Positions 1 through 64,000 of a stretch of 64,000 nucleotides of DNA are shown in pieces. Each line of letters starts with the position of its first letter. Within the stretch, counting starts at the first letter, position 1. Both the position numbers and the translations under genes were made by a program. This DNA is from Tsuneonella aeria. GTDB taxonomy: Bacteria > Pseudomonadota > Alphaproteobacteria > Sphingomonadales > Sphingomonadaceae. The stretch is from the NCBI RefSeq assembly GCF_009827495.1, contig NZ_WTZA01000001.1, positions 1,116,001-1,180,000 of the forward strand. Direction: 5' to 3'. Below the pieces are notes generated by a model, which worked only from the letters and a program-made list of their open reading frames with translations, ran no database searches and was not told the origin of the DNA.

Positions 1-167
1 AAGCTGCACTGACCGCGCACCTGGTCATGCCGGGCGGGCATCCGGGCGACGCGTTCCTTCACGCGGTCGCCCACGATCTCGATCATGATTTCGGCATCGG
101 CCACGCGACGATCCAGGTCGAAATGGAATTAACCGGCGCGGACGCGGAAAGGCACGCCTGCCGCTAG
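1..167 (+). CDS. Cation diffusion facilitator transporter, C-terminal fragment
   Basis: The reading frame is open from the window edge (first full codon at base 3) to TAG at 165-167, giving about 54 residues. It contains HLVMP, GHPGDAF and FGIGHATIQVE. These resemble the cytoplasmic C-terminal domain of CzcD-type cation diffusion facilitators, which export Zn, Co or Cd from the cytoplasm and dimerise through this ferredoxin-like domain. The membrane part lies outside the window, so substrate and start cannot be judged. The next gene is convergent. The 124 bases up to it hold no recognisable gene. Confidence 0.7.
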   Translation, partial: AALTAHLVMPGGHPGDAFLHAVAHDLDHDFGIGHATIQVEMELTGADAERHACR

Positions 168-291
168 GGCATGATATCGAAGTGCAGCACGTCCTCTCGC
201 GCGCCGAGCTTGGTCTAGAGCGCGATGGCGGCGCCTATCGCGTAAGCGTTAGCATGGAGCGCCAGGCTCCGGACCGCGACACCCCCGGTGT

Positions 292-636
292 TTAGAGGTC
301 CTGCGTCGCCGCCCATCGGGCGAGCGGCCACACGATCAGCCCCTGCGCGCCGAGCATCGAGACCGACGCAATCAGGATGCCGACGACCGGATTGCCGTTC
401 TGTGCCTCGGCCGGGAGCACCACCATCAAGGCGGCGATGCCGGCCAGCGTCGTCATCAGGATCATGGGCACGACCCACAGGATCACCATGCGCGGGCCGA
501 AGGCATCCGCCCGCCCGCGCAAGTCGAAATGGGTCGGCAACCGCGCGAACCGGGCATAGCGGCGGTCCGTCCGGACGGCGGCCGCCAGCAGCAGTACGAT
601 GGAGACGGCCGCGATCACGATCACGGCCGCGTCCAT
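292..636 (-). CDS. Small inner-membrane protein of unknown function
   Basis: This is a 114-residue protein. I see three likely membrane segments: residues 4-20, 50-75 (rich in V, I, L and M) and 84-104, with a short Arg/Tyr-rich loop ([21 protein letters not shown]) between the first two. The ATG at 636 begins two bases after the clpX stop codon, so translation is probably coupled to clpX. A longer frame reading through clpX on this strand is only overlap. I do not recognise the family. Its position behind clpX hints at shared expression, not at a shared function. Confidence 0.6.
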
Positions 637-638
637 GG

Positions 639-1907
639 TCAGGCGGCTTCTTCTTTCTTGCCCTTCTTCGCCTCGACCACGCGGACCGGTTCCTTGCGGC
701 CTTCGACCACGTCCTTGTCGACGACGATTTCGGTGACTCCATCCATGTCGGGCAAGTCGAACATGGTATCGAGCAGGATGCCCTCCACGATGGAACGGAG
801 CCCGCGGGCGCCGGTCTTGCGCTGGATGGCCCGCTCGGCAACCGCGCGCAGGGCGTCGTCGGTGAACGTCAGTTCCACGTCTTCCAGGTCGAAGAGCTTG
901 GCATACTGCTTCACCAGCGCGTTCTTCGGTTCGGAAAGGATCTGCACCAGCGCCGCCACGTCGAGATCGTTGAGCGTGGCTATCACCGGCAGGCGGCCGA
1001 CGAATTCGGGGATCAGGCCGAATTTCAGCAGATCCTCCGGCTCGCACTTCTGGAGCAGTTCGCCCACGCGGCGCTTGTCGGGATCGGCGACATGCGCGCC
1101 GAAGCCGATCGAACGCTTCTGCAGGCGGTCGGCGATGATCTTGTCGAGGCCCGCGAAGGCGCCGCCGCAGATGAACAGGATGTTCGTCGTGTCCACCTGC
1201 AGGAATTCCTGCTGCGGATGCTTGCGCCCACCCTGCGGCGGCACGGAGGCGGTGGTCCCTTCCATCAGCTTGAGCAGCGCCTGCTGGACGCCTTCACCCG
1301 AAACGTCGCGGGTGATGGAGGGATTTTCCGCCTTGCGCGTGATCTTGTCGATCTCGTCGATGTAGACGATGCCGTGCTGCGCCTTCTCGACGTTGTAGTC
1401 GCTCGCCTGCAGCAGCTTGAGGATGATGTTCTCGACATCTTCCCCGACATAGCCGGCCTCGGTCAGCGTGGTGGCGTCGGCCATCGTGAACGGCACGTCG
1501 AACGTGCGCGCCAGCGTTTGCGCCAGCAGCGTCTTGCCCGAACCGGTCGGGCCGACCAGCAGGATGTTCGACTTGGCAAGTTCGACTTCGCCCGACTTGC
1601 CGCTGTGCTTCAGCCGCTTGTAGTGGTTGTGCACCGCGACCGAGAGGACGCGCTTCGCGCGGTCCTGCCCGATCACGTAGTCGTTCAGCGTGGTGAAGAT
1701 ATCGAGCGGCGTCGGAACGTCGCCTTCCTTGCGCCCGGCAATCCCGGCCTTGGTTTCCTCACGGATGATGTCGTTGCACAGCTCGACGCATTCGTCGCAG
1801 ATGAACACCGTCGGGCCGGCGATCAGCTTGCGCACCTCGTGCTGCGACTTCCCGCAGAAACTGCAGTAAAGGGTGCTCTTGGAGTCCGTTCCGCTCAACT
1901 TTGTCAT
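639..1907 (-). CDS. clpX: ATP-dependent Clp protease ATP-binding subunit ClpX
   Basis: ClpX is the AAA+ unfoldase that recognises tagged proteins such as ssrA-tagged ones and feeds them to ClpP. The 422-residue length is normal. The N-terminal zinc-binding domain has Cys15, Cys18, Cys37 and Cys40. The AAA+ domain has the Walker A GPTGSGKT, the Walker B VYIDEIDK, and a downstream RSIGFGA, which fits the pore region known from ClpX. I chose the ATG at 1907 ([10 protein letters not shown]) because it matches the usual ClpX N-terminus; twelve upstream codons in frame look non-coding. It lies 158 bases after clpP and is likely co-transcribed. Its adaptor gene sspB is at 34.2 kb in the same window. 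Confidence 0.97.
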
Positions 1908-2065
1908 GTCCTGGCTTCCGAAGCCCGGCGCCCGCGGGCGCATGGGGGATTCGTCGACCCTAAGGCCGGAATTGCGATAATCAACCGATTGCGCCTAGCA
2001 TCCACGCCCTTGCGACAAGCTGAAGGGGCACGGTTGCCCAAATGCTTCGGCCGCACGGACGGCCC

Positions 2066-2770
2066 TCATTCGGGCGCGCCGCCCGTCCCTTCCGCATCGG
2101 CGGCGGTTTCGCTCTCGGGGCGGGTTTCGAACACTTTGTCCACGATGCCGAAGTCGCGCGCTTCCTCCGCTTCGAGGAACGTGTCGCGGTCCATCGCCCG
2201 TTCGATCTCCTCCAGCGGCTTGCCGGTGTACTTGGCGTAAAGGCTGTTGAGTCGCGTGCGCATGCGCAGGATTTCGCGCGCCTGTATCTCGATGTCGCTG
2301 GCCATGCCGCGGGCGCCGCCCGAAGGCTGGTGGACCATGATCCGCGCGTTGGGCAGCGCGATCCGCATGCCCGGCTCGCCCGCCGCCAGCAGGAAGCTGC
2401 CCATCGACGCCGCCTGCCCGACGCACACGGTCGAGACGCGCGGCTTGATGTACTGCATGGTGTCGTGGATCGCCATGCCGGCGGTGACGACACCGCCCGG
2501 CGAATTGATGTACATGCTGATAGGCTTCGACGGGTTCTCGCTTTCGAGGAACAGGAGCTGGGCCACGATCAGCGAGGCCATGTTGTCTTCCACCTGGTCG
2601 GTCACGAAGACGATGCGTTCGCGCAGCAGGCGCGAAAAGATGTCGAAGCTCCGCTCGCCACGGCTGGTCTGCTCGACAACCACGGGCACGAGCGCGCCGG
2701 TGACCGGATCGCGCCGGAACTGGCCCTGGGAGCCATAAGTGTCGCCGTAGCCGCCGAACACGTCGATCAT
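2066..2770 (-). CDS. clpP: ATP-dependent Clp protease proteolytic subunit ClpP
   Basis: ClpP is the serine peptidase that forms a tetradecameric chamber and works with ClpX (and ClpA). The protein has 234 residues. The catalytic Ser122 lies in GQAASMGS, His147 in MVHQPSGG, and the Asp is in the RAMDRD stretch near 194-196. The N-terminal 20 or so residues resemble a processed propeptide. The C-terminus is acidic and Gly/Ala-rich. The ATG at 2770 follows a GAGAGGACG stretch. About 60 bases upstream a CTTGAA (minus strand, 2835-2830) resembles an RpoH -35 box, but I see no convincing -10 box at the expected spacing. Confidence 0.97.
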
Positions 2771-2935
2771 GGGGAATTCGTCCTCTCGTCAGTAATGCGG
2801 TGGCCTATGTCGCGAGTGGGCCCGCCATGTTCAAGAGGCTTTCCCCTTCCATGCACGGCCAATCGCCTGCACGCCCGATTACACCGTCATCTTGGGCGAC
2901 CGGCGGAAGGTCATCGGCCCGGATCCGACGCCTGA

Positions 2936-3297
2936 TTATCGGCTTCTAGGCTTGCGCGCCGTCGCGTTCGCGCCGGTCACGACCGGCCTCTCGCGCTGGA
3001 TAAAGAAGTTCAGCGCCGTTCGGATGAACGCGATCGCGCCAAGCTGGCCGATCTCGTGCCAGCTCGGCGCCACGGCCGTGCGCAGGATGTCGGCACCCAA
3101 AAGCAGCTCCAGCGCCAGGACCAGCCAGCGCCCCGTATGTCCTCTCTGGTATCGTGCGCCGTTTCGGAATGGTCTCCGCTGTGGTGGCGGACCGACAGCA
3201 AGAGGCGCAGCACGGCTTAGGCGACGATGACCGCGGCAAGCCCCTCGACCACCAGCGAGGTGGCGAGTGTCATCTCGCGGATCGAGTGCTCAAGCAT
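2936..3297 (-). pseudogene. DUF1622 family membrane protein, broken by a stop and a frameshift
   Basis: Read on the minus strand from ATG 3297, the protein begins MLEHSIREMTLATSLVVEG and continues to VIVA. An in-frame TAA at 3220-3218 then breaks the frame, which goes on as AVLRLLLSVRHHSGD. Near 3130-3145 the reading must change frame to give GRWLVLALELLLGADILR, APSWHEIGQLGAIAFIRT and ALNFFIQRE, ending at TAA 2938-2936. Joined together these match the usual DUF1622 layout, a small two- to three-helix inner-membrane protein of unknown role. With two lesions it is probably a recent pseudogene. Base-calling errors are a possible alternative; the shift is next to a GGGG run. Confidence 0.7.
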
Positions 3298-3304
3298 GAA
3301 GGGT

Positions 3305-3332
3305 GGAACCGGCACACGACGGCGCCGGTTCC
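3305..3332 (-). terminator. Probable terminator after tig
   Basis: On the minus strand, just after the tig stop, a 9-bp perfect stem (GGAACCGGC / GCCGGTTCC) encloses a 10-base loop. The sequence after it (ACCCTTC) has only a weak T-tract, so termination may be partial. Confidence 0.5.
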
Positions 3333-3342
3333 GCCGCGGCGA

Positions 3343-4956
3343 TTACTTCTTGGCGGCGGCCTTCTTGGCCGGTGCCTTCTTCGCCGGCTTGTCGGCCCCG
3401 GTATCGTCCGCCTTCGCAGCCGTCTTGGCCGGTGCCTTCCGGGCCGGCTTCTCCGCCTCTCCTTCGTCGGAGGACTTGGCGGCGGACTTGCCGGCAGCCT
3501 TCTTGGCCGGCGCTCCCTTCGCGGGTTCCGGCTTGTCTTCGGCCCCGGCCTTCGCGGCCTTGGCATCGTCGGCCTTCGCCGCCTTCTTGGCAGGCGCCTT
3601 CTTCCTGGCGGGCGCGGGCTCGGCGGTTTCTTCCGCCTCGATCGCGGCCTGCAGTTCCTCGCGGGTCACTTCCCGCTCCGTCACTTCGGCCTTGTCGAAC
3701 AGGTAATCGACCACTTTGTCTTCATACAGCGGCGCGCGAAGCTGTGCGGCCGCCATGTCGTTGGTCCGGATCAGTTCCATGAAACGCTCGCGGTCGTCCG
3801 GGCGATACTGCTGCGCGGCCTGCTGGATCAGCATCGACATTTCCTGCTGCGTCACCTGCACGCCGGCGGCCTGGCCGATTTCCGAAAGCAGCAGGCCCAG
3901 GCGCACGCGCCGCTCTGCGATCTTGCGGTAATCGTCCTTCTCGCCTTCGATTTCCTTCAGCGCCTCTTCCGGGTTTTCGTCGTTGGCGGCTTCCTGCTGA
4001 AGCTGGGCCCAGATCTGCTCGAACTCGGCATCGACCATGCCCTGCGGCACGTCGAAATCGTGGCCCGAAGCCAGGGTGTCGAGCAGCTGGCGCTTCATCG
4101 CCGTGCGCGTGAGGCCGCCGAGCTCCTGTTCCAGCTGTCCCTTCAGCAGGCCGCGGAGTTGTTCCATGCTTTCAAGGCCGAGGGACTTTGCGAAGTCTTC
4201 GTCCACCACGGTTTCGTCTTCCACCTGCACCTTGTGCACATGGATCGCGAACTGGGCGTCCTTGCCGGCCAGTTCCTTGGCGGGATAGTCTTCCGGGAAC
4301 GAGACGGTGATCGTCTTGTCGTCGCCCGCCTTGGCCCCGGCGAGCTGTTCCTCGAAGCCGGGGATGAAGCGGCCGGCGCCGATCACCAGCGGCGTTTCCT
4401 CCGCCTTGCCGCCTTCGAATTCGACACCGTCGATGGAGCCGGTGAAGTCGATGATCAGCTGATCGCCGTCGCCGGCCTTCTTCGCCTTGGGCGCATCCTT
4501 CCAGCTCTTCTGCTGGCTGGCGATGTTCCCCACAGCCTCGTCCACTTCGGCATCGCTGACGGGAACGGTCAAGCGTTCCAGCTTGAGGCCGTCGATCGTC
4601 GGTGCCTCGATCTCGGGCAGCACTTCCAGATCGACCGAGAGCGAGACGTCCTTGCCCTGTTCGTAACCTTCACCCATTTCCACGCGAGGCTGCATGGCGG
4701 GGCGCAGCTTCTTCTCGCGCATCAGGCCGTCGACGGCGCCCGTGATCTGTTCGTTGACCACCTGCCCGTGGATCGCGTCCCCGTGCATCTTCCTGACAAG
4801 GTTCGCCGGCACCTTGCCGGGACGGAAGCCAGGCATGCGGACCTGCGGGGCGATCTTCTTCACCTCGGCCTCGATCGCGGCGTCGATCTCCTTGGCGGGG
4901 ATCGTGATCGCATAGGCGCGGCGCAGGCCTTCGGTGGTGGTCTCTTCGATCTTCAT
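3343..4956 (-). CDS. tig: Trigger factor (ribosome-bound chaperone and prolyl isomerase) with Lys/Ala-rich tail
   Basis: Trigger factor binds ribosomal protein L23 at the exit tunnel and shields nascent chains. The N-terminal ribosome-binding domain has the signature GFRPGKVP near residue 45. A central FKBP-type domain follows (about 155-245, with VEFEGGKAEE and GFEEQLAGAKAGD), then the helical chaperone domain to about residue 440. The last 94 or so residues, from about 444 to 537, are a low-complexity tail of Lys, Ala, Pro, Asp and Glu with repeated APAKKAA and KKAPAKK units, like histone H1. E. coli Tig has about 432 residues and lacks this tail. It is encoded upstream of clpP and clpX on the same strand, but a terminator-like hairpin and a pseudogene lie between. 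Confidence 0.97.
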   Translation of the reverse strand: MKIEETTTEGLRRAYAITIPAKEIDAAIEAEVKKIAPQVRMPGFRPGKVPANLVRKMHGDAIHGQVVNEQITGAVDGLMREKKLRPAMQPRVEMGEGYEQGKDVSLSVDLEVLPEIEAPTIDGLKLERLTVPVSDAEVDEAVGNIASQQKSWKDAPKAKKAGDGDQLIIDFTGSIDGVEFEGGKAEETPLVIGAGRFIPGFEEQLAGAKAGDDKTITVSFPEDYPAKELAGKDAQFAIHVHKVQVEDETVVDEDFAKSLGLESMEQLRGLLKGQLEQELGGLTRTAMKRQLLDTLASGHDFDVPQGMVDAEFEQIWAQLQQEAANDENPEEALKEIEGEKDDYRKIAERRVRLGLLLSEIGQAAGVQVTQQEMSMLIQQAAQQYRPDDRERFMELIRTNDMAAAQLRAPLYEDKVVDYLFDKAEVTEREVTREELQAAIEAEETAEPAPARKKAPAKKAAKADDAKAAKAGAEDKPEPAKGAPAKKAAGKSAAKSSDEGEAEKPARKAPAKTAAKADDTGADKPAKKAPAKKAAAKK

Positions 4957-5017
4957 GGAGAAACGTAAGCCTTTTTCGAATCAAACAACTGGAATCGCGC
5001 TGGGCCTGCGCGGCGGT

Positions 5018-5102
5018 TGGTGCGGGCGAAGGGACTCGAACCCCCACATCTTGCGATACCGGTACCTAAAACCGGCGCGTCTACCAATTCCGCCACGCCC
5101 GC
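5018..5102 (-). tRNA. tRNA-Leu (anticodon TAG)
   Basis: The minus strand folds as a class II tRNA. A 7-bp acceptor stem (GCGGGCG with CGCCCGC) is followed by a D-arm with GGTAGACGC, an anticodon stem CCGGT/ACCGG around the loop TTTAGGT (anticodon TAG, reading CUA), a long variable arm, and a T-arm with GGTTCGAGTCC. An encoded CCA ends at 5018. The long variable arm and the anticodon agree on leucine. It sits 61 bases upstream of tig on the same strand. Confidence 0.95.
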
Positions 5103-5244
5103 CCGACCGAACACGACCGCGCCGGCAAGTTGCCCTCGCCCGCGAACAGGCGTGCGCCGTTACAGCGCGCACGCCGAAAGGGCAAGCGCGCGGAACGCCA
5201 CGGGTGTGGCCCGCGTTGGACTATGGAACAGCAAGGAACAACCG

Positions 5245-5436
5245 ATGGCTTCCCAACCCGAAATCCAGCCGGACCCCGGCCCCGACACGATCGATCCCGG
5301 CGCTCCGCCGGAAACCCCGCCGGTCATTCCGCCGGCCGAAGATCCCGTTCGCCAGCCGGACGAGGTCAATCCCGTCCCGCCCGACGTGGTCGCGCCTAAT
5401 CAGCAGCCCGCCGAAATGCCCCCGCCGCAGCAATGA
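5245..5436 (+). CDS. Short proline-rich acidic protein, unknown
   Basis: This 63-residue frame starts MASQPEIQPDPG and is almost wholly Pro, Asp, Glu, Gln and Ala, with motifs such as PPETPPVIPP and PPDVVAPNQQ. It has no hydrophobic segment and is likely disordered. An AAGGAACA Shine-Dalgarno-like stretch lies about 6 bases before the ATG. The stop overlaps the ATG of the next small ORF (ATGA), which suggests the pair is translated together. I do not recognise a family. Low complexity makes the call uncertain, though the start signal and the overlap favour a real gene. Confidence 0.55.
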   Translation: MASQPEIQPDPGPDTIDPGAPPETPPVIPPAEDPVRQPDEVNPVPPDVVAPNQQPAEMPPPQQ

Positions 5437-5609
5437 ACGGCGGGGAAGAACGCAGGCCGCCGCCCCGCGACCAGGCGAAGACGCTCCCGGACAACGGCCC
5501 CGTCATCGATACGGGGCCGTCCAGCGTCGAGGTGGAGCGGGGGGACGCGGACGATGACGATACGCCCCGCCCCGCGGTGCAGCCCGAGATCGTCCCGCCG
5601 CCCGACTGA
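5433..5609 (+). CDS. Short Pro/Asp-rich protein, unknown, overlapping the previous ORF
   Basis: This 58-residue frame begins MNGGEERRPPPRDQAK, has an acidic run (RGDADDDD) near residues 37-43 and ends PEIVPPPD. The ATG at 5433 shares four bases (ATGA) with the stop of the upstream small gene, a typical arrangement for translational coupling. The two proteins share their composition (Pro and acidic residues, ending in PP-rich tails) and may be related by duplication. It encodes no membrane or signal sequence. No function can be proposed. Confidence 0.5.
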   Translation: MNGGEERRPPPRDQAKTLPDNGPVIDTGPSSVEVERGDADDDDTPRPAVQPEIVPPPD

Positions 5610-5660
5610 CCGGCGCGAGCGGTATTGCCCCGGCCCGGCGGCGCGACTAGGGCGCGCGGC

Positions 5661-5945
5661 ATGAGCGACGAGAAGCCCCAGACCCCGCCCGACCACCTTT
5701 CGGTCAACCCGCGCAGCCCGCATTTCGACGAGAGCGTGCTGCAGCGCGGCATCGGCATCCGCTTCAAGGACCGCGTGCGGACCGACGTGGAGGAATATTC
5801 AATCTCCGAAGGCTGGATCAGGGTGCAGGCCGGCAAGTCTGTCGACCGCAAGGGCCAGCCGCTCACGATCAAGCTGAACGGTCCTGTCGAAGCCTGGTTC
5901 GAAGACCTGGGCGATGAACCGCCGGTTGCGAAGAAGGCCGGCTAG
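5661..5945 (+). CDS. DUF3297 family protein
   Basis: This 94-residue protein reads MSDEKPQTPPDHLSVNPRS, then HFDESVLQRGIGIRFKDR, VEEYSISEGWIRV and LTIKLNGPVEAWF. It matches the small DUF3297 (glutathione-peroxidase-annotated) proteins common in Proteobacteria, for which I know of no established function. It covers the family's usual full length. The ATG at 5661 is preferred over an in-frame ATG at 5625, whose codons do not fit the family. It ends 15 bases from the stop of the convergent CHAP gene. Confidence 0.8.
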   Translation: MSDEKPQTPPDHLSVNPRSPHFDESVLQRGIGIRFKDRVRTDVEEYSISEGWIRVQAGKSVDRKGQPLTIKLNGPVEAWFEDLGDEPPVAKKAG

Positions 5946-5960
5946 GGCCGCTCGCTCGGC

Positions 5961-6716
5961 CTAGCTGCCGTAGCGCGCGATCGCGGCCGTGATCGGATCG
6001 CGCGGCCGGGCAGGCTCAGCGACTGTACGGCGCGGCCGCGGACCGGCCGTCATGCCGTGCGCGAGGGCCGGCATCGCGGCGCGGGGTTCGCCCAGACTCG
6101 CGAAGGCACTGGCGAAGCGCCGGGACGGCGCGGGCGAGATCGGCGGCTGGTCGGTTGCCGGCGCATGGTCCGCGCGCGCCAGCACGCGCCGCCCCCCGAA
6201 CGGCCCGCCGCCAGCCGGCTCCGGGTAAATGAAGCCCGCCACCGGGAACGCCGTGATCCCCAGCGCTCCGATCGGAGCGTACCAGACCCGCACCTGGCTC
6301 CAGTCGTTCGCCGGCGAGACGTCGACGGCCTTGACCCCGCGTTCGACTTGCCCGCGCCGTCCGTTGATCGGCGACCAGTTGGCGTGATCGAGCAGGACCG
6401 TGCGGCTGTCCACCACGCTCGCGACCGCCGCCACGTGACCCAGCACCATGCTGCCCGTGGAACGGAACGCCATCACCGCGCCGGGCCGCGGCGTGCTTCC
6501 GCGGCGATAGCGCCCTTCGGCCTGGTCCCACCAGGTGTGCGCATCCCCGAAGATCTGGACCCCTGAACGCTCCCGCGCATACGGCACGCATTGCAGGTAG
6601 GGAGCGAGCTCGACCTGCCCGGCCGGCGCCTCGAACGCCTCGCTCGCGCTTGCGGCGGCGGGCCCTGAAACAGCCAGCGCGCACATGAGTGCGATGATAG
6701 ACGCGATACACTTCAT
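5961..6716 (-). CDS. Exported CHAP-domain amidase/peptidase
   Basis: The protein has 251 residues. A signal peptide (about 1-24, MKCIASIIALMCALAVSGPA followed by ASAS) is followed by a CHAP domain with the nucleophile Cys43 in LQCVPYAR, His94 in VLGHVAAV, and a polar partner in DHANW (111-114). CHAP enzymes cleave peptide or amide bonds in peptidoglycan. After about residue 170 the rest is Pro/Arg/Ala-rich and looks disordered. It probably acts in the periplasm on the cell wall, in remodelling or division. Another wall-directed hydrolase role cannot be excluded. The short upstream region to der is relatively AT-rich and likely holds the promoter. Confidence 0.85.
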   Translation of the reverse strand: MKCIASIIALMCALAVSGPAAASASEAFEAPAGQVELAPYLQCVPYARERSGVQIFGDAHTWWDQAEGRYRRGSTPRPGAVMAFRSTGSMVLGHVAAVASVVDSRTVLLDHANWSPINGRRGQVERGVKAVDVSPANDWSQVRVWYAPIGALGITAFPVAGFIYPEPAGGGPFGGRRVLARADHAPATDQPPISPAPSRRFASAFASLGEPRAAMPALAHGMTAGPRPRRTVAEPARPRDPITAAIARYGS

Positions 6717-6840
6717 GAAGAGAATGATTATCGATCGAAGTTAAAATTCTCTTTGCACGCTTCCGCGCACCCCCGCGCCGGCATCATCGCTTGCCAAGGC
6801 GGCCGCAAAGCGCCACCTGCCCGGTTCAGAAAACGAACCC

Positions 6841-8226
6841 ATGAAACCCACCGTCATCATCATCGGCCGCCCCAACGTCGGCAAGTCCACGCTGTTCAAT
6901 CGGCTGGTGGGCAAGAAGCTGGCCCTGGTCGACGACCAGCCCGGCGTAACGCGCGACAGGCGTATGGGCGATGCCACGATCGCCGGACTTGAATTCACGG
7001 TCGTCGACACCGCCGGGTGGGAGGACGACGATCCCGAAACCCTGCCCGGCCGGATGCGCCAGCAGACCGAGGTCAGCCTGGAAGGCGCCGACGCCGCCCT
7101 GTTCGTGATCGACGCCCGCGCCGGCGTAACGCCGCTCGATGAAGAGATCGCGCGCTGGCTGCGGACACAGCCCGTGCCGGTCCTGCTCGTCGCCAACAAG
7201 GCGGAAGGCCGCGCGGGGGACGCCGGCGTGTTCGAGGCGTTCTCCCTCGGCATGGGCGAGCCGGTCGCCCTTTCGGCCGAGCACGGCGAGGGCGTGGCGG
7301 ACCTGTTCGACGGGCTCTGGCCGCTGATCGGCGCGGCGGAGGCCGAGCGCGAGGCAGCCGAACGGGCTGGCGAAGCTGCGGAGGAAGAGGGCGCAGCGCT
7401 GGGCCCGCTGAAGCTCGCCATCGTCGGTCGCCCGAACGCTGGCAAGTCCACGTTGATCAATCGCCTCCTGGGTGAAGACCGCCTGCTCACCGGGCCGGAA
7501 GCCGGGATCACCCGCGATTCGATTGCGGTCGACTGGCAGTGGACCGATCCGGACGGGAACCTGCGCGACGTCCGCCTGATCGACACGGCCGGCATGCGCA
7601 AGCGCGCGGCCGTGGTCGACAAGCTGGAAAAGCTGTCGGTCGCCGATGCCAAGCGCGCAGTCGATTTCGCCGAAGTGGTCGTCCTCCTGCTGGACGCGAC
7701 CCGGGGGCTGGAGCACCAGGACCTCAAGATCGCAGCCCATGTGATCGAGGAAGGTCGCGCGCTGATGGTCGCCATCAACAAGTGGGACATCGCGGAAAAC
7801 GCCAGCAGCCTGTTCAACGGCATCAAGGCGGCGCTCGAGGACGGGCTTTCGCAGGTGAAAGGCCTGCCGGTGTTCGCTGTCAGCGCGCGGACCGGCAAGG
7901 GCCTCGACACGATGCTGAAAGCCGCCTTCGAGATCCGCGAGGCATGGTCCAGGCGCGTGCCCACCGCAGCGCTCAACCGCTGGTTCGACGATGCGCTGGA
8001 AGCCAACCCGCCGCCCGCCCCGAAGGGCAAGCGGATCAAGCTGCGCTATATCACCCAGGCAGGCACGCGTCCGCCGCGCTTCGTGGTATTCGGCACGCGA
8101 CTCGATATGCTACCGCGAAGCTACGAACGTTATCTCGTGAACAGCATCCGCAAGGAACTGGGTTTCGAGGCCGTGCCCGTACGCGTCGTGCTCAAGAGCC
8201 CCAAGAACCCGTTCAGCAAGGCGTAG
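6841..8226 (+). CDS. der: Ribosome assembly GTPase Der (EngA)
   Basis: Der has two G domains in tandem and acts in 50S subunit maturation. The first P-loop is GRPNVGKS at residues 9-16 with DTAGW at 56-60 and VANKAE near 118. The second P-loop is GRPNAGKS at 196-203, with DTAGMRKR and NKWD further on. The C-terminal part, ending in the motifs PRFVVFGTRLDMLP and NPF, is the KH-like domain. The 461-residue length is normal. A Glu/Ala-rich linker (EREAAERAGEAAEEEG) joins the G domains. The gene seems to stand alone between two minus-strand genes. Confidence 0.97.
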   Translation: MKPTVIIIGRPNVGKSTLFNRLVGKKLALVDDQPGVTRDRRMGDATIAGLEFTVVDTAGWEDDDPETLPGRMRQQTEVSLEGADAALFVIDARAGVTPLDEEIARWLRTQPVPVLLVANKAEGRAGDAGVFEAFSLGMGEPVALSAEHGEGVADLFDGLWPLIGAAEAEREAAERAGEAAEEEGAALGPLKLAIVGRPNAGKSTLINRLLGEDRLLTGPEAGITRDSIAVDWQWTDPDGNLRDVRLIDTAGMRKRAAVVDKLEKLSVADAKRAVDFAEVVVLLLDATRGLEHQDLKIAAHVIEEGRALMVAINKWDIAENASSLFNGIKAALEDGLSQVKGLPVFAVSARTGKGLDTMLKAAFEIREAWSRRVPTAALNRWFDDALEANPPPAPKGKRIKLRYITQAGTRPPRFVVFGTRLDMLPRSYERYLVNSIRKELGFEAVPVRVVLKSPKNPFSKA

Positions 8227-8289
8227 TCACCTCCCGTTTCTTCCCTCCGGCCAGGCGGTCTGGCCGTGGCGCACGAACCGCGGAGCACG

Positions 8290-8781
8290 TCAGCCCTCCC
8301 CGCCCCCACCGGCCGGTTCGCTCTGAAGCTGCACGTAGTTTGCCAGCCCCATGCGCTCGATCATCTCGAACTGGGTTTCGAGGAAATCGACGTGCTCCTC
8401 CTCGCTTTCGAGGATGCGTTCGAAGATTTCGCGGCTGACGTAGTCACGCACCGTTTCGCAATGCTGGATCGCGTCCTTCAGCAGCGGGATCGCCTCCATC
8501 TCCAGCGCAAGGTCGGCCTTGAGCACTTCCTCGACCGTCTCGCCCACCTTCAGCCGGTTGATCGCCTGGAAGTTGGGCAGCCCGTCGAGGAACAGCACAC
8601 GCTCCGCCAGTACGTCGGCGTGCTTCATCTCGTCGATCGATTCGTGACGCTCGTACTCGGCAAGGCGGCGAACGCCCCAGTGGTGGAGCACGCGGTAGTG
8701 CAGCCAGTACTGGTTGATGGCCGTCAGTTCGTTGGTGAGCGCCTTGTTGAGGTACTCAATGACGGTCGGATCACCCTTCAT
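8290..8781 (-). CDS. bfr: Bacterioferritin
   Basis: Bacterioferritin forms a 24-subunit haem-containing iron store. The 163-residue protein keeps all ferroxidase-centre residues at standard positions: Glu18, Glu51, His54, Glu94, Glu127 and His130. It also keeps Met52, the haem ligand at the subunit interface. The C-terminus is a short Gly/Glu tail (PAGGGGEG) beyond the usual core. An AGGAG stretch lies seven bases before the ATG at 8781. The ferredoxin partner gene bfd lies 128 bases upstream on the same strand, with a 20-bp perfect palindrome between them. Confidence 0.97.
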   Translation of the reverse strand: MKGDPTVIEYLNKALTNELTAINQYWLHYRVLHHWGVRRLAEYERHESIDEMKHADVLAERVLFLDGLPNFQAINRLKVGETVEEVLKADLALEMEAIPLLKDAIQHCETVRDYVSREIFERILESEEEHVDFLETQFEMIERMGLANYVQLQSEPAGGGGEG

Positions 8782-8871
8782 GACTGGTCTCCTGCTGGAT
8801 CAATGCCGGTGCCGCGGCGCCCACGCACCATGGCCCCCGGCGACGCCGTCAGCAAGTTATTTGAGGGCGAG

Positions 8872-8891
8872 AATGGCGGAATTCCGCCATT
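8872..8891. promoter_or_regulatory. Perfect 20-bp palindrome between bfd and bfr
   Basis: AATGGCGGAATTCCGCCATT reads the same on both strands. It begins 19 bases after the bfd stop and lies 91-110 bases before the bfr start. As RNA it could form an 8-bp stem with an AATT loop, but no T-tract follows, so an operator is as likely as a terminator. It does not match the Fur, Irr or RirA consensus I know. Confidence 0.5.
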
Positions 8892-8909
8892 TGCGAGTGC
8901 CTCGCAAGG

Positions 8910-9098
8910 TCAGGCAGCGATGGGGACCGAGGCCAGTTCGCGCTCCTCATCCATGATGTCTTGCGCGTCTTCGAGGCATTGGCCGCAGTTCGGGCGCTTA
9001 CCCATCGAAGCATAGACAGCCTCGGCATCCCCGCCGCACCGCAGGGCCTGGCGCCGGAGATCGCATTCGCGGATCGCATTGCAGATGCAGACGTACAA
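8910..9098 (-). CDS. bfd: Bacterioferritin-associated ferredoxin, TTG start
   Basis: Bfd is the small [2Fe-2S] protein that reduces the bacterioferritin core so that stored iron can be released. With a TTG start at 9098 the protein has 62 residues. Its cluster ligands fall exactly where the family has them: Cys4, Cys6, Cys38 and Cys41 (YVCICNAIRE, then PNCGQCLEDA). No ATG is available close by. A GGGAG stretch lies seven bases before this TTG, and a second TTG six bases upstream is less well placed. The gene is easy to miss because a long frame of another gene reads through it. Confidence 0.9.
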   Translation of the reverse strand: MYVCICNAIRECDLRRQALRCGGDAEAVYASMGKRPNCGQCLEDAQDIMDEERELASVPIAA

Positions 9099-9148
9099 GG
9101 ACAAACTCCCGACTGGTCCTGCAGTGCTAATGCGAATGGTTCTCACAA

Positions 9149-10354
9149 TCAAGCTTGTTTTCGCATGGGCATCCGCTTGCCATATGTCAGCGAGCGCCAG
9201 AGCCATTCGAGCGGGCCGTAGCGGAAGCGGGCGAGCCAGGGCTGTGACCAGCCAAGCATGGCCACACAAGTCACCATGACGATTCCGTAGAGCGCCATCC
9301 GGTCTAGCCTGCCGAACAGACCCAACGCCTGAAACACCAGCAGCATGACCACGCTCGTGAAGATGTAATTCGAAAACGCCATGCGGCCGGCCGCCGCGAC
9401 TCTCGGCGCAAACCAGGCGCCACTCTTCGGGCGCCACGGCGCGAGCAAGGCAGCAAAGCCGACAATGACCGGCAGCCGCGCGACAGGCTGCAAACCGTAC
9501 TGCGCCAGCAGGGTGCCCGTGTAGCTCAGCCCGTCCCGCATGGCCCAGGCTGCGATCAGAACGGTCAGGACCGACCCGATGACGACCGCGGCCAACGCCC
9601 ACCGCGCCTGCGCGCAGCGGTCGATCCGTCCGTCGAACAGTCCCAGGCGGTAGAGCGCGGCACCCAAAAGCATCAGTGGCACAGTTTCGGTGAACGATTG
9701 GGAAATGCCGTCCAGCCAGTCCCATCGGTGCGCGGCGAACGCATGGGTAACGTATTCGACATAGCCGCCCCCATGCGCGATCGCGGTTTCGCGCTGGGCG
9801 TCCAGATGCTCGCTCGCCGGACCGGCCCGGTCGGTCCCGGAGGCCCACCACCCTCCGAAGACCAGCGCGCTGCTTACCGCGCCGAAGAGATATCCGGTCA
9901 TCGCCGCGCCGATCTGCGTGACGGGCGACCACCGTAGCATCGGCAACACCAGGAGGCCGCACACGGCGTAGGACGCCAGTATGTCCCCGCGCCAGAGGAA
10001 GTAGAAGTGGAGAAGTCCGAACGCGAACAGCCACGCCAGCCGGCGGAGCTGGAGGAGGTCGCCTTGCCCGCGCGCCGCAGCGCGTTCCGCGAACAGGGCC
10101 ATTCCAGCGCCGAAGAGCAGTGAGAAGAGCCCGCGCATCTTCCCGTCGATCACGACGAACTGCGCGGCCCACAGCCACGGATCTGCGGTGCCCGGCGGCG
10201 TCGCGAACCCGCCCGGCCAAGTGTAGGCGATGAAGGGTTGCCCGAAGGCGACGATGTTTGCAGCAAGGATGCCCATGACCGCGACCCCGCGTGTCAGGTC
10301 GAGGCTAGCCAGCCGTCTGTCCGCGGGCAGCTGTGGCATGTGCGGATCGGTCAC
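9149..10354 (-). CDS. DUF418 family membrane protein (YeiB-like)
   Basis: This 401-residue polytopic protein has the family features: an N-terminal RLASLDLTRGVAVMGILAANI helix, GKMRGLFSLLFGAGMALF after the first loop, and a C-terminal DUF418 region with PLEWLWRSLTYGK. About eight to ten membrane segments are visible. The family is thought to include transporters or acyl-transfer proteins, but the role is not established. MPQLPADRR, five codons in, is an equally possible start. It ends 50 bases before the bfd start and does not look functionally linked to it. Confidence 0.88.
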   Translation of the reverse strand: MTDPHMPQLPADRRLASLDLTRGVAVMGILAANIVAFGQPFIAYTWPGGFATPPGTADPWLWAAQFVVIDGKMRGLFSLLFGAGMALFAERAAARGQGDLLQLRRLAWLFAFGLLHFYFLWRGDILASYAVCGLLVLPMLRWSPVTQIGAAMTGYLFGAVSSALVFGGWWASGTDRAGPASEHLDAQRETAIAHGGGYVEYVTHAFAAHRWDWLDGISQSFTETVPLMLLGAALYRLGLFDGRIDRCAQARWALAAVVIGSVLTVLIAAWAMRDGLSYTGTLLAQYGLQPVARLPVIVGFAALLAPWRPKSGAWFAPRVAAAGRMAFSNYIFTSVVMLLVFQALGLFGRLDRMALYGIVMVTCVAMLGWSQPWLARFRYGPLEWLWRSLTYGKRMPMRKQA

Positions 10355-10444
10355 CGGGCAGCGTTAGAGCGAGCCGGGCGCCCACTCAACGGTGCAGGCA
10401 TCGCATCCGCTTGCGTTGCCGGACGCACGTGGCACAACCGGTCC

Positions 10445-11395
10445 ATGAAAACCGCATTCATTCTCGCCGCGGCGCTGATGGCGCTGCCGGCCATCGCCCG
10501 GGACTCCTCGCCACCGCCGCCTTCCCCTGGGGAACTCGTCGCCGGCGCTGCTGCTGATGAGTGGGTCACGATCCTGCCCGACGATCTTCTGGTCATGGAC
10601 CTCGCCCCTGACGCCCGCGGGCCGCGGCGTGTCTTCATCCAGCTGATCGCGCCCCCGTACAGCCAGCCGTGGACGGCGAACGTCCGCACTCTCGCGAAGG
10701 CGGGCTGGTGGGATGGGCTCGCGATCGTGCGCAGCCAGGACAACTACGTCGTCCAATGGGGGGATCCTGACGCGGAGGACGCCGGGAAAGCAAAGGCACT
10801 TCCTAAAGGAATGCATGCAACGACCGAGCAGGGCTATGTACGTCAGCTAGATGCAGTGGCGATGCTCATCGATCCATGCGGGGATCGCAGCCATGTTCCT
10901 GCGACCTGGCTGTGCGATGCCTACGCACCGGGCGCAACATTCCGCAGCGGCTGGCCGATCGCGACGGACGGCGTCCGCGAATGGCCGGTACACTGCTACG
11001 GCACAGTCGGCGTGGGCCGAGGCATGTCGCCGGATGCCGGTACGGGTGCAGAACTCTATGCCGTCATTGGCCATGCCCCGCGCCATCTCGACCGTAACAT
11101 TGCCGTCGTCGGCCGCGTGATCGAAGGGATGGAGCATCTATCCACACTGCCCCGCGGTACCGAAGCGCTGGGTTTCTACGCGACACCGGCGGAGCGCACA
11201 CCTATCGTCTCGATGCGTCTCGCCAGCGAATTGCCGGCGGCCGATCGCCCCCGCTTCGAATACCTTTCGACGGAGGTCATCACGTTCGCCCGCTATGCCG
11301 ACGCGCGTGCGAACCGGCGCGATCCGTTCTTTATCGCGCCCGCTGGCGGCGCCGATGTCTGCAACATCCCGGTGCCGGTGAGGCGCGCACCCTGA
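10445..11395 (+). CDS. Exported cyclophilin-type peptidyl-prolyl isomerase
   Basis: This is a 316-residue protein with a clear signal peptide (MKTAFILAAALMALPAIA, cut near 19) and a Pro/Ser-rich linker, followed by a divergent cyclophilin domain. The core includes FIQLIAPPYSQPW (the strand before the active site), GWWDGLAIVRSQDNYVVQWGD (equivalent to FHRVIPGFMVQGGD, with the Arg and Gln kept) and VVGRVIEGMEHLSTL. It should act in the periplasm on outer-membrane or secreted proteins. The tail after about residue 270 is specific to this subfamily. The ATG at 10445 follows no strong ribosome-binding site, but it alone gives a proper signal peptide. Confidence 0.82.
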   Translation: MKTAFILAAALMALPAIARDSSPPPPSPGELVAGAAADEWVTILPDDLLVMDLAPDARGPRRVFIQLIAPPYSQPWTANVRTLAKAGWWDGLAIVRSQDNYVVQWGDPDAEDAGKAKALPKGMHATTEQGYVRQLDAVAMLIDPCGDRSHVPATWLCDAYAPGATFRSGWPIATDGVREWPVHCYGTVGVGRGMSPDAGTGAELYAVIGHAPRHLDRNIAVVGRVIEGMEHLSTLPRGTEALGFYATPAERTPIVSMRLASELPAADRPRFEYLSTEVITFARYADARANRRDPFFIAPAGGADVCNIPVPVRRAP

Positions 11396-11485
11396 AGCGC
11401 CTCGCTCTTGTCATCGGAAGGAAAGCGCTACAGAGCCGGAATGAAGCGGGCGGGCACCTTCGCCTGCCGCCGCAAGGTGCGAGAC

Positions 11486-11758
11486 ATGCCCAGACATAGA
11501 GACGACGCCGCCCGCGAATTCCGCCGCATGATGCGCTGGATCGCCATCGTGGGCGTGCTGATGGTGATCGCTGCGCTCGTCTATCTCAAGATCGTCGGCG
11601 CCTGGCACCTCCATGCGGTCATCGCCACCGTGCTCGGCGTCTTCGTCTCGGTTCTGCTCGGCAGCGGGCTGTTCGCGCTCGCGTTCTTCAGCGACAAAAG
11701 CGGCCACGACGACAATGTGACCGATGCGACCCGCCGCCGCGACCGGGACGAACGCTGA
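11486..11758 (+). CDS. Small two-helix membrane protein, unknown
   Basis: This 90-residue protein has a charged N-terminus (MPRHRDDAAREFRRMMR), two hydrophobic segments (about 18-35 and 44-68, separated by KIVGAWHLH) and a polar tail ending DATRRRDRDER. The ATG at 11486 is preferred over an in-frame ATG at 11408 because of an AAGGTG stretch about ten bases before it and because the upstream codons look non-coding. Similar short proteins occur in related genomes, but I know of no function. It ends 16 bases before the stop of the convergent rsh gene. Confidence 0.7.
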   Translation: MPRHRDDAAREFRRMMRWIAIVGVLMVIAALVYLKIVGAWHLHAVIATVLGVFVSVLLGSGLFALAFFSDKSGHDDNVTDATRRRDRDER

Positions 11759-11774
11759 GTATCTACACCCTCAG

Positions 11775-13865
11775 CTAGAGCCGTTCCGCCTGGGCCACCG
11801 CGTCGCTGGCGCGCAGGGCGCTGAGGATTCGGGTCAGGTGGGCAAGGTCCTTGACGTCCAGTTCCACGTCATAGGTGCTGAAGGGATGATCCGTGTGGGT
11901 CTGTTCCAGGACGACCACGTTCGCCAGGTTCTTGGCGAAAAGACCGGCCATTTCGGCCAGTGTTCCGGGTCGATCGTACAGCGTTACGCGTAGCCGCCCG
12001 ACAGCGCCGTGGCTATGGCGTCCCCAGCTGAGGTCGATCCAGTGCGCGTCGATGCCGCTCGCGAGCTCCAGGCAGTCGATGGCGTGGACTTCCACCGGCT
12101 CCCCTTCCTTGCGTAGGCCGACGATGCGGTCGCCCGGCACCGGGTGACAGCACTGGGCGAGGTGAAAGCCGACGCCCGCCGTCAGGCCGCGGATCGAGAT
12201 CGCCTTTTCCTGCCGCGGCCATTCCGCAGCCTCTTCCAGCTCGGCGGTGCTGCCCGGCATCAGGGCTTCCATGACCGCGCGGTCGCCGAGCTTGTTGGCG
12301 CCCACCGCGTACATCAGGTCGTCCTCGTCCTCCAGCTCAAGCCGACGGACAGCCTCACGGATCGCTTTCTTGCCGATCTTGGCGGGGACACGCGCCGCAA
12401 TCTCTTCGAACAGCTTGCGGCCCAGCGCGGCGACCTCGTCCCGCTCCTTCAGGCGCACGCTGCGGCGGATCGCCGCCCGCGCCTTGCCGGTGGCGACGAA
12501 ACCCAGCCAACTCATCTGCGGCTGCGCCTGCTTGCCCTTGATGATCTCCACCACGTCACCGTTGTTGAGCGCGGTGCGCAAGGGCATGTGCCGCCCGTTG
12601 ATTTTCGCCCCCACCGTCTGTGCGCCGAGATCCGTGTGGACCGCGAAGGCGAAATCGACCGGCGTGGCGCCCTTGGGCAGCTGGAACAGCGCACCCTTGG
12701 GTGTGAAGGCGAAAATGCGATCCTGATAGATCGCCATGCGCGTGTTCTCGAGCAGCTCTTCGGCGTCGTGGCTGGCATCGACGATCTCGATCAGATCGCG
12801 CAGCCAGCTGACCTGCCCATCAGGCCGATCACCTTGCTTGTAGGCCCAGTGGGCCGCGAGGCCGAATTCGTTGGTGCGGTGCATGTCGCGTGTGCGGATC
12901 TGGACCTCCACGCGCATGGAATTTTCGTAGATCAGGCTGGTGTGCAAGCTGCGATAACCGTTGGATTTCGGCGTGGAGATGTAGTCCTTGAACTTGCCCG
13001 GAATGAATTGCCATGTGGTATGGAGCACCCCCAGCGCGCGGTAGCAGTCGGCCTCGGATTCGGCGATCACGCGAAACGCCATGATATCCGTCACCTGTTC
13101 GAAGCTGACGTGCCGTTCGGCCATCTTGCGCCAGATCGAATAGGGGTGTTTCTCCCGGCCCGAGACCTCGACCTTCATCCCCGCTTCGGCCAACGCCTGC
13201 TTGATCGCGAGAGCGATCGAATCGACCTGGCCCCCGTCGGCGCTGCGGATCTGCGCCAGTCGCCCGGTTATCGTGGCATAAGCCTCCGGCTCGATCTGCT
13301 CGAACGCGAGCATCTGCATCTCGCGCATGTATTCGTACATGCCCACCCGCTCCGCGAGAGGCGCATAGATATCCATCGTCTCGCGGCTGATGCGCTGGCG
13401 TTTTTCGGGTGACTTGATGAAGTGCAGCGTCCGCATGTTGTGCAGCCGGTCGCCCAGCTTCACCAGCAGCACGCGGATATCCTCGCTCATGGCGAGCAGG
13501 AACTTGCGCAGGTTCTCGGCCGCGCGCTCGTTCTCGGGCATCGCCTCGATCTTCGAAAGCTTGGTCACGCCGTCGACCAGCCGCGCGACATCGGGTCCGA
13601 ACTTGTCCTCGACGTCCTCTATGGTCGCCAGCGTGTCTTCCACGGTGTCGTGCAGCAGGGCCGTAACGATCGTTTCCTGATCCAGCTTCAGGTCGGTCAT
13701 CAGCCCGGCGACCTCTACCGGATGGCTGAAGTAAGGGTCGCCGCTGGCGCGTTTCTGGGTGCCGTGTTTCTGCACAGTGTAGACGTACGCGCGGTTGAGC
13801 AGCGCCTCATCGGCATCGGGGTCGTATTCCTTGACCCGTTCGACAAGTTCGTACTGGCGCAACAT
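11775..13865 (-). CDS. Bifunctional (p)ppGpp synthetase/hydrolase (RelA/SpoT homologue)
   Basis: This enzyme makes and degrades the stringent-response alarmone (p)ppGpp. The 696-residue protein has an intact N-terminal HD hydrolase domain (His48 in FSHPVEV, His72-Asp73 in LLHDTVEDT), then the synthetase domain with YRSLHTSL and VEVQIRTRDMH, a TGS domain beginning FTPKGALFQLPKGATPVDF, and a C-terminal ACT domain with LRVTLYDRPGTLAEM. Both catalytic halves look complete, so it is probably the single long RSH (rsh/spoT type) usual in alphaproteobacteria. The gene appears to stand alone, facing away from cydAB. Confidence 0.97.
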   Translation of the reverse strand: MLRQYELVERVKEYDPDADEALLNRAYVYTVQKHGTQKRASGDPYFSHPVEVAGLMTDLKLDQETIVTALLHDTVEDTLATIEDVEDKFGPDVARLVDGVTKLSKIEAMPENERAAENLRKFLLAMSEDIRVLLVKLGDRLHNMRTLHFIKSPEKRQRISRETMDIYAPLAERVGMYEYMREMQMLAFEQIEPEAYATITGRLAQIRSADGGQVDSIALAIKQALAEAGMKVEVSGREKHPYSIWRKMAERHVSFEQVTDIMAFRVIAESEADCYRALGVLHTTWQFIPGKFKDYISTPKSNGYRSLHTSLIYENSMRVEVQIRTRDMHRTNEFGLAAHWAYKQGDRPDGQVSWLRDLIEIVDASHDAEELLENTRMAIYQDRIFAFTPKGALFQLPKGATPVDFAFAVHTDLGAQTVGAKINGRHMPLRTALNNGDVVEIIKGKQAQPQMSWLGFVATGKARAAIRRSVRLKERDEVAALGRKLFEEIAARVPAKIGKKAIREAVRRLELEDEDDLMYAVGANKLGDRAVMEALMPGSTAELEEAAEWPRQEKAISIRGLTAGVGFHLAQCCHPVPGDRIVGLRKEGEPVEVHAIDCLELASGIDAHWIDLSWGRHSHGAVGRLRVTLYDRPGTLAEMAGLFAKNLANVVVLEQTHTDHPFSTYDVELDVKDLAHLTRILSALRASDAVAQAERL

Positions 13866-13996
13866 CGCCTGCTAAATGGGCGGATTGCGCTCGCCAGGGC
13901 AAGCGGAAAGGCGCGGCGCGTGGTGCAGGTAATGCAACGCCTTGTGCACCTTTCCCGTTTTGCACGCGCGCTGGCAGGTCGTAAGAGTGGCATCCG

Positions 13997-15460
13997 ATGC
14001 CCGAGCTCGATGCCCTGCTGCTGGCGCGGATCCAGTTCGCGTTTACGATCAGCTTCCATTTCATCTTTCCCGCGTTTTCCATCGGGCTGGCCAGTTACCT
14101 GATGGTCCTGGAGGGCCTGTGGCTGAAGACAAGCCGCCAGCGCTATCTCGACCTGTTCCGGTTCTGGCTGAAGATCTTCGCGGTCGCTTTCGCGATGGGC
14201 GTGGTCAGCGGAATCGTCATGTCCTACCAGTTCGGCACCAACTGGGCAGTGTTCAGCGACCGGGCAGGGCCGGTGATCGGACCGCTGATGGCCTACGAAG
14301 TGCTGACCGCGTTTTTCCTGGAGGCGGGGTTCCTGGGCGTCATGCTGTTCGGCATGGCGAAAGTGGGCAAAGGCCTGCACTTCGCCGCAACTTGCATGGT
14401 CGCGCTCGGCACGTTCATCAGCGCGTTCTGGATTCTCAGCGTGAACAGCTGGATGCAGACTCCGACGGGATTCGAGATCGCGGCCAACGGTCAGTTCCTC
14501 CCGGGCCCAAGCTGGTGGGACATCGTGTTCAATCCCAGCTTTCCCTATCGCCTGGTTCACACCGTGACTGCCGCGTACCTTACAACCGCGTTCGTCGTCG
14601 GCGGGGTGGGGGCGTGGCACCTGCTCCGCGACAGCGCGAATCGTCACGCGCGAACGATGTTCTCGATGGCGATGGGCATGGCCGCCGTCGTGACCCCGAT
14701 CCAGATTGTCGTGGGCGACATGCACGGTCTCAACACGCTCGAGCACCAGCCCGCCAAGGTCATGGCCATGGAGGGCCATTTCAAAAGCCACCCGGAAGGC
14801 GCGCCGCTCATCCTGTTCGGCATCCCCGACAGCGACGCGGAGGCCGTGCATTACGCCCTTGAGATTCCCAAGGCATCGAGCCTGATCCTGAAGCACGATC
14901 CCGATGCGCCGCTGGCGGGCCTCGACACGATCGCGCGCGAGGACCGGCCGCCGGTCGGCATCGTGTTCTGGTCGTTCCGGGTGATGGTGGGCATCGGCCT
15001 CGCCATGCTGGGCATCGGCATGTGGAGCCTGCTCGCACGCATTCGGGGCAAGCTCTACGACTGGCCGCTGCTGCATCGTGCGGCGCTGGTCATGGCGCCA
15101 TCGGGCTTCGTGGCGGTGATCGCAGGGTGGATCACGACCGAAGTCGGACGCCAGCCCTGGACGATCTATGGCCTGATGCGGACGGCGGAGAGCGCCAGCC
15201 CGCTCGATGCACCGGCGGTTGCCGCGTCGTTGACGGCATTCGTGGTGATCTACACTGCGGTGTTCGGGGCCGGCGTTTGGTACATTCTCAAGCTGATGGC
15301 GGCCGGCGTCCACACGGGCGAACAAGGGCCCGAAGACCTGGAGAAGGCGCCCATTCGTACCGCCGGCATCACGCCCGGACCGACCCAGAACCCCGTTGGG
15401 CGCGAGGAGCTGCCTGACGGTGTCCCTGGCACGAGCCCGCGGCAAAGCGAGGACGGCTGA
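13997..15460 (+). CDS. cydA: Cytochrome bd-type (cyanide-insensitive) ubiquinol oxidase subunit I
   Basis: Subunit I of a bd-type quinol oxidase carries the haems and the quinol site. The 487 residues include HFIFPAFSIG with the haem ligand His21 and the conserved GWITTEVGRQPW motif toward the C-terminus. The Q-loop is short, as in CioA-type oxidases, and not extended as in E. coli CydA. About nine membrane helices are visible. The last 40 residues are a polar Pro/Gly/Glu tail. The stop overlaps the start of cydB by one base. This branch gives high-affinity, cyanide-tolerant oxygen reduction. Confidence 0.95.
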   Translation: MPELDALLLARIQFAFTISFHFIFPAFSIGLASYLMVLEGLWLKTSRQRYLDLFRFWLKIFAVAFAMGVVSGIVMSYQFGTNWAVFSDRAGPVIGPLMAYEVLTAFFLEAGFLGVMLFGMAKVGKGLHFAATCMVALGTFISAFWILSVNSWMQTPTGFEIAANGQFLPGPSWWDIVFNPSFPYRLVHTVTAAYLTTAFVVGGVGAWHLLRDSANRHARTMFSMAMGMAAVVTPIQIVVGDMHGLNTLEHQPAKVMAMEGHFKSHPEGAPLILFGIPDSDAEAVHYALEIPKASSLILKHDPDAPLAGLDTIAREDRPPVGIVFWSFRVMVGIGLAMLGIGMWSLLARIRGKLYDWPLLHRAALVMAPSGFVAVIAGWITTEVGRQPWTIYGLMRTAESASPLDAPAVAASLTAFVVIYTAVFGAGVWYILKLMAAGVHTGEQGPEDLEKAPIRTAGITPGPTQNPVGREELPDGVPGTSPRQSEDG

Positions 15461-16461
15461 TGGACCTGACCGTCGTATGGGCGTTTCTGATCGCGTTCGC
15501 GGTGTTCATGTATGTTGTCATGGACGGGTTCGATCTCGGCATCGGCGTCCTGTTCCCTTCCTTTCGGGTGGGCGTGGAGAGGGACAGCGCGATGAACGCC
15601 ATCGCGCCCGTGTGGGACGGCAATGAAACCTGGTTGGTCCTGGGTGGCGGGGGGCTGTTTGCCGCCTTCCCGCTCGCTTACGCGGTTGTACTCCCGGCGA
15701 CTTATCCGCTGATCATCGCGATGTTGCTTGGACTGGTGTTCCGCGGCGTTGCATTCGAGTTCCGTTGGCGCGATCCCGGCCACCGCGCGTTCTGGGACAT
15801 CGCCTTTGCCGGAGGATCGATCGTCGCCGCGCTGGCGCAAGGGATGACGCTGGGCGCGCTCTTGCAGGGCATCGAGGTGGTCGATCGCAGTTACGCCGGA
15901 AGCTGGTTCGACTGGCTTACCCCATACACGCTGCTGACCGGGCTTGGCACGCTTGCGGGATACGCGCTCCTCGGCAGCACATGGCTGGTATGGAAACTGG
16001 AAGGCCCGGCGCAGGATCACGCGCGTCGGATGGCGGTGCGGGCCGCGGTCGCCACGCTCGTGCTTCTGGCGGCAGTCAGCCTTTACACGCCGTTCCTGGA
16101 AGGCCAGTACTTCGCCCGTTGGTTCGCCATGCCTAATGTGCTGTTCGCGGCCAACGTGCCGGTGGTGACCGTGATCGTCGCGTTCTACCTGTTCCGGACC
16201 TTGACCGGCAAGGGCAAGCACGAGGCCGCGCCGTTCTGGCTGAGCCTCGCGCTGTTCCTGCTCGGCATGGCAGGCCTCGGCATTTCGATGTGGCCTTATG
16301 TCGTGCCGAGCAGCCTGACCATCTGGGATGCCGCGGCGCCCGAGCGCAGCCAGGCGTTCATGTTGGTTGGCGTGGCGATCACAATGCCTCTCATCCTCGC
16401 ATACACTGCTTGGGCATACTGGGTCTTCCGCGGGAAGGTAGGACACGAGGGGTACCATTGA
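15460..16461 (+). CDS. cydB: Cytochrome bd-type ubiquinol oxidase subunit II
   Basis: This 333-residue membrane protein pairs with the subunit above. Family features include YVVMDGFDLGIGVLFP in the first helix, IAPVWDGNETWLVLGGGGLFAAFP, FRGVAFEFRW, GTLAGYALLGSTWLVWK and a C-terminal LAYTAWAYWVFRGK. Eight membrane segments can be seen. It overlaps cydA at TGATGG and is followed, with an overlapping TTG, by a 42-residue DUF2474 protein. The three genes form one operon. Confidence 0.96.
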   Translation: MDLTVVWAFLIAFAVFMYVVMDGFDLGIGVLFPSFRVGVERDSAMNAIAPVWDGNETWLVLGGGGLFAAFPLAYAVVLPATYPLIIAMLLGLVFRGVAFEFRWRDPGHRAFWDIAFAGGSIVAALAQGMTLGALLQGIEVVDRSYAGSWFDWLTPYTLLTGLGTLAGYALLGSTWLVWKLEGPAQDHARRMAVRAAVATLVLLAAVSLYTPFLEGQYFARWFAMPNVLFAANVPVVTVIVAFYLFRTLTGKGKHEAAPFWLSLALFLLGMAGLGISMWPYVVPSSLTIWDAAAPERSQAFMLVGVAITMPLILAYTAWAYWVFRGKVGHEGYH

Positions 16462-16586
16462 CCTTGCCGCCGCCACCCGCTCCGCTGTGGCGGAGGCTCG
16501 CGTGGATGGCGGCGATCTGGGCGGCCAGTGTGGCAGTCCTCGGCATGGTGGCGATGGTGATCCGCTGGTGGATCAGCCCTTCTTGA
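16458..16586 (+). CDS. DUF2474 family small oxidase-associated membrane protein, TTG start
   Basis: This 42-residue protein reads LPPPPAPLWRRLAWMAAI, then a hydrophobic helix and IRWWISPS. Small DUF2474 proteins of this shape lie behind cydB in CIO-type operons and are thought to be an accessory subunit like CydX. The only reasonable start is the TTG at 16458, which overlaps the cydB stop (TTGA) and follows a GAGGGG stretch at suitable spacing. Its last 14 bases overlap the convergent M1 peptidase gene. The gene is below the size most gene callers report. Confidence 0.78.
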   Translation: MTLPPPPAPLWRRLAWMAAIWAASVAVLGMVAMVIRWWISPS

Positions 16587-18501
16587 GCACGATACCGTCC
16601 ACGGTGCCACGCGTAACCGCGTGGTATCCCGGGCGCGTCTTCGTGTAGATCCTGCGCGCGATCGGCTGGCCCCAGGCGCCTTCGTCCATCAGTGTCTGGA
16701 ACAGCGGCGCGACGAACTTGCGCCGGCCAACCTCGGTTAGAAAACGCTCCGCGAGCGGCACCGCCGGTTCATAGCGATTCTCCAGCGCGAGTTGGAGCCA
16801 CAGGAACAGTTCTTCGTTATTGCCGGTCGTGGACAGGCCCAGCCGCTCGTCGAGCAGGCGCAGCTCAGCCGTCGAAAGCTCGCGCGGTATCTTGGCGAGG
16901 AAGCGCTGGCGCTCCGCAGAGCTCCAGCTGCGCCACGCGGCGGGCGTGGTTGTTCGCATCCCTGCGGGGGTCGACGTGACAGCGCTGCGCTTGCTCGCAT
17001 AATCCGCCGCCGCCTGATCGACCGCGTCGAAGGCCGCCGGGTCCGGGCGCAGCACGTTCGCCGGCAGGCCTGGTGAATAGATCCATTCGCGCAAGCGCAG
17101 CGACTGCGCCTCAGCCGGGCTCCGCGCCAACCGCGTTTCCATGTCGGCGAGTATCATTGCCGAGGTTGCCGGCTGAAATGCATGCCGGTCGAACCACTGG
17201 CGCAGCCAAGCGTCGAAACGCTCGCGGCCAACCGCGTGCTCAAGTGTCCGCAGGAACGCCGCACCCTTGTCATAGACGATCGCGCTGCCCGCACCTTCCG
17301 TTCCATCGGGATGGTGGAGCGCCGTGCCAGGCGCGCTGTTGCCCACTTCGGCCAGGGTCTTCTCGATCTCCGCGAAGCTCAGCGCGGCTTCCTGCTCCGC
17401 CCGCTTCTCACCGTAGATTTCCTCGATGATCCGGTTCTCGAAGTAGCTTGTGACACCCTCATTCAGCCAGCTGTCGCCCCAGACGGCGTTGGTGACCAGG
17501 TTGCCGGACCACGAGTGCGCAAGTTCGTGCGCGACGAGCCCCGTCAGGCTCCGGTCGCCAGCAATGAACGTCGGCGTCAGGAAGGTCATCACCGGGTTTT
17601 CCATCCCCCCGTAAGGGAAGGACGGCGGCAGGACGATCATGTCGTAGCGACCCCAGTGATAGGGGCCGTAAAGCTTCTCCGCTTCGACGACCATCTTCTC
17701 GGTATCGGCGACCTCTGCCGCGGCGCGGGCCAGGACGGCAGGTTCCGCCCAGACTCCCGTACGCGGACCGATCGGATTAAAGTCGATATCACCCGCCGCG
17801 ATCGCGATCAGGTAGGGCGCGACTGGCTTGTCCATCGCGAAGCGGAACGCGCGGCGGCCATCGGCGAGCACTTCGGGCTCGCCCTGCCGGATGCCCGACA
17901 TGACCACGTCGAGCGGCTGCGGCGCCACGATGCGAGCGGTCCATGTCTGGCGAATCCCCGGGCTGTCCTGCGTGGGGATCCAGCTGCGATTGAGGATCGC
18001 CTGGCCCTGGCTGAACAGGAACGGGTGCTGCTTGCCCGCGGTCTGTTGCGGGCTGAGCCATTGCAACGCGTCGGCCTGCGGATTGGCGGTATATGTCACG
18101 ATGATACGCCGGGTATTACCGATGGTCACGGTCAGCGGCGCGCCCTTGCCTTCGACCGCACGGCCGACGGTGAACGGCAGTGCGTTGCCTGCGGCATCCG
18201 TCACCCGGTCGATCTTCAGCCCATCGGTATCGAGGACGATCTGGCTGGCGTCGGGCCGCGCAAGAATATCGAGCGCCGCGCTGCCCGCCAGCGCCTTGCG
18301 CGCGAAGTCGAGCGTGAGATCAAGGTCCACGTGCGTGACGCGCGCTTCCTGCGGACGCGCGAAGGTAGAACTGTCAACTGCATCGGGCGTGGTCAGGATG
18401 GGAGCAACCATCCGCTCGGCCGAAGCAGGCGGCGCGTCGCGAGTGGTCGTGCAGGCAGCAGTGGCGAGAAGTAGTGCAAGGCAGGAAATGGCGCGGCGCA
18501 T
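16573..18501 (-). CDS. M1 family aminopeptidase, lipoprotein
   Basis: This is a zinc aminopeptidase of the M1 family, leukotriene-A4-hydrolase-like branch. From the ATG at 18501 it has 642 residues and a lipoprotein signal (LLATAAC, lipidated Cys17). The substrate-binding GGMEN is at 298-302, the zinc site HELAH at 325-329 with the third ligand Glu348 in WLNEGV. The C-terminal part is an all-helical domain as in LTA4 hydrolase. It probably trims peptides in the periplasm, tethered to the membrane. An in-frame ATG 13 codons upstream would spoil the lipoprotein signal. Its 3' end overlaps the convergent DUF2474 gene by 14 bases. Confidence 0.93.
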   Translation of the reverse strand: MRRAISCLALLLATAACTTTRDAPPASAERMVAPILTTPDAVDSSTFARPQEARVTHVDLDLTLDFARKALAGSAALDILARPDASQIVLDTDGLKIDRVTDAAGNALPFTVGRAVEGKGAPLTVTIGNTRRIIVTYTANPQADALQWLSPQQTAGKQHPFLFSQGQAILNRSWIPTQDSPGIRQTWTARIVAPQPLDVVMSGIRQGEPEVLADGRRAFRFAMDKPVAPYLIAIAAGDIDFNPIGPRTGVWAEPAVLARAAAEVADTEKMVVEAEKLYGPYHWGRYDMIVLPPSFPYGGMENPVMTFLTPTFIAGDRSLTGLVAHELAHSWSGNLVTNAVWGDSWLNEGVTSYFENRIIEEIYGEKRAEQEAALSFAEIEKTLAEVGNSAPGTALHHPDGTEGAGSAIVYDKGAAFLRTLEHAVGRERFDAWLRQWFDRHAFQPATSAMILADMETRLARSPAEAQSLRLREWIYSPGLPANVLRPDPAAFDAVDQAAADYASKRSAVTSTPAGMRTTTPAAWRSWSSAERQRFLAKIPRELSTAELRLLDERLGLSTTGNNEELFLWLQLALENRYEPAVPLAERFLTEVGRRKFVAPLFQTLMDEGAWGQPIARRIYTKTRPGYHAVTRGTVDGIVLKKG

Positions 18502-18617
18502 GGTAATCCTCTGGATCGATATCGTTCTACAACTTCGCATGGCGAGCAGGCGCCGTGCGGCAAGCTCGGCGCGCAGGCGGGAAAATCTTACATTTCGTCA
18601 GCGGTGCGGGATGCCTC

Positions 18618-19475
18618 TCACGTCCATATCACCTCCGGGGGCAGGCTCATCAGGATCGCATCGATGTTGCCCCCTGTCTTCAGGCCGAACAGGGTGCCCC
18701 GGTCATAGACCAGGTTGAACTCGGCGTACCGCCCGCGCCATTCCAGTTGCTGCTGCTTTTCCGCCGGTGTGAACGCGGTGGCCATGCGGCGCCGGACGAG
18801 CTTTGGAAAGACGTCCAGAAACGCCCGGCCGACATCCTGCGTGAACGCGAAATTGCGGTCCCATGCGGAATCGTCCGTACATTCCAGGTGATCGTAGAAG
18901 ATCCCGCCTACTCCGCGGTGGACGCCGCGATGGGGGATGAAGAAGTATTCATCGGCCCACTTGGAAAAACGGTCGTAATAGGTGGGATTGTGGCCCGCGC
19001 ACGCGGCGCGGAACGCCGCGTGAAATTCCGCCGTATCGTCTTCGTACGGGATTGGCGGATTGAGGTCTGCCCCCCCACCGAACCATGCCGTGCTCGTCGT
19101 CAGGAAACGGGTGTTCATATGCACCGCGGGCACGTGCGGATTGGCCATGTGCGCCACCAGGCTGATGCCCGTCGCCGTGAAGCCGGGGGAATCGTCGCTG
19201 GCCCCATTGATGGACGCGGCAAAGCCGGGCGCGAAATTTCCGTGAACGGTGGAAACGTTGACGCCGACTTTCTCGAACACCTGGCCCTTCATCACCGCGC
19301 GGGTCCCACCGCCGGGATCGTCGTTACCTTCCTCTTCGCGGCGCCAGGGGGTGTATTCGAACGCGGCATCTGAGCCTGCCTCTCGCTCGATCGCCTCGAA
19401 CTCGGCGCAGATGCTGTCTCGCAAGGTTTCAAACCAATCGCGGGCGCGGACGGTGTGCGGGGTCCAGTCTGTCAT
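18618..19475 (-). CDS. hemF: Oxygen-dependent coproporphyrinogen III oxidase
   Basis: HemF converts coproporphyrinogen III to protoporphyrinogen IX with molecular oxygen in haem synthesis. The 285-residue protein contains the conserved FGGGADLNPPIPYEDD, the IPHRGVHRGVGGIFYDHLE region and the C-terminal YAEFNLVYDRGTLFGLKTGG and LMSLPPEVIW. These are strong family signatures. The ATG at 19475 (MTDWTPHT) is favoured over one at 19523, which lies inside the divergently oriented pdeM gene. Haem made here may serve the nearby cydAB oxidase, though nothing shows direct co-regulation. Confidence 0.96.
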   Translation of the reverse strand: MTDWTPHTVRARDWFETLRDSICAEFEAIEREAGSDAAFEYTPWRREEEGNDDPGGGTRAVMKGQVFEKVGVNVSTVHGNFAPGFAASINGASDDSPGFTATGISLVAHMANPHVPAVHMNTRFLTTSTAWFGGGADLNPPIPYEDDTAEFHAAFRAACAGHNPTYYDRFSKWADEYFFIPHRGVHRGVGGIFYDHLECTDDSAWDRNFAFTQDVGRAFLDVFPKLVRRRMATAFTPAEKQQQLEWRGRYAEFNLVYDRGTLFGLKTGGNIDAILMSLPPEVIWT

Positions 19476-19521
19476 GCCGCGACCCTTGCCAAGGCGCATC
19501 CGCTGGGGCAAGAGCCGGCCC

Positions 19522-20244
19522 ATGGTTCCCGTTTCGTTCGCTCCGTTCGAGTTCTGCGGCGAAGAGTTCGCGATCGCGCAGGGTCGTGCGCTGTACTGGC
19601 CGCGCGAAGGGGCGCTGCTGGTTGCGGACCTGCACCTCGAAAAAGCCAGCTTCTTCGCGGGCCATGGCCAGATGCTGCCGCCCTACGACAGCCGGGAGAC
19701 GCTGGAGCGGGTGGCGCTTGCTATCCGCGAAACCGGGGCGCGGCGGGTCTATACGCTGGGTGACAACTTCCACGATTCGCGGGGCCTCAATCGGTTGGAA
19801 CCGCACGCCGCAGGTATGCTCGCCGCCCTGACCCGCGCGACGGACTGGGTGTGGATCACGGGCAACCACGACATTGGCAAGGATGGCCACGCGATGGAGA
19901 CGGGCGCCGGCGGAACCATCGTTGACGAACTTGTGCTGGCGGGACTCGTGCTTCGCCACCGGGCCAAACGGGGTGAAGCCCGGCCGGAACTGTCCGGCCA
20001 CTATCACCCGCGGCTGCACCTCACGGTGCGGGAACGGCGTATTCGCCGCCCTTGCGCAGTCGTAAGCGCCAATGGCGCGGGCTGCGGCCGCATGATCCTT
20101 CCCGCATTCGGCACGCTGACGGGCGGCATGGACGCGGCCGATCCGGAGATTCTGGGCGCCCTCCAACCGGCGCGGGCGATCGACGCCATGGTGCCCGCTG
20201 GTGGCAAACTCGCCACATTCCCGCTCTGGCGTGCGGCGGCCTGA
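19522..20244 (+). CDS. pdeM: Ligase-associated DNA damage response metallophosphoesterase
   Basis: This 240-residue protein is a calcineurin-like metallophosphoesterase with the full set of metal motifs: Asp36-His38 in LLVADLHLEKASF, Asp81 in LGDNFHD, Asn115-His116 in GNHDIG, and GHYHP near residue 160. This arrangement and length match PdeM. PdeM is usually encoded with an ATP-dependent DNA ligase and a helicase (the Lhr/LigD-like repair set), but those genes are not nearby here. It is divergent from hemF; the two starts are only 46 bases apart. The family assignment is firm, the repair role is inferred. Confidence 0.85.
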   Translation: MVPVSFAPFEFCGEEFAIAQGRALYWPREGALLVADLHLEKASFFAGHGQMLPPYDSRETLERVALAIRETGARRVYTLGDNFHDSRGLNRLEPHAAGMLAALTRATDWVWITGNHDIGKDGHAMETGAGGTIVDELVLAGLVLRHRAKRGEARPELSGHYHPRLHLTVRERRIRRPCAVVSANGAGCGRMILPAFGTLTGGMDAADPEILGALQPARAIDAMVPAGGKLATFPLWRAAA

Positions 20245-20322
20245 ACGGCGCCCCTTCCGTCGGGCGCAGTTTCTCCCTAAGTAGCGGCCCCGATACCTCG
20301 GCAAATTTCAGGAGACTCGACT

Positions 20323-20865
20323 ATAGCCCGTCCCCCCCGGCGCATGCTGGCCCCGCCCGTCAAGAGCGGCCCGCGCTACGATACCATGATCCAGTCCGAC
20401 AAGGTTCGCGTCATTGACGAAAATGGCGAAAACCTGGGCGTGATGTACACGCGCGAAGCGATCGAACAGGCCAACGAAATTGGCCTCAACCTGGTCGAAA
20501 TCTCGCCCAACGCCGATCCGCCGGTGGCCAAGTTCCTCGACGTCGGCAAGCACCGGTACGAGGCGCAGAAGAAGGCGAACGCCGCGCGCAAGACGCAGAA
20601 GACGCAGGACATCAAAGAGATCAAGATGCGTCCCAACATCGACGATCACGATTACGATGTGAAGATGCGCAGCCTGTTCAAGTTCATCGGCGAAGGTGAC
20701 AAGGTCAAGATGACCCTGCGGTTCCGCGGTCGCGAAATGGCGCACCAGGAGCTTGGCATGGACCTGCTGAAGCGGGTGCAGGAAGACTCGGCCGAAGTTG
20801 CCAAGGTAGAAGCCTATCCGCGCCTCGAAGGGCGCCAGATGTTGATGGTGCTGTCACCCAAGTAA
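20323..20865 (+). CDS. infC: Translation initiation factor IF-3, probable ATA start
   Basis: IF-3 binds the 30S subunit, blocks 50S joining and discriminates against non-AUG starts. The protein has [31 protein letters not shown] and YGKHRYE-like sequence ([11 protein letters not shown]) in the N-domain, then [16 protein letters not shown] in the C-domain. The first ATG (20344) has only a C-rich stretch before it, while an AGGAG at 20310-20314 sits eight bases before an in-frame ATA at 20323, giving the usual alphaproteobacterial N-terminus [11 protein letters not shown]. So I place the start at ATA (180 residues). A rare start lets IF-3 repress itself, as shown for AUU in E. coli. rpmI and rplT do not follow. 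Confidence 0.9.
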
Positions 20866-20925
20866 GGAACCGCGTGGCGGCCCGGTGGATTTCAACGCCG
20901 ACTGGGCCGCAACCGGAGACGTCCC

Positions 20926-21525
20926 ATGAAACGTATCGCGGCGACGGCGCTGTTTCTGGGCGCCGCGGCGCTTGGCGCTTGCCGGCAGGACTTGGCGCGC
21001 GCACCCGATGCGGCAGAAACCGGCGATCGCGCAGCTACCTCTGCCGAGACGCCATCCTCACCCCCCTCACCTCCCTCGCCTCATGTGTCCACAAGGCCGG
21101 ATCAGGCGGACGACCGATATCCCGATCTCGCCCCGCCCGTTCTCACCCTCGAAGCGGAACGCGGCGTGACGGGCGCCCGCAATTTGCTCGTATCCTGGGC
21201 GCGAGCCATTGAACTCGAGGAGTTCGGCCAGGCGTGGACCTTGCTGAGCGAACAGGATCGGGCGAAGTGGACCAGGCAGGAATGGCTGCGCATGTTCGCA
21301 GATCTCGACCGGATCACGGTGGCCGTGCCCGAGGGGACAATGCAAGGTGCCGCGGGCTCGCTTTACTACGAAAGCCCTGTCACGATAACCGCGACCGACC
21401 ACGATGGCCGTCCGGTGCGCTACGAGGGGGAGGCAGTGCTGCGCCGCGTGAACGATGTCGAGGGCGCCACGGCGGCGCAGTTACGCTGGCACTTCGAGCG
21501 CCTGACGCTCGATTGGACACATTGA
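20926..21525 (+). CDS. Hypothetical lipoprotein
   Basis: This 199-residue protein has a lipoprotein signal ending LGAC (Cys19), a disordered Ser/Pro/Thr-rich stretch (about 20-65, with PSSPPSPPSP), and a compact C-terminal part (about 78-199) containing RNLLVSWARAIELEEF, QAWTLLSEQDRAKW and VTITATDHDGRPVRYEGEAVLRR. The C-terminal part resembles small NTF2-like or DUF4440-like folds, but that is only impression. It follows infC by 60 bases in the same direction. Its stop is three bases before the structured leader of the next gene. Confidence 0.75.
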   Translation: MKRIAATALFLGAAALGACRQDLARAPDAAETGDRAATSAETPSSPPSPPSPHVSTRPDQADDRYPDLAPPVLTLEAERGVTGARNLLVSWARAIELEEFGQAWTLLSEQDRAKWTRQEWLRMFADLDRITVAVPEGTMQGAAGSLYYESPVTITATDHDGRPVRYEGEAVLRRVNDVEGATAAQLRWHFERLTLDWTH

Positions 21526-21527
21526 GA

Positions 21528-21638
21528 GGGCGCTCGCGTGTTTCGGCGCGGTTGAAAACGGCCGCACGCGGCGGTAAGCGCGCCGGGTCCGGCGAGCCGG
21601 TGGAGATGCCCCCTGCGGAGGTTAGGGTGCGAGCGCCC
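21528..21638 (+). promoter_or_regulatory. Structured leader RNA, riboswitch-like, unidentified
   Basis: A perfect 10-bp stem (GGGCGCTCGC at 21528-21537 with GCGAGCGCCC at 21629-21638) closes a 91-base region that can form three internal helices: 21545-21550 with 21579-21584 (holding a GCCG/CGGC hairpin), a CCGG/CCGG hairpin at 21589-21600, and a short CCT/AGG hairpin near 21612-21622. It ends 62 bases before the start of the cystathionine gamma-synthase gene. The overall plan is like a metabolite riboswitch. I could not match it to the SAM, SAH, cobalamin or TPP motifs. Confidence 0.45.
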
Positions 21639-21700
21639 CGGCCCTTGTCGTCCTTCCGCTCCCGCCTCCCTGGGAGCTTCGGCACTCAAGGACCGCACAC

Positions 21701-22993
21701 ATGTCCGATACCCCCTCCCGCAAACCCAAGGCCACAATCACCGAAATCGCTGGCCGACCGCTGAAGCCCAGCACGTTGATGATGGGTGCGGGTTACGATC
21801 CGGCCTTGTCCGAAGGCAGCCTGAAGCCGCCGATGTTCCTGACCAGCACGTTCGCGTTCGAAAGCGCGGCGGCGGGCAAACATCACTTCGAGGGGATCAC
21901 CGGCAAGCGGCCCGGCGGCGCGGACGGCCTTGTCTATTCGCGTTTCAACGGTCCGAACCAGGAAATCCTGGAAGCGCGCCTTTCGATCTGGGACGGTGCG
22001 GAGGACGCGCTGTGCTTTTCCAGCGGGATGACCGCGATCTGCGTCCTCATGCTCGCCCTCTGCTCCGCCGGTGATGTCATCGTGCATTCCGGCCCGCTCT
22101 ACGCAGCAAGCGAAGGCTTCGTGGCAAAGACGTTGAGCCGGTTCGGCATCACCTATGTCGATTTCCCGGCCGGCGCGAACCGCGCCGAACTCGACGCGGT
22201 AATGGCCAAGGCCAAGGCGCAGGCGGAGACGCAGGGCGGCAAGGTTGCCATGATCTATCTCGAAAGCCCGGCGAATCCGACGAATGCCCTCGTCGACGTC
22301 GAGGCCGTGCGCGATGCGCGCGATGCCGCCTTCGGCGCGGAATGCCCGATCGCTATCGACAATACCTTCCTCGGCCCGCTCTGGTCGCGTCCGCTGGATC
22401 ACGGGGCCGACATCGTCGTCTATTCCTTGACCAAGTACGTCGGTGGCCATTCCGACTTGGTGGCCGGCAGCGTATCGGGCGCCAAAAAGTGGATGACGCC
22501 GGTGCGGATGCTCCGCAACACGATGGGCGGGATAGCCGATCCCAACACCGCCTGGATGCTGCTCCGCAGCCTGGAGACGGTGGAGCTTCGCATGAGCCGG
22601 GCGGGCGAGAATGCGGAGAAGATCTGCGCGTTCCTGAAGGACCACCCCAAGGTGGAAGGCCTGGGTTACCTCGGCATGATCGACGATCCCCGTCAGCAGG
22701 ATATCTATCGCCGCCACTGCACGGGCGCGGGCAGCACCTTTTCGGTATTCATCAAGGGCGGCGAGGCGGAATGCTTCCGGTTCCTCGACGCGCTGACGAT
22801 CGCCAAGCTGGCGGTAAGCCTGGGCGGCACGGAAACGCTGGCGAGCCACCCGGCGTCGATGACACACCTGTCGGTGCCCAATGCACGCAAGGAGTTGCTG
22901 GGCATTTCGGACAACCTGGTACGGATCAGCATCGGGATCGAAGATGCCGACGATCTCATCGCCGACTTCTCGCAGGCGCTGGACGCGGTCTAG
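21701..22993 (+). CDS. Cystathionine gamma-synthase family PLP enzyme
   Basis: This is a PLP-dependent trans-sulfuration enzyme of 430 residues. The PLP lysine is Lys245 in YSLTKYVGGHSD. Other core features are YSRFNGPNQ, FSSGMTAI and IYLESPANPTN, and AIDNTFLGPLWSRPLDHGAD just before the lysine. The family includes cystathionine gamma-synthase, gamma-lyase, methionine gamma-lyase and O-succinylhomoserine sulfhydrylase. Sequence alone does not decide which reaction it runs; its N-terminal extension (ITEIAGRPLKPST) is typical of the alphaproteobacterial subgroup. It is preceded by a leader RNA that could sense methionine-pathway metabolites, though no ligand is shown. Confidence 0.9.
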   Translation: MSDTPSRKPKATITEIAGRPLKPSTLMMGAGYDPALSEGSLKPPMFLTSTFAFESAAAGKHHFEGITGKRPGGADGLVYSRFNGPNQEILEARLSIWDGAEDALCFSSGMTAICVLMLALCSAGDVIVHSGPLYAASEGFVAKTLSRFGITYVDFPAGANRAELDAVMAKAKAQAETQGGKVAMIYLESPANPTNALVDVEAVRDARDAAFGAECPIAIDNTFLGPLWSRPLDHGADIVVYSLTKYVGGHSDLVAGSVSGAKKWMTPVRMLRNTMGGIADPNTAWMLLRSLETVELRMSRAGENAEKICAFLKDHPKVEGLGYLGMIDDPRQQDIYRRHCTGAGSTFSVFIKGGEAECFRFLDALTIAKLAVSLGGTETLASHPASMTHLSVPNARKELLGISDNLVRISIGIEDADDLIADFSQALDAV

Positions 22994-22994
22994 G

Positions 22995-23528
22995 TCAACC
23001 CTTCCATTCGCGCCGTTCTTCGGCCTGCCGGAGAACTTCATAAGCGAGCTGCAATTTCTGAAACTCGGCGGCAGCTGCGGCGTCGCCGGGTTTCACGTCA
23101 GGGTGAACTTTCTTGGCCATGTCGCGCCAGGCCTTCTTGATGGCGGCGAAATCTGCGTCACTGTCCAGCTGCAACAGTTCCAGAGCGCGCATCTCGTCCG
23201 CACTGCGGCTCCCATCCCCACTGCCGCCCCACCCATAGTGTGATGCGCTTGCATAGCCGTCGTTGTCGCGCTGCTCGTTGCGCGCCCGTTCTGCCGCCTC
23301 TTCCTTGTCGAGCCCCTCGAAATAGTCCCACTTGCTGTTGTACTCGGCCGCGTGTCGCTGGCAAAAGTACCATCGCTCAGGATTGTTCGGGCTTTTTGGC
23401 GCTGGACAGTTGCCAGGTTCTTCGCACCCATGCCGGTCGCACAGGCGCACGGTCGTTGCCTCCCTCGATGCACCGTAGCCGCGCCACCGGGGAAATCCCC
23501 AATCCTGTGAACGGCGCGCGCCTACCAT
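22995..23528 (-). CDS. J-domain protein with an N-terminal Cys cluster
   Basis: The 177-residue protein has a C-terminal J domain (about 113-172: ALELLQLDSDADFAAIKKAW, then HPD at 142-144, then KLQLAYEVL). J domains stimulate Hsp70 (DnaK) ATPase. The N-terminal half has four cysteines, Cys30, Cys35, Cys41 and Cys56, with nearby His, which could bind zinc (RLCDRHGCEEPGNC and YFCQRHAAEYN). It is not DnaJ itself: it lacks the G/F and CXXCXGXG regions. The ATG at 23528 is chosen because the upstream 30 codons look non-coding. It ends one base after the convergent PLP enzyme gene. Confidence 0.8.
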   Translation of the reverse strand: MVGARRSQDWGFPRWRGYGASREATTVRLCDRHGCEEPGNCPAPKSPNNPERWYFCQRHAAEYNSKWDYFEGLDKEEAAERARNEQRDNDGYASASHYGWGGSGDGSRSADEMRALELLQLDSDADFAAIKKAWRDMAKKVHPDVKPGDAAAAAEFQKLQLAYEVLRQAEERREWKG

Positions 23529-23650
23529 CTGGAAAAACCTGCTTTCATTAATCGCACGTAAGGCCCCGGTTCGCCAAAGGGAAGGCGCGTGAGGCTGCGC
23601 GAAACAGCTTTGTTGCAATGCAATAATAAGGTTGCTAATCGAAACCCGTC

Positions 23651-23833
23651 ATGTCCAGAAATAGTCCTCAAGTCATTCTCGCAGCAGCTGCATCGGTCCT
23701 TGCGCTGTCAGCGCTGGCCATTGCCGCGCCCACGATCGCAGATCGCGCGGACGGCAGCGCGAGCCTGGCGCCCCTGACGGCCGGATTGCCGACGGCGGAC
23801 CTGCCCGCGCTGCCGCTGCTCCTTCCCCGCTAG
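23651..23833 (+). CDS. Short exported peptide, uncertain
   Basis: This 60-residue frame starts MSRNSPQVILAAAASVLALS and continues ALAIAAPTIADRADGSA, a plausible signal peptide with a cut near residue 26. The remainder is Leu/Pro/Ala-rich (ADLPALPLLLPR). No Shine-Dalgarno sequence is well placed (an AAGG lies about 20 bases away). It converges on pal, sharing its last four bases. I rate it as a possible real small gene, but the frame may be accidental. Confidence 0.4.
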   Translation: MSRNSPQVILAAAASVLALSALAIAAPTIADRADGSASLAPLTAGLPTADLPALPLLLPR

Positions 23834-24345
23834 TTGATTACGACCGATACGGCGCGACGGTTCTGCGCCCACGCGGCTTCGTTGGATCCCAGGGCGGACG
23901 GGCGCTCCTTGCCATAGCTGACGGTGCTGATGCGGTTCGCCGCGACACCCAGGCTCACAAGGTAATTCTTGGCCGCGTTGGCCCGGCGTTCGCCCAGCGC
24001 CAGGTTGTATTCGCGCGTTCCGCGTTCGTCCGCATGACCTTCGATCGTGACCGAAATCTGGGGGTACTGGGCCAGATATTGCGCCTGGGATTGCAGCGCC
24101 GCGGCATCCGCCGAATCGACGTTGTACTGATCGGTGTCGAAGTAGATCACGTTCTGCCCAGCCACAGCGTTCACGAAATGCGCCTGCGTGCCAAGCACGG
24201 CCGCGCCCGTATCCCCACCAGTGGACGGTCCGCCCGTGACGGCCGGGCTGGGTTCCGGCGGAAGCGATGCGGGCGGTTCCTTCTTGCACGCACCCAGGAT
24301 TGCCGCGCTGGCAAGCAATGTCGCGATGGCGATCTGGCGGTTCAT
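23830..24345 (-). CDS. pal: Peptidoglycan-associated lipoprotein Pal
   Basis: Pal anchors the outer membrane to peptidoglycan and is part of the Tol-Pal complex active at division. The 171-residue protein has a lipobox LGAC with Cys20, a Pro-rich linker, and an OmpA-like domain with VIYFDTDQYNVDS, TIEGHADERGTREYNLALGERRA and ISYGKERP-like sequence (TVSYGKERPSALG). Its gene is last in the ybgC-tolQRAB-pal order and starts 58 bases after the tolB stop. Confidence 0.97.
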   Translation of the reverse strand: MNRQIAIATLLASAAILGACKKEPPASLPPEPSPAVTGGPSTGGDTGAAVLGTQAHFVNAVAGQNVIYFDTDQYNVDSADAAALQSQAQYLAQYPQISVTIEGHADERGTREYNLALGERRANAAKNYLVSLGVAANRISTVSYGKERPSALGSNEAAWAQNRRAVSVVIN

Positions 24346-24403
24346 GAAAATCTCCTTGATTGTAGTCCGATTATCGGCGCGGCCCGTTGTGAACTGAATG
24401 CTC

Positions 24404-25783
24404 TTATGGCAGGATTGGTCCCCATGCGGGGTCGGAACCCTGCACCGGAGTGGCCAGGCGTCGCTCGTTCTTGCCCGTGAGGTCGACCTGGTAGAGGCCG
24501 GTGCGGCCCGAGCCGCGCTCCGTGCGGAAGAACTGGATCACCCTTCCGTTTGGCGCCCACGTGGGCGCTTCGTCCTGCCATCCGCTGGTCAGGGTCCGAA
24601 CGCCCCCGCCCGATGGTGTCATGACTGCGACATTGAAGTCGCCGGCGATGCGAGTGAACGCGATCTGGTCCCCGCGCGGGCTCCATTCCGGAGTAGCGCA
24701 GCGGCCCCCGGAGAAGCTGATCCGACGCTGGCCCGTGCCGTCCGCGTTCATCACGTAGCATTGCTGGCTGCCGGAACGGTCGCTTTCGAACACGATCTGG
24801 CGACCATCCGGTGAATAGGATCCCCCGATGTCGATGCCGGGCGTGTCGGTAAGCCGCGTGCTCGGCCCGCCGGTCGCGCTGACGCGGTAGATGTCGGTGT
24901 TACCATTTACCGCCATCGAATAGAGGACGGATCGCCCGTCCGGGCTCCACCGCGGCGCGAACGTCGGGTTGGCCGATTGGGTTACCAGCGTTTGCTGCCC
25001 GGTGCCGATGTCATAGATATAGATGCGCGGATTACCGTCGACGTAGCTCAGGTACATGAGCTTGCGGTAATCGGGAGAATAGCGCGGGGTCAGCGCCGTG
25101 GCGCGCCCGTTGGTGATGAAGCGGTGGTTCGCACCATCGGAATCCATGATGGCGAGGCGCTTGACCCGGCGATCCTTGGGCCCTGTTTCGGCGATGTAGG
25201 CAATCCGGCTGTCGAAGAAGGGGCTTTCGCCCGAGAGGCGCGAGTAGACCAGGTCGGCGCATTTGTGCGCTGCCCGCCGCCAGTCGACCGGCTGCACCAC
25301 CCAACCCGAGCGCGCGAGTTCCTTCTGCAGCGCAACGTCGTAGAGGTAGCAACCGACCGTAAGCCGCCCGTCAGCACCGGCGCGGACGTAACCTTGCACC
25401 AGCATCTCGGCGCTGCGCCCCGACCAGGTCGGCCATCCGGGGGCTGTGATCTCGGAATAAGCGGGGCGCGGCAGGGCAGAGGGGCCCACGGGCTTGAACA
25501 GGCCATTGTTGCGCAGGTCGTTGAACACGACTTCGGCAAGTGCTATGCCCAGTGCAGTCGTCCCGCTCGCATTGGCCGGCGTCGGCGCTTCGCGATCCGT
25601 CGCAAATGCCGGGATGACAATGCCCAGATCCTCCAGGTTGCCTTCGAAGCTGACCGATCCGGTCAGACCACCCTCCTCGGTCGTCTCCACCGGTGTTGCC
25701 ACGGGAGGCGCCTGGCCCAGGTCCTGCGCAGCGACCGGCAGCGCGGTGGTGATCATCAGAACGGCGGCAAGTGTCTTGGTCAT
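24404..25783 (-). CDS. tolB: Tol-Pal system beta-propeller protein TolB
   Basis: TolB is a periplasmic beta-propeller that interacts with Pal and TolA. From the ATG at 25783 it has 459 residues with a signal peptide (MTKTLAAVLMITTALPVAA). An N-terminal alpha/beta domain is followed by the propeller, whose repeats show as YSPDYRKLMYLSY, WSPDGRSVLYS, YSPDGRQIVFESDRSG and WSPRGDQIAFTR. The start overlaps the tolA stop by four bases (ATGA). The 14 codons upstream in frame are within tolA and not used. Confidence 0.96.
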   Translation of the reverse strand: MTKTLAAVLMITTALPVAAQDLGQAPPVATPVETTEEGGLTGSVSFEGNLEDLGIVIPAFATDREAPTPANASGTTALGIALAEVVFNDLRNNGLFKPVGPSALPRPAYSEITAPGWPTWSGRSAEMLVQGYVRAGADGRLTVGCYLYDVALQKELARSGWVVQPVDWRRAAHKCADLVYSRLSGESPFFDSRIAYIAETGPKDRRVKRLAIMDSDGANHRFITNGRATALTPRYSPDYRKLMYLSYVDGNPRIYIYDIGTGQQTLVTQSANPTFAPRWSPDGRSVLYSMAVNGNTDIYRVSATGGPSTRLTDTPGIDIGGSYSPDGRQIVFESDRSGSQQCYVMNADGTGQRRISFSGGRCATPEWSPRGDQIAFTRIAGDFNVAVMTPSGGGVRTLTSGWQDEAPTWAPNGRVIQFFRTERGSGRTGLYQVDLTGKNERRLATPVQGSDPAWGPILP

Positions 25784-26631
25784 TGGCTCAGCTTCCAATC
25801 GAAATCGACGGTCACGACTTTCCACGCCTCGTAGTATTCCTCCGGCAGGTCGAACGGTGCGGCAAGCTGCACAGCGCGGATAGCTTGTTCCCCATGCCGC
25901 CCTGCCTGCGGCCGGTTCACGTCGGTAATGCCGGTCTGGCGGACGATCTCGGGCCGGCCCGCCAGGCTTCCATCAGGATTCAGGCGGAACCGCAACTTGG
26001 TGACGAGATCCTCGACCTCCGGCCCGCTGGGGGGCTGCCAGCGGGGACGCAGTTCGCGCGCAATGGCCTGGAACAGGCTCGCCTTCGCACTCGCGCCGAT
26101 CTGGCTGGCAGGAACGCGCGTTTCGCGCGTGGTGGTGCTTTCGCCTGCGCCAGCGAGAAAGTCGCTTCCGATGCGGTTGCCGCCGGCGGGCCGAGGTGCC
26201 GAAGTGGCGCGTGGACGTGGCGCGGGCGCTGCGGATGCCCGAGGCTTCGGTGCTGCGGTCGCGGCGGCACGCGGACGAGGCTGCGCGGTCGCGCGCGGAA
26301 CGGGGCGTGGCTGGGGCGCGGCCGTGGCAACCGGACGCGGCGGTTCCGGGCGCGGCTGGACGACCGGTTCCGAAACCGGTTGCGACTCTTGTGGTGGAGC
26401 CGGTTCGGGCGCCAGGGTCGGCGCTATCGCCGCGCTGCTTTCCAGCACAGGATCGGGCGCGGTCGCTTCAAGCCCCACGTCGGTCGACAGGTTGACCGTC
26501 ATCGTCTGGGTCGGCGGAATGACGCTGCGTTTCGACGGTTGCACCAGCAACGCCACCGCCAGCGCGCCGTGGAGCGCCAGCGCAATACCCAGACCGAAGC
26601 GTTCCTCGCGGCGAAGATTGGCGAAAACCAT
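25780..26631 (-). CDS. tolA: TolA/TonB-like protein with Pro/Ala/Arg linker
   Basis: TolA links the inner-membrane TolQR motor to Pal and TolB in the outer part of the envelope. The 283-residue protein has one N-terminal membrane helix (about 13-34, LGIALALHGALAVALLV), a long linker (about 75-165) made of Pro, Ala, Arg and Thr (repeats such as QPRPRAAATAAPKPR), and a C-terminal folded domain with ATLRPRW-like and TKLRFRLNPDGSLAG sequence. The linker is unlike the Ala/Lys/Glu helix of E. coli TolA and is closer to TonB. Position in the cluster and the C-terminal domain support tolA. Confidence 0.85.
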   Translation of the reverse strand: MVFANLRREERFGLGIALALHGALAVALLVQPSKRSVIPPTQTMTVNLSTDVGLEATAPDPVLESSAAIAPTLAPEPAPPQESQPVSEPVVQPRPEPPRPVATAAPQPRPVPRATAQPRPRAAATAAPKPRASAAPAPRPRATSAPRPAGGNRIGSDFLAGAGESTTTRETRVPASQIGASAKASLFQAIARELRPRWQPPSGPEVEDLVTKLRFRLNPDGSLAGRPEIVRQTGITDVNRPQAGRHGEQAIRAVQLAAPFDLPEEYYEAWKVVTVDFDWKLSQ

Positions 26632-26644
26632 CGTAATCGACGCG

Positions 26645-27079
26645 CTATGGGGCTGCGACTGAACCGTTAGTGACCAGCGAGATCGAATTGAAGCCGCCCC
26701 GATTGAGCTCGCCCATCACGGCCATCACGCGCCCGTAATCGAGCGCGCGGTCGGCGCGGAGCGTCACCTGGGGCGGTTCGCCGCCTCCAGCCAACCCGGC
26801 CAGGGCTTCGGGTAGCGCCCCCTCGGGCACGGGGTCCTCTCCGATAAAGATCGTGCCCGCTCGGTCGATGGAGATTGTCACCTGTTCGGGCGTCTGGTCG
26901 AGAGCATTCGCCCGGCTATCGGGCAGTTCGACCGGCACGCCGGCCGTCATCAGCGGTGCGGTGACCATGAATATGATCAGGAGCACCAGCATTACGTCCA
27001 CCAGCGGCGTGACGTTGATATCCGCCATCGGAGCACGCCCACGGCGCCCGCGGCGCTTGGCGTGGAGACCCATCGCCAT
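26645..27079 (-). CDS. tolR: Tol-Pal motor subunit TolR (ExbD family)
   Basis: TolR is a proton-channel partner of TolQ. From the ATG at 27079 the protein has 144 residues: a basic N-terminus (HAKRRGRRGRAPMADINVTP), one membrane helix (LVDVMLVLLIIFMVTAPL, with the conserved Asp in VDVML) and a periplasmic domain. A G-rich run precedes this ATG; an in-frame GTG at 27100 is possible but less likely. It lies 48 bases after tolQ and 13 bases before tolA. Confidence 0.94.
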   Translation of the reverse strand: MAMGLHAKRRGRRGRAPMADINVTPLVDVMLVLLIIFMVTAPLMTAGVPVELPDSRANALDQTPEQVTISIDRAGTIFIGEDPVPEGALPEALAGLAGGGEPPQVTLRADRALDYGRVMAVMGELNRGGFNSISLVTNGSVAAP

Positions 27080-27127
27080 TAAGCGCCCCCCCGCTTGCAC
27101 GGCGCCAATGGATCGCGGACAGTCATT

Positions 27128-27838
27128 TCAGAAGCCCTCGATCTCGCGGCTGAGGCTGCCATGGAAACGATCGGCGAAGCGCTGCAGGCGCGCCTCCAAC
27201 CCGTTCACGGCGTGGCTGAACCGGTTGTACGCGATGACCGCAGGAATGGCCGCGAACAGCCCGATCGCGGTGGCAAACAATGCCTCCGAAATACCCGGTG
27301 CAACCACGGCAAGCGAGGAGTTCTGCTGCTGCCCGATCTGGAAGAAGCTGTTCATGATCCCCCAGACGGTGCCGAACAACCCCACGAAGGGGGCCACCGA
27401 ACCAACGGTTGCGAGGAAATTGAGGCGGTTCGAAAGATCGTCTGCCTCTGCCGCCACCTGGCTTTCCATCGACGCGGCAAGCCGTTGGCGGAGACCGTCG
27501 CGGTCGAGCACCTTGCCGCCCTTGGTGGACCGGCGCCACTCCTGCATAGCCGCGCCGGCGACCCGGGCCGAGGCGATGTCTTTCTTGCTTCGATCCTTCA
27601 GCAGCGCCTCCACATCGTCGGCTTCCCAGAACTCTGCCTCATACGTTCTGCATTTGCGGCGCACCTTGCCCATGCGCAGGCTGAAGCTGACGATGATCAT
27701 CCAGGTCCAGACGCTGGCGAGCAACAGGCCCAGCATGACCGCCTGAACGACGATGTCGGCGTCCATGAACAGTTCGACGGGGTCCAGCCGCGTGGGCGCA
27801 GCAACGGTTGCCAAGACGATGAGAGGAAGGTCGGTCAT
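27128..27838 (-). CDS. tolQ: Tol-Pal motor subunit TolQ (ExbB family)
   Basis: TolQ forms the proton-driven motor with TolR. The 236-residue protein has three membrane segments: near residues 24-47, and, after a long cytoplasmic loop, LATVGSVAPFVGLFGTVWGIM and the third with APGISEALFATAIGLFAAIPAVIAYN. The conserved Thr/Ser residues of the channel are in these last two. The ATG at 27838 overlaps the ybgC stop by four bases. The 17 codons upstream are inside ybgC. Confidence 0.95.
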   Translation of the reverse strand: MTDLPLIVLATVAAPTRLDPVELFMDADIVVQAVMLGLLLASVWTWMIIVSFSLRMGKVRRKCRTYEAEFWEADDVEALLKDRSKKDIASARVAGAAMQEWRRSTKGGKVLDRDGLRQRLAASMESQVAAEADDLSNRLNFLATVGSVAPFVGLFGTVWGIMNSFFQIGQQQNSSLAVVAPGISEALFATAIGLFAAIPAVIAYNRFSHAVNGLEARLQRFADRFHGSLSREIEGF

Positions 27839-28311
27839 TCGGGTCCTTGATCCGATTGTGCGGCAAACTGAGCGAATGCCGCGCGCCACGGCGCGGGCTG
27901 GCGGCGCGCGCGACCGGCCGGATCGATGAAGCCGACACGCACGGCCTGGCGGGCGATCGTCTCACCATCGCGCGTGGCGTGCTGGTGGATTCGTACGCTC
28001 GCCGCGCCGAGTCCGGTGCAAGTCGTCTCGATCACGACGGTGTCGTCAAGCCGGGCCGGGCGCACGTAGGTGATATGAAGATCGGCAACGGCGTATGCCC
28101 CGTCGCCCGCCTCTACTGCCGCGCGCTGATCGATGTCCAGCAACCGCAGCAGGTCGCTGCGTGCGCGCTCGAACCAACGGAGATAGTTCGCGTGATAGAC
28201 GATCCCCGAAAGGTCCGTGTCTTCGTAATAGGCGCGCACTGCAAAGAGGTGGCGCGATCCGTCGATCAGGCCGCCGGGCAGCGGGAGTGTGTTCGGGATC
28301 TGGGCAGTCAT
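27835..28311 (-). CDS. ybgC: Tol-Pal-associated acyl-CoA thioesterase YbgC
   Basis: YbgC is a hot-dog-fold thioesterase encoded as the first gene of many tol-pal operons. The 158-residue protein has the active-site stretch YYEDTDLSGIVYHANYLRWFERAR, with the catalytic Asp in DTDLSG. It likely hydrolyses short or medium acyl-CoA or acyl-ACP near the membrane; the link to Tol-Pal function is not settled. The stop overlaps tolQ by four bases. It lies 62 bases downstream of the HIT gene. Confidence 0.93.
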   Translation of the reverse strand: MTAQIPNTLPLPGGLIDGSRHLFAVRAYYEDTDLSGIVYHANYLRWFERARSDLLRLLDIDQRAAVEAGDGAYAVADLHITYVRPARLDDTVVIETTCTGLGAASVRIHQHATRDGETIARQAVRVGFIDPAGRARRQPAPWRAAFAQFAAQSDQGPE

Positions 28312-28373
28312 CGCCGCGGGCCTTAGCCCTGACCCGACTCGCGTGGCAACCGCCGACCGCCAGACGGTTGCGT

Positions 28374-28748
28374 TCAGCCGACCATCCGCCCGAGCGGTCG
28401 CCCGGCGAATATGTGCGCGTGGAGATGCGCGATCTCCTGTCCCCCGTGCGAGCCGATATTGTACAGAATACGGTAGCCATCCTCCACCAGCCCAGCGGTG
28501 CGGGCGACATGACCCACCGCCCGGGCGAAGCCCGCGATCTCGGCGTCCGGCGCGCTGGCGCTGAAATCGTCCCAGCTGACGTAGCGCCCCTTGGGGATGA
28601 CGAGGATGTGCACAGGCGCCTGGGGAGCTATGTCATGGAAGGCGAGCGCCCATTCGTCTTCATAAACCCTGTTCGCCGGCAATTCCCCGCGCAGCACCTT
28701 CGCGAAGATATTGTCGTCATCGTAGGGCTGCGTCGGATCGATCGGCAT
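28374..28748 (-). CDS. HIT family (HinT-like) nucleotide hydrolase
   Basis: HIT proteins hydrolyse nucleotide phosphoramidates and related AMP conjugates. The 124-residue protein has the histidine triad His108-Leu-His110-Ala-His112 in AHLHAHIFAGRP, plus the family sequences NIFAKVLRGELPANRVYEDE and ILVIPKGRY. Its ATG follows the hisE stop directly, so it is in the same transcript as the his genes. HinT-type genes often follow hisE in alphaproteobacteria. The physiological substrate is not known. Confidence 0.93.
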   Translation of the reverse strand: MPIDPTQPYDDDNIFAKVLRGELPANRVYEDEWALAFHDIAPQAPVHILVIPKGRYVSWDDFSASAPDAEIAGFARAVGHVARTAGLVEDGYRILYNIGSHGGQEIAHLHAHIFAGRPLGRMVG

Positions 28749-29069
28749 CTAGCTGGTCCTCGCTGCTTTTTCCGTGATACCCGACGTGCCGTGGCGGCGG
28801 TCGAGTTCCGCCATGACAGCGGACAGCGGCACGCTCCGCTCAGCGAGCAGGACGGCCAGATGGAATACGACATCCGCCGCCTCGCCTACCAGGTCGGCCT
28901 CGCTGCCCGACAATGCCGCCACGATTGTCTCGACAGCCTCCTCCCCGAGCTTGCGGGCGACGACCGGCAGGCCCCGCGCGTGCAACTGCGCGACATAGCT
29001 TGCCTGAACGTCTCCGGAAGCCATCCGCTCGGCAATCGTCTGTTCGAGTAGGGTGAGGGTATCGGTCAC
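28749..29069 (-). CDS. hisE: Phosphoribosyl-ATP diphosphatase HisE, GTG start
   Basis: HisE removes pyrophosphate from phosphoribosyl-ATP, the second step of histidine synthesis. The 106-residue protein has the metal-binding helix pattern KLGEEAVETIVAA and the DVVFHLAVLL motif typical of the all-alpha NTP pyrophosphatase fold. No ATG fits; the GTG at 29069 (MTDTLTLLEQ) gives the family length. No Shine-Dalgarno sequence is obvious. The gene follows a mini PEP-CTERM gene by 49 bases and abuts the HIT gene with no gap. Confidence 0.92.
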   Translation of the reverse strand: MTDTLTLLEQTIAERMASGDVQASYVAQLHARGLPVVARKLGEEAVETIVAALSGSEADLVGEAADVVFHLAVLLAERSVPLSAVMAELDRRHGTSGITEKAARTS

Positions 29070-29118
29070 ATGGCCGGCATGCCGGCAGCGGACGCTCGAG
29101 GTCAAGCGGGGAGTGCGC

Positions 29119-29289
29119 TCACTCGCGTGGGCGGCGCGCGCCGTGCCGGCCGATGATGACGCCAAGAACGCCGAGACCGAACAACACCATGCTGGACGGT
29201 TCGGGAATGGCCCAGGTCGCGGCCTGCGCGGGTGCAGCCGTTAGGAGCAGGGCCAAGGCCGGCAAAATGGGAATCAACACGCTGCGCAT
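29119..29289 (-). CDS. Minimal PEP-CTERM protein (signal peptide plus sorting tail)
   Basis: The 56-residue protein is almost only signals: a secretion signal (MRSVLIPILPALALLLTAAP, cut after AQA), then ATWAIPEPSS, then a hydrophobic helix (MVLFGLGVLGVIIG) and a basic end (RHGARRPRE). IPEPSS with helix and Arg-rich end is the PEP-CTERM pattern recognised by exosortase systems. Between the predicted cut and the PEP motif only about six residues remain. It lies between hisF and hisE, 71 bases after hisF and behind a terminator-like hairpin. Its role is unknown; no exosortase is seen in the window. Confidence 0.7.
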   Translation of the reverse strand: MRSVLIPILPALALLLTAAPAQAATWAIPEPSSMVLFGLGVLGVIIGRHGARRPRE

Positions 29290-29320
29290 GGCCTGTGCCA
29301 AGCGCCCGAAGCCGTTGAAA

Positions 29321-29344
29321 AACCAGACGCTTGAACGCAAGCGT
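29321..29344 (-). terminator. Hairpin with T-tract after hisF
   Basis: On the minus strand a 7-bp stem (ACGCTTG / CAAGCGT) with a four-base loop (CGTT) is followed four bases later by TTTTT. It lies between hisF and the PEP-CTERM gene. It may end or attenuate the his transcript before the PEP-CTERM gene and hisE. Confidence 0.5.
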
Positions 29345-29360
29345 ACCAGTGCGGGACGCC

Positions 29361-30119
29361 TCAGGCGCGGGCAGGAAGGCCCGCCGCACGCAGCGCCTCG
29401 TGCGCTTCGGAAATGCTGTGCGCGCCGAAATGAAATATCGATGCCGCCAGCACCGCGCTGGCGTGGCCGTGCGTCACCCCTTCCACCAGGTGTTGCAAAG
29501 TGCCGACACCCCCGCTGGCGATTACCGGCACGCTGACCGCGTCGGCGATCTCGCGCGTGAGGGCAAGGTCGTATCCTGCTTGCGTGCCGTCGCCGTCCAT
29601 CGATGTGACCAGCAGTTCGCCTGCGCCGAGCTCCGCGAGCCGCACGGCGTGCTCCACGGCGTCGAGGCCCGTCGGCTTTCGCCCTCCGTGGGTGAACACC
29701 TGCCATCCCGCACCGCTACGCCTGGCGTCAACGCTGGCGACGATGCATTGGCTGCCGAAACGCGCGGCGATATCGCTGACCACTTCGGGCCGCGACACTG
29801 CAGCCGAATTGACCGCCACCTTGTCCGCACCGGCCAGCAGCAGCGCACGCGCATCGTCTGCCGACCGGACTCCGCCCCCAACCGTAAGCGGCATGAAACA
29901 GACTTCTGCCGTGCGCCGCACGACGTCGAGAAGCGTTCCCCGGCCTTCGTGACTGGCAGATATGTCCAGAAAGCACAGTTCGTCCGCGCCAGCCGCGTCA
30001 TAGGCCTGGGCCTGTTCCACCGGGTCGCCTGCATCGCGCAGATCGACGAAGTTCACACCTTTCACCACCCGCCCGTCGCGAACGTCGAGGCAGGGAATCA
30101 CGCGGATGCGGACGGTCAC
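29361..30119 (-). CDS. hisF: Imidazole glycerol phosphate synthase cyclase subunit HisF
   Basis: HisF is the TIM-barrel cyclase that uses ammonia made by HisH. The 252-residue protein has both catalytic aspartates, Asp12 in [15 protein letters not shown] and Asp131 in VASVDARR. Phosphate-binding Gly motifs VGGGVRS and IASGGVG are also present. It overlaps hisA by four bases (the hisF ATG at 30119 against the hisA TGA). A terminator-like hairpin follows. Confidence 0.97.
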
Positions 30120-30844
30120 GCGCGCCGGCCCATGGCTATCGCGGCGGAAAGGTCCAGCCGCCCATCGTACAGCGCGCGGCCGGTGATGACACCTTCGATC
30201 CCGTCGCCCGCGTGCAACGACAGGACATGGATATCGTCGAGACCTTTCACGCCCCCGCTGGCGATCACCGGAATATCGACCCGGCGCGCAAGATCGACGG
30301 TGGCATCGATGTTGACGCCTTTGAGCATGCCATCGCGTCCGATGTCGGTAAACAGCACGGCCGCGACGCCTGCATCCTCGAACCGGCGTGCCAGGTCCAC
30401 CGCGGGCATGTCGGACACTTCGGCCCAGCCTTCGGTAGCAACCATGCCGTCCCGCGCGTCGACCGCGACCACGATGCCGCCGGGGAAGGCAGCCGCCATA
30501 TCGCGCACAAAGCCCGGATTATTCAAGGCCGCAGTTCCCAACACGATGCGCGCCACGCCGAGGTCGAACCACCCCGCAACCGCCTCTGGCGTACGGATAC
30601 CGCCGCCAAGCTGGACGTGCCCGGGAAAGGTCGCGACGATTTCCTCCACCGCGCCGTGGTTCTCCGGGCGTCCGGCGAACGACCCGTCGAGATCGACCAC
30701 ATGCAGATGTTCTGCGCCTGCCTCGGCGAAGATCAATGCCTGGGCAGCAGGATCATCGCCATAGATGGTCGCGCGGGCAAGATCGCCCTCGGCCAGTCGG
30801 ACCACCTGGCCGGCATGCAGGTCGATGGCGGGAAACACGATCAT
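30116..30844 (-). CDS. hisA: Phosphoribosylformimino-AICAR phosphate isomerase HisA
   Basis: HisA is the TIM-barrel isomerase that makes the substrate of HisF. The 242-residue protein begins [20 protein letters not shown], with Asp8 as catalytic base, and the second Asp is in [16 protein letters not shown]. Further motifs are LGGGIRTPE and [11 protein letters not shown]. The ATG at 30844 gives the standard length; a longer frame reading into the GH130 gene is not coding. It starts 47 bases after the GH130-like gene. Confidence 0.97.
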
Positions 30845-30891
30845 GTGACGCGCGCTAACATCGCCCGCGCGCGCCGTCATCCGCGGATATG

Positions 30892-32028
30892 TCAGCTGGG
30901 AATAAAGGCGTTCTTGGGGATATGCGTAATGCGGCACGCGAGATCGGCCTCGCCGCTCGCCGCGACGAAGTGGTCGCCCGCATCGGCGATGCCGGTGGTG
31001 AAGACCACGTCGTGCACATACATCTTGTCCTCGAGCGGACGGGTCAGACCGACGTCCGCCTCCAACAAAGGTTCGTGGCTGGTGGCCAGCACCTTCCACG
31101 GCCGCTCCGGATCGAGCAGCGACCAGTACGTCCGGTATTTGCCCACGATCTCGTGCGGTTCGACGCCGTGCCACAGGCTGAGCCAGCCGCACCTGCCTGC
31201 CACTTCGGTCAATATGGGCGGGGTTCCGCCGCCGATCCGCGCGGTCGCCGCCGTGCCCGCGTGCGGGCGGATCGCCGGTTCGATATGGGGCTTCCAGTGC
31301 AGCGCGTCGGGGCTCGTCGCGTGGTTGATCGAAGGGCCCGCGTGCCACGGGCTGCCCGGCGGATAGGCGAAGAAGAGTTGCCCCAGCGGGCGGGTCTGGG
31401 CCCAGTATTCACCCTCGATCAGACCTTCGAAGATCAGCATGTCCTTGTTCTGGTGATCCAGCACGATACCGTCGAACGACCAGTTCGCCGCGTCGCTGGA
31501 GGAATAAAGCGTGGTCGAATGGCGTTCCGGGCTGACCGAGCATGTCGTCATCAGGAAGCGGTCCCCGACGCGGCTGATCCGCGCGTCCTCCACGCCGTAG
31601 CACTGCCAGGATCCTTGCGGCGCGATCGCCCGGTCGTAATGGACGGCGACCACCTCCAAGCCATCGGCCGACAGCTCGACCGGGAGGAGCCACGACAGCG
31701 AGGTGAGCGCCATGACCCGCCAACCGAAGCCGGCAATCTCGAACTTGCGGGGGTCGGACGTATCGGCGAATTCCAGCGGCCAGGCGTCGAGCACGTAACG
31801 CCCGTCATCCCAGCGGATCGCGCGGACGTGGCCGCCATGGACAGGTTCGCGCAGCGCCTCCGCAATCCGGACCATCATCAGCAGGTTGCCGCCTGACAAG
31901 CGCGTCATGCCGGGATTGAAGGCACCCAGCACGTAGGTCTCGGCGTCGAAATGTCCGGCGAGCGGGGACCGCGACAGATCGACGTCATCCGGCCCAAAGA
32001 CGAGACGGTCGACGGAAAACCCGCTCAC
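30892..32028 (-). CDS. GH130-like glycoside phosphorylase/hydrolase inside the his operon
   Basis: The 378-residue protein has the five-bladed-propeller pattern of GH130 enzymes, which phosphorolyse or hydrolyse mannosides and related sugars. The likely catalytic Asp148 is in WQCYGVEDARI. Other features are PGMTRLSGGNLLMMVRIAE, GLTRPLEDKMYVHDVVFTTG and a GGGTPPILTE loop. No signal peptide is seen, so it is cytoplasmic. It overlaps the stop of the preceding SDR gene by four bases and sits between hisH and hisA. Its substrate is unknown and its link to histidine synthesis unclear. Confidence 0.8.
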   Translation of the reverse strand: MSGFSVDRLVFGPDDVDLSRSPLAGHFDAETYVLGAFNPGMTRLSGGNLLMMVRIAEALREPVHGGHVRAIRWDDGRYVLDAWPLEFADTSDPRKFEIAGFGWRVMALTSLSWLLPVELSADGLEVVAVHYDRAIAPQGSWQCYGVEDARISRVGDRFLMTTCSVSPERHSTTLYSSSDAANWSFDGIVLDHQNKDMLIFEGLIEGEYWAQTRPLGQLFFAYPPGSPWHAGPSINHATSPDALHWKPHIEPAIRPHAGTAATARIGGGTPPILTEVAGRCGWLSLWHGVEPHEIVGKYRTYWSLLDPERPWKVLATSHEPLLEADVGLTRPLEDKMYVHDVVFTTGIADAGDHFVAASGEADLACRITHIPKNAFIPS

Positions 32029-32798
32029 TTTTCATCCGAGACGCGCTGCGTGATCACCAATTGCTGCACGACCGCGCGGCGCGGCTGTGTGAGCATGTAG
32101 TGGACCCCCACGGCGATATCCTCGGCGCGCAGCATCTCTTCCGCGTTGATCAACTCGCGCTGCTCGTCGGCCGGTATGTCCGGGTAGTGGAAGTCGGCCC
32201 CCGTCTTGGCCGGTTCCACGAAACCGACCTTGATGCCCTTGTTGCCCAGTTCCTTGCGCATCGCTTCGGCAAAACCGGCCACGCCTGCTTTCATCCCTGC
32301 ATAGACGGTCGACGATGGGCCAAGGCTGTGCGCGCTCATCGAGCCGATCAGGACGATGTCGCCCTTGTCCTCCATGTGCCTTGCCGCGCGATGAGCGCTT
32401 ACGATGTAGGCGGTGAAATCGGTCGCGATGGCGTAGCGCAGATCGTCTTCTTCCATCTGGGCCAGGCCGTCTGCCGGAATGGCGGCGTTGATAACGGCGA
32501 TATCGTATTCGCCCAGCGTCTGTTCGGCTTCGTCGAAGAAGCGCGTCAGGTCATCGGGCTTGGAAAGATCGCACGCGATCCCGCTACCTTTGCCGACTTC
32601 GTTGATCCGTTTGAGCCCGTCTTCGAGGTGTTGTTCGTTCCGGCCGCAGGTGAATATCTCCACGCCTTCGGATGCCAGAAGCACCGCGATGGCCCGCCCG
32701 ATACCCGTCGTGCCGCCCGTGATCACCGCCTTGCGACCCTTGAGCGCGGGCATTTCGGTGTGCGCGTCGGAGAGGTTCTTCTTGTCGGCGTCGGCCAT
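32025..32798 (-). CDS. Short-chain dehydrogenase/reductase
   Basis: From the ATG at 32798 the protein has 257 residues. The NAD(P)-binding motif is TGGTTGIG at 27-34 and the active site has Tyr166-x3-Lys170 in SSTVYAGMKAG with Ser153 or Ser155 in GSMSAHS. The CGRNEQHLE sequence after the second strand hints at NADP preference (Arg after the Gly). It lies 55 bases after hisH and overlaps the GH130-like gene by four bases. The pair may process a sugar or polyol, but no substrate can be read from sequence. Confidence 0.85.
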   Translation of the reverse strand: MADADKKNLSDAHTEMPALKGRKAVITGGTTGIGRAIAVLLASEGVEIFTCGRNEQHLEDGLKRINEVGKGSGIACDLSKPDDLTRFFDEAEQTLGEYDIAVINAAIPADGLAQMEEDDLRYAIATDFTAYIVSAHRAARHMEDKGDIVLIGSMSAHSLGPSSTVYAGMKAGVAGFAEAMRKELGNKGIKVGFVEPAKTGADFHYPDIPADEQRELINAEEMLRAEDIAVGVHYMLTQPRRAVVQQLVITQRVSDEK

Positions 32799-32853
32799 CT
32801 GCGTGTCTCCTTCGCTCTGGGAGACGCGCGCACCGCCGCATAGGTTCCGCCAT

Positions 32854-33483
32854 TCAGGGCCGCCAGTCGAGAAACCGGGCGAGGAGTGCGATACCGTAGG
32901 CCTGGCTCTTTTCCGGGTGGAACTGGACGCCCAGGATATTGTCCCGCGCCACCGCGGCGACCAGCCCGCCACCGTGATCCGTCATCGCCGCCACGTGCCG
33001 ACCGTTCTCGCATGCAAAATGATACGAGTGGAGAAAGTACGCCTCGCCGCGCTCGACCAGGCTGGCACCGTCGGGATGCGGCATGGGCTGGACGTCGTTC
33101 CAGCCCATGTGCGGAACCTTGATCGCGGGGTCGGTGCGATCGATCGCGCGAACCTCGCCAGGGACCCACCCCAGGCCGGGTGTCATGCCGTGCTCCCGTC
33201 CGCTGGTGGCGAGGAGCTGCATCCCAACGCAGATGCCCAGAAATGGCACGCTGTCGCCGAGCACGCGGTCTTCCAGCGCCTCCACCAGACCAGGGATCGC
33301 CCTGAGACCCTCGGCGCAGGCCCTGAAAGACCCCACACCCGGCAGCACGACCCGGCGCGCACCGCGGACGATTGCGGGATCGGCGGTGACATGGACATGA
33401 TTCGCGCCCGCGGCTTTCAGCGCGTTGTGGACCGAAAGGAGATTGCCCGCGCCGTAATCGATCAGCGCGATCGCCTCAGCCAC
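32854..33483 (-). CDS. hisH: Imidazole glycerol phosphate synthase glutaminase subunit HisH, GTG start
   Basis: HisH is the class I glutamine amidotransferase that supplies ammonia to HisF. The 209-residue protein has the nucleophile Cys85 in GICVGMQLL and His/Glu in VQFHPEKSQ near residue 187. It starts [18 protein letters not shown]. The start is GTG at 33483, overlapping the end of hisB by eight bases, which is typical of coupled translation. A longer in-frame reading into hisB is not coding. Confidence 0.95.
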
Positions 33484-34069
33484 CGAGCAGGCCCTTGGTG
33501 CTGGGAACGGCCCCGCCCTTTCGCGGATCGCGCTCCACCGCCTGGCGCATTGCCCGGGCAAAGCCTTTAAAGATCGCTTCGCAGATGTGGTGGTTGTTCG
33601 TGCCGTAGAGCAACTCGACGTGCAGCGTAATGCCGCAGGCCTGGGCAACCGAATGGAACCAGTGCTCGACAAGCTCGGTATCCCATTCGCCCAGCTTTTC
33701 CTGGCTGAAACCTGCGCGCCAGACGAGGTAGGGGCGACCCGAGATGTCGAGCGCGACGCGCACCAGCGTTTCATCCATCGGAGAAAATGCCTGCCCGTAC
33801 CTGCCGATGCCGCCCTTGTCGCCGAGCGCCTGCAGCAGCGCCTGGCCCAATGCGATCGCGCTGTCTTCGGTCGTGTGATGCTGGTCGACGTGGAGGTCGC
33901 CGTCGACCGTCATCGTGACATCGATCAGCGAATGGCGGCTTAACTGTTCCACCATATGGTCGAGGAAACCGATACCGGTGGACACGGCGTAGGTTCCGGT
34001 CCCGTCGAGATTGACGGTCACCGCGATGGAAGTTTCGCTGGTCTTTCGCTCGATCCGGCCGGTGCGCAT
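33476..34069 (-). CDS. hisB: Imidazoleglycerol-phosphate dehydratase HisB
   Basis: HisB dehydrates imidazole glycerol phosphate to imidazole acetol phosphate. The 197-residue monofunctional form (no phosphatase domain) has the metal-binding motifs [38 protein letters not shown] and [18 protein letters not shown]. The ATG at 34069 ([10 protein letters not shown]) is the proper start. It is the first gene of the his block; the 113 bases to the divergent sspB gene must hold the promoter. I saw no leader peptide rich in histidine codons. Confidence 0.97.
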
Positions 34070-34182
34070 GACGCCGGCTATACGGCGGCGCGGACGGGGC
34101 GCAAGCGTTGACCGCGTCCCCAGGCTTCCCACCTCCAATTGCGGCTTGACCAGCCGCCAAGGCCCCGCCACCTGTGCGGACG

Positions 34183-34686
34183 ATGAGCGACGACACACCC
34201 GACAGCCTGATCCCCTACGATGAAATTGTGCAGGAAGCCCTGCGCGCCGTGGTCGGCCGCGTGCTCGGCGCCGTGCAGGCGGCGGGCAGCGAATTGCCCG
34301 GCAATCACCATTTCTACATTACCTTCAAGACCGGCGCCCCGGGAGTCACAGTCCCCCCGCACTTGCGCGAACGCTTCCCCGACGAGATGACGATCGTGCT
34401 TCAGAACAAGTTCTGGGACCTCGCGGTGGGCGAAGATGGCTTCACCGTCAGCCTCACCTTCAACCAGGTGCCGGCGAAGCTCGACATTCCCTATGGCGCG
34501 ATCACCGCGTTCGTGGACCCGGCGGTCGACTTCGGCCTGCAGTTCCAAGCCACTGTGGCGGACATGGCGCCCGAGGCACATGAGGAAGCGGAAAACGACG
34601 GCCCGGAACGCGGCCCCCATCCGGCCGTTAAGGAAGCGGACGACGGATCGAACGTCGTGACGGTCGACTTCGGCCGCAAGAAATAA
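34183..34686 (+). CDS. sspB: SspB-like ClpXP adaptor (alphaproteobacterial type)
   Basis: SspB tethers ssrA-tagged and other substrates to ClpX. The 167-residue protein has the core fold motifs [54 protein letters not shown] and VDFGLQF, then an acidic linker and the C-terminal ClpX-binding tail [10 protein letters not shown]. The tail matches the XB motif known in alpha SspB. Its partners clpX and clpP are in the same window. The ATG at 34183 is chosen over an in-frame ATG three codons upstream because it matches the usual N-terminus. Confidence 0.9.
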
Positions 34687-34726
34687 CCGCGCGGCGTGAT
34701 GCCGCTTCGACTTGAGGGGCGGGACC

Positions 34727-35167
34727 ATGGCGCGAAAAGCGGGACCTATCCAGTCTGACGAATCGGCCGAAGCGGCCGGCGGGATCAGCGATGCCGGTGG
34801 CGAGGTGCTTACCCGCCTGACCGGCACCAGCCTCAAGGTCCCGGGCCCGAGCGTCAACCCGGCAACCAACCTCCTGATCAACGATATCGCCATCCGCGCC
34901 GGCGGGCGGCTGATCCGCCACACGCTGGAAAAGGGCCTGCTGCGCGGCCGCTATGGCGGCACCGGTGCGAAGGCGATCGTTGAAAACCGCTCCCTCACCC
35001 GCTCCATCGTGAGCGGTCTGCTCGCCCGGTACGCCACCCGTTCGGTACCCGGCGCAGTGCTGATCGGGGGCGGCCTCGTTGCCAAGACGCTGTTCGATCG
35101 CGGCCGCAAGAGTGCTGCCGCGCGGCGCTCGGGCGACCGATCCCTGCGCAAGATGGCCGAGGATTGA
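34727..35167 (+). CDS. Hypothetical basic protein
   Basis: This 146-residue protein has a variable N-terminus (MARKAGPIQSDESAEAAGG) and a more regular C-terminal half with VPGPSVNPATNLLINDIAIR, GRLIRHTLEKGLL and VPGAVLIGGGLVAKTLFDRGR. One weak hydrophobic stretch (SVPGAVLIGGGLVAKTLF) could pair with a membrane or another protein. It lies 40 bases after sspB and 48 before gmk in the same direction. I do not recognise a characterised family; similar proteins probably occur in related genomes. Confidence 0.7.
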   Translation: MARKAGPIQSDESAEAAGGISDAGGEVLTRLTGTSLKVPGPSVNPATNLLINDIAIRAGGRLIRHTLEKGLLRGRYGGTGAKAIVENRSLTRSIVSGLLARYATRSVPGAVLIGGGLVAKTLFDRGRKSAAARRSGDRSLRKMAED

Positions 35168-35215
35168 GGCACGTCCGGGCTTGATTTGTCGCGCTTGCCT
35201 GGCGCAGGAGCGGGC

Positions 35216-35863
35216 ATGGCTGGCGAACCGGGATCGACGAATGCGCTCAAGCGGCGCGGGCTCTTGTTCGTCTTGTCGTCACCTTCGGGGGCCGGCAAGA
35301 CCACGATCAGCCGGATGCTGCTTTCCGATCCAGAAATAAAGCTTTCGGTCAGCGTCACCACCCGCGCGCCGCGCCCGGGCGAAGTGGACGGGATCCATTA
35401 CCATTTCGTCACCGACGAGGAATTCGACCGCTGCGTCGAAGAGGACGACTTCTACGAGTGGGCCCACGTTTTCGGTCACCGCTATGGCACGCCCAAGGGG
35501 CGCATCCGCGCGGGCCTGAAGGAAGGGCAGGATTTCCTGTTCGACATCGACTGGCAGGGCACCCAGCAGCTCTACCAGAAGGACCAGCAGGACGTGGTCC
35601 GCGTGTTCATCCTGCCCCCCAGCATCGAGGAGTTGCGCCGACGGCTCGAATCGCGCCAGACCGACAGCCCCGCCGTGATCGAAGCGCGCATGGAGCGTGC
35701 ACGGGCGGAAATCAGTCACTGGGACGCGTACGATTACGTCATCATCAACGACGATGTAGACGCCTGCTTTGGCAAGGTGCGCGAGATCCTCCACGCCGAA
35801 CGGCGCAAACGGCAACGGCAGACCGGCCTCATCCCGTTCGTTCGCGAATTGATGGGCAGCTGA
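35216..35863 (+). CDS. gmk: Guanylate kinase
   Basis: Gmk phosphorylates GMP to GDP and so feeds GTP and (p)ppGpp synthesis. From ATG 35216 it has 215 residues, with the P-loop PSGAGKTT at 23-30, the GMP-binding region VSVTTRAPRPGEVDGIHYHF and the lid region with RLESRQTDSPAVIEARMERA. An AGGAG stretch lies six bases before this ATG; an in-frame ATG ten codons earlier lacks this. It ends 26 bases before the stop of the convergent DUF885 gene. Confidence 0.96.
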   Translation: MAGEPGSTNALKRRGLLFVLSSPSGAGKTTISRMLLSDPEIKLSVSVTTRAPRPGEVDGIHYHFVTDEEFDRCVEEDDFYEWAHVFGHRYGTPKGRIRAGLKEGQDFLFDIDWQGTQQLYQKDQQDVVRVFILPPSIEELRRRLESRQTDSPAVIEARMERARAEISHWDAYDYVIINDDVDACFGKVREILHAERRKRQRQTGLIPFVRELMGS

Positions 35864-35889
35864 ACGGGTAAGCTGCTGCCGGCCATCGA

Positions 35890-37647
35890 TCAGTCGTAGG
35901 TCACCCCCGGCAATCCCTGTCCGCCGTCCGCGACGAAGGCATCGATCCGCGCCTCCAGTTCCGACAACGGAACCGAGCCCAGCGCCAGCACGGTATCGTG
36001 GAATTTGCGAATGTCGAAGCGTTCACCCAGCGCGCCCTCCGCCTTGGTGCGCAGCCGGCGGATCGTCATCTCGCCCAGCTTGTAGGCCGGTGCCTGCCCG
36101 GGCCAAGAGATGTACCGGTCCACCTCGGTTTCCACCTCGTGCCGCGACAGGGCGGTGCGATCGGCAAGATAGGCGATCGCCTTGTCCCGGCTCCAGCCAT
36201 AATGGTGGATGCCCGGATCGATAACCAGCCGCACCGCGCGCCACATCTCATAGCTCAGTCGGCCGAACCTTTCGTAAGGCGTGCGATAGATCCCCATCTC
36301 CTCGCCCAGGAATTCGGTGTAGAGGCCCCAGCCTTCACCCATGCCGGAGAAGTAGAGATTGCGGCGGAATGCCGGTGTGTCGCCCACCTCGCGCTGGAAC
36401 GCCATCTGGAAGCTGTGCCCCGGCGCGCATTCATGGAGCGTCAGCGCCGGGATATTGTACAGCGGCCGGGTCGGAAGATCGTGGGTGTTCATCTGGCACG
36501 AACCAAGACCGCCACGCCCGGCGGTGTAAAACGGCGCGATGGCCGCCGCCACGGGCCGGATTTCGAACCGCCGGCGGGGCAGGAAACCGAAGTAATCGGC
36601 GATCTTCCCGTCCACCCGCTTGGCGACATAGGACGATACGCCCATCAGTTCGTCCGGCGTGCGGGCGGTGAACTGCGGGTCCGTCCGCAGCCGCTCGTTG
36701 AAGTCGGCTATCGTGCCCGAAAAGCCGACTTCCGCCATGACCTTGCCCATCTCGCCCTCGATCCGCGCGACTTCGGCAAGGCCGGTCCGATGGATCTGCT
36801 CGGGCGTCATGTCGAGCGTCGTGTATTGGCGCAGCTGCTGGGCGTAATAGGCTTTGCCGTTCGGCATGGCTTCGGCGGCCAGAGTCTTGCGGGCGCGCGG
36901 CAGGTATTCGCCGCGAAGGAAGGCCAACGTTTCGGAATATGCGGGCACCACGCTGCCCGAGATCGCCGCGCGTCCGGCGGCCATCAGACGCGTGCGATCC
37001 GCTTCCGAAAAACGCGCGGGCATCTGGGTAAAGGCCTTCCAGAACGGGCTTTTCTCCGGCGCGTCGACGACGTTTGCCGCCAGCGATGCCTCGCGCCCGG
37101 CCAGGGTGACGGCCGGCACGCTGAATCCGCGCCGCAACCCGGCACGGGCGTTGGCGATCTGTTCCCGGAAATAGCGCGGTAGCGCGTTCATCCGTGCAAT
37201 GTAGTCTTCGTATTCCTTGACCGTCTGGAAGCCCGTTGGCGCATCCCAGTAAGTCCAGAAATTGGAATCGCTGTCGAACGGCATTTCCCATTCGGCAAAG
37301 CGCGCGTCCTCGATCGTTTCGGTAAGCGCCGCGTGGAGTACGGCCGCATTGACCCGTTCCTTAAGGCTTAAAGCGCTGCGATCGATCCGGGCGAGCCGCG
37401 TGCGGAACGCCTCTGCCCGCGCCGCGCGGGCGCGTTGCGCCTCCGGGGTCGCGGAAGGGATCGTGCCGCCCTGCTCGACGGATCCGTCAACCTTCTCTGT
37501 CCAGCCGTACTCGGCAAGCTGCCATTGCCAATACTCGCCGTAGAGCGCTCGCAATGCGGTATCGGCGGACGGAAGTGAGGCGTTCTGCGCCGCCGCGGGA
37601 GTGGCGAAGGCAAGGGCTGCGGCAAACGCGATGACGGCTTGTTTCAT
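35890..37647 (-). CDS. Exported DUF885 family peptidase-like protein
   Basis: From the ATG at 37647 the protein has 585 residues and a signal peptide (MKQAVIAFAAALAFATPAAA). The DUF885 domain has a zinc-peptidase-like stretch LTLHECAPGHSFQMAF (HExxxxH-type, with Glu) plus YSGMGEGWGLYTEFLGEE. These resemble M32-like or other gluzincin-like metallopeptidases, so peptidase activity is likely, but characterised members are few. The enzyme should act in the periplasm. An in-frame ATG 12 codons upstream would add basic residues ahead of the signal and is less likely. Confidence 0.87.
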   Translation of the reverse strand: MKQAVIAFAAALAFATPAAAQNASLPSADTALRALYGEYWQWQLAEYGWTEKVDGSVEQGGTIPSATPEAQRARAARAEAFRTRLARIDRSALSLKERVNAAVLHAALTETIEDARFAEWEMPFDSDSNFWTYWDAPTGFQTVKEYEDYIARMNALPRYFREQIANARAGLRRGFSVPAVTLAGREASLAANVVDAPEKSPFWKAFTQMPARFSEADRTRLMAAGRAAISGSVVPAYSETLAFLRGEYLPRARKTLAAEAMPNGKAYYAQQLRQYTTLDMTPEQIHRTGLAEVARIEGEMGKVMAEVGFSGTIADFNERLRTDPQFTARTPDELMGVSSYVAKRVDGKIADYFGFLPRRRFEIRPVAAAIAPFYTAGRGGLGSCQMNTHDLPTRPLYNIPALTLHECAPGHSFQMAFQREVGDTPAFRRNLYFSGMGEGWGLYTEFLGEEMGIYRTPYERFGRLSYEMWRAVRLVIDPGIHHYGWSRDKAIAYLADRTALSRHEVETEVDRYISWPGQAPAYKLGEMTIRRLRTKAEGALGERFDIRKFHDTVLALGSVPLSELEARIDAFVADGGQGLPGVTYD

Positions 37648-37768
37648 GGCGGCTTTCCTGCGGCCGGGCAGGTTCGGTGTCAAATGCAGGTTCCGGTTAA
37701 ATGTATTTTCCTACACCAACCAATTTGGTTACTCCTGACTTCCCTTCCCCGCATCCCGAGGACAGACC

Positions 37769-38182
37769 ATGACCTTTCTCGACACGCTCGTCGGCCCGCT
37801 CACGTCCATCATCGACAAGGTCATTCCCGACAAGGAGGCCCGGGCCCGTGCAAAGCTCGCCCTGCTCGAACTGGAGGGTACGCATGAGCTTCGCCGGATC
37901 GAGACACAGCTTTCGGCCATCATCGCGGAGGCGAATTCGCAGGACCCGTGGACCAGCCGCGCGCGCCCCAGCTTCCTTTACGTGATGTATGCGATGATCC
38001 TCGCTGCCCTGCCGATCGGCTTGCTTTCGATGCTGTACCCGCAGGCCGCGACGCAGATCGCCGGCGCGATCACCGCCTACTTGCGCGGACTGCCGGACGA
38101 GCTCTACGCCCTCTTCGGCACCGGCTACCTCGGCTATACGGCGGCACGCCAGTGGGGGAAAATCAAGGGGGTGGAGACTTGA
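37769..38182 (+). CDS. Gene-transfer-agent-type 3TM holin
   Basis: The 137-residue protein starts MTFLDTLVGPLTSIIDKVIP, has a charged helical part (ARARAKLALLELEGTHEL), then PWTSRARPSFLYVMYAMILAA with two or three hydrophobic segments and the end YTAARQWGKIKG. This matches the 3TM holin family linked to release of gene transfer agents in Rhodobacter. Holins form inner-membrane holes that let an endolysin reach the wall. No capsid, endolysin or other phage genes are near. A GAGGA stretch before the ATG supports the start. Confidence 0.78.
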   Translation: MTFLDTLVGPLTSIIDKVIPDKEARARAKLALLELEGTHELRRIETQLSAIIAEANSQDPWTSRARPSFLYVMYAMILAALPIGLLSMLYPQAATQIAGAITAYLRGLPDELYALFGTGYLGYTAARQWGKIKGVET

Positions 38183-38269
38183 GTGGCTCCTCCCAGGACC
38201 GTGTAACACCCGGTCTACGCGCCGGGGCGCCGGGCTTGCCAGCCGTTCCCGGCAGCTTATTGAAGCGGC

Positions 38270-38704
38270 ATGTCCAACCTCGTCTACGTCCTCAACGGCC
38301 CTAACCTCAACCTCCTCGGTACACGTCAACCGGAGATTTACGGCAGCCAGACGCTCGACGATATCGCGGGCATGCTGGAAGACCGCGCCCGCGACCTGGG
38401 GCTGGAGGTCGACGTGCGCCAGTCCAATCACGAAGGCCACCTGGTGGACTGGCTGCACGAGGCGCGGGCAGACGGGGCCAAGGCGGTCCTGCTCAACGCC
38501 GGCGCTTACACGCACACCTCGATCGCCCTGCTCGATGCCATCCTCGCGATCGGCGTGCCGGTGATCGAGGTGCACTTGTCGGACCCGCTGACCCGCGAAC
38601 CGTTCCGGCACGTCAGCTACGTCGGCATGGGTGCGGTCGACGCGGTGAAAGGACTGGGCGCGCAAGGCTATGTCGTGGCGCTTGAAAAGGCCGCGGCGCT
38701 CTAG
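38270..38704 (+). CDS. aroQ: Type II 3-dehydroquinate dehydratase
   Basis: AroQ performs the third step of the shikimate pathway. The 144-residue protein is full length with VYVLNGPNLNLLGTRQPEIYG (with the catalytic Tyr of the flexible loop), QSNHEGHLVDWLHEAR, LLNAGAYTHTSIALLDA and VIEVHLSDPLTREPFRHVSY. It lies 87 bases after the holin gene and 80 before accB, in the same direction; aroQ-accB-accC is a common order. Confidence 0.96.
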   Translation: MSNLVYVLNGPNLNLLGTRQPEIYGSQTLDDIAGMLEDRARDLGLEVDVRQSNHEGHLVDWLHEARADGAKAVLLNAGAYTHTSIALLDAILAIGVPVIEVHLSDPLTREPFRHVSYVGMGAVDAVKGLGAQGYVVALEKAAAL

Positions 38705-38784
38705 CGGATGGTGTGACGCCCCACACTTGCCAGCGCCGCATCGCCCGCGCATAGGCACGCGTTCGAAATCACGAGAGGCAGGCC

Positions 38785-39306
38785 ATGAGCCAAGACAAGG
38801 GCGATGCCGGGCGCACCCGCGGCATGAACGTCGATACCGCACTGGTGCGCGAGCTGGCTGAACTGCTCGCGGAAACCGGATTGACCGAAATCGAGGTAGA
38901 GGACGGCGACCGCAAGGTGCGCGTCGCTCGCGGCGGCGGATCGCCGATGGCGCAATTCAGCCCCGCGCAGATTGCCGCGATCGGCATGGCTGAAAGCACG
39001 CAGGCGCCCGCAGGCGGCCAGACCGGTGCGGCACCCGCTGCTGCGCCTGTTGCGGATGGGGCCGCAGCCGTGGCCGGCGCGCTCAAATCCCCCATGGTGG
39101 GCACCGCCTATCTCACCCCCGAACCCGGCGCGGCGCCTTTCATCAAGGTGGGTGACACCGTAAACCAGGGTCAGACACTTCTGATTATCGAGGCGATGAA
39201 GGTGATGAACCCGATCACCGCGGACAAGGCCGGGACCATCCAGTCGATCCTAGTGGAGCACGCGCAGCCGGTCGAATTCGACCAACCCCTGGTCGTGATC
39301 GGCTGA
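38785..39306 (+). CDS. accB: Biotin carboxyl carrier protein of acetyl-CoA carboxylase
   Basis: AccB carries the biotin moved between AccC and the carboxyltransferase in the first step of fatty acid synthesis. The 173-residue protein has the biotinyl-lysine Lys139 in [11 protein letters not shown], the thumb region [12 protein letters not shown] before it, an Ala/Pro-rich linker (about 70-100) and an N-terminal helical part ([19 protein letters not shown]). A GAGAGG stretch before the ATG at 38785 supports this start; Met14 is an alternative. accC follows after seven bases. Confidence 0.96.
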
Positions 39307-39313
39307 ACGCGCG

Positions 39314-40663
39314 ATGGGGATTCGCCGCATACTGATCGCCAACCGCGGCGAGATCGCCCTGCGCATTCACCGCGCGGCACATGAAATGGGCATCGAGACG
39401 GTGGCGGTCCACTCCACCGCGGATGCCGACGCCATGCATGTCCGCCTGGCCGACCATGCCGTATGCATCGGCCCGCCCCCGGCGGCCGACAGCTATCTCA
39501 ATGTCGCCGCGATCATCTCGGCCGCCGAGATCGCGCACTGCGACGCGATCCACCCAGGCTACGGATTCCTGAGCGAAAACGCCAAGTTCGCGGAGATCGT
39601 GGAGGCGCACGACATTACGTGGATCGGCCCCAAGCCGGAACACATCGTGACGATGGGCGACAAAGTGCAGGCCAAGCGTACGGCCGGCGCCCTGGGCCTT
39701 CCCCTCGTCCCCGGCAGCGACGGCGCGGTGAGCGAACTTGCCGAGGCGCGGCGCATCGCCGCCGAGATCGGCTATCCCGTCATCATCAAGGCTGCGAGCG
39801 GCGGCGGCGGCCGCGGGATGAAAGTATGTGTCGAAGAGAATTCTCTTGAGGCCCTGATGCAGCAGGCCGGGAGCGAAGCGAAGGCCGCCTTCGGCGACGC
39901 AACGGTCTATATCGAAAAATATCTCGGCAATCCGCGCCACATCGAATTCCAGATCTTCGGCGACGGGCGTGGCAACGCCGTGCACCTCGGCGAGCGTGAT
40001 TGCTCGCTCCAGCGCCGCCACCAGAAAGTGCTGGAAGAAGCGCCATCGCCGGTGATCACCGAGGCGGAACGGGCGCGGATGGGTGAGGTCTGCGCCCGGG
40101 CCATGGCCGACATGGGCTATCGCGGCGCGGGGACGATCGAATTCCTGTGGGAAAACGGCGAGTTCTATTTCATCGAAATGAACACCCGCCTGCAGGTGGA
40201 ACACCCCGTCACCGAAATGATCACCGGTATCGATCTGGTGCGGGAACAGATTCGCATCGCGGACGGCAAGGACCTGTCGTTCAGTCAGGACGACATCACC
40301 TTCACCGGCCACGCGATCGAATGCCGCATAAACGCCGAGGATGCCTTCACCTTCGCGCCCAGTCCGGGCCTGGTGACCGCGTACCACGCCGCGGGCGGCA
40401 TGCACGTGCGCGTCGATAGCGGGCTCTACGCGGGCTATCGGATTCCGCCGTACTACGACAGCATGATTGCCAAGCTGATCGTCTATGGCCGCACCCGCGA
40501 ACGCTGCATCATGCGGCTGCGCCGTGCGCTGGAGGAGATGGTGGTCGAAGGCGTAAAGACTTCGATACCGCTCCACCAGGAACTGATCCGCCAGGCCGAC
40601 GTGCTTTCGGGTGACTATTCGATCAAGTGGCTGGAGGAATGGCTGCAGGACCGAGAGGGCTGA
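39314..40663 (+). CDS. accC: Biotin carboxylase subunit of acetyl-CoA carboxylase
   Basis: AccC carboxylates biotin on AccB using ATP and bicarbonate. The 449-residue ATP-grasp enzyme has LIANRGEIALRIHRAAHE at the N-terminus, the HPGYGFLSENA motif, the Gly-rich ATP loop KAASGGGGRGMKV, and FIEMNTRLQVEHPVTEMITG with the catalytic Arg in that region. It is the last gene of the aroQ-accB-accC run. A strong hairpin follows, shared with the convergent gene. Confidence 0.97.
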   Translation: MGIRRILIANRGEIALRIHRAAHEMGIETVAVHSTADADAMHVRLADHAVCIGPPPAADSYLNVAAIISAAEIAHCDAIHPGYGFLSENAKFAEIVEAHDITWIGPKPEHIVTMGDKVQAKRTAGALGLPLVPGSDGAVSELAEARRIAAEIGYPVIIKAASGGGGRGMKVCVEENSLEALMQQAGSEAKAAFGDATVYIEKYLGNPRHIEFQIFGDGRGNAVHLGERDCSLQRRHQKVLEEAPSPVITEAERARMGEVCARAMADMGYRGAGTIEFLWENGEFYFIEMNTRLQVEHPVTEMITGIDLVREQIRIADGKDLSFSQDDITFTGHAIECRINAEDAFTFAPSPGLVTAYHAAGGMHVRVDSGLYAGYRIPPYYDSMIAKLIVYGRTRERCIMRLRRALEEMVVEGVKTSIPLHQELIRQADVLSGDYSIKWLEEWLQDREG

Positions 40664-40679
40664 CCCCTAAGGTCCGCGC

Positions 40680-40715
40680 AAAAAAGGGAGGCGCGCCCGG
40701 ATCGGCCCGCCTCCC
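40680..40715 (-). terminator. Intrinsic terminator between accC and the stress-protein gene
   Basis: An 8-bp perfect stem (GGGAGGCG at 40686-40693 with CGCCTCCC at 40708-40715) has a run of six A on its left, giving a T-tract on the minus strand. It fits termination of the minus-strand gene ending at 40736. On the plus strand only CTCTT follows, so it may also work weakly for accC. Confidence 0.75.
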
Positions 40716-40735
40716 CTCTTGCAAACGCGCGTTTG

Positions 40736-41254
40736 TCAGTATTCGCGCGGGCGGCTGCGGTTGTGGCCGCCGGCGCCGTACATCACTTCGGCCGTTCGGC
40801 CCGGGTCGTAGCCCGACGTTTCATCGTCCACCGACATGAACACTGCGCCATCCTTCATCCGCGGGCTGTAGTATTCGACATCGTCGTCATCGACACCGTG
40901 GCCTTTCAGCACTTCGTTGACCGAGCCGAACACCGCGCCGGCAAGCGCGCCAACGCCCATGGCGCCCGGAACCGCCGACGAGGCGATCGCGCCTGCCGCG
41001 ACGAGCGGGCCGACGCCCGGGATCGCCAGTGCCGCTACGCCGAGGCCGGCACCCAGTGCGCCGCCGCCAAGGATGCCGCGCAGGAGATTGGTGTGCTCTT
41101 CATCCGTCACGTTACCGTCGGCGTCGGTCGTGGTCGTGGTCCGGCCGTGATGCGCGACGATCGAGATCGAATCGTCACGCACGCCGGCGGAACGCAAGTC
41201 GTTCACCGCGCGCGTGGCATGTTCGTGGCTGTCGAATATAGCGTGTGTGGGCAT
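40736..41254 (-). CDS. General-stress-type small protein with Gly-rich hydrophobic core
   Basis: The 172-residue protein begins MPTHAIFDSHEHATRAVNDL, like the YflT/general-stress N-terminal domain that follows an N-terminal strand and helix, then has a Thr/Asp stretch (TTTTTDADGNVTDEEH), a Gly/Ala-rich segment (about 57-113, LLRGILGGGALGAGLGVAAL and so on) and a Tyr/Asp/Arg tail. The Gly/Ala segment resembles the Glycine-zipper part of related proteins. An AAGGAGA stretch before the ATG is a strong ribosome-binding site. A possible general-stress sigma promoter is seen upstream. Confidence 0.7.
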   Translation of the reverse strand: MPTHAIFDSHEHATRAVNDLRSAGVRDDSISIVAHHGRTTTTTDADGNVTDEEHTNLLRGILGGGALGAGLGVAALAIPGVGPLVAAGAIASSAVPGAMGVGALAGAVFGSVNEVLKGHGVDDDDVEYYSPRMKDGAVFMSVDDETSGYDPGRTAEVMYGAGGHNRSRPREY

Positions 41255-41282
41255 GCGACTCTCCTTTGTTGGTCACATTCCC

Positions 41283-41307
41283 AAACCCTGGGGCAGCGTT
41301 GCGTTCC
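41283..41307 (-). promoter_or_regulatory. Possible EcfG-type general stress promoter
   Basis: On the minus strand GGAAC (41307-41303) is followed after 15 bases by GGTT, or after 16 by GTTT. The known alphaproteobacterial EcfG consensus is GGAAC, 16-17 bases, CGTT. The fit is good at -35 and imperfect at -10. The predicted start would be about 20 bases before the stress-protein ATG at 41254. Confidence 0.35.
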
Positions 41308-41340
41308 GCCCCCGCGGCGCAATGCGCCCGGCCGCGCGAT

Positions 41341-41808
41341 TTAATCGCCGAGCGGCACGCCCGGTTCGTGCTTGGCGGTGCGGATCGTCAGCGAAGTCTT
41401 TACACTGTCCACGTTGGGTGCCGGTGTCAGCTTGCTGGTGAGAAATTCCTGGAAGCTCTGCAGGTCCTGGCTGACGATCTTGAGGATGAAGTCGATCTCC
41501 CCGTTGAGCATGTGGCATTCGCGCACTTCGGGCAGGGACTTCATGTGGTCCTCGAACTCGCGCAGGCTGGTTTCGGCCTGGCTTTTCAGGCTGACCATGG
41601 CGAACACGGTGATCGCGAAGCCGAGTTTCGACGGGTCGAGGTCGGCGTGGTATCCGCGGATCACGCCTTCTTCTTCGAGGCTGCGCACCCGGCGAAGGCA
41701 CGGCGGCGCGGTCAGCCCGACGCGGCTGGCGAGCTCCACGTTGGTAACCCGGCCTTCCTGCTGCAATTCAGACAAGAGTTTCCGGTCGATATCGTCCAGA
41801 TTGGCCAT
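41341..41808 (-). CDS. Lrp/AsnC family transcriptional regulator
   Basis: This 155-residue protein has an N-terminal winged helix (LDDIDRKLLSELQQEGRVTNVELASRVGLTAPPCLRR) and a C-terminal RAM/effector domain (AITVFAMVSLKSQAE, VRECHMLNGEIDFILKI). The RAM domain usually binds amino acids. The ATG at 41808 is preferred to one 32 codons upstream. The 208 bases to the divergent kinase gene, which have AT-rich stretches (GCTAATTTTATTG), likely hold its promoter. No target can be named. Confidence 0.92.
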   Translation of the reverse strand: MANLDDIDRKLLSELQQEGRVTNVELASRVGLTAPPCLRRVRSLEEEGVIRGYHADLDPSKLGFAITVFAMVSLKSQAETSLREFEDHMKSLPEVRECHMLNGEIDFILKIVSQDLQSFQEFLTSKLTPAPNVDSVKTSLTIRTAKHEPGVPLGD

Positions 41809-42016
41809 GCGCGCGCCCCCGCGAAGTGATAGTCCGATATACAGTCGGGCAAGAAAGCAGCGCGTCGGAACGCTGCCTGCTAATTTTATTGTTTGTGCCA
41901 GCAATTGTCTCGGTTTGCAACGCGTCCCACATGGGCCTGTCCGGCCTTCCGCCGCATGGTAGCGGGCCCATTCGCATTAACCGCGTTCGAAACGGTTTAG
42001 GTTTAGACGGAGCGCC

Positions 42017-43705
42017 ATGCATTTCGACGACCGCCTTGCCACTGTGCTCCGTCATCCGGCGGACGGCGAGCGTGCCGCGCGAACGCAGTATCGCCAGTTG
42101 ATCGACCTGCTGGGCTCTCGCGCCACGACGCGCGACGAAGGCCTTCTCGCGGCCGCGTGGCTGCGGCTGGGCGCTTTGGGCGAAGCGATCCCCGGGCCGG
42201 AACGCGCCGCCGTCCTCCGCGAACCCGGCATGCGGCTCCGCAACCCGGAACTGGCCCTCCACTTGGCTGAGGACGAAGCGGAAGTGGCGGCGGCCGCGCT
42301 GGCCGTGGCGCAACTTCCGGACGACGACTGGGAAGCGCTCATTCCCCGCCTGCCGGTCCAGGCACGGGGCTTCCTGCGCCTGCGCCGCGATCTCGGCGCG
42401 CCCACCCTGGAGGTGCTCGAACGCCTCGGGATTCGCGACCGCGCCCTGCCTGTGCCGCAGAGCGCCGCGGTGGAAGGCGACATCGCGACCGACGTGCCGC
42501 CGATTTTCGCCGCACCGCCCGTCGTTCCGCAGTCGGCGCGGCCGATCCCCGCCAACGACCTGGCCTCTGCCGAAGAGGACAGCGAAATCGGGGCGCTTGT
42601 CCGCCGCATCGAATCCTTCCGCAAGGCGCGCGTCGGGCGCGGTGCCGGCGACGACAGCGGACGGACGCCGGCCGGCGAGGGGCCGGAAACCACGCGGCCT
42701 CGCGTGTCCGCTTTCGCGTTTGCGACCGACGCCCATGGCAGGATCGATTGGGCGGACGCGGCTGTCGCACCGATGATCGTGGGCGCGTCCCTTCCCCCCG
42801 CGGCCGATGCGGCGCGGCATGGCCGCCAGCCGCTGCGCGGCGTAGCGATCGACTGGACGGGCGCCCCGGACATAAGCGGCGCGTGGACGATCGACGCGGC
42901 ACCCCGGTTTTCCGAAACGGGCGGGCACTTCATCGGTTACGCCGGTCGCTTCCGCCGTCCGCCGGCACCCGAACTTGTCGCTGCCTACGCCGATCCCTCG
43001 GCCGATCGCATGCGCCAGTTGCTGCACGAGCTGAAAACCCCCGTGAACGCCATCCAGGGTTTCGCCGAAGTCATCCAGCAGCAGTTGTTCGGCCCGACGC
43101 CGCACGAATATCGCGCGCTCGCCGCTGCGATCGCGGGGGATGCCGCGCGGATGCTGGCGGGGTTCGATGAACTCGATAGGCTCGCCCGGCTGGAAAGCGG
43201 CGCCATGGCGCTGGAAGACGGGCGGGCAGATCTGGCGCAGATCGTCGCCGCATTGGTCGGCCAGTTGGGGGAGGTACTGCGGCCGCGCAATGCCGCCTTC
43301 GCTCCCGACTTCGGTGAGACTGCCAGCCTTGTGGCGCTCGGGGGACGCGATGCCGAAACGCTGTGCTGGCGCCTTTTCGCCACGATCACCGGGGCCACGG
43401 GGGCGGGCGAGGAACTTGCGGTCGCCTTTGCTCACGATCATGCTTTCGTGCAGCTGACCTGCGCGCTTCCGGCGACATTGGCGGCGCAAGCCGACGTGTT
43501 CGCCGCGGACAGCCCGCCGTCTCGCGGAGCGGTGAGTGCGGGGATGTTCGGCGCGGGCTTTGCCCTTCGCCTCGCGCGGGCAGAAGCGCGCGCGGCCGGG
43601 GGCGACCTGGTGCGGCACGGTGCCGCAGTCGTCCTGTCGCTACCCCGCTTGACCCCTGCCGAGGCCAGCCCTAGCCCTGCGGCGGCAGGGGCCGCGCGCG
43701 GTTAG
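42017..43705 (+). CDS. Histidine kinase-like protein with degenerate ATPase domain
   Basis: The 562-residue protein lacks any signal or membrane segment. It has a variable N-terminal part (1-330), then a HisKA helix with His337 in LLHELKTPVNAIQGF. The domain after it is a poor match for a kinase: at the N-box position (LCWRLFATITGATGAGEEL) the essential Asn is not evident and no DxGxG is seen, while a GMFGAGFALRLARA stretch resembles the G2 box. So it may be a pseudokinase, or a phosphotransferase of ChpT type. It is divergent from the Lrp gene. Confidence 0.75.
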   Translation: MHFDDRLATVLRHPADGERAARTQYRQLIDLLGSRATTRDEGLLAAAWLRLGALGEAIPGPERAAVLREPGMRLRNPELALHLAEDEAEVAAAALAVAQLPDDDWEALIPRLPVQARGFLRLRRDLGAPTLEVLERLGIRDRALPVPQSAAVEGDIATDVPPIFAAPPVVPQSARPIPANDLASAEEDSEIGALVRRIESFRKARVGRGAGDDSGRTPAGEGPETTRPRVSAFAFATDAHGRIDWADAAVAPMIVGASLPPAADAARHGRQPLRGVAIDWTGAPDISGAWTIDAAPRFSETGGHFIGYAGRFRRPPAPELVAAYADPSADRMRQLLHELKTPVNAIQGFAEVIQQQLFGPTPHEYRALAAAIAGDAARMLAGFDELDRLARLESGAMALEDGRADLAQIVAALVGQLGEVLRPRNAAFAPDFGETASLVALGGRDAETLCWRLFATITGATGAGEELAVAFAHDHAFVQLTCALPATLAAQADVFAADSPPSRGAVSAGMFGAGFALRLARAEARAAGGDLVRHGAAVVLSLPRLTPAEASPSPAAAGAARG

Positions 43706-43740
43706 GCAAATCTTCGCACGGCCCGCGTAAGGGCGTCAGG

Positions 43741-44739
43741 GTGGACTCACCGATCTTCGAACCGCCCGCCAGGGGCCGCGAGGCGCGCTTCGGCCCGGCT
43801 TTCGGCACGCGCGTGCTGCTGACAATCGACGCGGAAGAGGAATTCGACTGGCGGGCGCCCTTTTCGCGCACCGCCTACAGCCTGACCCACGTGCCCCGCA
43901 TCGCCCACTTCCAGCAGTTTTGCGAAGGACTGGGCGTGGCCCCTGTGTACCTCGTCGACTGGCCGATCGCGACCTCGCCGGAAGCAGTCGCGATCATCGG
44001 CAGCGCGGTGCGCGCCGGTCGGGCGGAAGTCGGCATGCAGCTTCACCCATGGGTCAATCCGCCGTTCGACGAAGATCTCAGCGCGCAGAACAGCTATCCC
44101 GGCAATCTGCCGCGCGATCTGGAACGATCGAAGTTCCTGCGGCTGCACGAACGCGTGGTGACGGCGTTCGGCACGGCGCCGCTGATCTATCGCGCCGGCC
44201 GCTACGGCCTCGGCCCCGACAGCGCCGACCTGCTGCGCGAAAGCGGCGTCCCGATCGACAGTTCGGTCCGCACCCATTTCGATTACCGCGACAGCCAAGG
44301 CCCCGATTACAGCCGCCATCCGCTTGCGCCATACTGGGTCGACGAAGGGCGCACCCTGCTCGAACTGCCGGTGACGAGCGTTTATTGGGGCATGTTGCGG
44401 CGGCAGGGCCGGTGGATCCACCCCTTGCTCACGCGAATGCCGCGCGCGGCCGGCGTGGCGGCACGGTGCGGGTTGCTCGAACGGATCGCGCTCACCCCGG
44501 AAGGTGTCACTGCGGAGGAAGCCTTGCGCGGCATCGACATGGCGCTCGACGATGGCCTGCCGCTGCTGGTGCTGAGCTTCCACAGCCCGTCCCTCGCCCC
44601 CGGGCACACGCCGTATATCCGGACCGAAGCAGACCTCGATCGGCTATACGACTGGTTCCGCCGCATCTACATGTATCTTGAGATGCGCGCCGTGCGGCCC
44701 ACGACGATATCGGAGGTCATGGCATCGGTGGAGCGTTGA
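43741..44739 (+). CDS. Polysaccharide deacetylase-like protein (WalW type), GTG start
   Basis: The 332-residue protein has a NodB-fold core: LLTIDAEEEFDW (the Asp and Glu at the metal-site position), EVGMQLHPWVNPPF with His, YRAGRYGLGPDSADLL, and VLSFHSPSLAPGHTPY near the end. Such proteins are annotated WalW-like and are assumed to de-N-acetylate sugars, though few are tested. The GTG at 43741 follows an AAGGG eight bases upstream. No signal peptide is seen. It directly follows the kinase-like gene (35 bases) and may be in one transcript with it. Confidence 0.82.
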   Translation: MDSPIFEPPARGREARFGPAFGTRVLLTIDAEEEFDWRAPFSRTAYSLTHVPRIAHFQQFCEGLGVAPVYLVDWPIATSPEAVAIIGSAVRAGRAEVGMQLHPWVNPPFDEDLSAQNSYPGNLPRDLERSKFLRLHERVVTAFGTAPLIYRAGRYGLGPDSADLLRESGVPIDSSVRTHFDYRDSQGPDYSRHPLAPYWVDEGRTLLELPVTSVYWGMLRRQGRWIHPLLTRMPRAAGVAARCGLLERIALTPEGVTAEEALRGIDMALDDGLPLLVLSFHSPSLAPGHTPYIRTEADLDRLYDWFRRIYMYLEMRAVRPTTISEVMASVER

Positions 44740-44796
44740 TCTGCTTGCCAGCGGCCCCCGCCGCGTCTACCGGCCGCGCACCGGAACATATGGTGC

Positions 44797-44872
44797 GGGC
44801 CTGTAGCTCAGCGGTTAGAGCTGGCCGCTCATAACGGCTAGGTCGCGGGTTCGAATCCTGCCGGGCCCACCA
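44797..44872 (+). tRNA. tRNA with CAT anticodon, probably tRNA-Ile2
   Basis: The 76 bases fold as a standard cloverleaf (acceptor GGGCCTG, D-loop AGCGGTTAGAGC, anticodon stem GGCCG/CGGCT with loop CTCATAA, T-arm GGTTCGAATCC, encoded CCA). The anticodon is CAT. The short D-loop and similarity to E. coli ileX favour the lysidine-modified tRNA-Ile that reads AUA over elongator Met, but sequence alone does not prove it. Confidence 0.9.
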
Positions 44873-44919
44873 CCGGACGGTCTGACACGGCCAGTCGCCT
44901 TGTCGAGGGGATCATGTGT

Positions 44920-44996
<77 letters not shown>

Positions 44997-45018
44997 CTTC
45001 CCACCTTGGGCGGCGGCT

Positions 45019-45909
45019 TCACAGGGCCGCTTCGAAAGCCTCCAGCAGCCACATGGTCGCGGGGCCGGGCAGGCTGTCATGGCGCCAAAGGGCGTTAAGG
45101 CGGTATTCGATGCGTGCGCCTTCGGGAATGGCAAGCCGCTTCAGGCGGCCGCGTTCGATGTCGTCGGCCACGGCGTGGAGCGGCATGTTGCCCCAGCCGC
45201 TGCCGCTGAGAAGCAGTTCGTGCTTGGCGCCGAGGTCCGCCAGGCGCCAGGTGCGCGGGCTGAGCACGGAAAATTCCTGCCCTTCGGTGTAGGCCGAACG
45301 ATCGGTGAGCACCAGCTGCAGGTACTGGCGCGACTGGCCGGGCAGGATCGTGTCCAGCCGCGCCAGCGGATGCCCGGGCGCGGCGACCGGAACCAGCTCG
45401 ATCGTGCCGATCTCGCGCCGCTGCAGTTCCGGCAGGTCGATCAGCACGGGGCCTGCGACGGCCAGATCCGCGCGCCCCTGCAACAGCAGCGAGGCGACGG
45501 CGCCGAGTGCCTCCACGTGCAGGCGCAGGTCGACGAGCGGATAGACCTGCTGGAATTCCTGCAGGATCGCGGAAATCGGGCCGAGCGGCACCATCACGTC
45601 GAGCGCGATGGCAACTTCGGTCTCCACCCCCGCGTGGATACTGCGCGCGCGGGCCATGAGCCCGGCCGTCTCGTCCACGACCGCCCGCGCGGCCGGCATG
45701 AGCGAGCGGCCGGCGTCCGTCAGCCGCGGCCGGCGCGATCCTTCGCGGTCGAACAGGGCAAGATCCAGCTGCGATTCGAGCGAGGCAATGGCGTAGCTGA
45801 TCACGGAAACCGCCCGCCCGAGCTTGCGCGCAGCGGGGTTAAAGCCGCCCTCGTCGATCACAGCCAGGAATATGCGCAATTGCTCGAGAGTCGGTTGGCC
45901 GATGTCCAT
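45019..45909 (-). CDS. LysR family transcriptional regulator
   Basis: The 296-residue protein has the N-terminal helix-turn-helix (LEQLRIFLAVIDEGGFNPAARKLGRAVSVISYAIASLE) and a type 2 periplasmic-binding-like effector domain with HVEALGAVASLLLQGRADLAV and AAPGHPLARL. It is divergent from the pirin gene, 99 bases apart, with two inverted repeats between, so it probably controls pirin, the FMN reductase and itself. Its ligand is unknown. Confidence 0.93.
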   Translation of the reverse strand: MDIGQPTLEQLRIFLAVIDEGGFNPAARKLGRAVSVISYAIASLESQLDLALFDREGSRRPRLTDAGRSLMPAARAVVDETAGLMARARSIHAGVETEVAIALDVMVPLGPISAILQEFQQVYPLVDLRLHVEALGAVASLLLQGRADLAVAGPVLIDLPELQRREIGTIELVPVAAPGHPLARLDTILPGQSRQYLQLVLTDRSAYTEGQEFSVLSPRTWRLADLGAKHELLLSGSGWGNMPLHAVADDIERGRLKRLAIPEGARIEYRLNALWRHDSLPGPATMWLLEAFEAAL

Positions 45910-45910
45910 T

Positions 45911-45949
45911 GTTCAACTCGCTTGAACGGTTCGGTCAGATTTATCTGAC
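45911..45949. promoter_or_regulatory. Two inverted repeats between LysR and pirin
   Basis: GTTCAA-CTCGC-TTGAAC (45911-45927, perfect 6-bp arms, of the T-N11-A type bound by LysR proteins) is followed seven bases on by GTCAGA-TTTA-TCTGAC (45934-45949, perfect 6-bp arms). Both lie between the divergent starts at 45909 and 46009. They are good candidates for the operators of the LysR regulator. Confidence 0.55.
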
Positions 45950-46008
45950 TTTTTCCATTCGAAGCAAGCGACCATATGGGGGGCCAAGACGTTCATCGGA
46001 GTATCGAC

Positions 46009-46707
46009 ATGATTGAAGTCAGGCCTTTCAGCACGCTCGGCGCGGCCAACGACGGCTGGCTCGACGCGCGTCACCACTTCTCGTTTGCCGGGTATCACGA
46101 TCCGGCCCGCGTCCATTGGGGAAACCTCCGGGTGTGGAACGATGACGCGATCGCCGCCAAGTCCGGCTTCCCGCCTCACCCGCACAACGACATGGAGATC
46201 ATCACCTATGTCCGCGAAGGCGCGATCACCCATCGCGACAGCATGGGCAACGAAGGGCGCACCGAAGCGGGCGACGTCCAGGTGATGTCCGCAGGCACCG
46301 GCGTCACCCACTCTGAATACAACATGGAGGACGAGACGACCCGCCTGTTCCAGATCTGGATCATTCCGGATCGGACCGGCGCCACGCCGAGCTGGGGCGC
46401 GCGCCCCTTTCCCAAGGATGACCGCGCCGGCAAGTTCGTGACGCTCGCCTCCGGCTTCGCGGAGGATACCGATGCGCTGACGATCCAGACAAGCGCCCGG
46501 GTGCTGGGGGCAACCCTGCGGGCGGGCGAAAGCGTCACCTACCCGACCTCGCCCGACCGGCATCTTTACCTCGTTCCCGCGACCGGCAGCATCCGGGTGG
46601 ACAACGAAACGGCGCAGGCCCGCGACGGAGTGGCCATCACCGGCCTCGAGAGTTTCACCGTGACGGCGATCGAGGATTCCGAGATCGTCATGGTCGACGC
46701 GGCCTGA
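46009..46707 (+). CDS. Pirin family protein
   Basis: Pirins are cupins; some act as quercetinases or redox-linked cofactors. The 232-residue protein has the metal-site pattern PPHPHNDMEIITYVREG in the N-terminal cupin (His, His and Glu) and HSEYNMEDETTRLFQIWI. An in-frame ATG 11 codons upstream is possible, but a GGAG stretch eight bases before the ATG at 46009 favours this start. It is followed after 40 bases by an FMN reductase-like gene, and it is divergent from a LysR gene. Confidence 0.92.
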   Translation: MIEVRPFSTLGAANDGWLDARHHFSFAGYHDPARVHWGNLRVWNDDAIAAKSGFPPHPHNDMEIITYVREGAITHRDSMGNEGRTEAGDVQVMSAGTGVTHSEYNMEDETTRLFQIWIIPDRTGATPSWGARPFPKDDRAGKFVTLASGFAEDTDALTIQTSARVLGATLRAGESVTYPTSPDRHLYLVPATGSIRVDNETAQARDGVAITGLESFTVTAIEDSEIVMVDAA

Positions 46708-46747
46708 CCGATCGCACAACATTCAACACAATCCCAAGGAGTTTCCC

Positions 46748-47308
46748 ATGTCCCAATCGTACAAGGTCGCAGTCGTCGTCGGCAGCCTCCGCAAGGAATC
46801 GGTGAACCGCAAGGCGGCCGAGGCACTCACTCGCCTGGCGCCCGAGAACCTGCAGTTCGAATTCGTCGAGATCGGCGACCTGCCGCACTACGACGAAGAT
46901 GTCGAAGCGGCCGGTGCCCCCGCGCCCTGGACCCGGTTCCGCGAGCAGATCTCTGCATCCGATGCGGTGCTGTTCGTCAGCCCGGAATACAACCGATCGG
47001 TGCCGGGCGCGCTCAAGAACGCCATCGACGTGGGCTCGCGCCCCTACGGCGAGAGCGCATTTGCCGGGAAGCCGACAGCCGTGATGTCTGTCTCGCCCGG
47101 CGGGATCGGCGGCTTCGGCGCGAACCATCACCTGCGCCAGTCGCTGGTCTTTCTCGACATGCCGGTGCTGCAGCAGCCGGAAGCGTACGTGGGCGGCGGG
47201 TACGAACTGTTCGGCGAGCAGGGCGCGTTCAAGAGCGATGACACCCGCAAGTTCTTCCAGGGCTTCATCGATGCCTTCGCCGCGTGGATTGCCAAGACGG
47301 CCGCCTGA
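46748..47308 (+). CDS. NAD(P)H-dependent FMN reductase family protein
   Basis: The 186-residue protein is a flavodoxin-fold reductase with VVVGSLRKESVNRK near the N-terminus (FMN phosphate binding) and VSPEYNRSVPGALKNAIDV in the middle. Members reduce quinones, azo compounds or flavins; chrR/yieF-like enzymes are closest by these motifs. An AAGGAG stretch precedes the ATG. A strong terminator lies after it. With pirin it makes a two-gene redox operon. Confidence 0.92.
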   Translation: MSQSYKVAVVVGSLRKESVNRKAAEALTRLAPENLQFEFVEIGDLPHYDEDVEAAGAPAPWTRFREQISASDAVLFVSPEYNRSVPGALKNAIDVGSRPYGESAFAGKPTAVMSVSPGGIGGFGANHHLRQSLVFLDMPVLQQPEAYVGGGYELFGEQGAFKSDDTRKFFQGFIDAFAAWIAKTAA

Positions 47309-47340
47309 CCCCCGCAGGGATCACCACGTCGCATTGCACC

Positions 47341-47377
47341 GGGAGGGTCGGCCAACAAAGGCCGGCCCTCCCTTTTT
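47341..47377 (+). terminator. Strong intrinsic terminator after the FMN reductase
   Basis: A 13-bp stem (one G-T pair) at 47341-47353 and 47360-47372 with a six-base loop AACAAA is followed by TTTTT. It ends the pirin/FMN-reductase transcript. Confidence 0.92.
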
Positions 47378-47392
47378 CGTGACCGCCCAGTT

Positions 47393-49150
47393 TCAGTAAC
47401 GGGGCTTCGGACCCTTGCGATGGGGCTTCTTCGGCCATGGCTTGACGAGGCCGGCACCGGGTGCGCGCGGTCCAGGGCCACCCGGACGGGGCGGACGCGG
47501 GCCGCGGTCGTTGCCCTTGCGCCGTTCGCGCGCGACTTCCCGCGGGCTGTCGGTCGCCGGCTCTATCAGGACATCGCCCCCGTCCTCGGTGCCCGCCGTG
47601 CGCTGCAGGGCGGCCGCGAACTTGTCGGCGATCGCGCGCGGAACCTGGAAGTGCGTCTCGTTCGCGGTGATCCGGATCGCACCGACTTCGTTCCGGGTAA
47701 TATGGCCGCGGCGGCAGAGCAGCGGCAGGATCCAGCGGGGATCGGCATTCTGGCGGCGGCCAATGTCCATGCGGAACCACACGGTATCTTCGAACCCGGG
47801 ACGGTGCCGTTCCTGTTGTCCTGCCCGGCGCGCATCGGGCGTGTTCTCCGCCAGTTCCTCGACCTGCGGCAAGGCGGCTCGGTGCGAACGGACCAGTGCT
47901 GCCGCGATATCTTCCGGGCTGCGCTGCGCCATGAGCTTCGCCGCAAGCGCGCGGTCTTCGTCATCGAACTCCGCCGGAGCCAGCAGCGCGTCGAGCAGGC
48001 GCTGGCGATCGTTTTCGCGGATCGCGTCGGCGGTCGGCGCCCCGATCCATTCGGCCTGGATCTTCGCCCCGCGAAGCATCGATTCCACCCGGCGGCGGCG
48101 CGGATAGGGCACGATGATGACGGCCGTGCCCTTCTTGCCCGCGCGGCCCGTCCGACCGGAACGGTGCTGAAGCGTTTCCGCATCGCGCGGCACTTCAACA
48201 TGGATCACCAGGCTGAGCGTCGGCAGGTCGATGCCCCGCGCGGCAACGTCGGTGGCAACGCACACCCGCGCACGGCGGTCGCGCAGCGCCTGGAGCGCCT
48301 GGTTGCGTTCCGACTGCGAATGTTCGCCCGATAGGGATACCACGGCGAATCCGCGTTCCTGCAGGATTGCATGAAGCCGTCGCACGTTCTCTCGCGTGGC
48401 GCAGAACAGCATCGCCGTTTCCGCTTCGTGGAACCGCAGCAGGTTGACGACGGCGTGCTCGATCTCCGCCGGACCGACGGTGATCGCCTGGTAGGTGATG
48501 TCGCCGTGCCCGCGGTCGTCCCCAACAGTGGAGATGCGCAGCGCATCGCGCTGGTAACGCTTGGCCAGGTTGGCGATGGCGGGCGGCATCGTGGCCGAGA
48601 ACAGCAGCGTGCGCCGCGTATCGGGCGTCGCGTCGAGGATTTCCTCCAGATCTTCGCGGAAGCCCATGTCGAGCATCTCGTCCGCTTCGTCGAGGACGAT
48701 GGTCCGCAGGGCGGCGAGATCGAGCGCGCCGCGCTCCAGGTGGTCGCGCAGGCGGCCTGGCGTGCCAACGACGATCTGCGGCCCGTCGCGCAATGCACGC
48801 CGTTCCTTCGATGGGTCCATGCCGCCGACGCACGTCGCCACGCGAACACCCGCCTTGCCGTAGAGCCAGACAAGCTCGCGGCTGACCTGCAGCGCCAGTT
48901 CGCGCGTCGGCGCGATGACGAGGACGAGCGGTTGGCCGAGGCCTTCGGCCGTTCCGTCCGGCCCGAGCAGTTCGGTGGCCATGGCGAGGCCGAAAGCGAC
49001 CGTCTTGCCCGAACCCGTCTGGGCGGAAACGACCATGTCGCGGCGTGCGGCGTCCGGCGCCATGACGGCGGCCTGCACCGGCGTCGGTTCGAGATAGCCC
49101 CGCTGTTGCAGGGCGTCCGCCAGCACGGGCGGCAAGTTGGAATAAGGCAT
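47393..49150 (-). CDS. DEAD-box RNA helicase with DbpA-type RNA-binding domain
   Basis: From the ATG at 49150 the protein has 585 residues. The motifs are in order: Q region, SAQTGSGKTVAF (Walker A), APTRELALQ, GTPGRLRDHLE, DEADEML, FSATMP, RGIDLPTLSL and HRSGRTGRAGKKG. After the helicase core comes a DbpA-like RNA-binding domain (about 460-525, VWFRMDIGRRQNADPRWILP) and a basic tail (GNDRGPRPPRPGGPGPRAPG, ending HRKGPKPRY). It likely works in ribosome assembly or RNA turnover. The stop lies 16 bases from the T-tract of the terminator of the convergent gene. Confidence 0.95.
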   Translation of the reverse strand: MPYSNLPPVLADALQQRGYLEPTPVQAAVMAPDAARRDMVVSAQTGSGKTVAFGLAMATELLGPDGTAEGLGQPLVLVIAPTRELALQVSRELVWLYGKAGVRVATCVGGMDPSKERRALRDGPQIVVGTPGRLRDHLERGALDLAALRTIVLDEADEMLDMGFREDLEEILDATPDTRRTLLFSATMPPAIANLAKRYQRDALRISTVGDDRGHGDITYQAITVGPAEIEHAVVNLLRFHEAETAMLFCATRENVRRLHAILQERGFAVVSLSGEHSQSERNQALQALRDRRARVCVATDVAARGIDLPTLSLVIHVEVPRDAETLQHRSGRTGRAGKKGTAVIIVPYPRRRRVESMLRGAKIQAEWIGAPTADAIRENDRQRLLDALLAPAEFDDEDRALAAKLMAQRSPEDIAAALVRSHRAALPQVEELAENTPDARRAGQQERHRPGFEDTVWFRMDIGRRQNADPRWILPLLCRRGHITRNEVGAIRITANETHFQVPRAIADKFAAALQRTAGTEDGGDVLIEPATDSPREVARERRKGNDRGPRPPRPGGPGPRAPGAGLVKPWPKKPHRKGPKPRY

Positions 49151-49239
49151 GGCGCGCCCGTTAGGGCAAAACGTCGCGCAAAGCACCCGCTAACCGGACC
49201 CACCCGTTTTCGGAGGCGGCCCGGAGCGGAGCCCGAACG

Positions 49240-50622
49240 CTAGCGGGCGGGCATGATCGCCGATTTCTCGTTGGCGAGAATACCCACGACCTGGGTCCAC
49301 ACGGCGACGTTCTGGCGCAATTGCACCGGGTCCACCTTGTCCAGCGTGTCGTCGGGCGTGTGATGCAAGTCGAAATAACGGGTGCCGTCCTGCTGAAGGT
49401 CGATGATCGCCGCCCCCGATTCGCGGGCGAGATTGAGGTCCGCCCCGCCGGTCGCCACTTCGCGCGATGGTGCCACGCCAAAGCGGGCGACGGATTGCGC
49501 CAGCCGCTTGTAGAGCGCCGGGTTGCTCGCGGTGAAGTTGCTGTCGATGCGCCACACGCGGTCGGCACCGAAATCGCTTTCGATGCCCACGTGGATGGGA
49601 TCGCCCTTGTGCGCGGCGGCATAGGCCTTGCTGCCCCAGAGGCCGGTTTCCTCGGCCCCGGCGAACAGCACGCGGATCGTGCGCAAGGGCCGGCCGGTCT
49701 TCTCGACGTGCTTTGCAGCCGCCGCCACGATGCCGCAGCCGGCGCCGTCGTCCACCGCGCCGGTGCCGAGATCCCAGCTGTCGAGATGGCAGGCGACCAG
49801 GACGGGAGGCAGCTTGGGATCGCGGCCGGTGATTTCGCCCACCACGTTGCCGCTGGCGGTCTGCCCCAGTTGCCGCGGGGTGAGAACCAGCTTCATCGTG
49901 ATAGGCTTGCCGCGCGCGAACATGCGCTCCAGGTTGTCGGCATCGGGATTGCTCAGCGCACCCGCCGGGGTGGGCGTAACACCTTCGGGGAAGGTCGTTC
50001 CGCCGGTGTGCGGCGTGCGGTGGTTTTCCGTCCCGATCGACCGGATGACCGTCGCCACCGCGCCCTTGCTGGCGGCAAGCGCTGCGCCGCTCCAGCGTGC
50101 GGGGCCGGCAAAACCATATCCCGACCCGTCCTGAGTCGGCTTCATGTCGTGGCTGATGAAGACGATCTTGCCCGCCAGGCTGCCGGGGGGTGCGGCTTCC
50201 AGATCGGCATAGCTGGGGAAATATGCGACTTCCGCGGTCAGCCCAGCCTCGCCCGTCGAGGCACTGCTGCCGAGCGCGGTGATGTGCATCGGCTGCGCGA
50301 ACGGGGCGACGATTTCCGCCCGCTCTTCCCCGCGCACCCAGGTCGGCATCATGTAGGGTTCTTCGGAGACGCGCTGGAAGCCCTTGTCCCGCAGCCACTT
50401 CAGCGCCCAGGCGCGGCCGCGTGCCTCCGCCTCGGTGCCCGCCTGGCGGGGGCCGATTTCGGTGGTGATCCCCTCAACGAAATCCCATGCGAGCGTGTCG
50501 CCCGTCAGCGCGGCATCGGCCGCCTGTTCCAGCGTGGGCGTCTGTGCCCGGGATTGAGCGGCGAGGCCGGCGGAAGCGAAAGCGAGCGGAAGGGCGGCCA
50601 GCGCCGTGATGCGATACGACAT
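49240..50622 (-). CDS. Exported M28 family zinc peptidase
   Basis: The 460-residue protein has a signal peptide (about 1-22, ALPLAFASAGLAA) and a PA-like insert, followed by the M28 catalytic domain. The zinc and catalytic residues show as His279 and Asp291 (ACHLDSWDLGTGAVDDGAG), Glu324/325 in GAEETGLWGSKAY, and a His in FDLHHTPDDTLD near residue 426. These are typical of carboxypeptidase Q-like or aminopeptidase Y-like enzymes. It should cut peptides in the periplasm or outside. The gene faces the same way as the helicase gene. Confidence 0.92.
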   Translation of the reverse strand: MSYRITALAALPLAFASAGLAAQSRAQTPTLEQAADAALTGDTLAWDFVEGITTEIGPRQAGTEAEARGRAWALKWLRDKGFQRVSEEPYMMPTWVRGEERAEIVAPFAQPMHITALGSSASTGEAGLTAEVAYFPSYADLEAAPPGSLAGKIVFISHDMKPTQDGSGYGFAGPARWSGAALAASKGAVATVIRSIGTENHRTPHTGGTTFPEGVTPTPAGALSNPDADNLERMFARGKPITMKLVLTPRQLGQTASGNVVGEITGRDPKLPPVLVACHLDSWDLGTGAVDDGAGCGIVAAAAKHVEKTGRPLRTIRVLFAGAEETGLWGSKAYAAAHKGDPIHVGIESDFGADRVWRIDSNFTASNPALYKRLAQSVARFGVAPSREVATGGADLNLARESGAAIIDLQQDGTRYFDLHHTPDDTLDKVDPVQLRQNVAVWTQVVGILANEKSAIMPAR

Positions 50623-50685
50623 GGCGGCGTGCTAGCGCGCGCCCCGCTCGCTGCCAAGCGGGCATCGTCCCTGAAAATCCACGCC

Positions 50686-50720
50686 AAAACAAAAGGGCCG
50701 GACCTCGCGGCCCGACCCTT
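50686..50720 (-). terminator. Intrinsic terminator after the outer-membrane protein gene
   Basis: On the minus strand a 12-bp stem with two G-T pairs (50709-50720 with 50693-50704) and a GCGA tetraloop of the GNRA type is followed by TTGTTTT. It lies 33-67 bases after the stop of the beta-barrel protein gene. Confidence 0.88.
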
Positions 50721-50752
50721 CGTTGTCATCCGCCCCGGATGGGGGGAACCGT

Positions 50753-51313
50753 TCAGAAGCCGAACACGACGCCAACGGTGCCGCGCACGCTGTCGAACGC
50801 GATCGTGTCGACGTTGAAGCGCAGGCCGGCGTTGCCGATCGGGTATTCCGCACCGAGCCCGACGAGGTAATCGCCGCTCGTGTCGTCAAGACCGTCGAAC
50901 GTGCCGGCCGGAACGTCGACGTCCACGACGTTATACGGGTCGATGTTCACTTCCTGGTATCCGCCGCGCACGTAGAACTTCGCGCCGCCGTCGGTGCGCA
51001 TGCCGAGTCGAGCGGCCACGCCGTATTCGCTGTCGATCACGCCGCTGCCGAGGTGGAAGTTGCCTTCCACGCCCGCGAAGGCGTTGCCCTGGCCGAGCGG
51101 GAAGTCCACGCCGGCGACCACGCCGTAGATGGCGCCGCCGTCATTGACGTCGAGACCGGTCGCGTTGGCGATATCGTCGGTGTCCGCGCCAAGGTCGTGA
51201 TAGCCGCCCGACAGGCCGACGAACGCGCCGGTGCCGGCCGCGTCCTGCGCCTGGGCAGTGCCGGCGAACCCGGCGGTGGCGAGAGCGGCTGCAATGAGAA
51301 TTCTCTTCTTCAT
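50753..51313 (-). CDS. Outer-membrane beta-barrel protein
   Basis: From the ATG at 51313 (MKKRILIAAALATAGFAG) the protein has 186 residues with a signal peptide cut after AQAQ or nearby. The rest alternates small, polar and aromatic residues (FVGLSGGYHDLG, FAGVEGNFHLGSG, KFYVRGGYQEV, and FNVDTIAFDSVRGTVGVVFGF at the end), as in eight-stranded porin-like or opacity-like proteins. The final Phe is the usual BAM recognition residue. It probably sits in the outer membrane; its role is unknown. Upstream codons in frame are not used. Confidence 0.85.
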   Translation of the reverse strand: MKKRILIAAALATAGFAGTAQAQDAAGTGAFVGLSGGYHDLGADTDDIANATGLDVNDGGAIYGVVAGVDFPLGQGNAFAGVEGNFHLGSGVIDSEYGVAARLGMRTDGGAKFYVRGGYQEVNIDPYNVVDVDVPAGTFDGLDDTSGDYLVGLGAEYPIGNAGLRFNVDTIAFDSVRGTVGVVFGF

Positions 51314-51412
51314 GATAAACCTTCGTAAAAGCGCAGCAATCTTGCGCTGCTGCGTATCGAAGTAGGTTCCGGCCGGTCTTTTCCAACACCGCGGCGACAG
51401 CGGCCGGGCGGT

Positions 51413-51446
51413 TGCGTTGCAAATGTTGCGCAAATGTTGCAACGCA
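51413..51446. promoter_or_regulatory. Tandem and inverted repeat element between the outer-membrane gene and ettA
   Basis: An 11-bp unit, GCAAATGTTGC, occurs twice in tandem (51419-51429 and 51430-51440), exactly one helix turn apart. The pair is flanked by the inverted 9-mers TGCGTTGCA (51413-51421) and TGCAACGCA (51438-51446), and the central TTGCGCAA (51426-51433) is a palindrome. It lies about 100 bases before the minus-strand gene and 131 before ettA, as expected of an operator. Confidence 0.55.
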
Positions 51447-51576
51447 GCAACACCGGCCCGCCGCGGCATTGCATTTGCCGCCCTCCGCACCCACCTTGCC
51501 CGCGCAACCCGCGCGCATTACTGGCGCGCCGAACGCCCCTCAATTCTTTCCGATTCAATGCACAGGAATTCACGCG

Positions 51577-53250
<1,674 letters not shown>

Positions 53251-53262
53251 TCCGAGGGAATC

Positions 53263-53312
53263 ACGGGGCCGGCACAACCGGCAAGGGCCAGGCCGTGCCG
53301 CCCCGTCATTTC
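53263..53312 (+). terminator. Possible terminator after ettA
   Basis: A 12-bp stem with one bulged base (53263-53275 with 53295-53306) is followed by CATTTCC. The T-tract is poor, so its strength is uncertain. It lies just after the ettA stop. Confidence 0.5.
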
Positions 53313-53412
53313 CTGTGTTCTCGTCAACCCGGGTCGGCCGGGGGGTCCAGCGTGCGGCTTGTGGAAAAGGCGTGATTTCGTCGGGGAGCGAGAGACCCCG
53401 CCCCCGAAACGC

Positions 53413-54870
53413 TCACTCCGTCCCGGCCAGCAACGCGTCGAGCCCGTCCGTGGCGAACGCGATCGGCGGGCGGGCGGCAAGGCAGCTCCTGTCGACCGCG
53501 CGTTCCGGGGCGGCGAGGAAGGTCCGCGCGATGCCCAGCGTGCAGTCGTCCATCACCATCGGCCCGTGCGAGGCACCGCGGACTTCGACCAGGGTCGCCC
53601 GGCTGAGCAGGCGCACGGTCTGGTAGGCGTCGATTTCCGGCGTCGCGGGATCGAACGTGCCGAAATAGACCAGCGTCGGAATGTCGCTGGCCACTGGGGC
53701 GAAGAAGGCGGGATCTACGAACCCCGGCCGGAACGCTGCGCAGAGCGTGTCCCAGTTGTCGTCCGGGTCTTCGCCGGCGATGACGGGAAACCGTTCGCGC
53801 GCGCGGGCAAACCAGTCGGCGGTACGGCCACTTTCCGGGCACATGATCGCGTGCGCCTGGGCCGGGGAATAATCGCCGAAGCTGTCCCCGCCGCCAAAGG
53901 CCGCGACAATCTTCTTCACCAGGGCATCGTCCCCCGCATGGGCGCGGTCGATTGCCAGCGGCACGTATTTCACCGTGACCGAGCGCACCGCCAGCGGCCA
54001 CAGCGCGCGCATGAATTGCCGTCCGGTGATCCGCTTCTCGCCATCCGCGATCGGCGTTTTTTCGAGGCGGGCCAGCGTTTCGTCGAGCTTCGCCCCCACC
54101 GCGCCGAACCGGCCGCGGCAGGCGGGCTGCGCGGAACATTCGCGGTCGATCGCGGCGAAGCCCGCGCCGACGGTCGTAAGCTGTTCGGCCCATGCCGCGC
54201 TGTTCGGCGGATAAGGCGAATTCAGGACGACGGACCGGATGGACGCGGGCGTCGTGCGCATCGCATCGAGCGCGACGAGCGTGCCGTAGGATATTCCGGC
54301 GAGGTTCCACCGCTCGATCCCGTATGCGCGCCGAATCGCCTCCATGTCGTGGACGGTGGCGCGTGTGCTGTAGGCGCCGGGATCGATACCGGCGGCATCG
54401 AGGCTCGCCCGGCACGCGGCGAATGCCGCCCGTTCGCGGCCGCTCTGCGCTGCGGGACCGAGGCCCTGAAGCGCGATCGCATTCAGATCGCTGGCGAGAT
54501 CGGGGCAGAGCGCTTCTTCCGACCGGCCGGAGCCGCGCTGGTCGAACAGGATCAGGTCGCGCCCTTCCCGCAGCAGGGCGGATGCCTTGCTCTCTTCGAG
54601 ATAGGGAAGCATGCTGTCGACCGTGGCGATGCCGGGGCCGCCATTGATGAACAGGACCGGCTCCCCGCGCGGTTCCGGCCCAGTGCCGCGTATCCGGGCA
54701 GTCCACAGCCGTATCGATTTCGCCGCAGGTTCCGCATGATCGCGCGGTACGGTCACCCACCCGCATTCGACGGCGTGCTTGCGTTCGTAATCCGGGGGAA
54801 CATCCTTGAGGCCGCAGGGCGCCGGCTGGAATGCAGCGGCTGCTGCGGCGGCGAGCGTTGCGAGAAACAT
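53413..54870 (-). CDS. Exported alpha/beta hydrolase, S33/tripeptidyl-peptidase-like
   Basis: The 485-residue protein starts with a short hydrophobic signal (MFLATLAAAAAAAFQ) and has the alpha/beta-hydrolase parts: an oxyanion motif FINGGPGIATVDS (71-86), the nucleophile Ser194 in LAGISYGTLVALDA, and a late His in GASHGPMV. The C-terminal TAP-like region (TLVYFGTFDPATPEI) is typical of proteases and peptidases of the SlpD/E or tripeptidyl type. A G-rich stretch precedes the ATG. It is probably periplasmic. The stated substrate class is inference. Confidence 0.87.
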   Translation of the reverse strand: MFLATLAAAAAAAFQPAPCGLKDVPPDYERKHAVECGWVTVPRDHAEPAAKSIRLWTARIRGTGPEPRGEPVLFINGGPGIATVDSMLPYLEESKASALLREGRDLILFDQRGSGRSEEALCPDLASDLNAIALQGLGPAAQSGRERAAFAACRASLDAAGIDPGAYSTRATVHDMEAIRRAYGIERWNLAGISYGTLVALDAMRTTPASIRSVVLNSPYPPNSAAWAEQLTTVGAGFAAIDRECSAQPACRGRFGAVGAKLDETLARLEKTPIADGEKRITGRQFMRALWPLAVRSVTVKYVPLAIDRAHAGDDALVKKIVAAFGGGDSFGDYSPAQAHAIMCPESGRTADWFARARERFPVIAGEDPDDNWDTLCAAFRPGFVDPAFFAPVASDIPTLVYFGTFDPATPEIDAYQTVRLLSRATLVEVRGASHGPMVMDDCTLGIARTFLAAPERAVDRSCLAARPPIAFATDGLDALLAGTE

Positions 54871-55177
54871 GGACTTCCCCCCACGTTACGATGCCGGAAA
54901 AGTATCCTACTTTGTCGGCGCGCGGAACGGGAAAAGCGGGGCGATCGTGCGCGCGCGCCGGTGGCCTGCCATCCGCCTTGTGGCCGGGGTGCCCGCCCGC
55001 ACGATCCGGTCGCGGAGCCGGTGTCATGCTCGGTCACCAGCGACCTGCTCGCCGGCGCTCACCCGATGAGCCCAGTGACCCGCTTTCATTCAGATATGCG
55101 ACAGCCGACATGAACTAATCGACGATTCGTTAATGACGGCCGCAGGTGGTGGGGCGGCTCTTCATCGGAGTATGCCC
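54871..55177. other. Intergenic region between the hydrolase and RcnB-like genes
   Basis: This 307-base stretch separates two divergent genes. I see no convincing coding frame, tRNA or hairpin with T-tract. An AT-richer patch near 55110-55135 (CATGAACTAATCGACGATTCG) is a likely promoter zone for the plus-strand gene. Confidence 0.4.
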
Positions 55178-56152
55178 ATGTCATTGAAGTCTCTCCTTCG
55201 CGCCGGCAGTGCCGCCGCGCTGGCCGCGCTGGCCATCGCCAGCGTTCCTCCGGCGTTTGCCCAGTCCAGCGATTCCGACCGCGAGCAGCGGCGTGCGGCC
55301 CGCCAGGCCGAACGCCAGTCGCAGGGCGAGGCGCGCCAGCAGCGCAGCGCCCCCGAACGCCAGTATCGCGGTCAGTCGGCGCAGCAGCAGCGCGAGTACC
55401 GCGCGCCGTCCGCACAGCAGCGCAGCGGCCGGGACTGGAACCGCGGCGACCGGCGCAGCGATACCGGCACGGCGCGCCAGGGCCGCGACTGGAACCGCAG
55501 CGATAACAGCAGCAGCAATTGGGGCCAGGCACGCGCGGCTCAGGCGCAAGCTCAGGCTCAGGCGCAGGCTCGCGCCCGGGCACAGGGTGCCGATCGCACG
55601 CAGCGGTGGGACGGCCGCGGCGGTTCCGCAACCACCGGATCGTGGGATCGCAACCGGTCCTATGCCGATCGCACGCGTAACCAGACCTACCGCGACGGCT
55701 ATCGCGACGGGCGGCAGGCCGATCGTTACCGGGACCGCAGCCAGCAGCAGGACGCCTACCGCAGCGGCTATCGCGACGGCGTGCGCACGGACGGCTGGCG
55801 CGACGGGAACCGCAACGGCAGCTACCGCGACAACAACTACCGTTCGTGGAGCCGCGACTGGCGGCGCGACAATCGCTACGACTGGCAGGGCTATCGCAAC
55901 TACAATCGCAACATCTATCGCCTTGGCCGGTATTACGCCCCCTATAGCAATTATCGCTACAACCGGGTCAGCATCGGTTTCAGCCTGAACAGCCTGTTCT
56001 TCGGCAGCCGTTACTGGATCAACGATCCGTGGCAGTACCGCCTGCCGGCCGCGTACGGGCCCTATCGCTGGATCCGCTATTACGACGATGCCCTGCTGGT
56101 GAACACCTACACCGGCGAAGTGGTCGACGTGGTGTACGACTTCTTCTGGTAA
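55178..56152 (+). CDS. RcnB-like periplasmic protein with long Arg/Gln/Tyr-rich repeat region
   Basis: The 324-residue protein has a signal peptide (MSLKSLLRAGSAAALAALAI then ASVPPAFAQ). The next 230 or so residues are low complexity: Arg/Gln/Glu-rich (REQRRAARQAERQSQ), an AQ repeat (AQAQAQAQAQARARAQ), and YRDG repeats (RDGYRDGRQADRYRD). The C-terminal part resembles the RcnB domain (RLPAAYGPYRWIRYYDDALLV, then TGEVVDVVYDFFW). RcnB proteins modulate nickel/cobalt export or envelope stress. The ATG at 55178 is chosen for the GGAG seven bases before it. The metal role is inferred from family only. Confidence 0.82.
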   Translation: MSLKSLLRAGSAAALAALAIASVPPAFAQSSDSDREQRRAARQAERQSQGEARQQRSAPERQYRGQSAQQQREYRAPSAQQRSGRDWNRGDRRSDTGTARQGRDWNRSDNSSSNWGQARAAQAQAQAQAQARARAQGADRTQRWDGRGGSATTGSWDRNRSYADRTRNQTYRDGYRDGRQADRYRDRSQQQDAYRSGYRDGVRTDGWRDGNRNGSYRDNNYRSWSRDWRRDNRYDWQGYRNYNRNIYRLGRYYAPYSNYRYNRVSIGFSLNSLFFGSRYWINDPWQYRLPAAYGPYRWIRYYDDALLVNTYTGEVVDVVYDFFW

Positions 56153-56195
56153 GCGTTTCCGTGCGGGATTGAGTGGCCTGCGCGGGATAATCGAG

Positions 56196-56230
56196 CCCCC
56201 GTCGACTCCGGTCGGCGGGGGTTCTTCTTC
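56196..56230 (+). terminator. Intrinsic terminator after the RcnB-like gene
   Basis: CCCCCGTCGAC (56196-56206) pairs with GTCGGCGGGGG (56211-56221), eleven base pairs with one G-T, with a TCCG tetraloop, followed by TTCTTCTTC. It ends the plus-strand transcript before the convergent cytochrome gene. Confidence 0.85.
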
Positions 56231-56236
56231 GTGCGA

Positions 56237-56791
56237 TCAGCCCCTGGGCGTCCCGAACGGCAGCATCCGCCACAGCGTGCCGTCGCGATCGATCAGCGTG
56301 TGCTTCAGCGCCCCGGCGACGTGGAGCACGATGAGGAGAAGCAGGATCTTGCCCCCGGTCTCGTGAAGATCGAAAATCGATCCGCCGAGGTCGGGATTGG
56401 TCCCCGTGGGCAAGGCCGGGATGGTGAACAGGCCGAAGAAGTCGATCGGCTTGCCGATATAGGAATTGGCGATCCAGCCGCCCAGCGGCAGGCCGATCAG
56501 CAGGACATAGAACAGCGTGTGCACCGTCTTCGCCAGCGCCCGTTCCCATGGCTTCAGTGTCGACGCAAACGGCGGCGGGCGGTGCGTCAGGCGCCATGCG
56601 AGGCGGCCGAGCGACAGGGTGAGGATGACGATGCCCCAGGCCTTGTGATAACCCATCACCGTGCCCCGCAGCGCCCCGTCGAGATCGCCCGCGCGCTCCA
56701 CGATTTGCCAGTTCATGATGACGAGCGCGGCGATCACCCAGTGAAACAGCATCGCCACGCCCGAATACCGCCTGCCCTGTTCCGCCCGCAT
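56237..56791 (-). CDS. Cytochrome b561 family membrane protein
   Basis: From the ATG at 56791 the protein has 184 residues and four membrane helices, with haem-ligand histidines in LFHWVIAALVIMNW and MGYHKAWGIVIL, and late HTLFYVLLIGLPL and LHVAGALKHTLIDRD. This matches the CybB type of b561, a di-haem protein that moves electrons between quinone and periplasmic acceptors. The 19 codons upstream in frame are not used. It ends near a terminator shared with the RcnB-like gene. The partner is not known. Confidence 0.9.
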   Translation of the reverse strand: MRAEQGRRYSGVAMLFHWVIAALVIMNWQIVERAGDLDGALRGTVMGYHKAWGIVILTLSLGRLAWRLTHRPPPFASTLKPWERALAKTVHTLFYVLLIGLPLGGWIANSYIGKPIDFFGLFTIPALPTGTNPDLGGSIFDLHETGGKILLLLIVLHVAGALKHTLIDRDGTLWRMLPFGTPRG

Positions 56792-56889
56792 CGTGTTCTC
56801 CCCTGTCGTATGCGCGTTCGACCCTATCAACGCTGCCCGGCGCCGCAAGCGGGTTTGCGCGCATCGGTTGACTTGCTACCAGTCGCGCC

Positions 56890-57558
56890 ATGGCCAGCAC
56901 CACTGTGATTCCGGACAAGGACGCCCTGCGCCGCGTGGGCGAAACCGTGCGCAAGCGCCTCGCCGACCATCCCCGCATCTACAAGGTGCCGACCGACAAG
57001 GCGGAAATCTATGCGGTCGGCGATTTCCTTCGCCCGACCGAATGCCAGCGGCTGATCCGCATGATCGACACCGTCGCCCGGCCCAGCTCGCTCTACGACC
57101 AGGATTACTCCAGCGGGTTCCGCACGTCCTATTCCGGCGATCTCGATCCGTACGATCCGCTGGTGATGGCGGTCAGCCGGCGGATCGACGACCTCATCGG
57201 CATCAACGGCATCTGCGGCGAGACCATCCAGGGCCAGCGCTATTTCCCGGGACAGGAGTTCAAGCCCCACAACGACTGGTTCTATACGGACCAGGATTAC
57301 TGGAAGGGCGAACGCAAGCGCGGCGGGCAGCGAAGCTGGACGGCGATGGCCTTCCTCAACTCGGTGGAAAAGGGTGGCGAGACCCATTTCGTGGAAGTGG
57401 GGGCGAAGGTCGAACCGAAACCCGGCGTCCTGATGCTGTGGAACAACGCCCTGCCCGATGGCATGCCGAACGAGAACACCCTCCACGCCGGCACCCCGGT
57501 GGAAGCGGGCGTGAAGTACGTCCTCACCAAGTGGTACCGCACGCGCAAGTGGGGCTGA
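56890..57558 (+). CDS. 2OG-Fe(II) dioxygenase, prolyl 4-hydroxylase-like
   Basis: The 222-residue protein has the iron ligands His127 and Asp129 (KPHNDWFYTDQ) and His199 (ENTLHAGTPV) and the 2-oxoglutarate-binding Lys209 (VKYVLTKWYR). The domain, GQRYFPGQEF and MAFLNSVEKGGETHF, resembles bacterial P4H proteins that hydroxylate prolines in proteins. A target is not known; EF-Tu is one in other bacteria. It is divergent from the cytochrome b561 gene by 98 bases and convergent with the DUF1003 gene, ending seven bases from its stop. Confidence 0.9.
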   Translation: MASTTVIPDKDALRRVGETVRKRLADHPRIYKVPTDKAEIYAVGDFLRPTECQRLIRMIDTVARPSSLYDQDYSSGFRTSYSGDLDPYDPLVMAVSRRIDDLIGINGICGETIQGQRYFPGQEFKPHNDWFYTDQDYWKGERKRGGQRSWTAMAFLNSVEKGGETHFVEVGAKVEPKPGVLMLWNNALPDGMPNENTLHAGTPVEAGVKYVLTKWYRTRKWG

Positions 57559-57565
57559 GCGGCGG

Positions 57566-58123
57566 TCAGCCGGCCGGCTTCGCGTCTTCGATTGCCTCGT
57601 AAATGGCCTCGTCGGCCTTCTTCGCCTCGCGGATGGCGAAGTGGACCATCCGGTCGAGCTTGGTCGACAGGCGCATGATTTCCAGCTGGGTGCGCAAGTT
57701 CACCTCGTAGTCGTGGCGAGCGGCGATCCGGTCCTTCGCGGACTGCCTGTTCTGGCTCATCATGATGACCGGCGCCTGGATCGCGGCGAGCATCGACAGC
57801 ATCAGGTTGAGGAAGATATACGGGAAGCGGTCGAACGGCGGGAGGCCGACCGCCTCGAGCGCGCCGTTGTTGACCACGACCCACGCCAGCAGCACGAACG
57901 CGAACGACAGGATGAAGGCCCAGCTGCCGCCGACCGCCGCCACCCGGTCCGCCAGCCGTTCGCCGAACGTGGCGCTGAGCTGCGCCGCCTCCGCCGCGTC
58001 GAGCCCTTCGTAGCTGCCCGAAGCGACCCGCCGGATCACCGACTGCTCTTCGGCGTCGAGCTCGTCCAGTTCGCGCCCGAGCAGCTCACGGGCAAGGACC
58101 TCGGGATCGTTGGCGCCTATCAC
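57566..58123 (-). CDS. DUF1003 membrane protein, GTG start
   Basis: The 185-residue protein has the DUF1003 core: ERLADRVAAVGGSWAFILSF, the two helices of that domain (about 67-84 and 101-117), FDRFPYIFLNLMLSMLAAIQ and APVIMMSQNRQSAKDRIAARHDYEVN. These small membrane proteins have no established role. The GTG at 58123 overlaps the lysS stop (GTGA), so it is translated with lysS. A much longer frame through lysS is only overlap. The C-terminal part is helical and charged. Confidence 0.88.
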   Translation of the reverse strand: MIGANDPEVLARELLGRELDELDAEEQSVIRRVASGSYEGLDAAEAAQLSATFGERLADRVAAVGGSWAFILSFAFVLLAWVVVNNGALEAVGLPPFDRFPYIFLNLMLSMLAAIQAPVIMMSQNRQSAKDRIAARHDYEVNLRTQLEIMRLSTKLDRMVHFAIREAKKADEAIYEAIEDAKPAG

Positions 58124-59751
58124 GCGGCCGTGGCCCTGGCGAGCGCCTCGGCGATCAGCCGGCGCGTGTTGGCGATGCCGTAGAGCGCGATGAAGCTGCC
58201 CATGCGGGGGCCCTGATCGCTGCCCAGCAGGGTGCGGTACAGCGCCTGGAACCAGTCCCGCAGCGATGCGAAGCCGAACTCCTCGCGCTTGCCGATCTCG
58301 TAGACGATGGTCTGCAGGTCCTCCGCCGACGTGCCGGGTTCCGCGCTCTCCAGCTCGGCGTCGAGCGCGCGCAGGGCAGCGGCCTCGTTGGCCGCAGGTG
58401 CCGCGCGCACCAGGCCTGGCGCCACGAAATCGCGGTTGTAGGCCAGCGCCCGGTCCACCAGCGCGTCGAGCGCCGGGTGCGCCGCGGGGTCCGCGTCGGC
58501 CACGTAATTCCCGAGGTAGGACCAGACCTGTTCGCGCGTGGCCATCGCCCCAAGCACGCCCACGAGGTTGAGCAGCAGCGCATACGTGACCGGCAAGGTG
58601 TCCCCCGCCCCGCCTCGCTCGGGGTCGGTCGCTCCGAGCAGATGCCACACCGGATTGCCGAGTTGCTTGTCCACCGGCTGATCGGCCAGCGCGCCGCGGA
58701 ACTGCCAGTAATCGTCCACCGCGCGCGGGATCACCCCGGGATGCAGGCTCTTCGCGCTGCGCGGATTGGGAAAGATATAGAAGCCCAGGCTTTCCTCGCT
58801 GCCGTAGGCCAGCCACTCCTCGATCGTGAGGCCGTTGCCCTTCGACTTCGAGATCTTCTCCCCGTTCGCATCGAGGAACAGCTCGTAGATCAGCCCTTCC
58901 GGCTTCCTGCCGCCGAGCACCTGCGCGATCTTGCCGGACTGCACCCCGCTGTCCGTCAGGTCCTTGCCGTACATCTCGTAATCGACGCCCAGCGCCACCC
59001 AGCGCATCGACCAGTCGACCTTCCACTGCAGCTTGGCGAGCCCGCCGAGCGCGGACTGTTCCACCACGCTGCCGTTCGTATCGGTGAAGCGGATCGTGCC
59101 GGCATCCGCGTCCACGACCTCGACCGGCACTTGCAGCACCGCGCCGGTCGTGGGGCTGACCGGCAGCACCGGGGAATACGATGCCGCCCGCTCCGCCCGC
59201 AAGGTGGGCAGCATGATGTCGAGGATCGCCTGGTTCTGCCGCAGGACCGTCTTCAGTGCCGCATCGAAAGCGCCCGAGTTATACATCTCGCTGGACGACA
59301 CGAACTCGTACGCGAAACCGAACCGGTCGAGGAAGGCCCGAAGCTGCGCGTTGTTGTGCGCGGCGAAGCTGTCGAAGCCGGCGCCGAACGGATCGGGAAT
59401 GCGGCTGAGCGGCAGGCCGAGGTGCCGCGCCAGCATGTCCTTGCCCGGCACGTTGTCGGGCACCTTGCGCAGGCCGTCCATATCGTCGCTGAAGGCCACG
59501 AGCCGCGTCGCGCCATCATCCGGGTGCGCGCCGATCATCGCTTCGAACGCGCGGCGGACCAGCGTGGTGCGCAGCACTTCCTGGAACGTGCCGATATGCG
59601 GCAGGCCCGAAGGCCCGTACCCGGTTTCGAACAGGACCGGCTTGCCGTCCGGCCGCCGGCCCTCGGGGTAGCGCTTCAGCAGCTTGCGCGCCTCTTCGAA
59701 CGGCCAGGCCTTGGATACGCGGGCGGCTTCGATCAGGGCAGTATCGGTCAT
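58120..59751 (-). CDS. lysS: Class I lysyl-tRNA synthetase
   Basis: The enzyme charges tRNA-Lys. The 543-residue protein has the class I motifs: the HIGH-type HIGT at 52-55 in GPSGLPHIGTF and the KMSKS-type KISKS at 299-303. The zinc or structural region DSGVQSGKIAQVLGG precedes it. Many alphaproteobacteria use this archaeal-type class I LysRS in place of the class II enzyme, and it is probably the only one here. The ATG at 59751 is chosen over an earlier in-frame ATG because its N-terminus fits the family. Confidence 0.96.
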   Translation of the reverse strand: MTDTALIEAARVSKAWPFEEARKLLKRYPEGRRPDGKPVLFETGYGPSGLPHIGTFQEVLRTTLVRRAFEAMIGAHPDDGATRLVAFSDDMDGLRKVPDNVPGKDMLARHLGLPLSRIPDPFGAGFDSFAAHNNAQLRAFLDRFGFAYEFVSSSEMYNSGAFDAALKTVLRQNQAILDIMLPTLRAERAASYSPVLPVSPTTGAVLQVPVEVVDADAGTIRFTDTNGSVVEQSALGGLAKLQWKVDWSMRWVALGVDYEMYGKDLTDSGVQSGKIAQVLGGRKPEGLIYELFLDANGEKISKSKGNGLTIEEWLAYGSEESLGFYIFPNPRSAKSLHPGVIPRAVDDYWQFRGALADQPVDKQLGNPVWHLLGATDPERGGAGDTLPVTYALLLNLVGVLGAMATREQVWSYLGNYVADADPAAHPALDALVDRALAYNRDFVAPGLVRAAPAANEAAALRALDAELESAEPGTSAEDLQTIVYEIGKREEFGFASLRDWFQALYRTLLGSDQGPRMGSFIALYGIANTRRLIAEALARATAA

Positions 59752-59960
59752 GGCCGCTCCTTTTCGCAAAGCCGGCGTGGAGGCAAGCACCAACCCGCCG
59801 GGGCGGGCGCGGGACACCCGTCACACTGTCCTGGTGGAAGCAGGCTAACCCGTGCAGCCCGCCTGAGAGATGGCCGATCGCGGTGTTCCGGCGGCGTGCG
59901 GGTGCCGGCATTCTTCCTCAGCTGGGCAGCGCCGTGTTTACTTTTCGTTCCGGTGTTCGC

Positions 59961-62693
59961 ATGGATCGCGGCGTGACCGTGTCGCTCAATCTTCCCGCGC
60001 TGCACGCCAGCCACGCCGGCACCTGGCTGCGCGACCGCGGCGCCACGCGCGGCTGCGGCAAGGGGGAGGCGGTGACGGCGGCGGCCGATACGCCGCTCCT
60101 GCTGCTGAACGCGCCGCTGATCGCCAGCCGGCTCGGCTATCCCGACCTGTCGGGTCTCGACCTGCTGGAACTGTTCGCGTTCGTCCATCCCGCGCGGTTT
60201 GCCGTTCCCACGCCGCGGGGCCTGGCCCATGCGCTGGGGATCGACGAACCGGCGGGCGACGACGCCGTCCCCGCATTCCTGCAACACGCGGCCGGCACCC
60301 TGATCGCGACCTGCGAAGGCGAGGATTGGGCGGAGCGGGAGGGCGCCTGGTCCACCCTGCAATCGCTGCTGCGCATGCGCTGGCCATGGGCGCAGGTCCT
60401 GCTGCCCCACGTGCGCAAGCCGGAGCGAGCGGAACGCTGGCTGTTCGCCCGCCTGCCCGAATGGGAGGAGGCGCCCGAGCGGCCCCAGCCCGGCCACGTT
60501 CTGATCGAGGAGGAGGAAGTGGAAGGGCGCCTCGCCCGGCTGACCGGCGAAGGCGCCGAACAGCGCGAAGGGCAGCGAATCTATGCCCGATCCGCCGGCG
60601 CGGTGTTCGCACCCCGCCCCAGGCGCGGGGTACCGCACGTCCTGCTGGCCCAGGCCGGCACCGGGATCGGAAAGACGCTGGGCTACCTTGCCCCGGCGCA
60701 CCTGTGGAGCGAGAAGTCCGGCGGCACGGTGTGGGTCAGCACCTACACCAAGAACCTGCAGCGCCAGCTCCGCCGCGAAAGCGGGCGCGCCTGGCCGCAG
60801 CGCCGCGCCGACGGATCGCGCCCGGTGGTCGTGCGCAAGGGGCGCGAGAACTACCTCTGCCTGCTCAACCTCGAAGATGCGCTGCAGGGTGGCTTTGGCG
60901 GGCGCGCCGCGATCCTGGCGCAGCTTGTCGCCCGGTGGGCCGCGTTCAGCCAGGACGGCGACATGGTCGGCGGCGACCTGCCCGGCTGGCTCGGCACCCT
61001 GTTCCGCAAGCGCGGCATCGCGGCGCTCACCGATCAGCGGGGCGAGTGTGTCTATGCCGGGTGTCCGCATTACCGGAAGTGCTTCATCGAACACGCGGCA
61101 CGCGCCAGCGCCCAGGCCGATCTCGTCATCGCCAACCACGCCCTGGTGATGGTCAACGCCGCGCGCGGGCGCGATCATGCCCAGCGCCCGACCCGGATCG
61201 TGTTCGACGAAGGGCATCACGTGTTCGAGGCGGCGGACAGCACGTTCTCCGCCGCGCTCACGGGGGCCGAGGCGATCGAGCTGCGGCGCTGGATCCTGGG
61301 GCCCGAGAAGCAGTCGCGCGGTCGCCGCCGCGGGCTGGCCGCGCGGCTCGCCGACGTCGCAAGCTATGACGAACCCGGCGCCAAGGCCGTGGAAGCGGCG
61401 GTCGAAGCGGCGCAGGCCTTGCCCGCCGATGGCTGGTTGCAACGCCTTGTCGAAGGCACGCCGGCGGGGCCGGTCGAGGCTCTCCTCGGCGCGGTGCGCG
61501 CGGTGACATACGCGCGGGACGAAAGCGGCGGGCAGGAAGCCGGCTATGGCATCGAGACGGAGGCGGCGGGGCTCGACGGGCCGATCGTGGAGTTGGCGGG
61601 GCAGGCGGCCAGTGCCCTTGCCGCGATCCGCGCGCCCCTGCTGCGCCTGGGCCTTCGGCTGGAGGCGATCATGGCCGAACCGCCCGACTGGCTGGACGCG
61701 CAGGGCCGCGCCCGGATCGAAGGCGCGCGCCACTCGCTGGCCTGGCGCTGCGACCTGCTGGCGGCGTGGGAGGCGTTGCTCGACCGTTTGGGCGGTCCCG
61801 GCGATCCCGAGTATATCGACTGGCTGGCCGTCGACCGCAGTCCCAATCACGCCGAAGGCGCGCGTGAGTTCGATGTCGGGCTGCATCGCCATTGGCTCGA
61901 TCCCATGAAACCGTTCGCGCAAGTGGTCCTTGAGCCCGCTCACGGCGTGATGCTCACCAGCGCCACGCTGAAGGACGGGCCGGACTGGGACGCGGCCATC
62001 GCCCGCAGCGGCGCGCACCATATCGAAGCCGTGCCCCGGCTGACCGAGGCGGAAAGCCCGTTCGACTACGCCGCGCGGGCCCAAGTGCTGATCGTCACGG
62101 ACATCCAGCGCGGCGACATTCCCGCGCTCGCCGGTGCGTACGGCCGGATCGTGGAGGCGTGCGGCGGCGGCGTGCTGGGCCTGTTCACCGCGATCCGGCG
62201 GATGCGCGCGGTCTATGGCCGGATCGCCGACCGGCTCGCCCGCAGCGGGTTGCCGCTCTACGCCCAGCATGTCGACCCGATCGACACCGGCACGCTGGTG
62301 GACATCTTCCGCGACGATCCCGCCGCCTCGCTCCTGGGCACCGACGCCCTGCGCGACGGGGTGGACGTGCCGGGCCATTCGCTGCGCTGCGTGGTGATGG
62401 AACAGGTGCCATGGCCTCGCCCCACGATCCTCCACCGCGCGCGGCGGGCGGCGGGCGGCGGTTCGGCCTATGACGACCGGATCATCCGCGCGCGGCTGGC
62501 ACAGGCGTTCGGGCGGCTGATCCGTTCGAAAGAGGATCGCGGCCACTTCATCGTCCTGTCGCCCGCGTTCCCCAGCCGCCTGCTCGGCGCCTTCCCGGCC
62601 GGTACGCCCGTAGTCCGCTGCACGCTCGATGAGGCTTTACATCGGCTCGCCAACGGTGCCATCGCCCCGGTCACCACGCCCGCCGAAGGATGA
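59961..62693 (+). CDS. XPD/DinG-like ATP-dependent DNA helicase with Fe-S cluster
   Basis: Counting from the ATG at 59961 the protein has 910 residues. It has Walker A AGTGIGKT (232-239), the DEAH-type box DEGHH starting at Asp416, and four Cys, 300, 363, 368 and 374 (LCLLN and GECVYAGCPHYRKC), placed as the 4Fe-4S ligands of the XPD/DinG family. The C-terminal motor has LTSATLKDGPDW and the GRLIRSKEDRGHF motif. The N-terminal 220 residues are variable. A GTG at 59973 is an alternative start. It probably acts in DNA repair. Confidence 0.9.
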   Translation: MDRGVTVSLNLPALHASHAGTWLRDRGATRGCGKGEAVTAAADTPLLLLNAPLIASRLGYPDLSGLDLLELFAFVHPARFAVPTPRGLAHALGIDEPAGDDAVPAFLQHAAGTLIATCEGEDWAEREGAWSTLQSLLRMRWPWAQVLLPHVRKPERAERWLFARLPEWEEAPERPQPGHVLIEEEEVEGRLARLTGEGAEQREGQRIYARSAGAVFAPRPRRGVPHVLLAQAGTGIGKTLGYLAPAHLWSEKSGGTVWVSTYTKNLQRQLRRESGRAWPQRRADGSRPVVVRKGRENYLCLLNLEDALQGGFGGRAAILAQLVARWAAFSQDGDMVGGDLPGWLGTLFRKRGIAALTDQRGECVYAGCPHYRKCFIEHAARASAQADLVIANHALVMVNAARGRDHAQRPTRIVFDEGHHVFEAADSTFSAALTGAEAIELRRWILGPEKQSRGRRRGLAARLADVASYDEPGAKAVEAAVEAAQALPADGWLQRLVEGTPAGPVEALLGAVRAVTYARDESGGQEAGYGIETEAAGLDGPIVELAGQAASALAAIRAPLLRLGLRLEAIMAEPPDWLDAQGRARIEGARHSLAWRCDLLAAWEALLDRLGGPGDPEYIDWLAVDRSPNHAEGAREFDVGLHRHWLDPMKPFAQVVLEPAHGVMLTSATLKDGPDWDAAIARSGAHHIEAVPRLTEAESPFDYAARAQVLIVTDIQRGDIPALAGAYGRIVEACGGGVLGLFTAIRRMRAVYGRIADRLARSGLPLYAQHVDPIDTGTLVDIFRDDPAASLLGTDALRDGVDVPGHSLRCVVMEQVPWPRPTILHRARRAAGGGSAYDDRIIRARLAQAFGRLIRSKEDRGHFIVLSPAFPSRLLGAFPAGTPVVRCTLDEALHRLANGAIAPVTTPAEG

Positions 62694-62699
62694 CCTGAC

Positions 62700-63227
62700 C
62701 TGCCCAAGCTGCTCGGCCTGCTGCGCCACGCGAAGTCCGACTGGGACGACATCGGCATGCGCGATTTCGATCGCGGCCTTAACGATCGCGGGCGCCGCGG
62801 AGCGCGGCTGATCGGCGCGCATATCCGCGATCACGGCGTGGCCTGGGGCACGATCGTCGCCAGCCCCGCTGCCCGGGTGCAGCAGACCCTCGCCGAAGCG
62901 ATCCCGGGCACCGAACCCCGATGGGACAAACGCGTCTATCTCGCCGACATCGATACCCTGTTCGAAGTACTGAAGGGCGCCGGACCGGCGGACGCCGTGC
63001 TGCTGGCGGGCCACAACCCCGGCCTGCAGGACCTGCTGCTGGCGCTGATCCCCCCGTCGGCGGAGAACGACCTGTTCGATGAAGCGGCGGTCAAGTTCCC
63101 CACGGCGACGTTCGCCATGCTCGAACTCGCGATCGACGACTGGGCGGGACTTGCCAGGGACTGCGGAAAGCTGATCCATTTCGCCCGCCCCCGCGACCTC
63201 GACCCGGCGCTGGGGCCTGAGGACTAG
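62700..63227 (+). CDS. SixA-type histidine phosphatase, probable CTG start
   Basis: The 175-residue protein is a small phosphohistidine phosphatase-type (RHG) protein: LLRHAKSDWDD near the N-terminus holds the catalytic His, with IVASPAARVQQT and LLAGHNPGLQDLL (second catalytic His). The first ATG (62757) would remove the RH motif, and the frame opens after the helicase TGA (62691-62693). An AAGGA lies nine bases before a CTG at 62700, so I take CTG as start. A sequencing error in a missing ATG is the alternative. It probably acts on phosphohistidine proteins. Confidence 0.82.
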   Translation: MPKLLGLLRHAKSDWDDIGMRDFDRGLNDRGRRGARLIGAHIRDHGVAWGTIVASPAARVQQTLAEAIPGTEPRWDKRVYLADIDTLFEVLKGAGPADAVLLAGHNPGLQDLLLALIPPSAENDLFDEAAVKFPTATFAMLELAIDDWAGLARDCGKLIHFARPRDLDPALGPED

Positions 63228-63685
63228 GGAACGGCTCCCATGCGCCGGGCGCGATAGCATCGACAAAGGCGCAGGTATCGCTTCACCGATCGCCCGGTTG
63301 GGAATCGCCGTGCGGATCGTGCGGATGAAGGGAAGTGCTGGTGCCCGATGAGGGACGAAGATGGGCACTCTAATCATTGGCGAATTTTCGTCAGTCAACC
63401 TCGCTGACGTCCGCCTTGCGCCCCCAACTCTGTCATTCGGCAACCAGTTCGAGGAACTCGAAAGCGGACGCCACTCGGATACGCTCGGAGCGACAGTTAT
63501 GTCGGACCATCCGGAACGTCTCCTTATAAGCCCGGCCTAGCCCAAGTTGCCCTTCGTTCACCAAGCCAGAAATCGGCACGTGAATGACCGGGGTGTTGGA
63601 CGTTGAAGACTGACCGGAATCTCCCTTCGGCTCGCCGAAAGCGGCCGTTGGTCAAGGTGAGCTTCATGCCAGCGATGCGACCGCA
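63228..63685. other. Non-coding region, no recognisable gene
   Basis: This 458-base stretch has no ORF with a recognisable product. It looks less GC-rich than the rest and includes a segment (about 63600-63660) with CCGGAATCTCCCTTCGGC and GCGGCCGTTGGTCAAG, a style of sequence I have seen in degraded spacers of related genomes. It may be decayed DNA from an old insertion. No repeats or integrase were seen. Confidence 0.4.
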
Positions 63686-64000
63686 CTACATTTCGATCCA
63701 GAGGTGATCGAGCCGAATACCTGCAAGCCCCGAACTGCGAGGGTGAGCAGAAGCGAGGCCCGCCACGCGCGATGGCGGATCATACTCTAGGAGCGACAGC
63801 TTGTCGGCGGCAGACCAGCCCTCGACGGCGTCGCTTTCGAGACCGTCGATCCAGTCGTCGAGCTGGACCGCCCACGAAGGGATGTCTCGCTCCTGCACGT
63901 AGGCGATCATCGCCGCCCGATCGTGCGACGAACCGTGATGTCCCGCCTTGAAGCGTTGCACGCCGCCGGTCGTGCTGAAGCGGCTGTAGAGATATTCGCG
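63686..64000 (-). CDS. Unrecognised ORF, N-terminus beyond the window
   Basis: The frame is open from the window edge to TAG at 63686-63688, about 104 residues. It includes RFKAGHHGSSHDRAAMIAYV, LDDWIDGLESDAVEGWSAAD and, at the end, LAGIRLDHLWIEM. A GTG at 63961 could start it, but the frame is open upstream (REYLYSRFSTTGG), so it is likely a fragment of a longer gene. I do not recognise the family. It is next to the low-GC region and might be horizontally acquired. Confidence 0.5.
   Translation of the reverse strand, partial: REYLYSRFSTTGGVQRFKAGHHGSSHDRAAMIAYVQERDIPSWAVQLDDWIDGLESDAVEGWSAADKLSLLEYDPPSRVAGLASAHPRSSGLAGIRLDHLWIEM

Follow-up and report, generated by a model that had tools for sequence, protein, structure and literature searches.

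The gene for a Cys/Met metabolism PLP-dependent enzyme in Tsuneonella aeria is preceded by a conserved, structured leader RNA; by sequence comparison, this RNA is an orphan riboswitch candidate with strong matches in a single family (Erythrobacter-like bacteria). Comparison of leaders shows three helices (P1, P2 and P3) to be its real fold. It is associated with one gene, and in most copies the loop of P3 (L3) is complementary to the Shine-Dalgarno (SD) sequence of that gene. On balance, it is probable that the leader of NF005455 genes is a cis-acting translational control RNA, in which L3 would choose between the loop of P2 (L2) and the SD sequence according to a signal sensed by the P1/P2 domain.

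Coordinates refer to the window, the whole 64,000-nt stretch of DNA analysed, and all features are on the plus strand. In the ORF listing of the window, an upstream ORF (20926-21525) is followed by a gap and then by the presumed regulated gene (21701-22993). The original prediction placed a riboswitch-like region (21528-21638) 62 bases before the start of a trans-sulfuration gene; with the upstream ORF ending at 21525 and the ATG at 21701, this distance is right. The gene product matches PF01053 and is a member of NF005455, 'cystathionine gamma-synthase family protein' (PRK07049), scoring 654.9 bits against a cut-off of 504. The trans-sulfuration role is uncertain: the next-best models are methionine gamma-lyases, with scores far under their cut-offs. 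The leader is also crossed by overlapping ORFs on both strands of this GC-rich DNA (21234-21764 on the plus strand, and minus-strand ORFs); the ORF listing gives no sign that these are genes.

Orthologues of the gene were sought in 40 relatives and 30 loci were fetched. Half of these (15 of 30, L001-L015) have an exact leader core in common; the leader contains GAGAUGCG..CCUGCGGAGGUUAGG..CGC, then GGCUCCYGCCUYCCUGGGAGC. A covariance model (R1) was built for approximately 21588-21678, and its only paired elements were hairpins P2 and P3. The search for copies beside other genes covered the genome itself and family, order, class and phylum samples. In its own genome, R1 finds one strong copy (E 2.7e-12); the next match has an E value of 5. 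Among 397 family genomes, 155 have a match at E <=1, and there are 125 places at E <=1e-4. All 125 strong places are directly upstream of an NF005455 gene. The loci of 123 were read; of the other two, G016 is the same as L012, and G334 was assigned by adjoining coordinates rather than from a fetched locus. In 119 of the 123 places read, the core is on the strand of the gene and 75-175 nt ahead of the gene's first aligned base. The association with the NF005455 gene holds although the window's upstream neighbours (infC or the ORF at 20926-21525) are present in only 6 of the 30 loci, read with 1.5-kb flanks. The protein itself is matched at E <=1e-150 in 306 of the 397 family genomes; since the RNA is found in fewer, it is younger or less well retained than the gene.

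R1 matches 97 of 296 genomes in the order sample at E <=0.1, weak matches counted, and 4 of 385 in the class sample; three of these four belong to the same family and the fourth match is weak (E 0.02). A second model (R2) matches 9 of 299 genomes in the phylum sample, strongly in only four, all of the same family. The NF005455 gene is downstream in all further strong places for which loci are available (L162-L164 and L361; also L165 and L166). An exact-pattern scan of named genomes gives at least 120 stretches, and the gene is found 60-320 nt downstream in 113 of the 120 returned. Among the 80 matches listed are Erythrobacter, Qipengyuania, Parerythrobacter, Porphyrobacter, Citromicrobium, Tsuneonella, Altererythrobacter, Pelagerythrobacter, Blastomonas marina, Sphingomonas rhizophila and others. 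The seven exceptions comprise L226, in which the gene match begins exactly at the 60-nt limit; four stretches with fewer than 300 nt before the end of the locus; and L222 and L241 (from Lachnospiraceae and an archaeal bin), which have neither a gene match nor an R2 match and look like chance. No NF005455 gene accompanies the weak matches that were looked at (E 0.004-1; L155-L161, L167, L362 and L363). The exact core is absent from L167, L362 and L363, and the multi-copy matches at the seven places L155-L161 were rejected because they have the look of palindromic repeats, and at six of these loci both strands match. Some family genomes, G078 and G153 among them, carry palindromic repeats of the type GCTCCTGCGAAAGCAGGAGC at several positions; these, which often give weak RNA-model matches on both strands, are apparently an unrelated repeat family. 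One divergent copy (L326, from G087) has P2 and P3 separated by a long insert; its L2, L3 and AAGGAAG SD sequence are intact.

The sets of leaders compared below differ in size. Four of the 123 places read (L148-L151) do not have the exact core GGAGGTTAG and were excluded from the promoter, P1-duplex, SD and loop counts, leaving 119; one further leader was excluded from the SD and loop counts, leaving 118. The P1 swap tests omit 17 of the 119 (no AGAN-G anchor, or duplicated), leaving 102, and alignment A3 takes in 100 of the 123.

P1 pairs 21596-21603 (GCCGG, a bulged T, then GG) with 21636-21642 (CC followed by CCGGC). It is separated from P2 by an internal loop, with AGAT on the 5' side (21604-21607; AGAN in most copies aligned) and GAGCG on the 3' side (21631-21635; often GGGYG-like in relatives). 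P2 (21608-21614 with 21624-21630) has one C.U mismatch in the window copy, at 21610/21628, and closes L2 (21615-21623, GCGGAGGTT), a near-invariant SD-like loop with the core GGAGG. P3 (21658-21663 with 21672-21677) closes L3 (21664-21671), an anti-SD-like loop which reads GCCTCCCT in the window and GCCTTCCT in most relatives. The SD-like sequence follows at 21688-21692 (AAGGA; AGGAAG(G) in most relatives).

The original prediction had proposed a covariation check in the leaders of relatives; P2 and P3 covary across 98 distinct leaders. In a first set of 15 leaders, RNAalifold finds changes on both sides in 9 of 24 pairs, and one inner G-C pair of P1 is C-G in two of the 15. In the larger set, standard pairs make up 98.3% of P2 and P3 (shuffles, 92.9), 61 cells are changed on both sides (9.5 in shuffles) and the covariation score is 0.234 (0.123 in shuffles and at most 0.093 in slid controls); none of 500 shuffles reaches any of five measures, in a comparison where the alignment was fitted to the same two helices, which favours them, and where shuffling does not keep relatedness. 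Taken separately, P2 is paired in 96.9% of cells, with both-side changes in four of its eight pairs, and P3 in 100%, with such changes in four of six.

P1 was left unpaired in the model and so could be tested separately. The mean duplex energy of P1 strands with their own partners is -14.28, against -12.20 when partners are swapped between the 102 leaders (z -8.8; reached in 0 of 5000 permutations); the z value is the same for 83 less similar leaders. A cruder swap test based on contiguous runs is weak (native 15.25; swapped 14.67, sd 0.24), with at least one of 200 swaps scoring above native. The centroid fold of 21587-21715 shows P1, P2 and P3; the minimum-energy fold of the window leader lacks P1 and P2. 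The stability of this leader is ordinary (z +0.82; matched by 156 of 200 shuffles). A local 5' hairpin (CCGG..CCGG) in place of P1 was considered by eye in same-genus leaders; it did not look general and was dropped uncounted.

These results bear out one part of the original prediction and overturn another. A structured, riboswitch-like leader RNA does precede the gene, as the conserved model, the covariation of P2 and P3 and the P1 partner-swap test show. The original fold consists of a 10-bp closing stem and three small helices; the conserved helices are different ones, and hairpin P3 falls outside the bounds 21528-21638. The perfect inverted repeat that forms the closing stem, GGGCGCTCGC (21528-21537) with GCGAGCGCCC (21629-21638), is present, and when the 111 nt are folded alone it is part of the minimum-energy structure (z = -1.55; 15 of 200 shuffles fold as well or better). 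It had been considered unlikely to be accidental. The window holds 20 distinct perfect stems of at least 10 bp with loops of up to 100 nt, close to the 16.6 (sd 3.7, maximum 25) found in 20 first-order Markov shuffles of the 64-kb sequence. The 5' arm has no counterpart in any of the ten other same-genus leaders, where perfect complementarity between the homologous 3' region and the 60 nt preceding the -35 box extends over no more than 4-6 nt. The 3' arm falls within the truly conserved RNA (modelled part 21588-21678), and part of it coincides with the 3' strand of P1.

A promoter-like element is found at 21552-21580, with a -35 box TTGAAA (21552-21557), a 17-nt spacer and a -10 box TAAGCG (21575-21580). 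Pairs of this kind reach a score of at least 8 in 79 of the 119 leaders and in 3 of 119 coding controls; spacing is 17 nt in 78 of the 79, and 75 lie at -63 to -70 from the core. From the position of the two boxes, transcription would start near 21587. The 5' arm of the 10-bp stem is 14 nt upstream of the element, and is therefore probably outside the transcript. The closing stem was rejected on chance-level frequency, non-conservation and this position, and a riboswitch closed by it is extremely improbable. The original observation is thus confirmed in part, and its interpretation is supported in part.

L2 is identical in 113 of 118 leaders, with variants at position 2 in the others (four GA, one GT), and its GGAGG is kept in all 124 copies read, including three with a shorter loop. 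L3 is GCCTTCCT / GCCUUCCU in 109 of 118, GCCTCCCT / GCCUCCCU in eight and GCCTGCCT / GCCUGCCU in one; it fits GCCUYCCU in 117. AGGAAG is found within 22 nt before the start codon in 79 of the 118 leaders and in 1 of 187 other genes. A Watson-Crick run of at least six between L3 and the SD sequence occurs in 89 leaders, against 3 of the 187 background genes; in the remaining 29 the run is shorter. The background genes are long ORFs taken from 400 kb of sequence of a single relative; their start codons, like those of the leaders, were assigned mechanically. In 85 of the 89, the distance from P3 to the paired SD sequence is 6-11 nt. In the 79 leaders with AGGAAG, the commonest base at each of the five preceding positions reaches only 30-34%.

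This geometry is that expected of an H-type pseudoknot that covers the ribosome-binding site. Once L3 is paired with the SD sequence, P3 and the new helix would form a compact pseudoknot, with a first loop of one nt and a last loop usually of 6-11 nt, and the ribosome-binding site would be hidden. The spacer between P3 and the start codon exceeds 35 nt in 19 of 118 leaders. Several leaders (L089, L119, L124, L138, L139, L141, L144, L145 and L147) have extra sequence in this interval, some of it hairpin-like by eye; such leaders often have a GGAGG-like SD sequence. The extra sequence is consistent with a tolerant last loop of the pseudoknot.

In the proposed mechanism, L2 and the SD sequence compete for L3: when L2 takes L3 by a kissing interaction, the SD sequence would be freed. 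Mean L2:L3 energies are -7.3 (GCCUUCCU) or -10.2 kcal/mol (GCCUCCCU), and mean L3:SD energies are -9.6 and -8.2 kcal/mol, respectively. The window copy favours L2:L3, at -10.2 kcal/mol, and its L3:SD pairing is weak, at -5.7 kcal/mol. Because L2 and L3 are nearly invariant, covariation provides no support for their contact. Six L2:L3 pairs, G-U included, are reached by 12-15% of composition-matched shuffles and by 2-3% of random equal-base loops; the complementarity could be a composition effect. A fixed translational tuner, or a ribosome standby or decoy site, would use the same parts with no sensing, the GGAGG of L2 attracting 30S subunits or buffering L3. Such a device would account for the canonical SD core in L2, and the alternative pairings exist without a ligand; the conserved internal loop and P1 pairing are hard to explain by a GGAGG decoy, and we consider it improbable.

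A sensing role for the P1/P2 domain, shifting the balance between the two pairings, is part of the favoured cis-acting control mechanism. The domain would most likely be a metabolite aptamer, or else a site for a protein or an RNA. Binding by a protein or sRNA would fit a lone hairpin such as P2/L2, which has a near-invariant 9-nt loop and serves one target gene; a trans-acting factor would then recognise P2/L2 and control the L3/SD pseudoknot. However, the internal loop (AGAN/GGGYG) and a P1 that varies but stays paired are also conserved, beyond the needs of a bare loop. A protein- or sRNA-binding leader is rather unlikely in our estimate, less so than the tuner or decoy.

The P2/L2 region also contains a short reading frame (ATG CGT TCC TGC GGA GGT TAG; MRSCGG) in many copies with an 8-bp P2, which raises the question of leader-peptide attenuation. 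The ATG is not kept, since AGAN varies in its last base; same-genus copies whose P2 has 7 bp, among them the window copy, have a broken frame; GGAG abuts the ATG, so that the usual spacing is absent; and the bases that vary retain pairing. Inspection of the alignments shows neither start codon nor frame to be conserved; the leader-peptide attenuator was rejected and has very little probability.

As in riboswitches, a conserved structured domain is found upstream of a metabolic gene; a single associated gene is narrow for a riboswitch. We regard as possible, with less than even confidence, a new riboswitch class, seen to date only in Erythrobacter-like and related alphaproteobacteria, that would sense a (sulfur) amino acid or a derivative, with an aptamer loop that mimics the SD sequence and kisses the anti-SD loop, opening or closing the pseudoknot.

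The leader matches no Rfam 15 family; the original prediction had likewise been unable to match it to SAM-I, SAM-II, SAH, cobalamin or TPP motifs. At gathering scores, Rfam 15 covariance models find only three tRNAs in the window and nothing at the leader; in the 601 nt around the leader there is no match at E <=5, and in seven relatives (L003, L009, L010, L012-L015) none of six matches at E <=3 is at the leader. In its possible action the RNA resembles pseudoknot and kissing-loop riboswitches, and it is filed in none of these classes. In cobalamin riboswitches, a loop of the aptamer makes a kissing contact with that of a hairpin in the expression platform; the leader RNA is far smaller than this class and has no Rfam match to it. 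SAM-II (SAM_alpha) and further riboswitches that form H-type pseudoknots have a hairpin loop that base-pairs with downstream sequence at the SD. L3 of the leader RNA may likewise pair with the downstream SD sequence; unlike SAM-II, the leader RNA has, ahead of the pseudoknot hairpin, a distinct P1/P2 domain whose loop is SD-like, and it has no Rfam match. The Guanidine-II riboswitch differs in its gene and loops; in the leader RNA, an SD-like GGAGG would form one of the kissing loops, and again there is no Rfam match. For Guanidine-II, a kissing interaction between the two hairpin loops once the ligand is bound has been proposed (PMC9094411); SAM-II is reported before metA/metZ in Sinorhizobium meliloti (PMC9373788). 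A predicted beta-proteobacterial metX/metZ RNA element is presented in PMC4239095 as a candidate cis-regulatory element of methionine genes with a terminator-antiterminator arrangement. In contrast, none of the 119 leaders has a run of five T within 15 nt after P3 (one has a run of four), and an intrinsic-terminator attenuator was rejected on this ground.

No mention of the leader RNA was seen in the literature searched. Term searches of PMC4239095, PMC8632094 and PMC11109978 give no mention; for the 26- and 50-genome surveys (PMC8632094, PMC11109978) this applies to the main text. The operator-like palindrome described below is likewise not mentioned in the literature searched.

The palindrome GGTTNCANNNGNAACC scores at least 9 of 11 in 52 of 119 leaders, against 1 of 119 controls, and overlaps the -35 box of a number of RNA-bearing genes (L033-L153); part of the conservation of the promoter-like element may therefore be that of the operator. 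In 8 of 19 additional stretches from the family (L308-L326), it is immediately upstream of the ATG; one of the 19, L326, carries the RNA, and another, L317, falls within the gene. L317 and L327 (only 42 nt) are uninformative. The copy in the window is degraded (score 7; half-site 21550-21559). Upstream of the gene for HPPD (4-hydroxyphenylpyruvate dioxygenase), a palindrome scoring at least 9 is found in 19 of 23 cases, against 1 of 23 coding controls. This distribution suggests that one transcription factor may serve both NF005455 and HPPD genes, and hints that the NF005455 enzyme belongs to amino-acid degradation. On the strength of this hint, we lean weakly towards an ON switch for an amino-acid-degrading enzyme.

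The leader would add an orphan riboswitch candidate with an unusually clear anatomy, more than 100 natural variants and one target gene. If the competition by an SD mimic is real, the design is a compact one: a single loop selects either the real ribosome-binding sequence or a decoy. The leader RNA may also help to reveal the role of the NF005455 enzymes.
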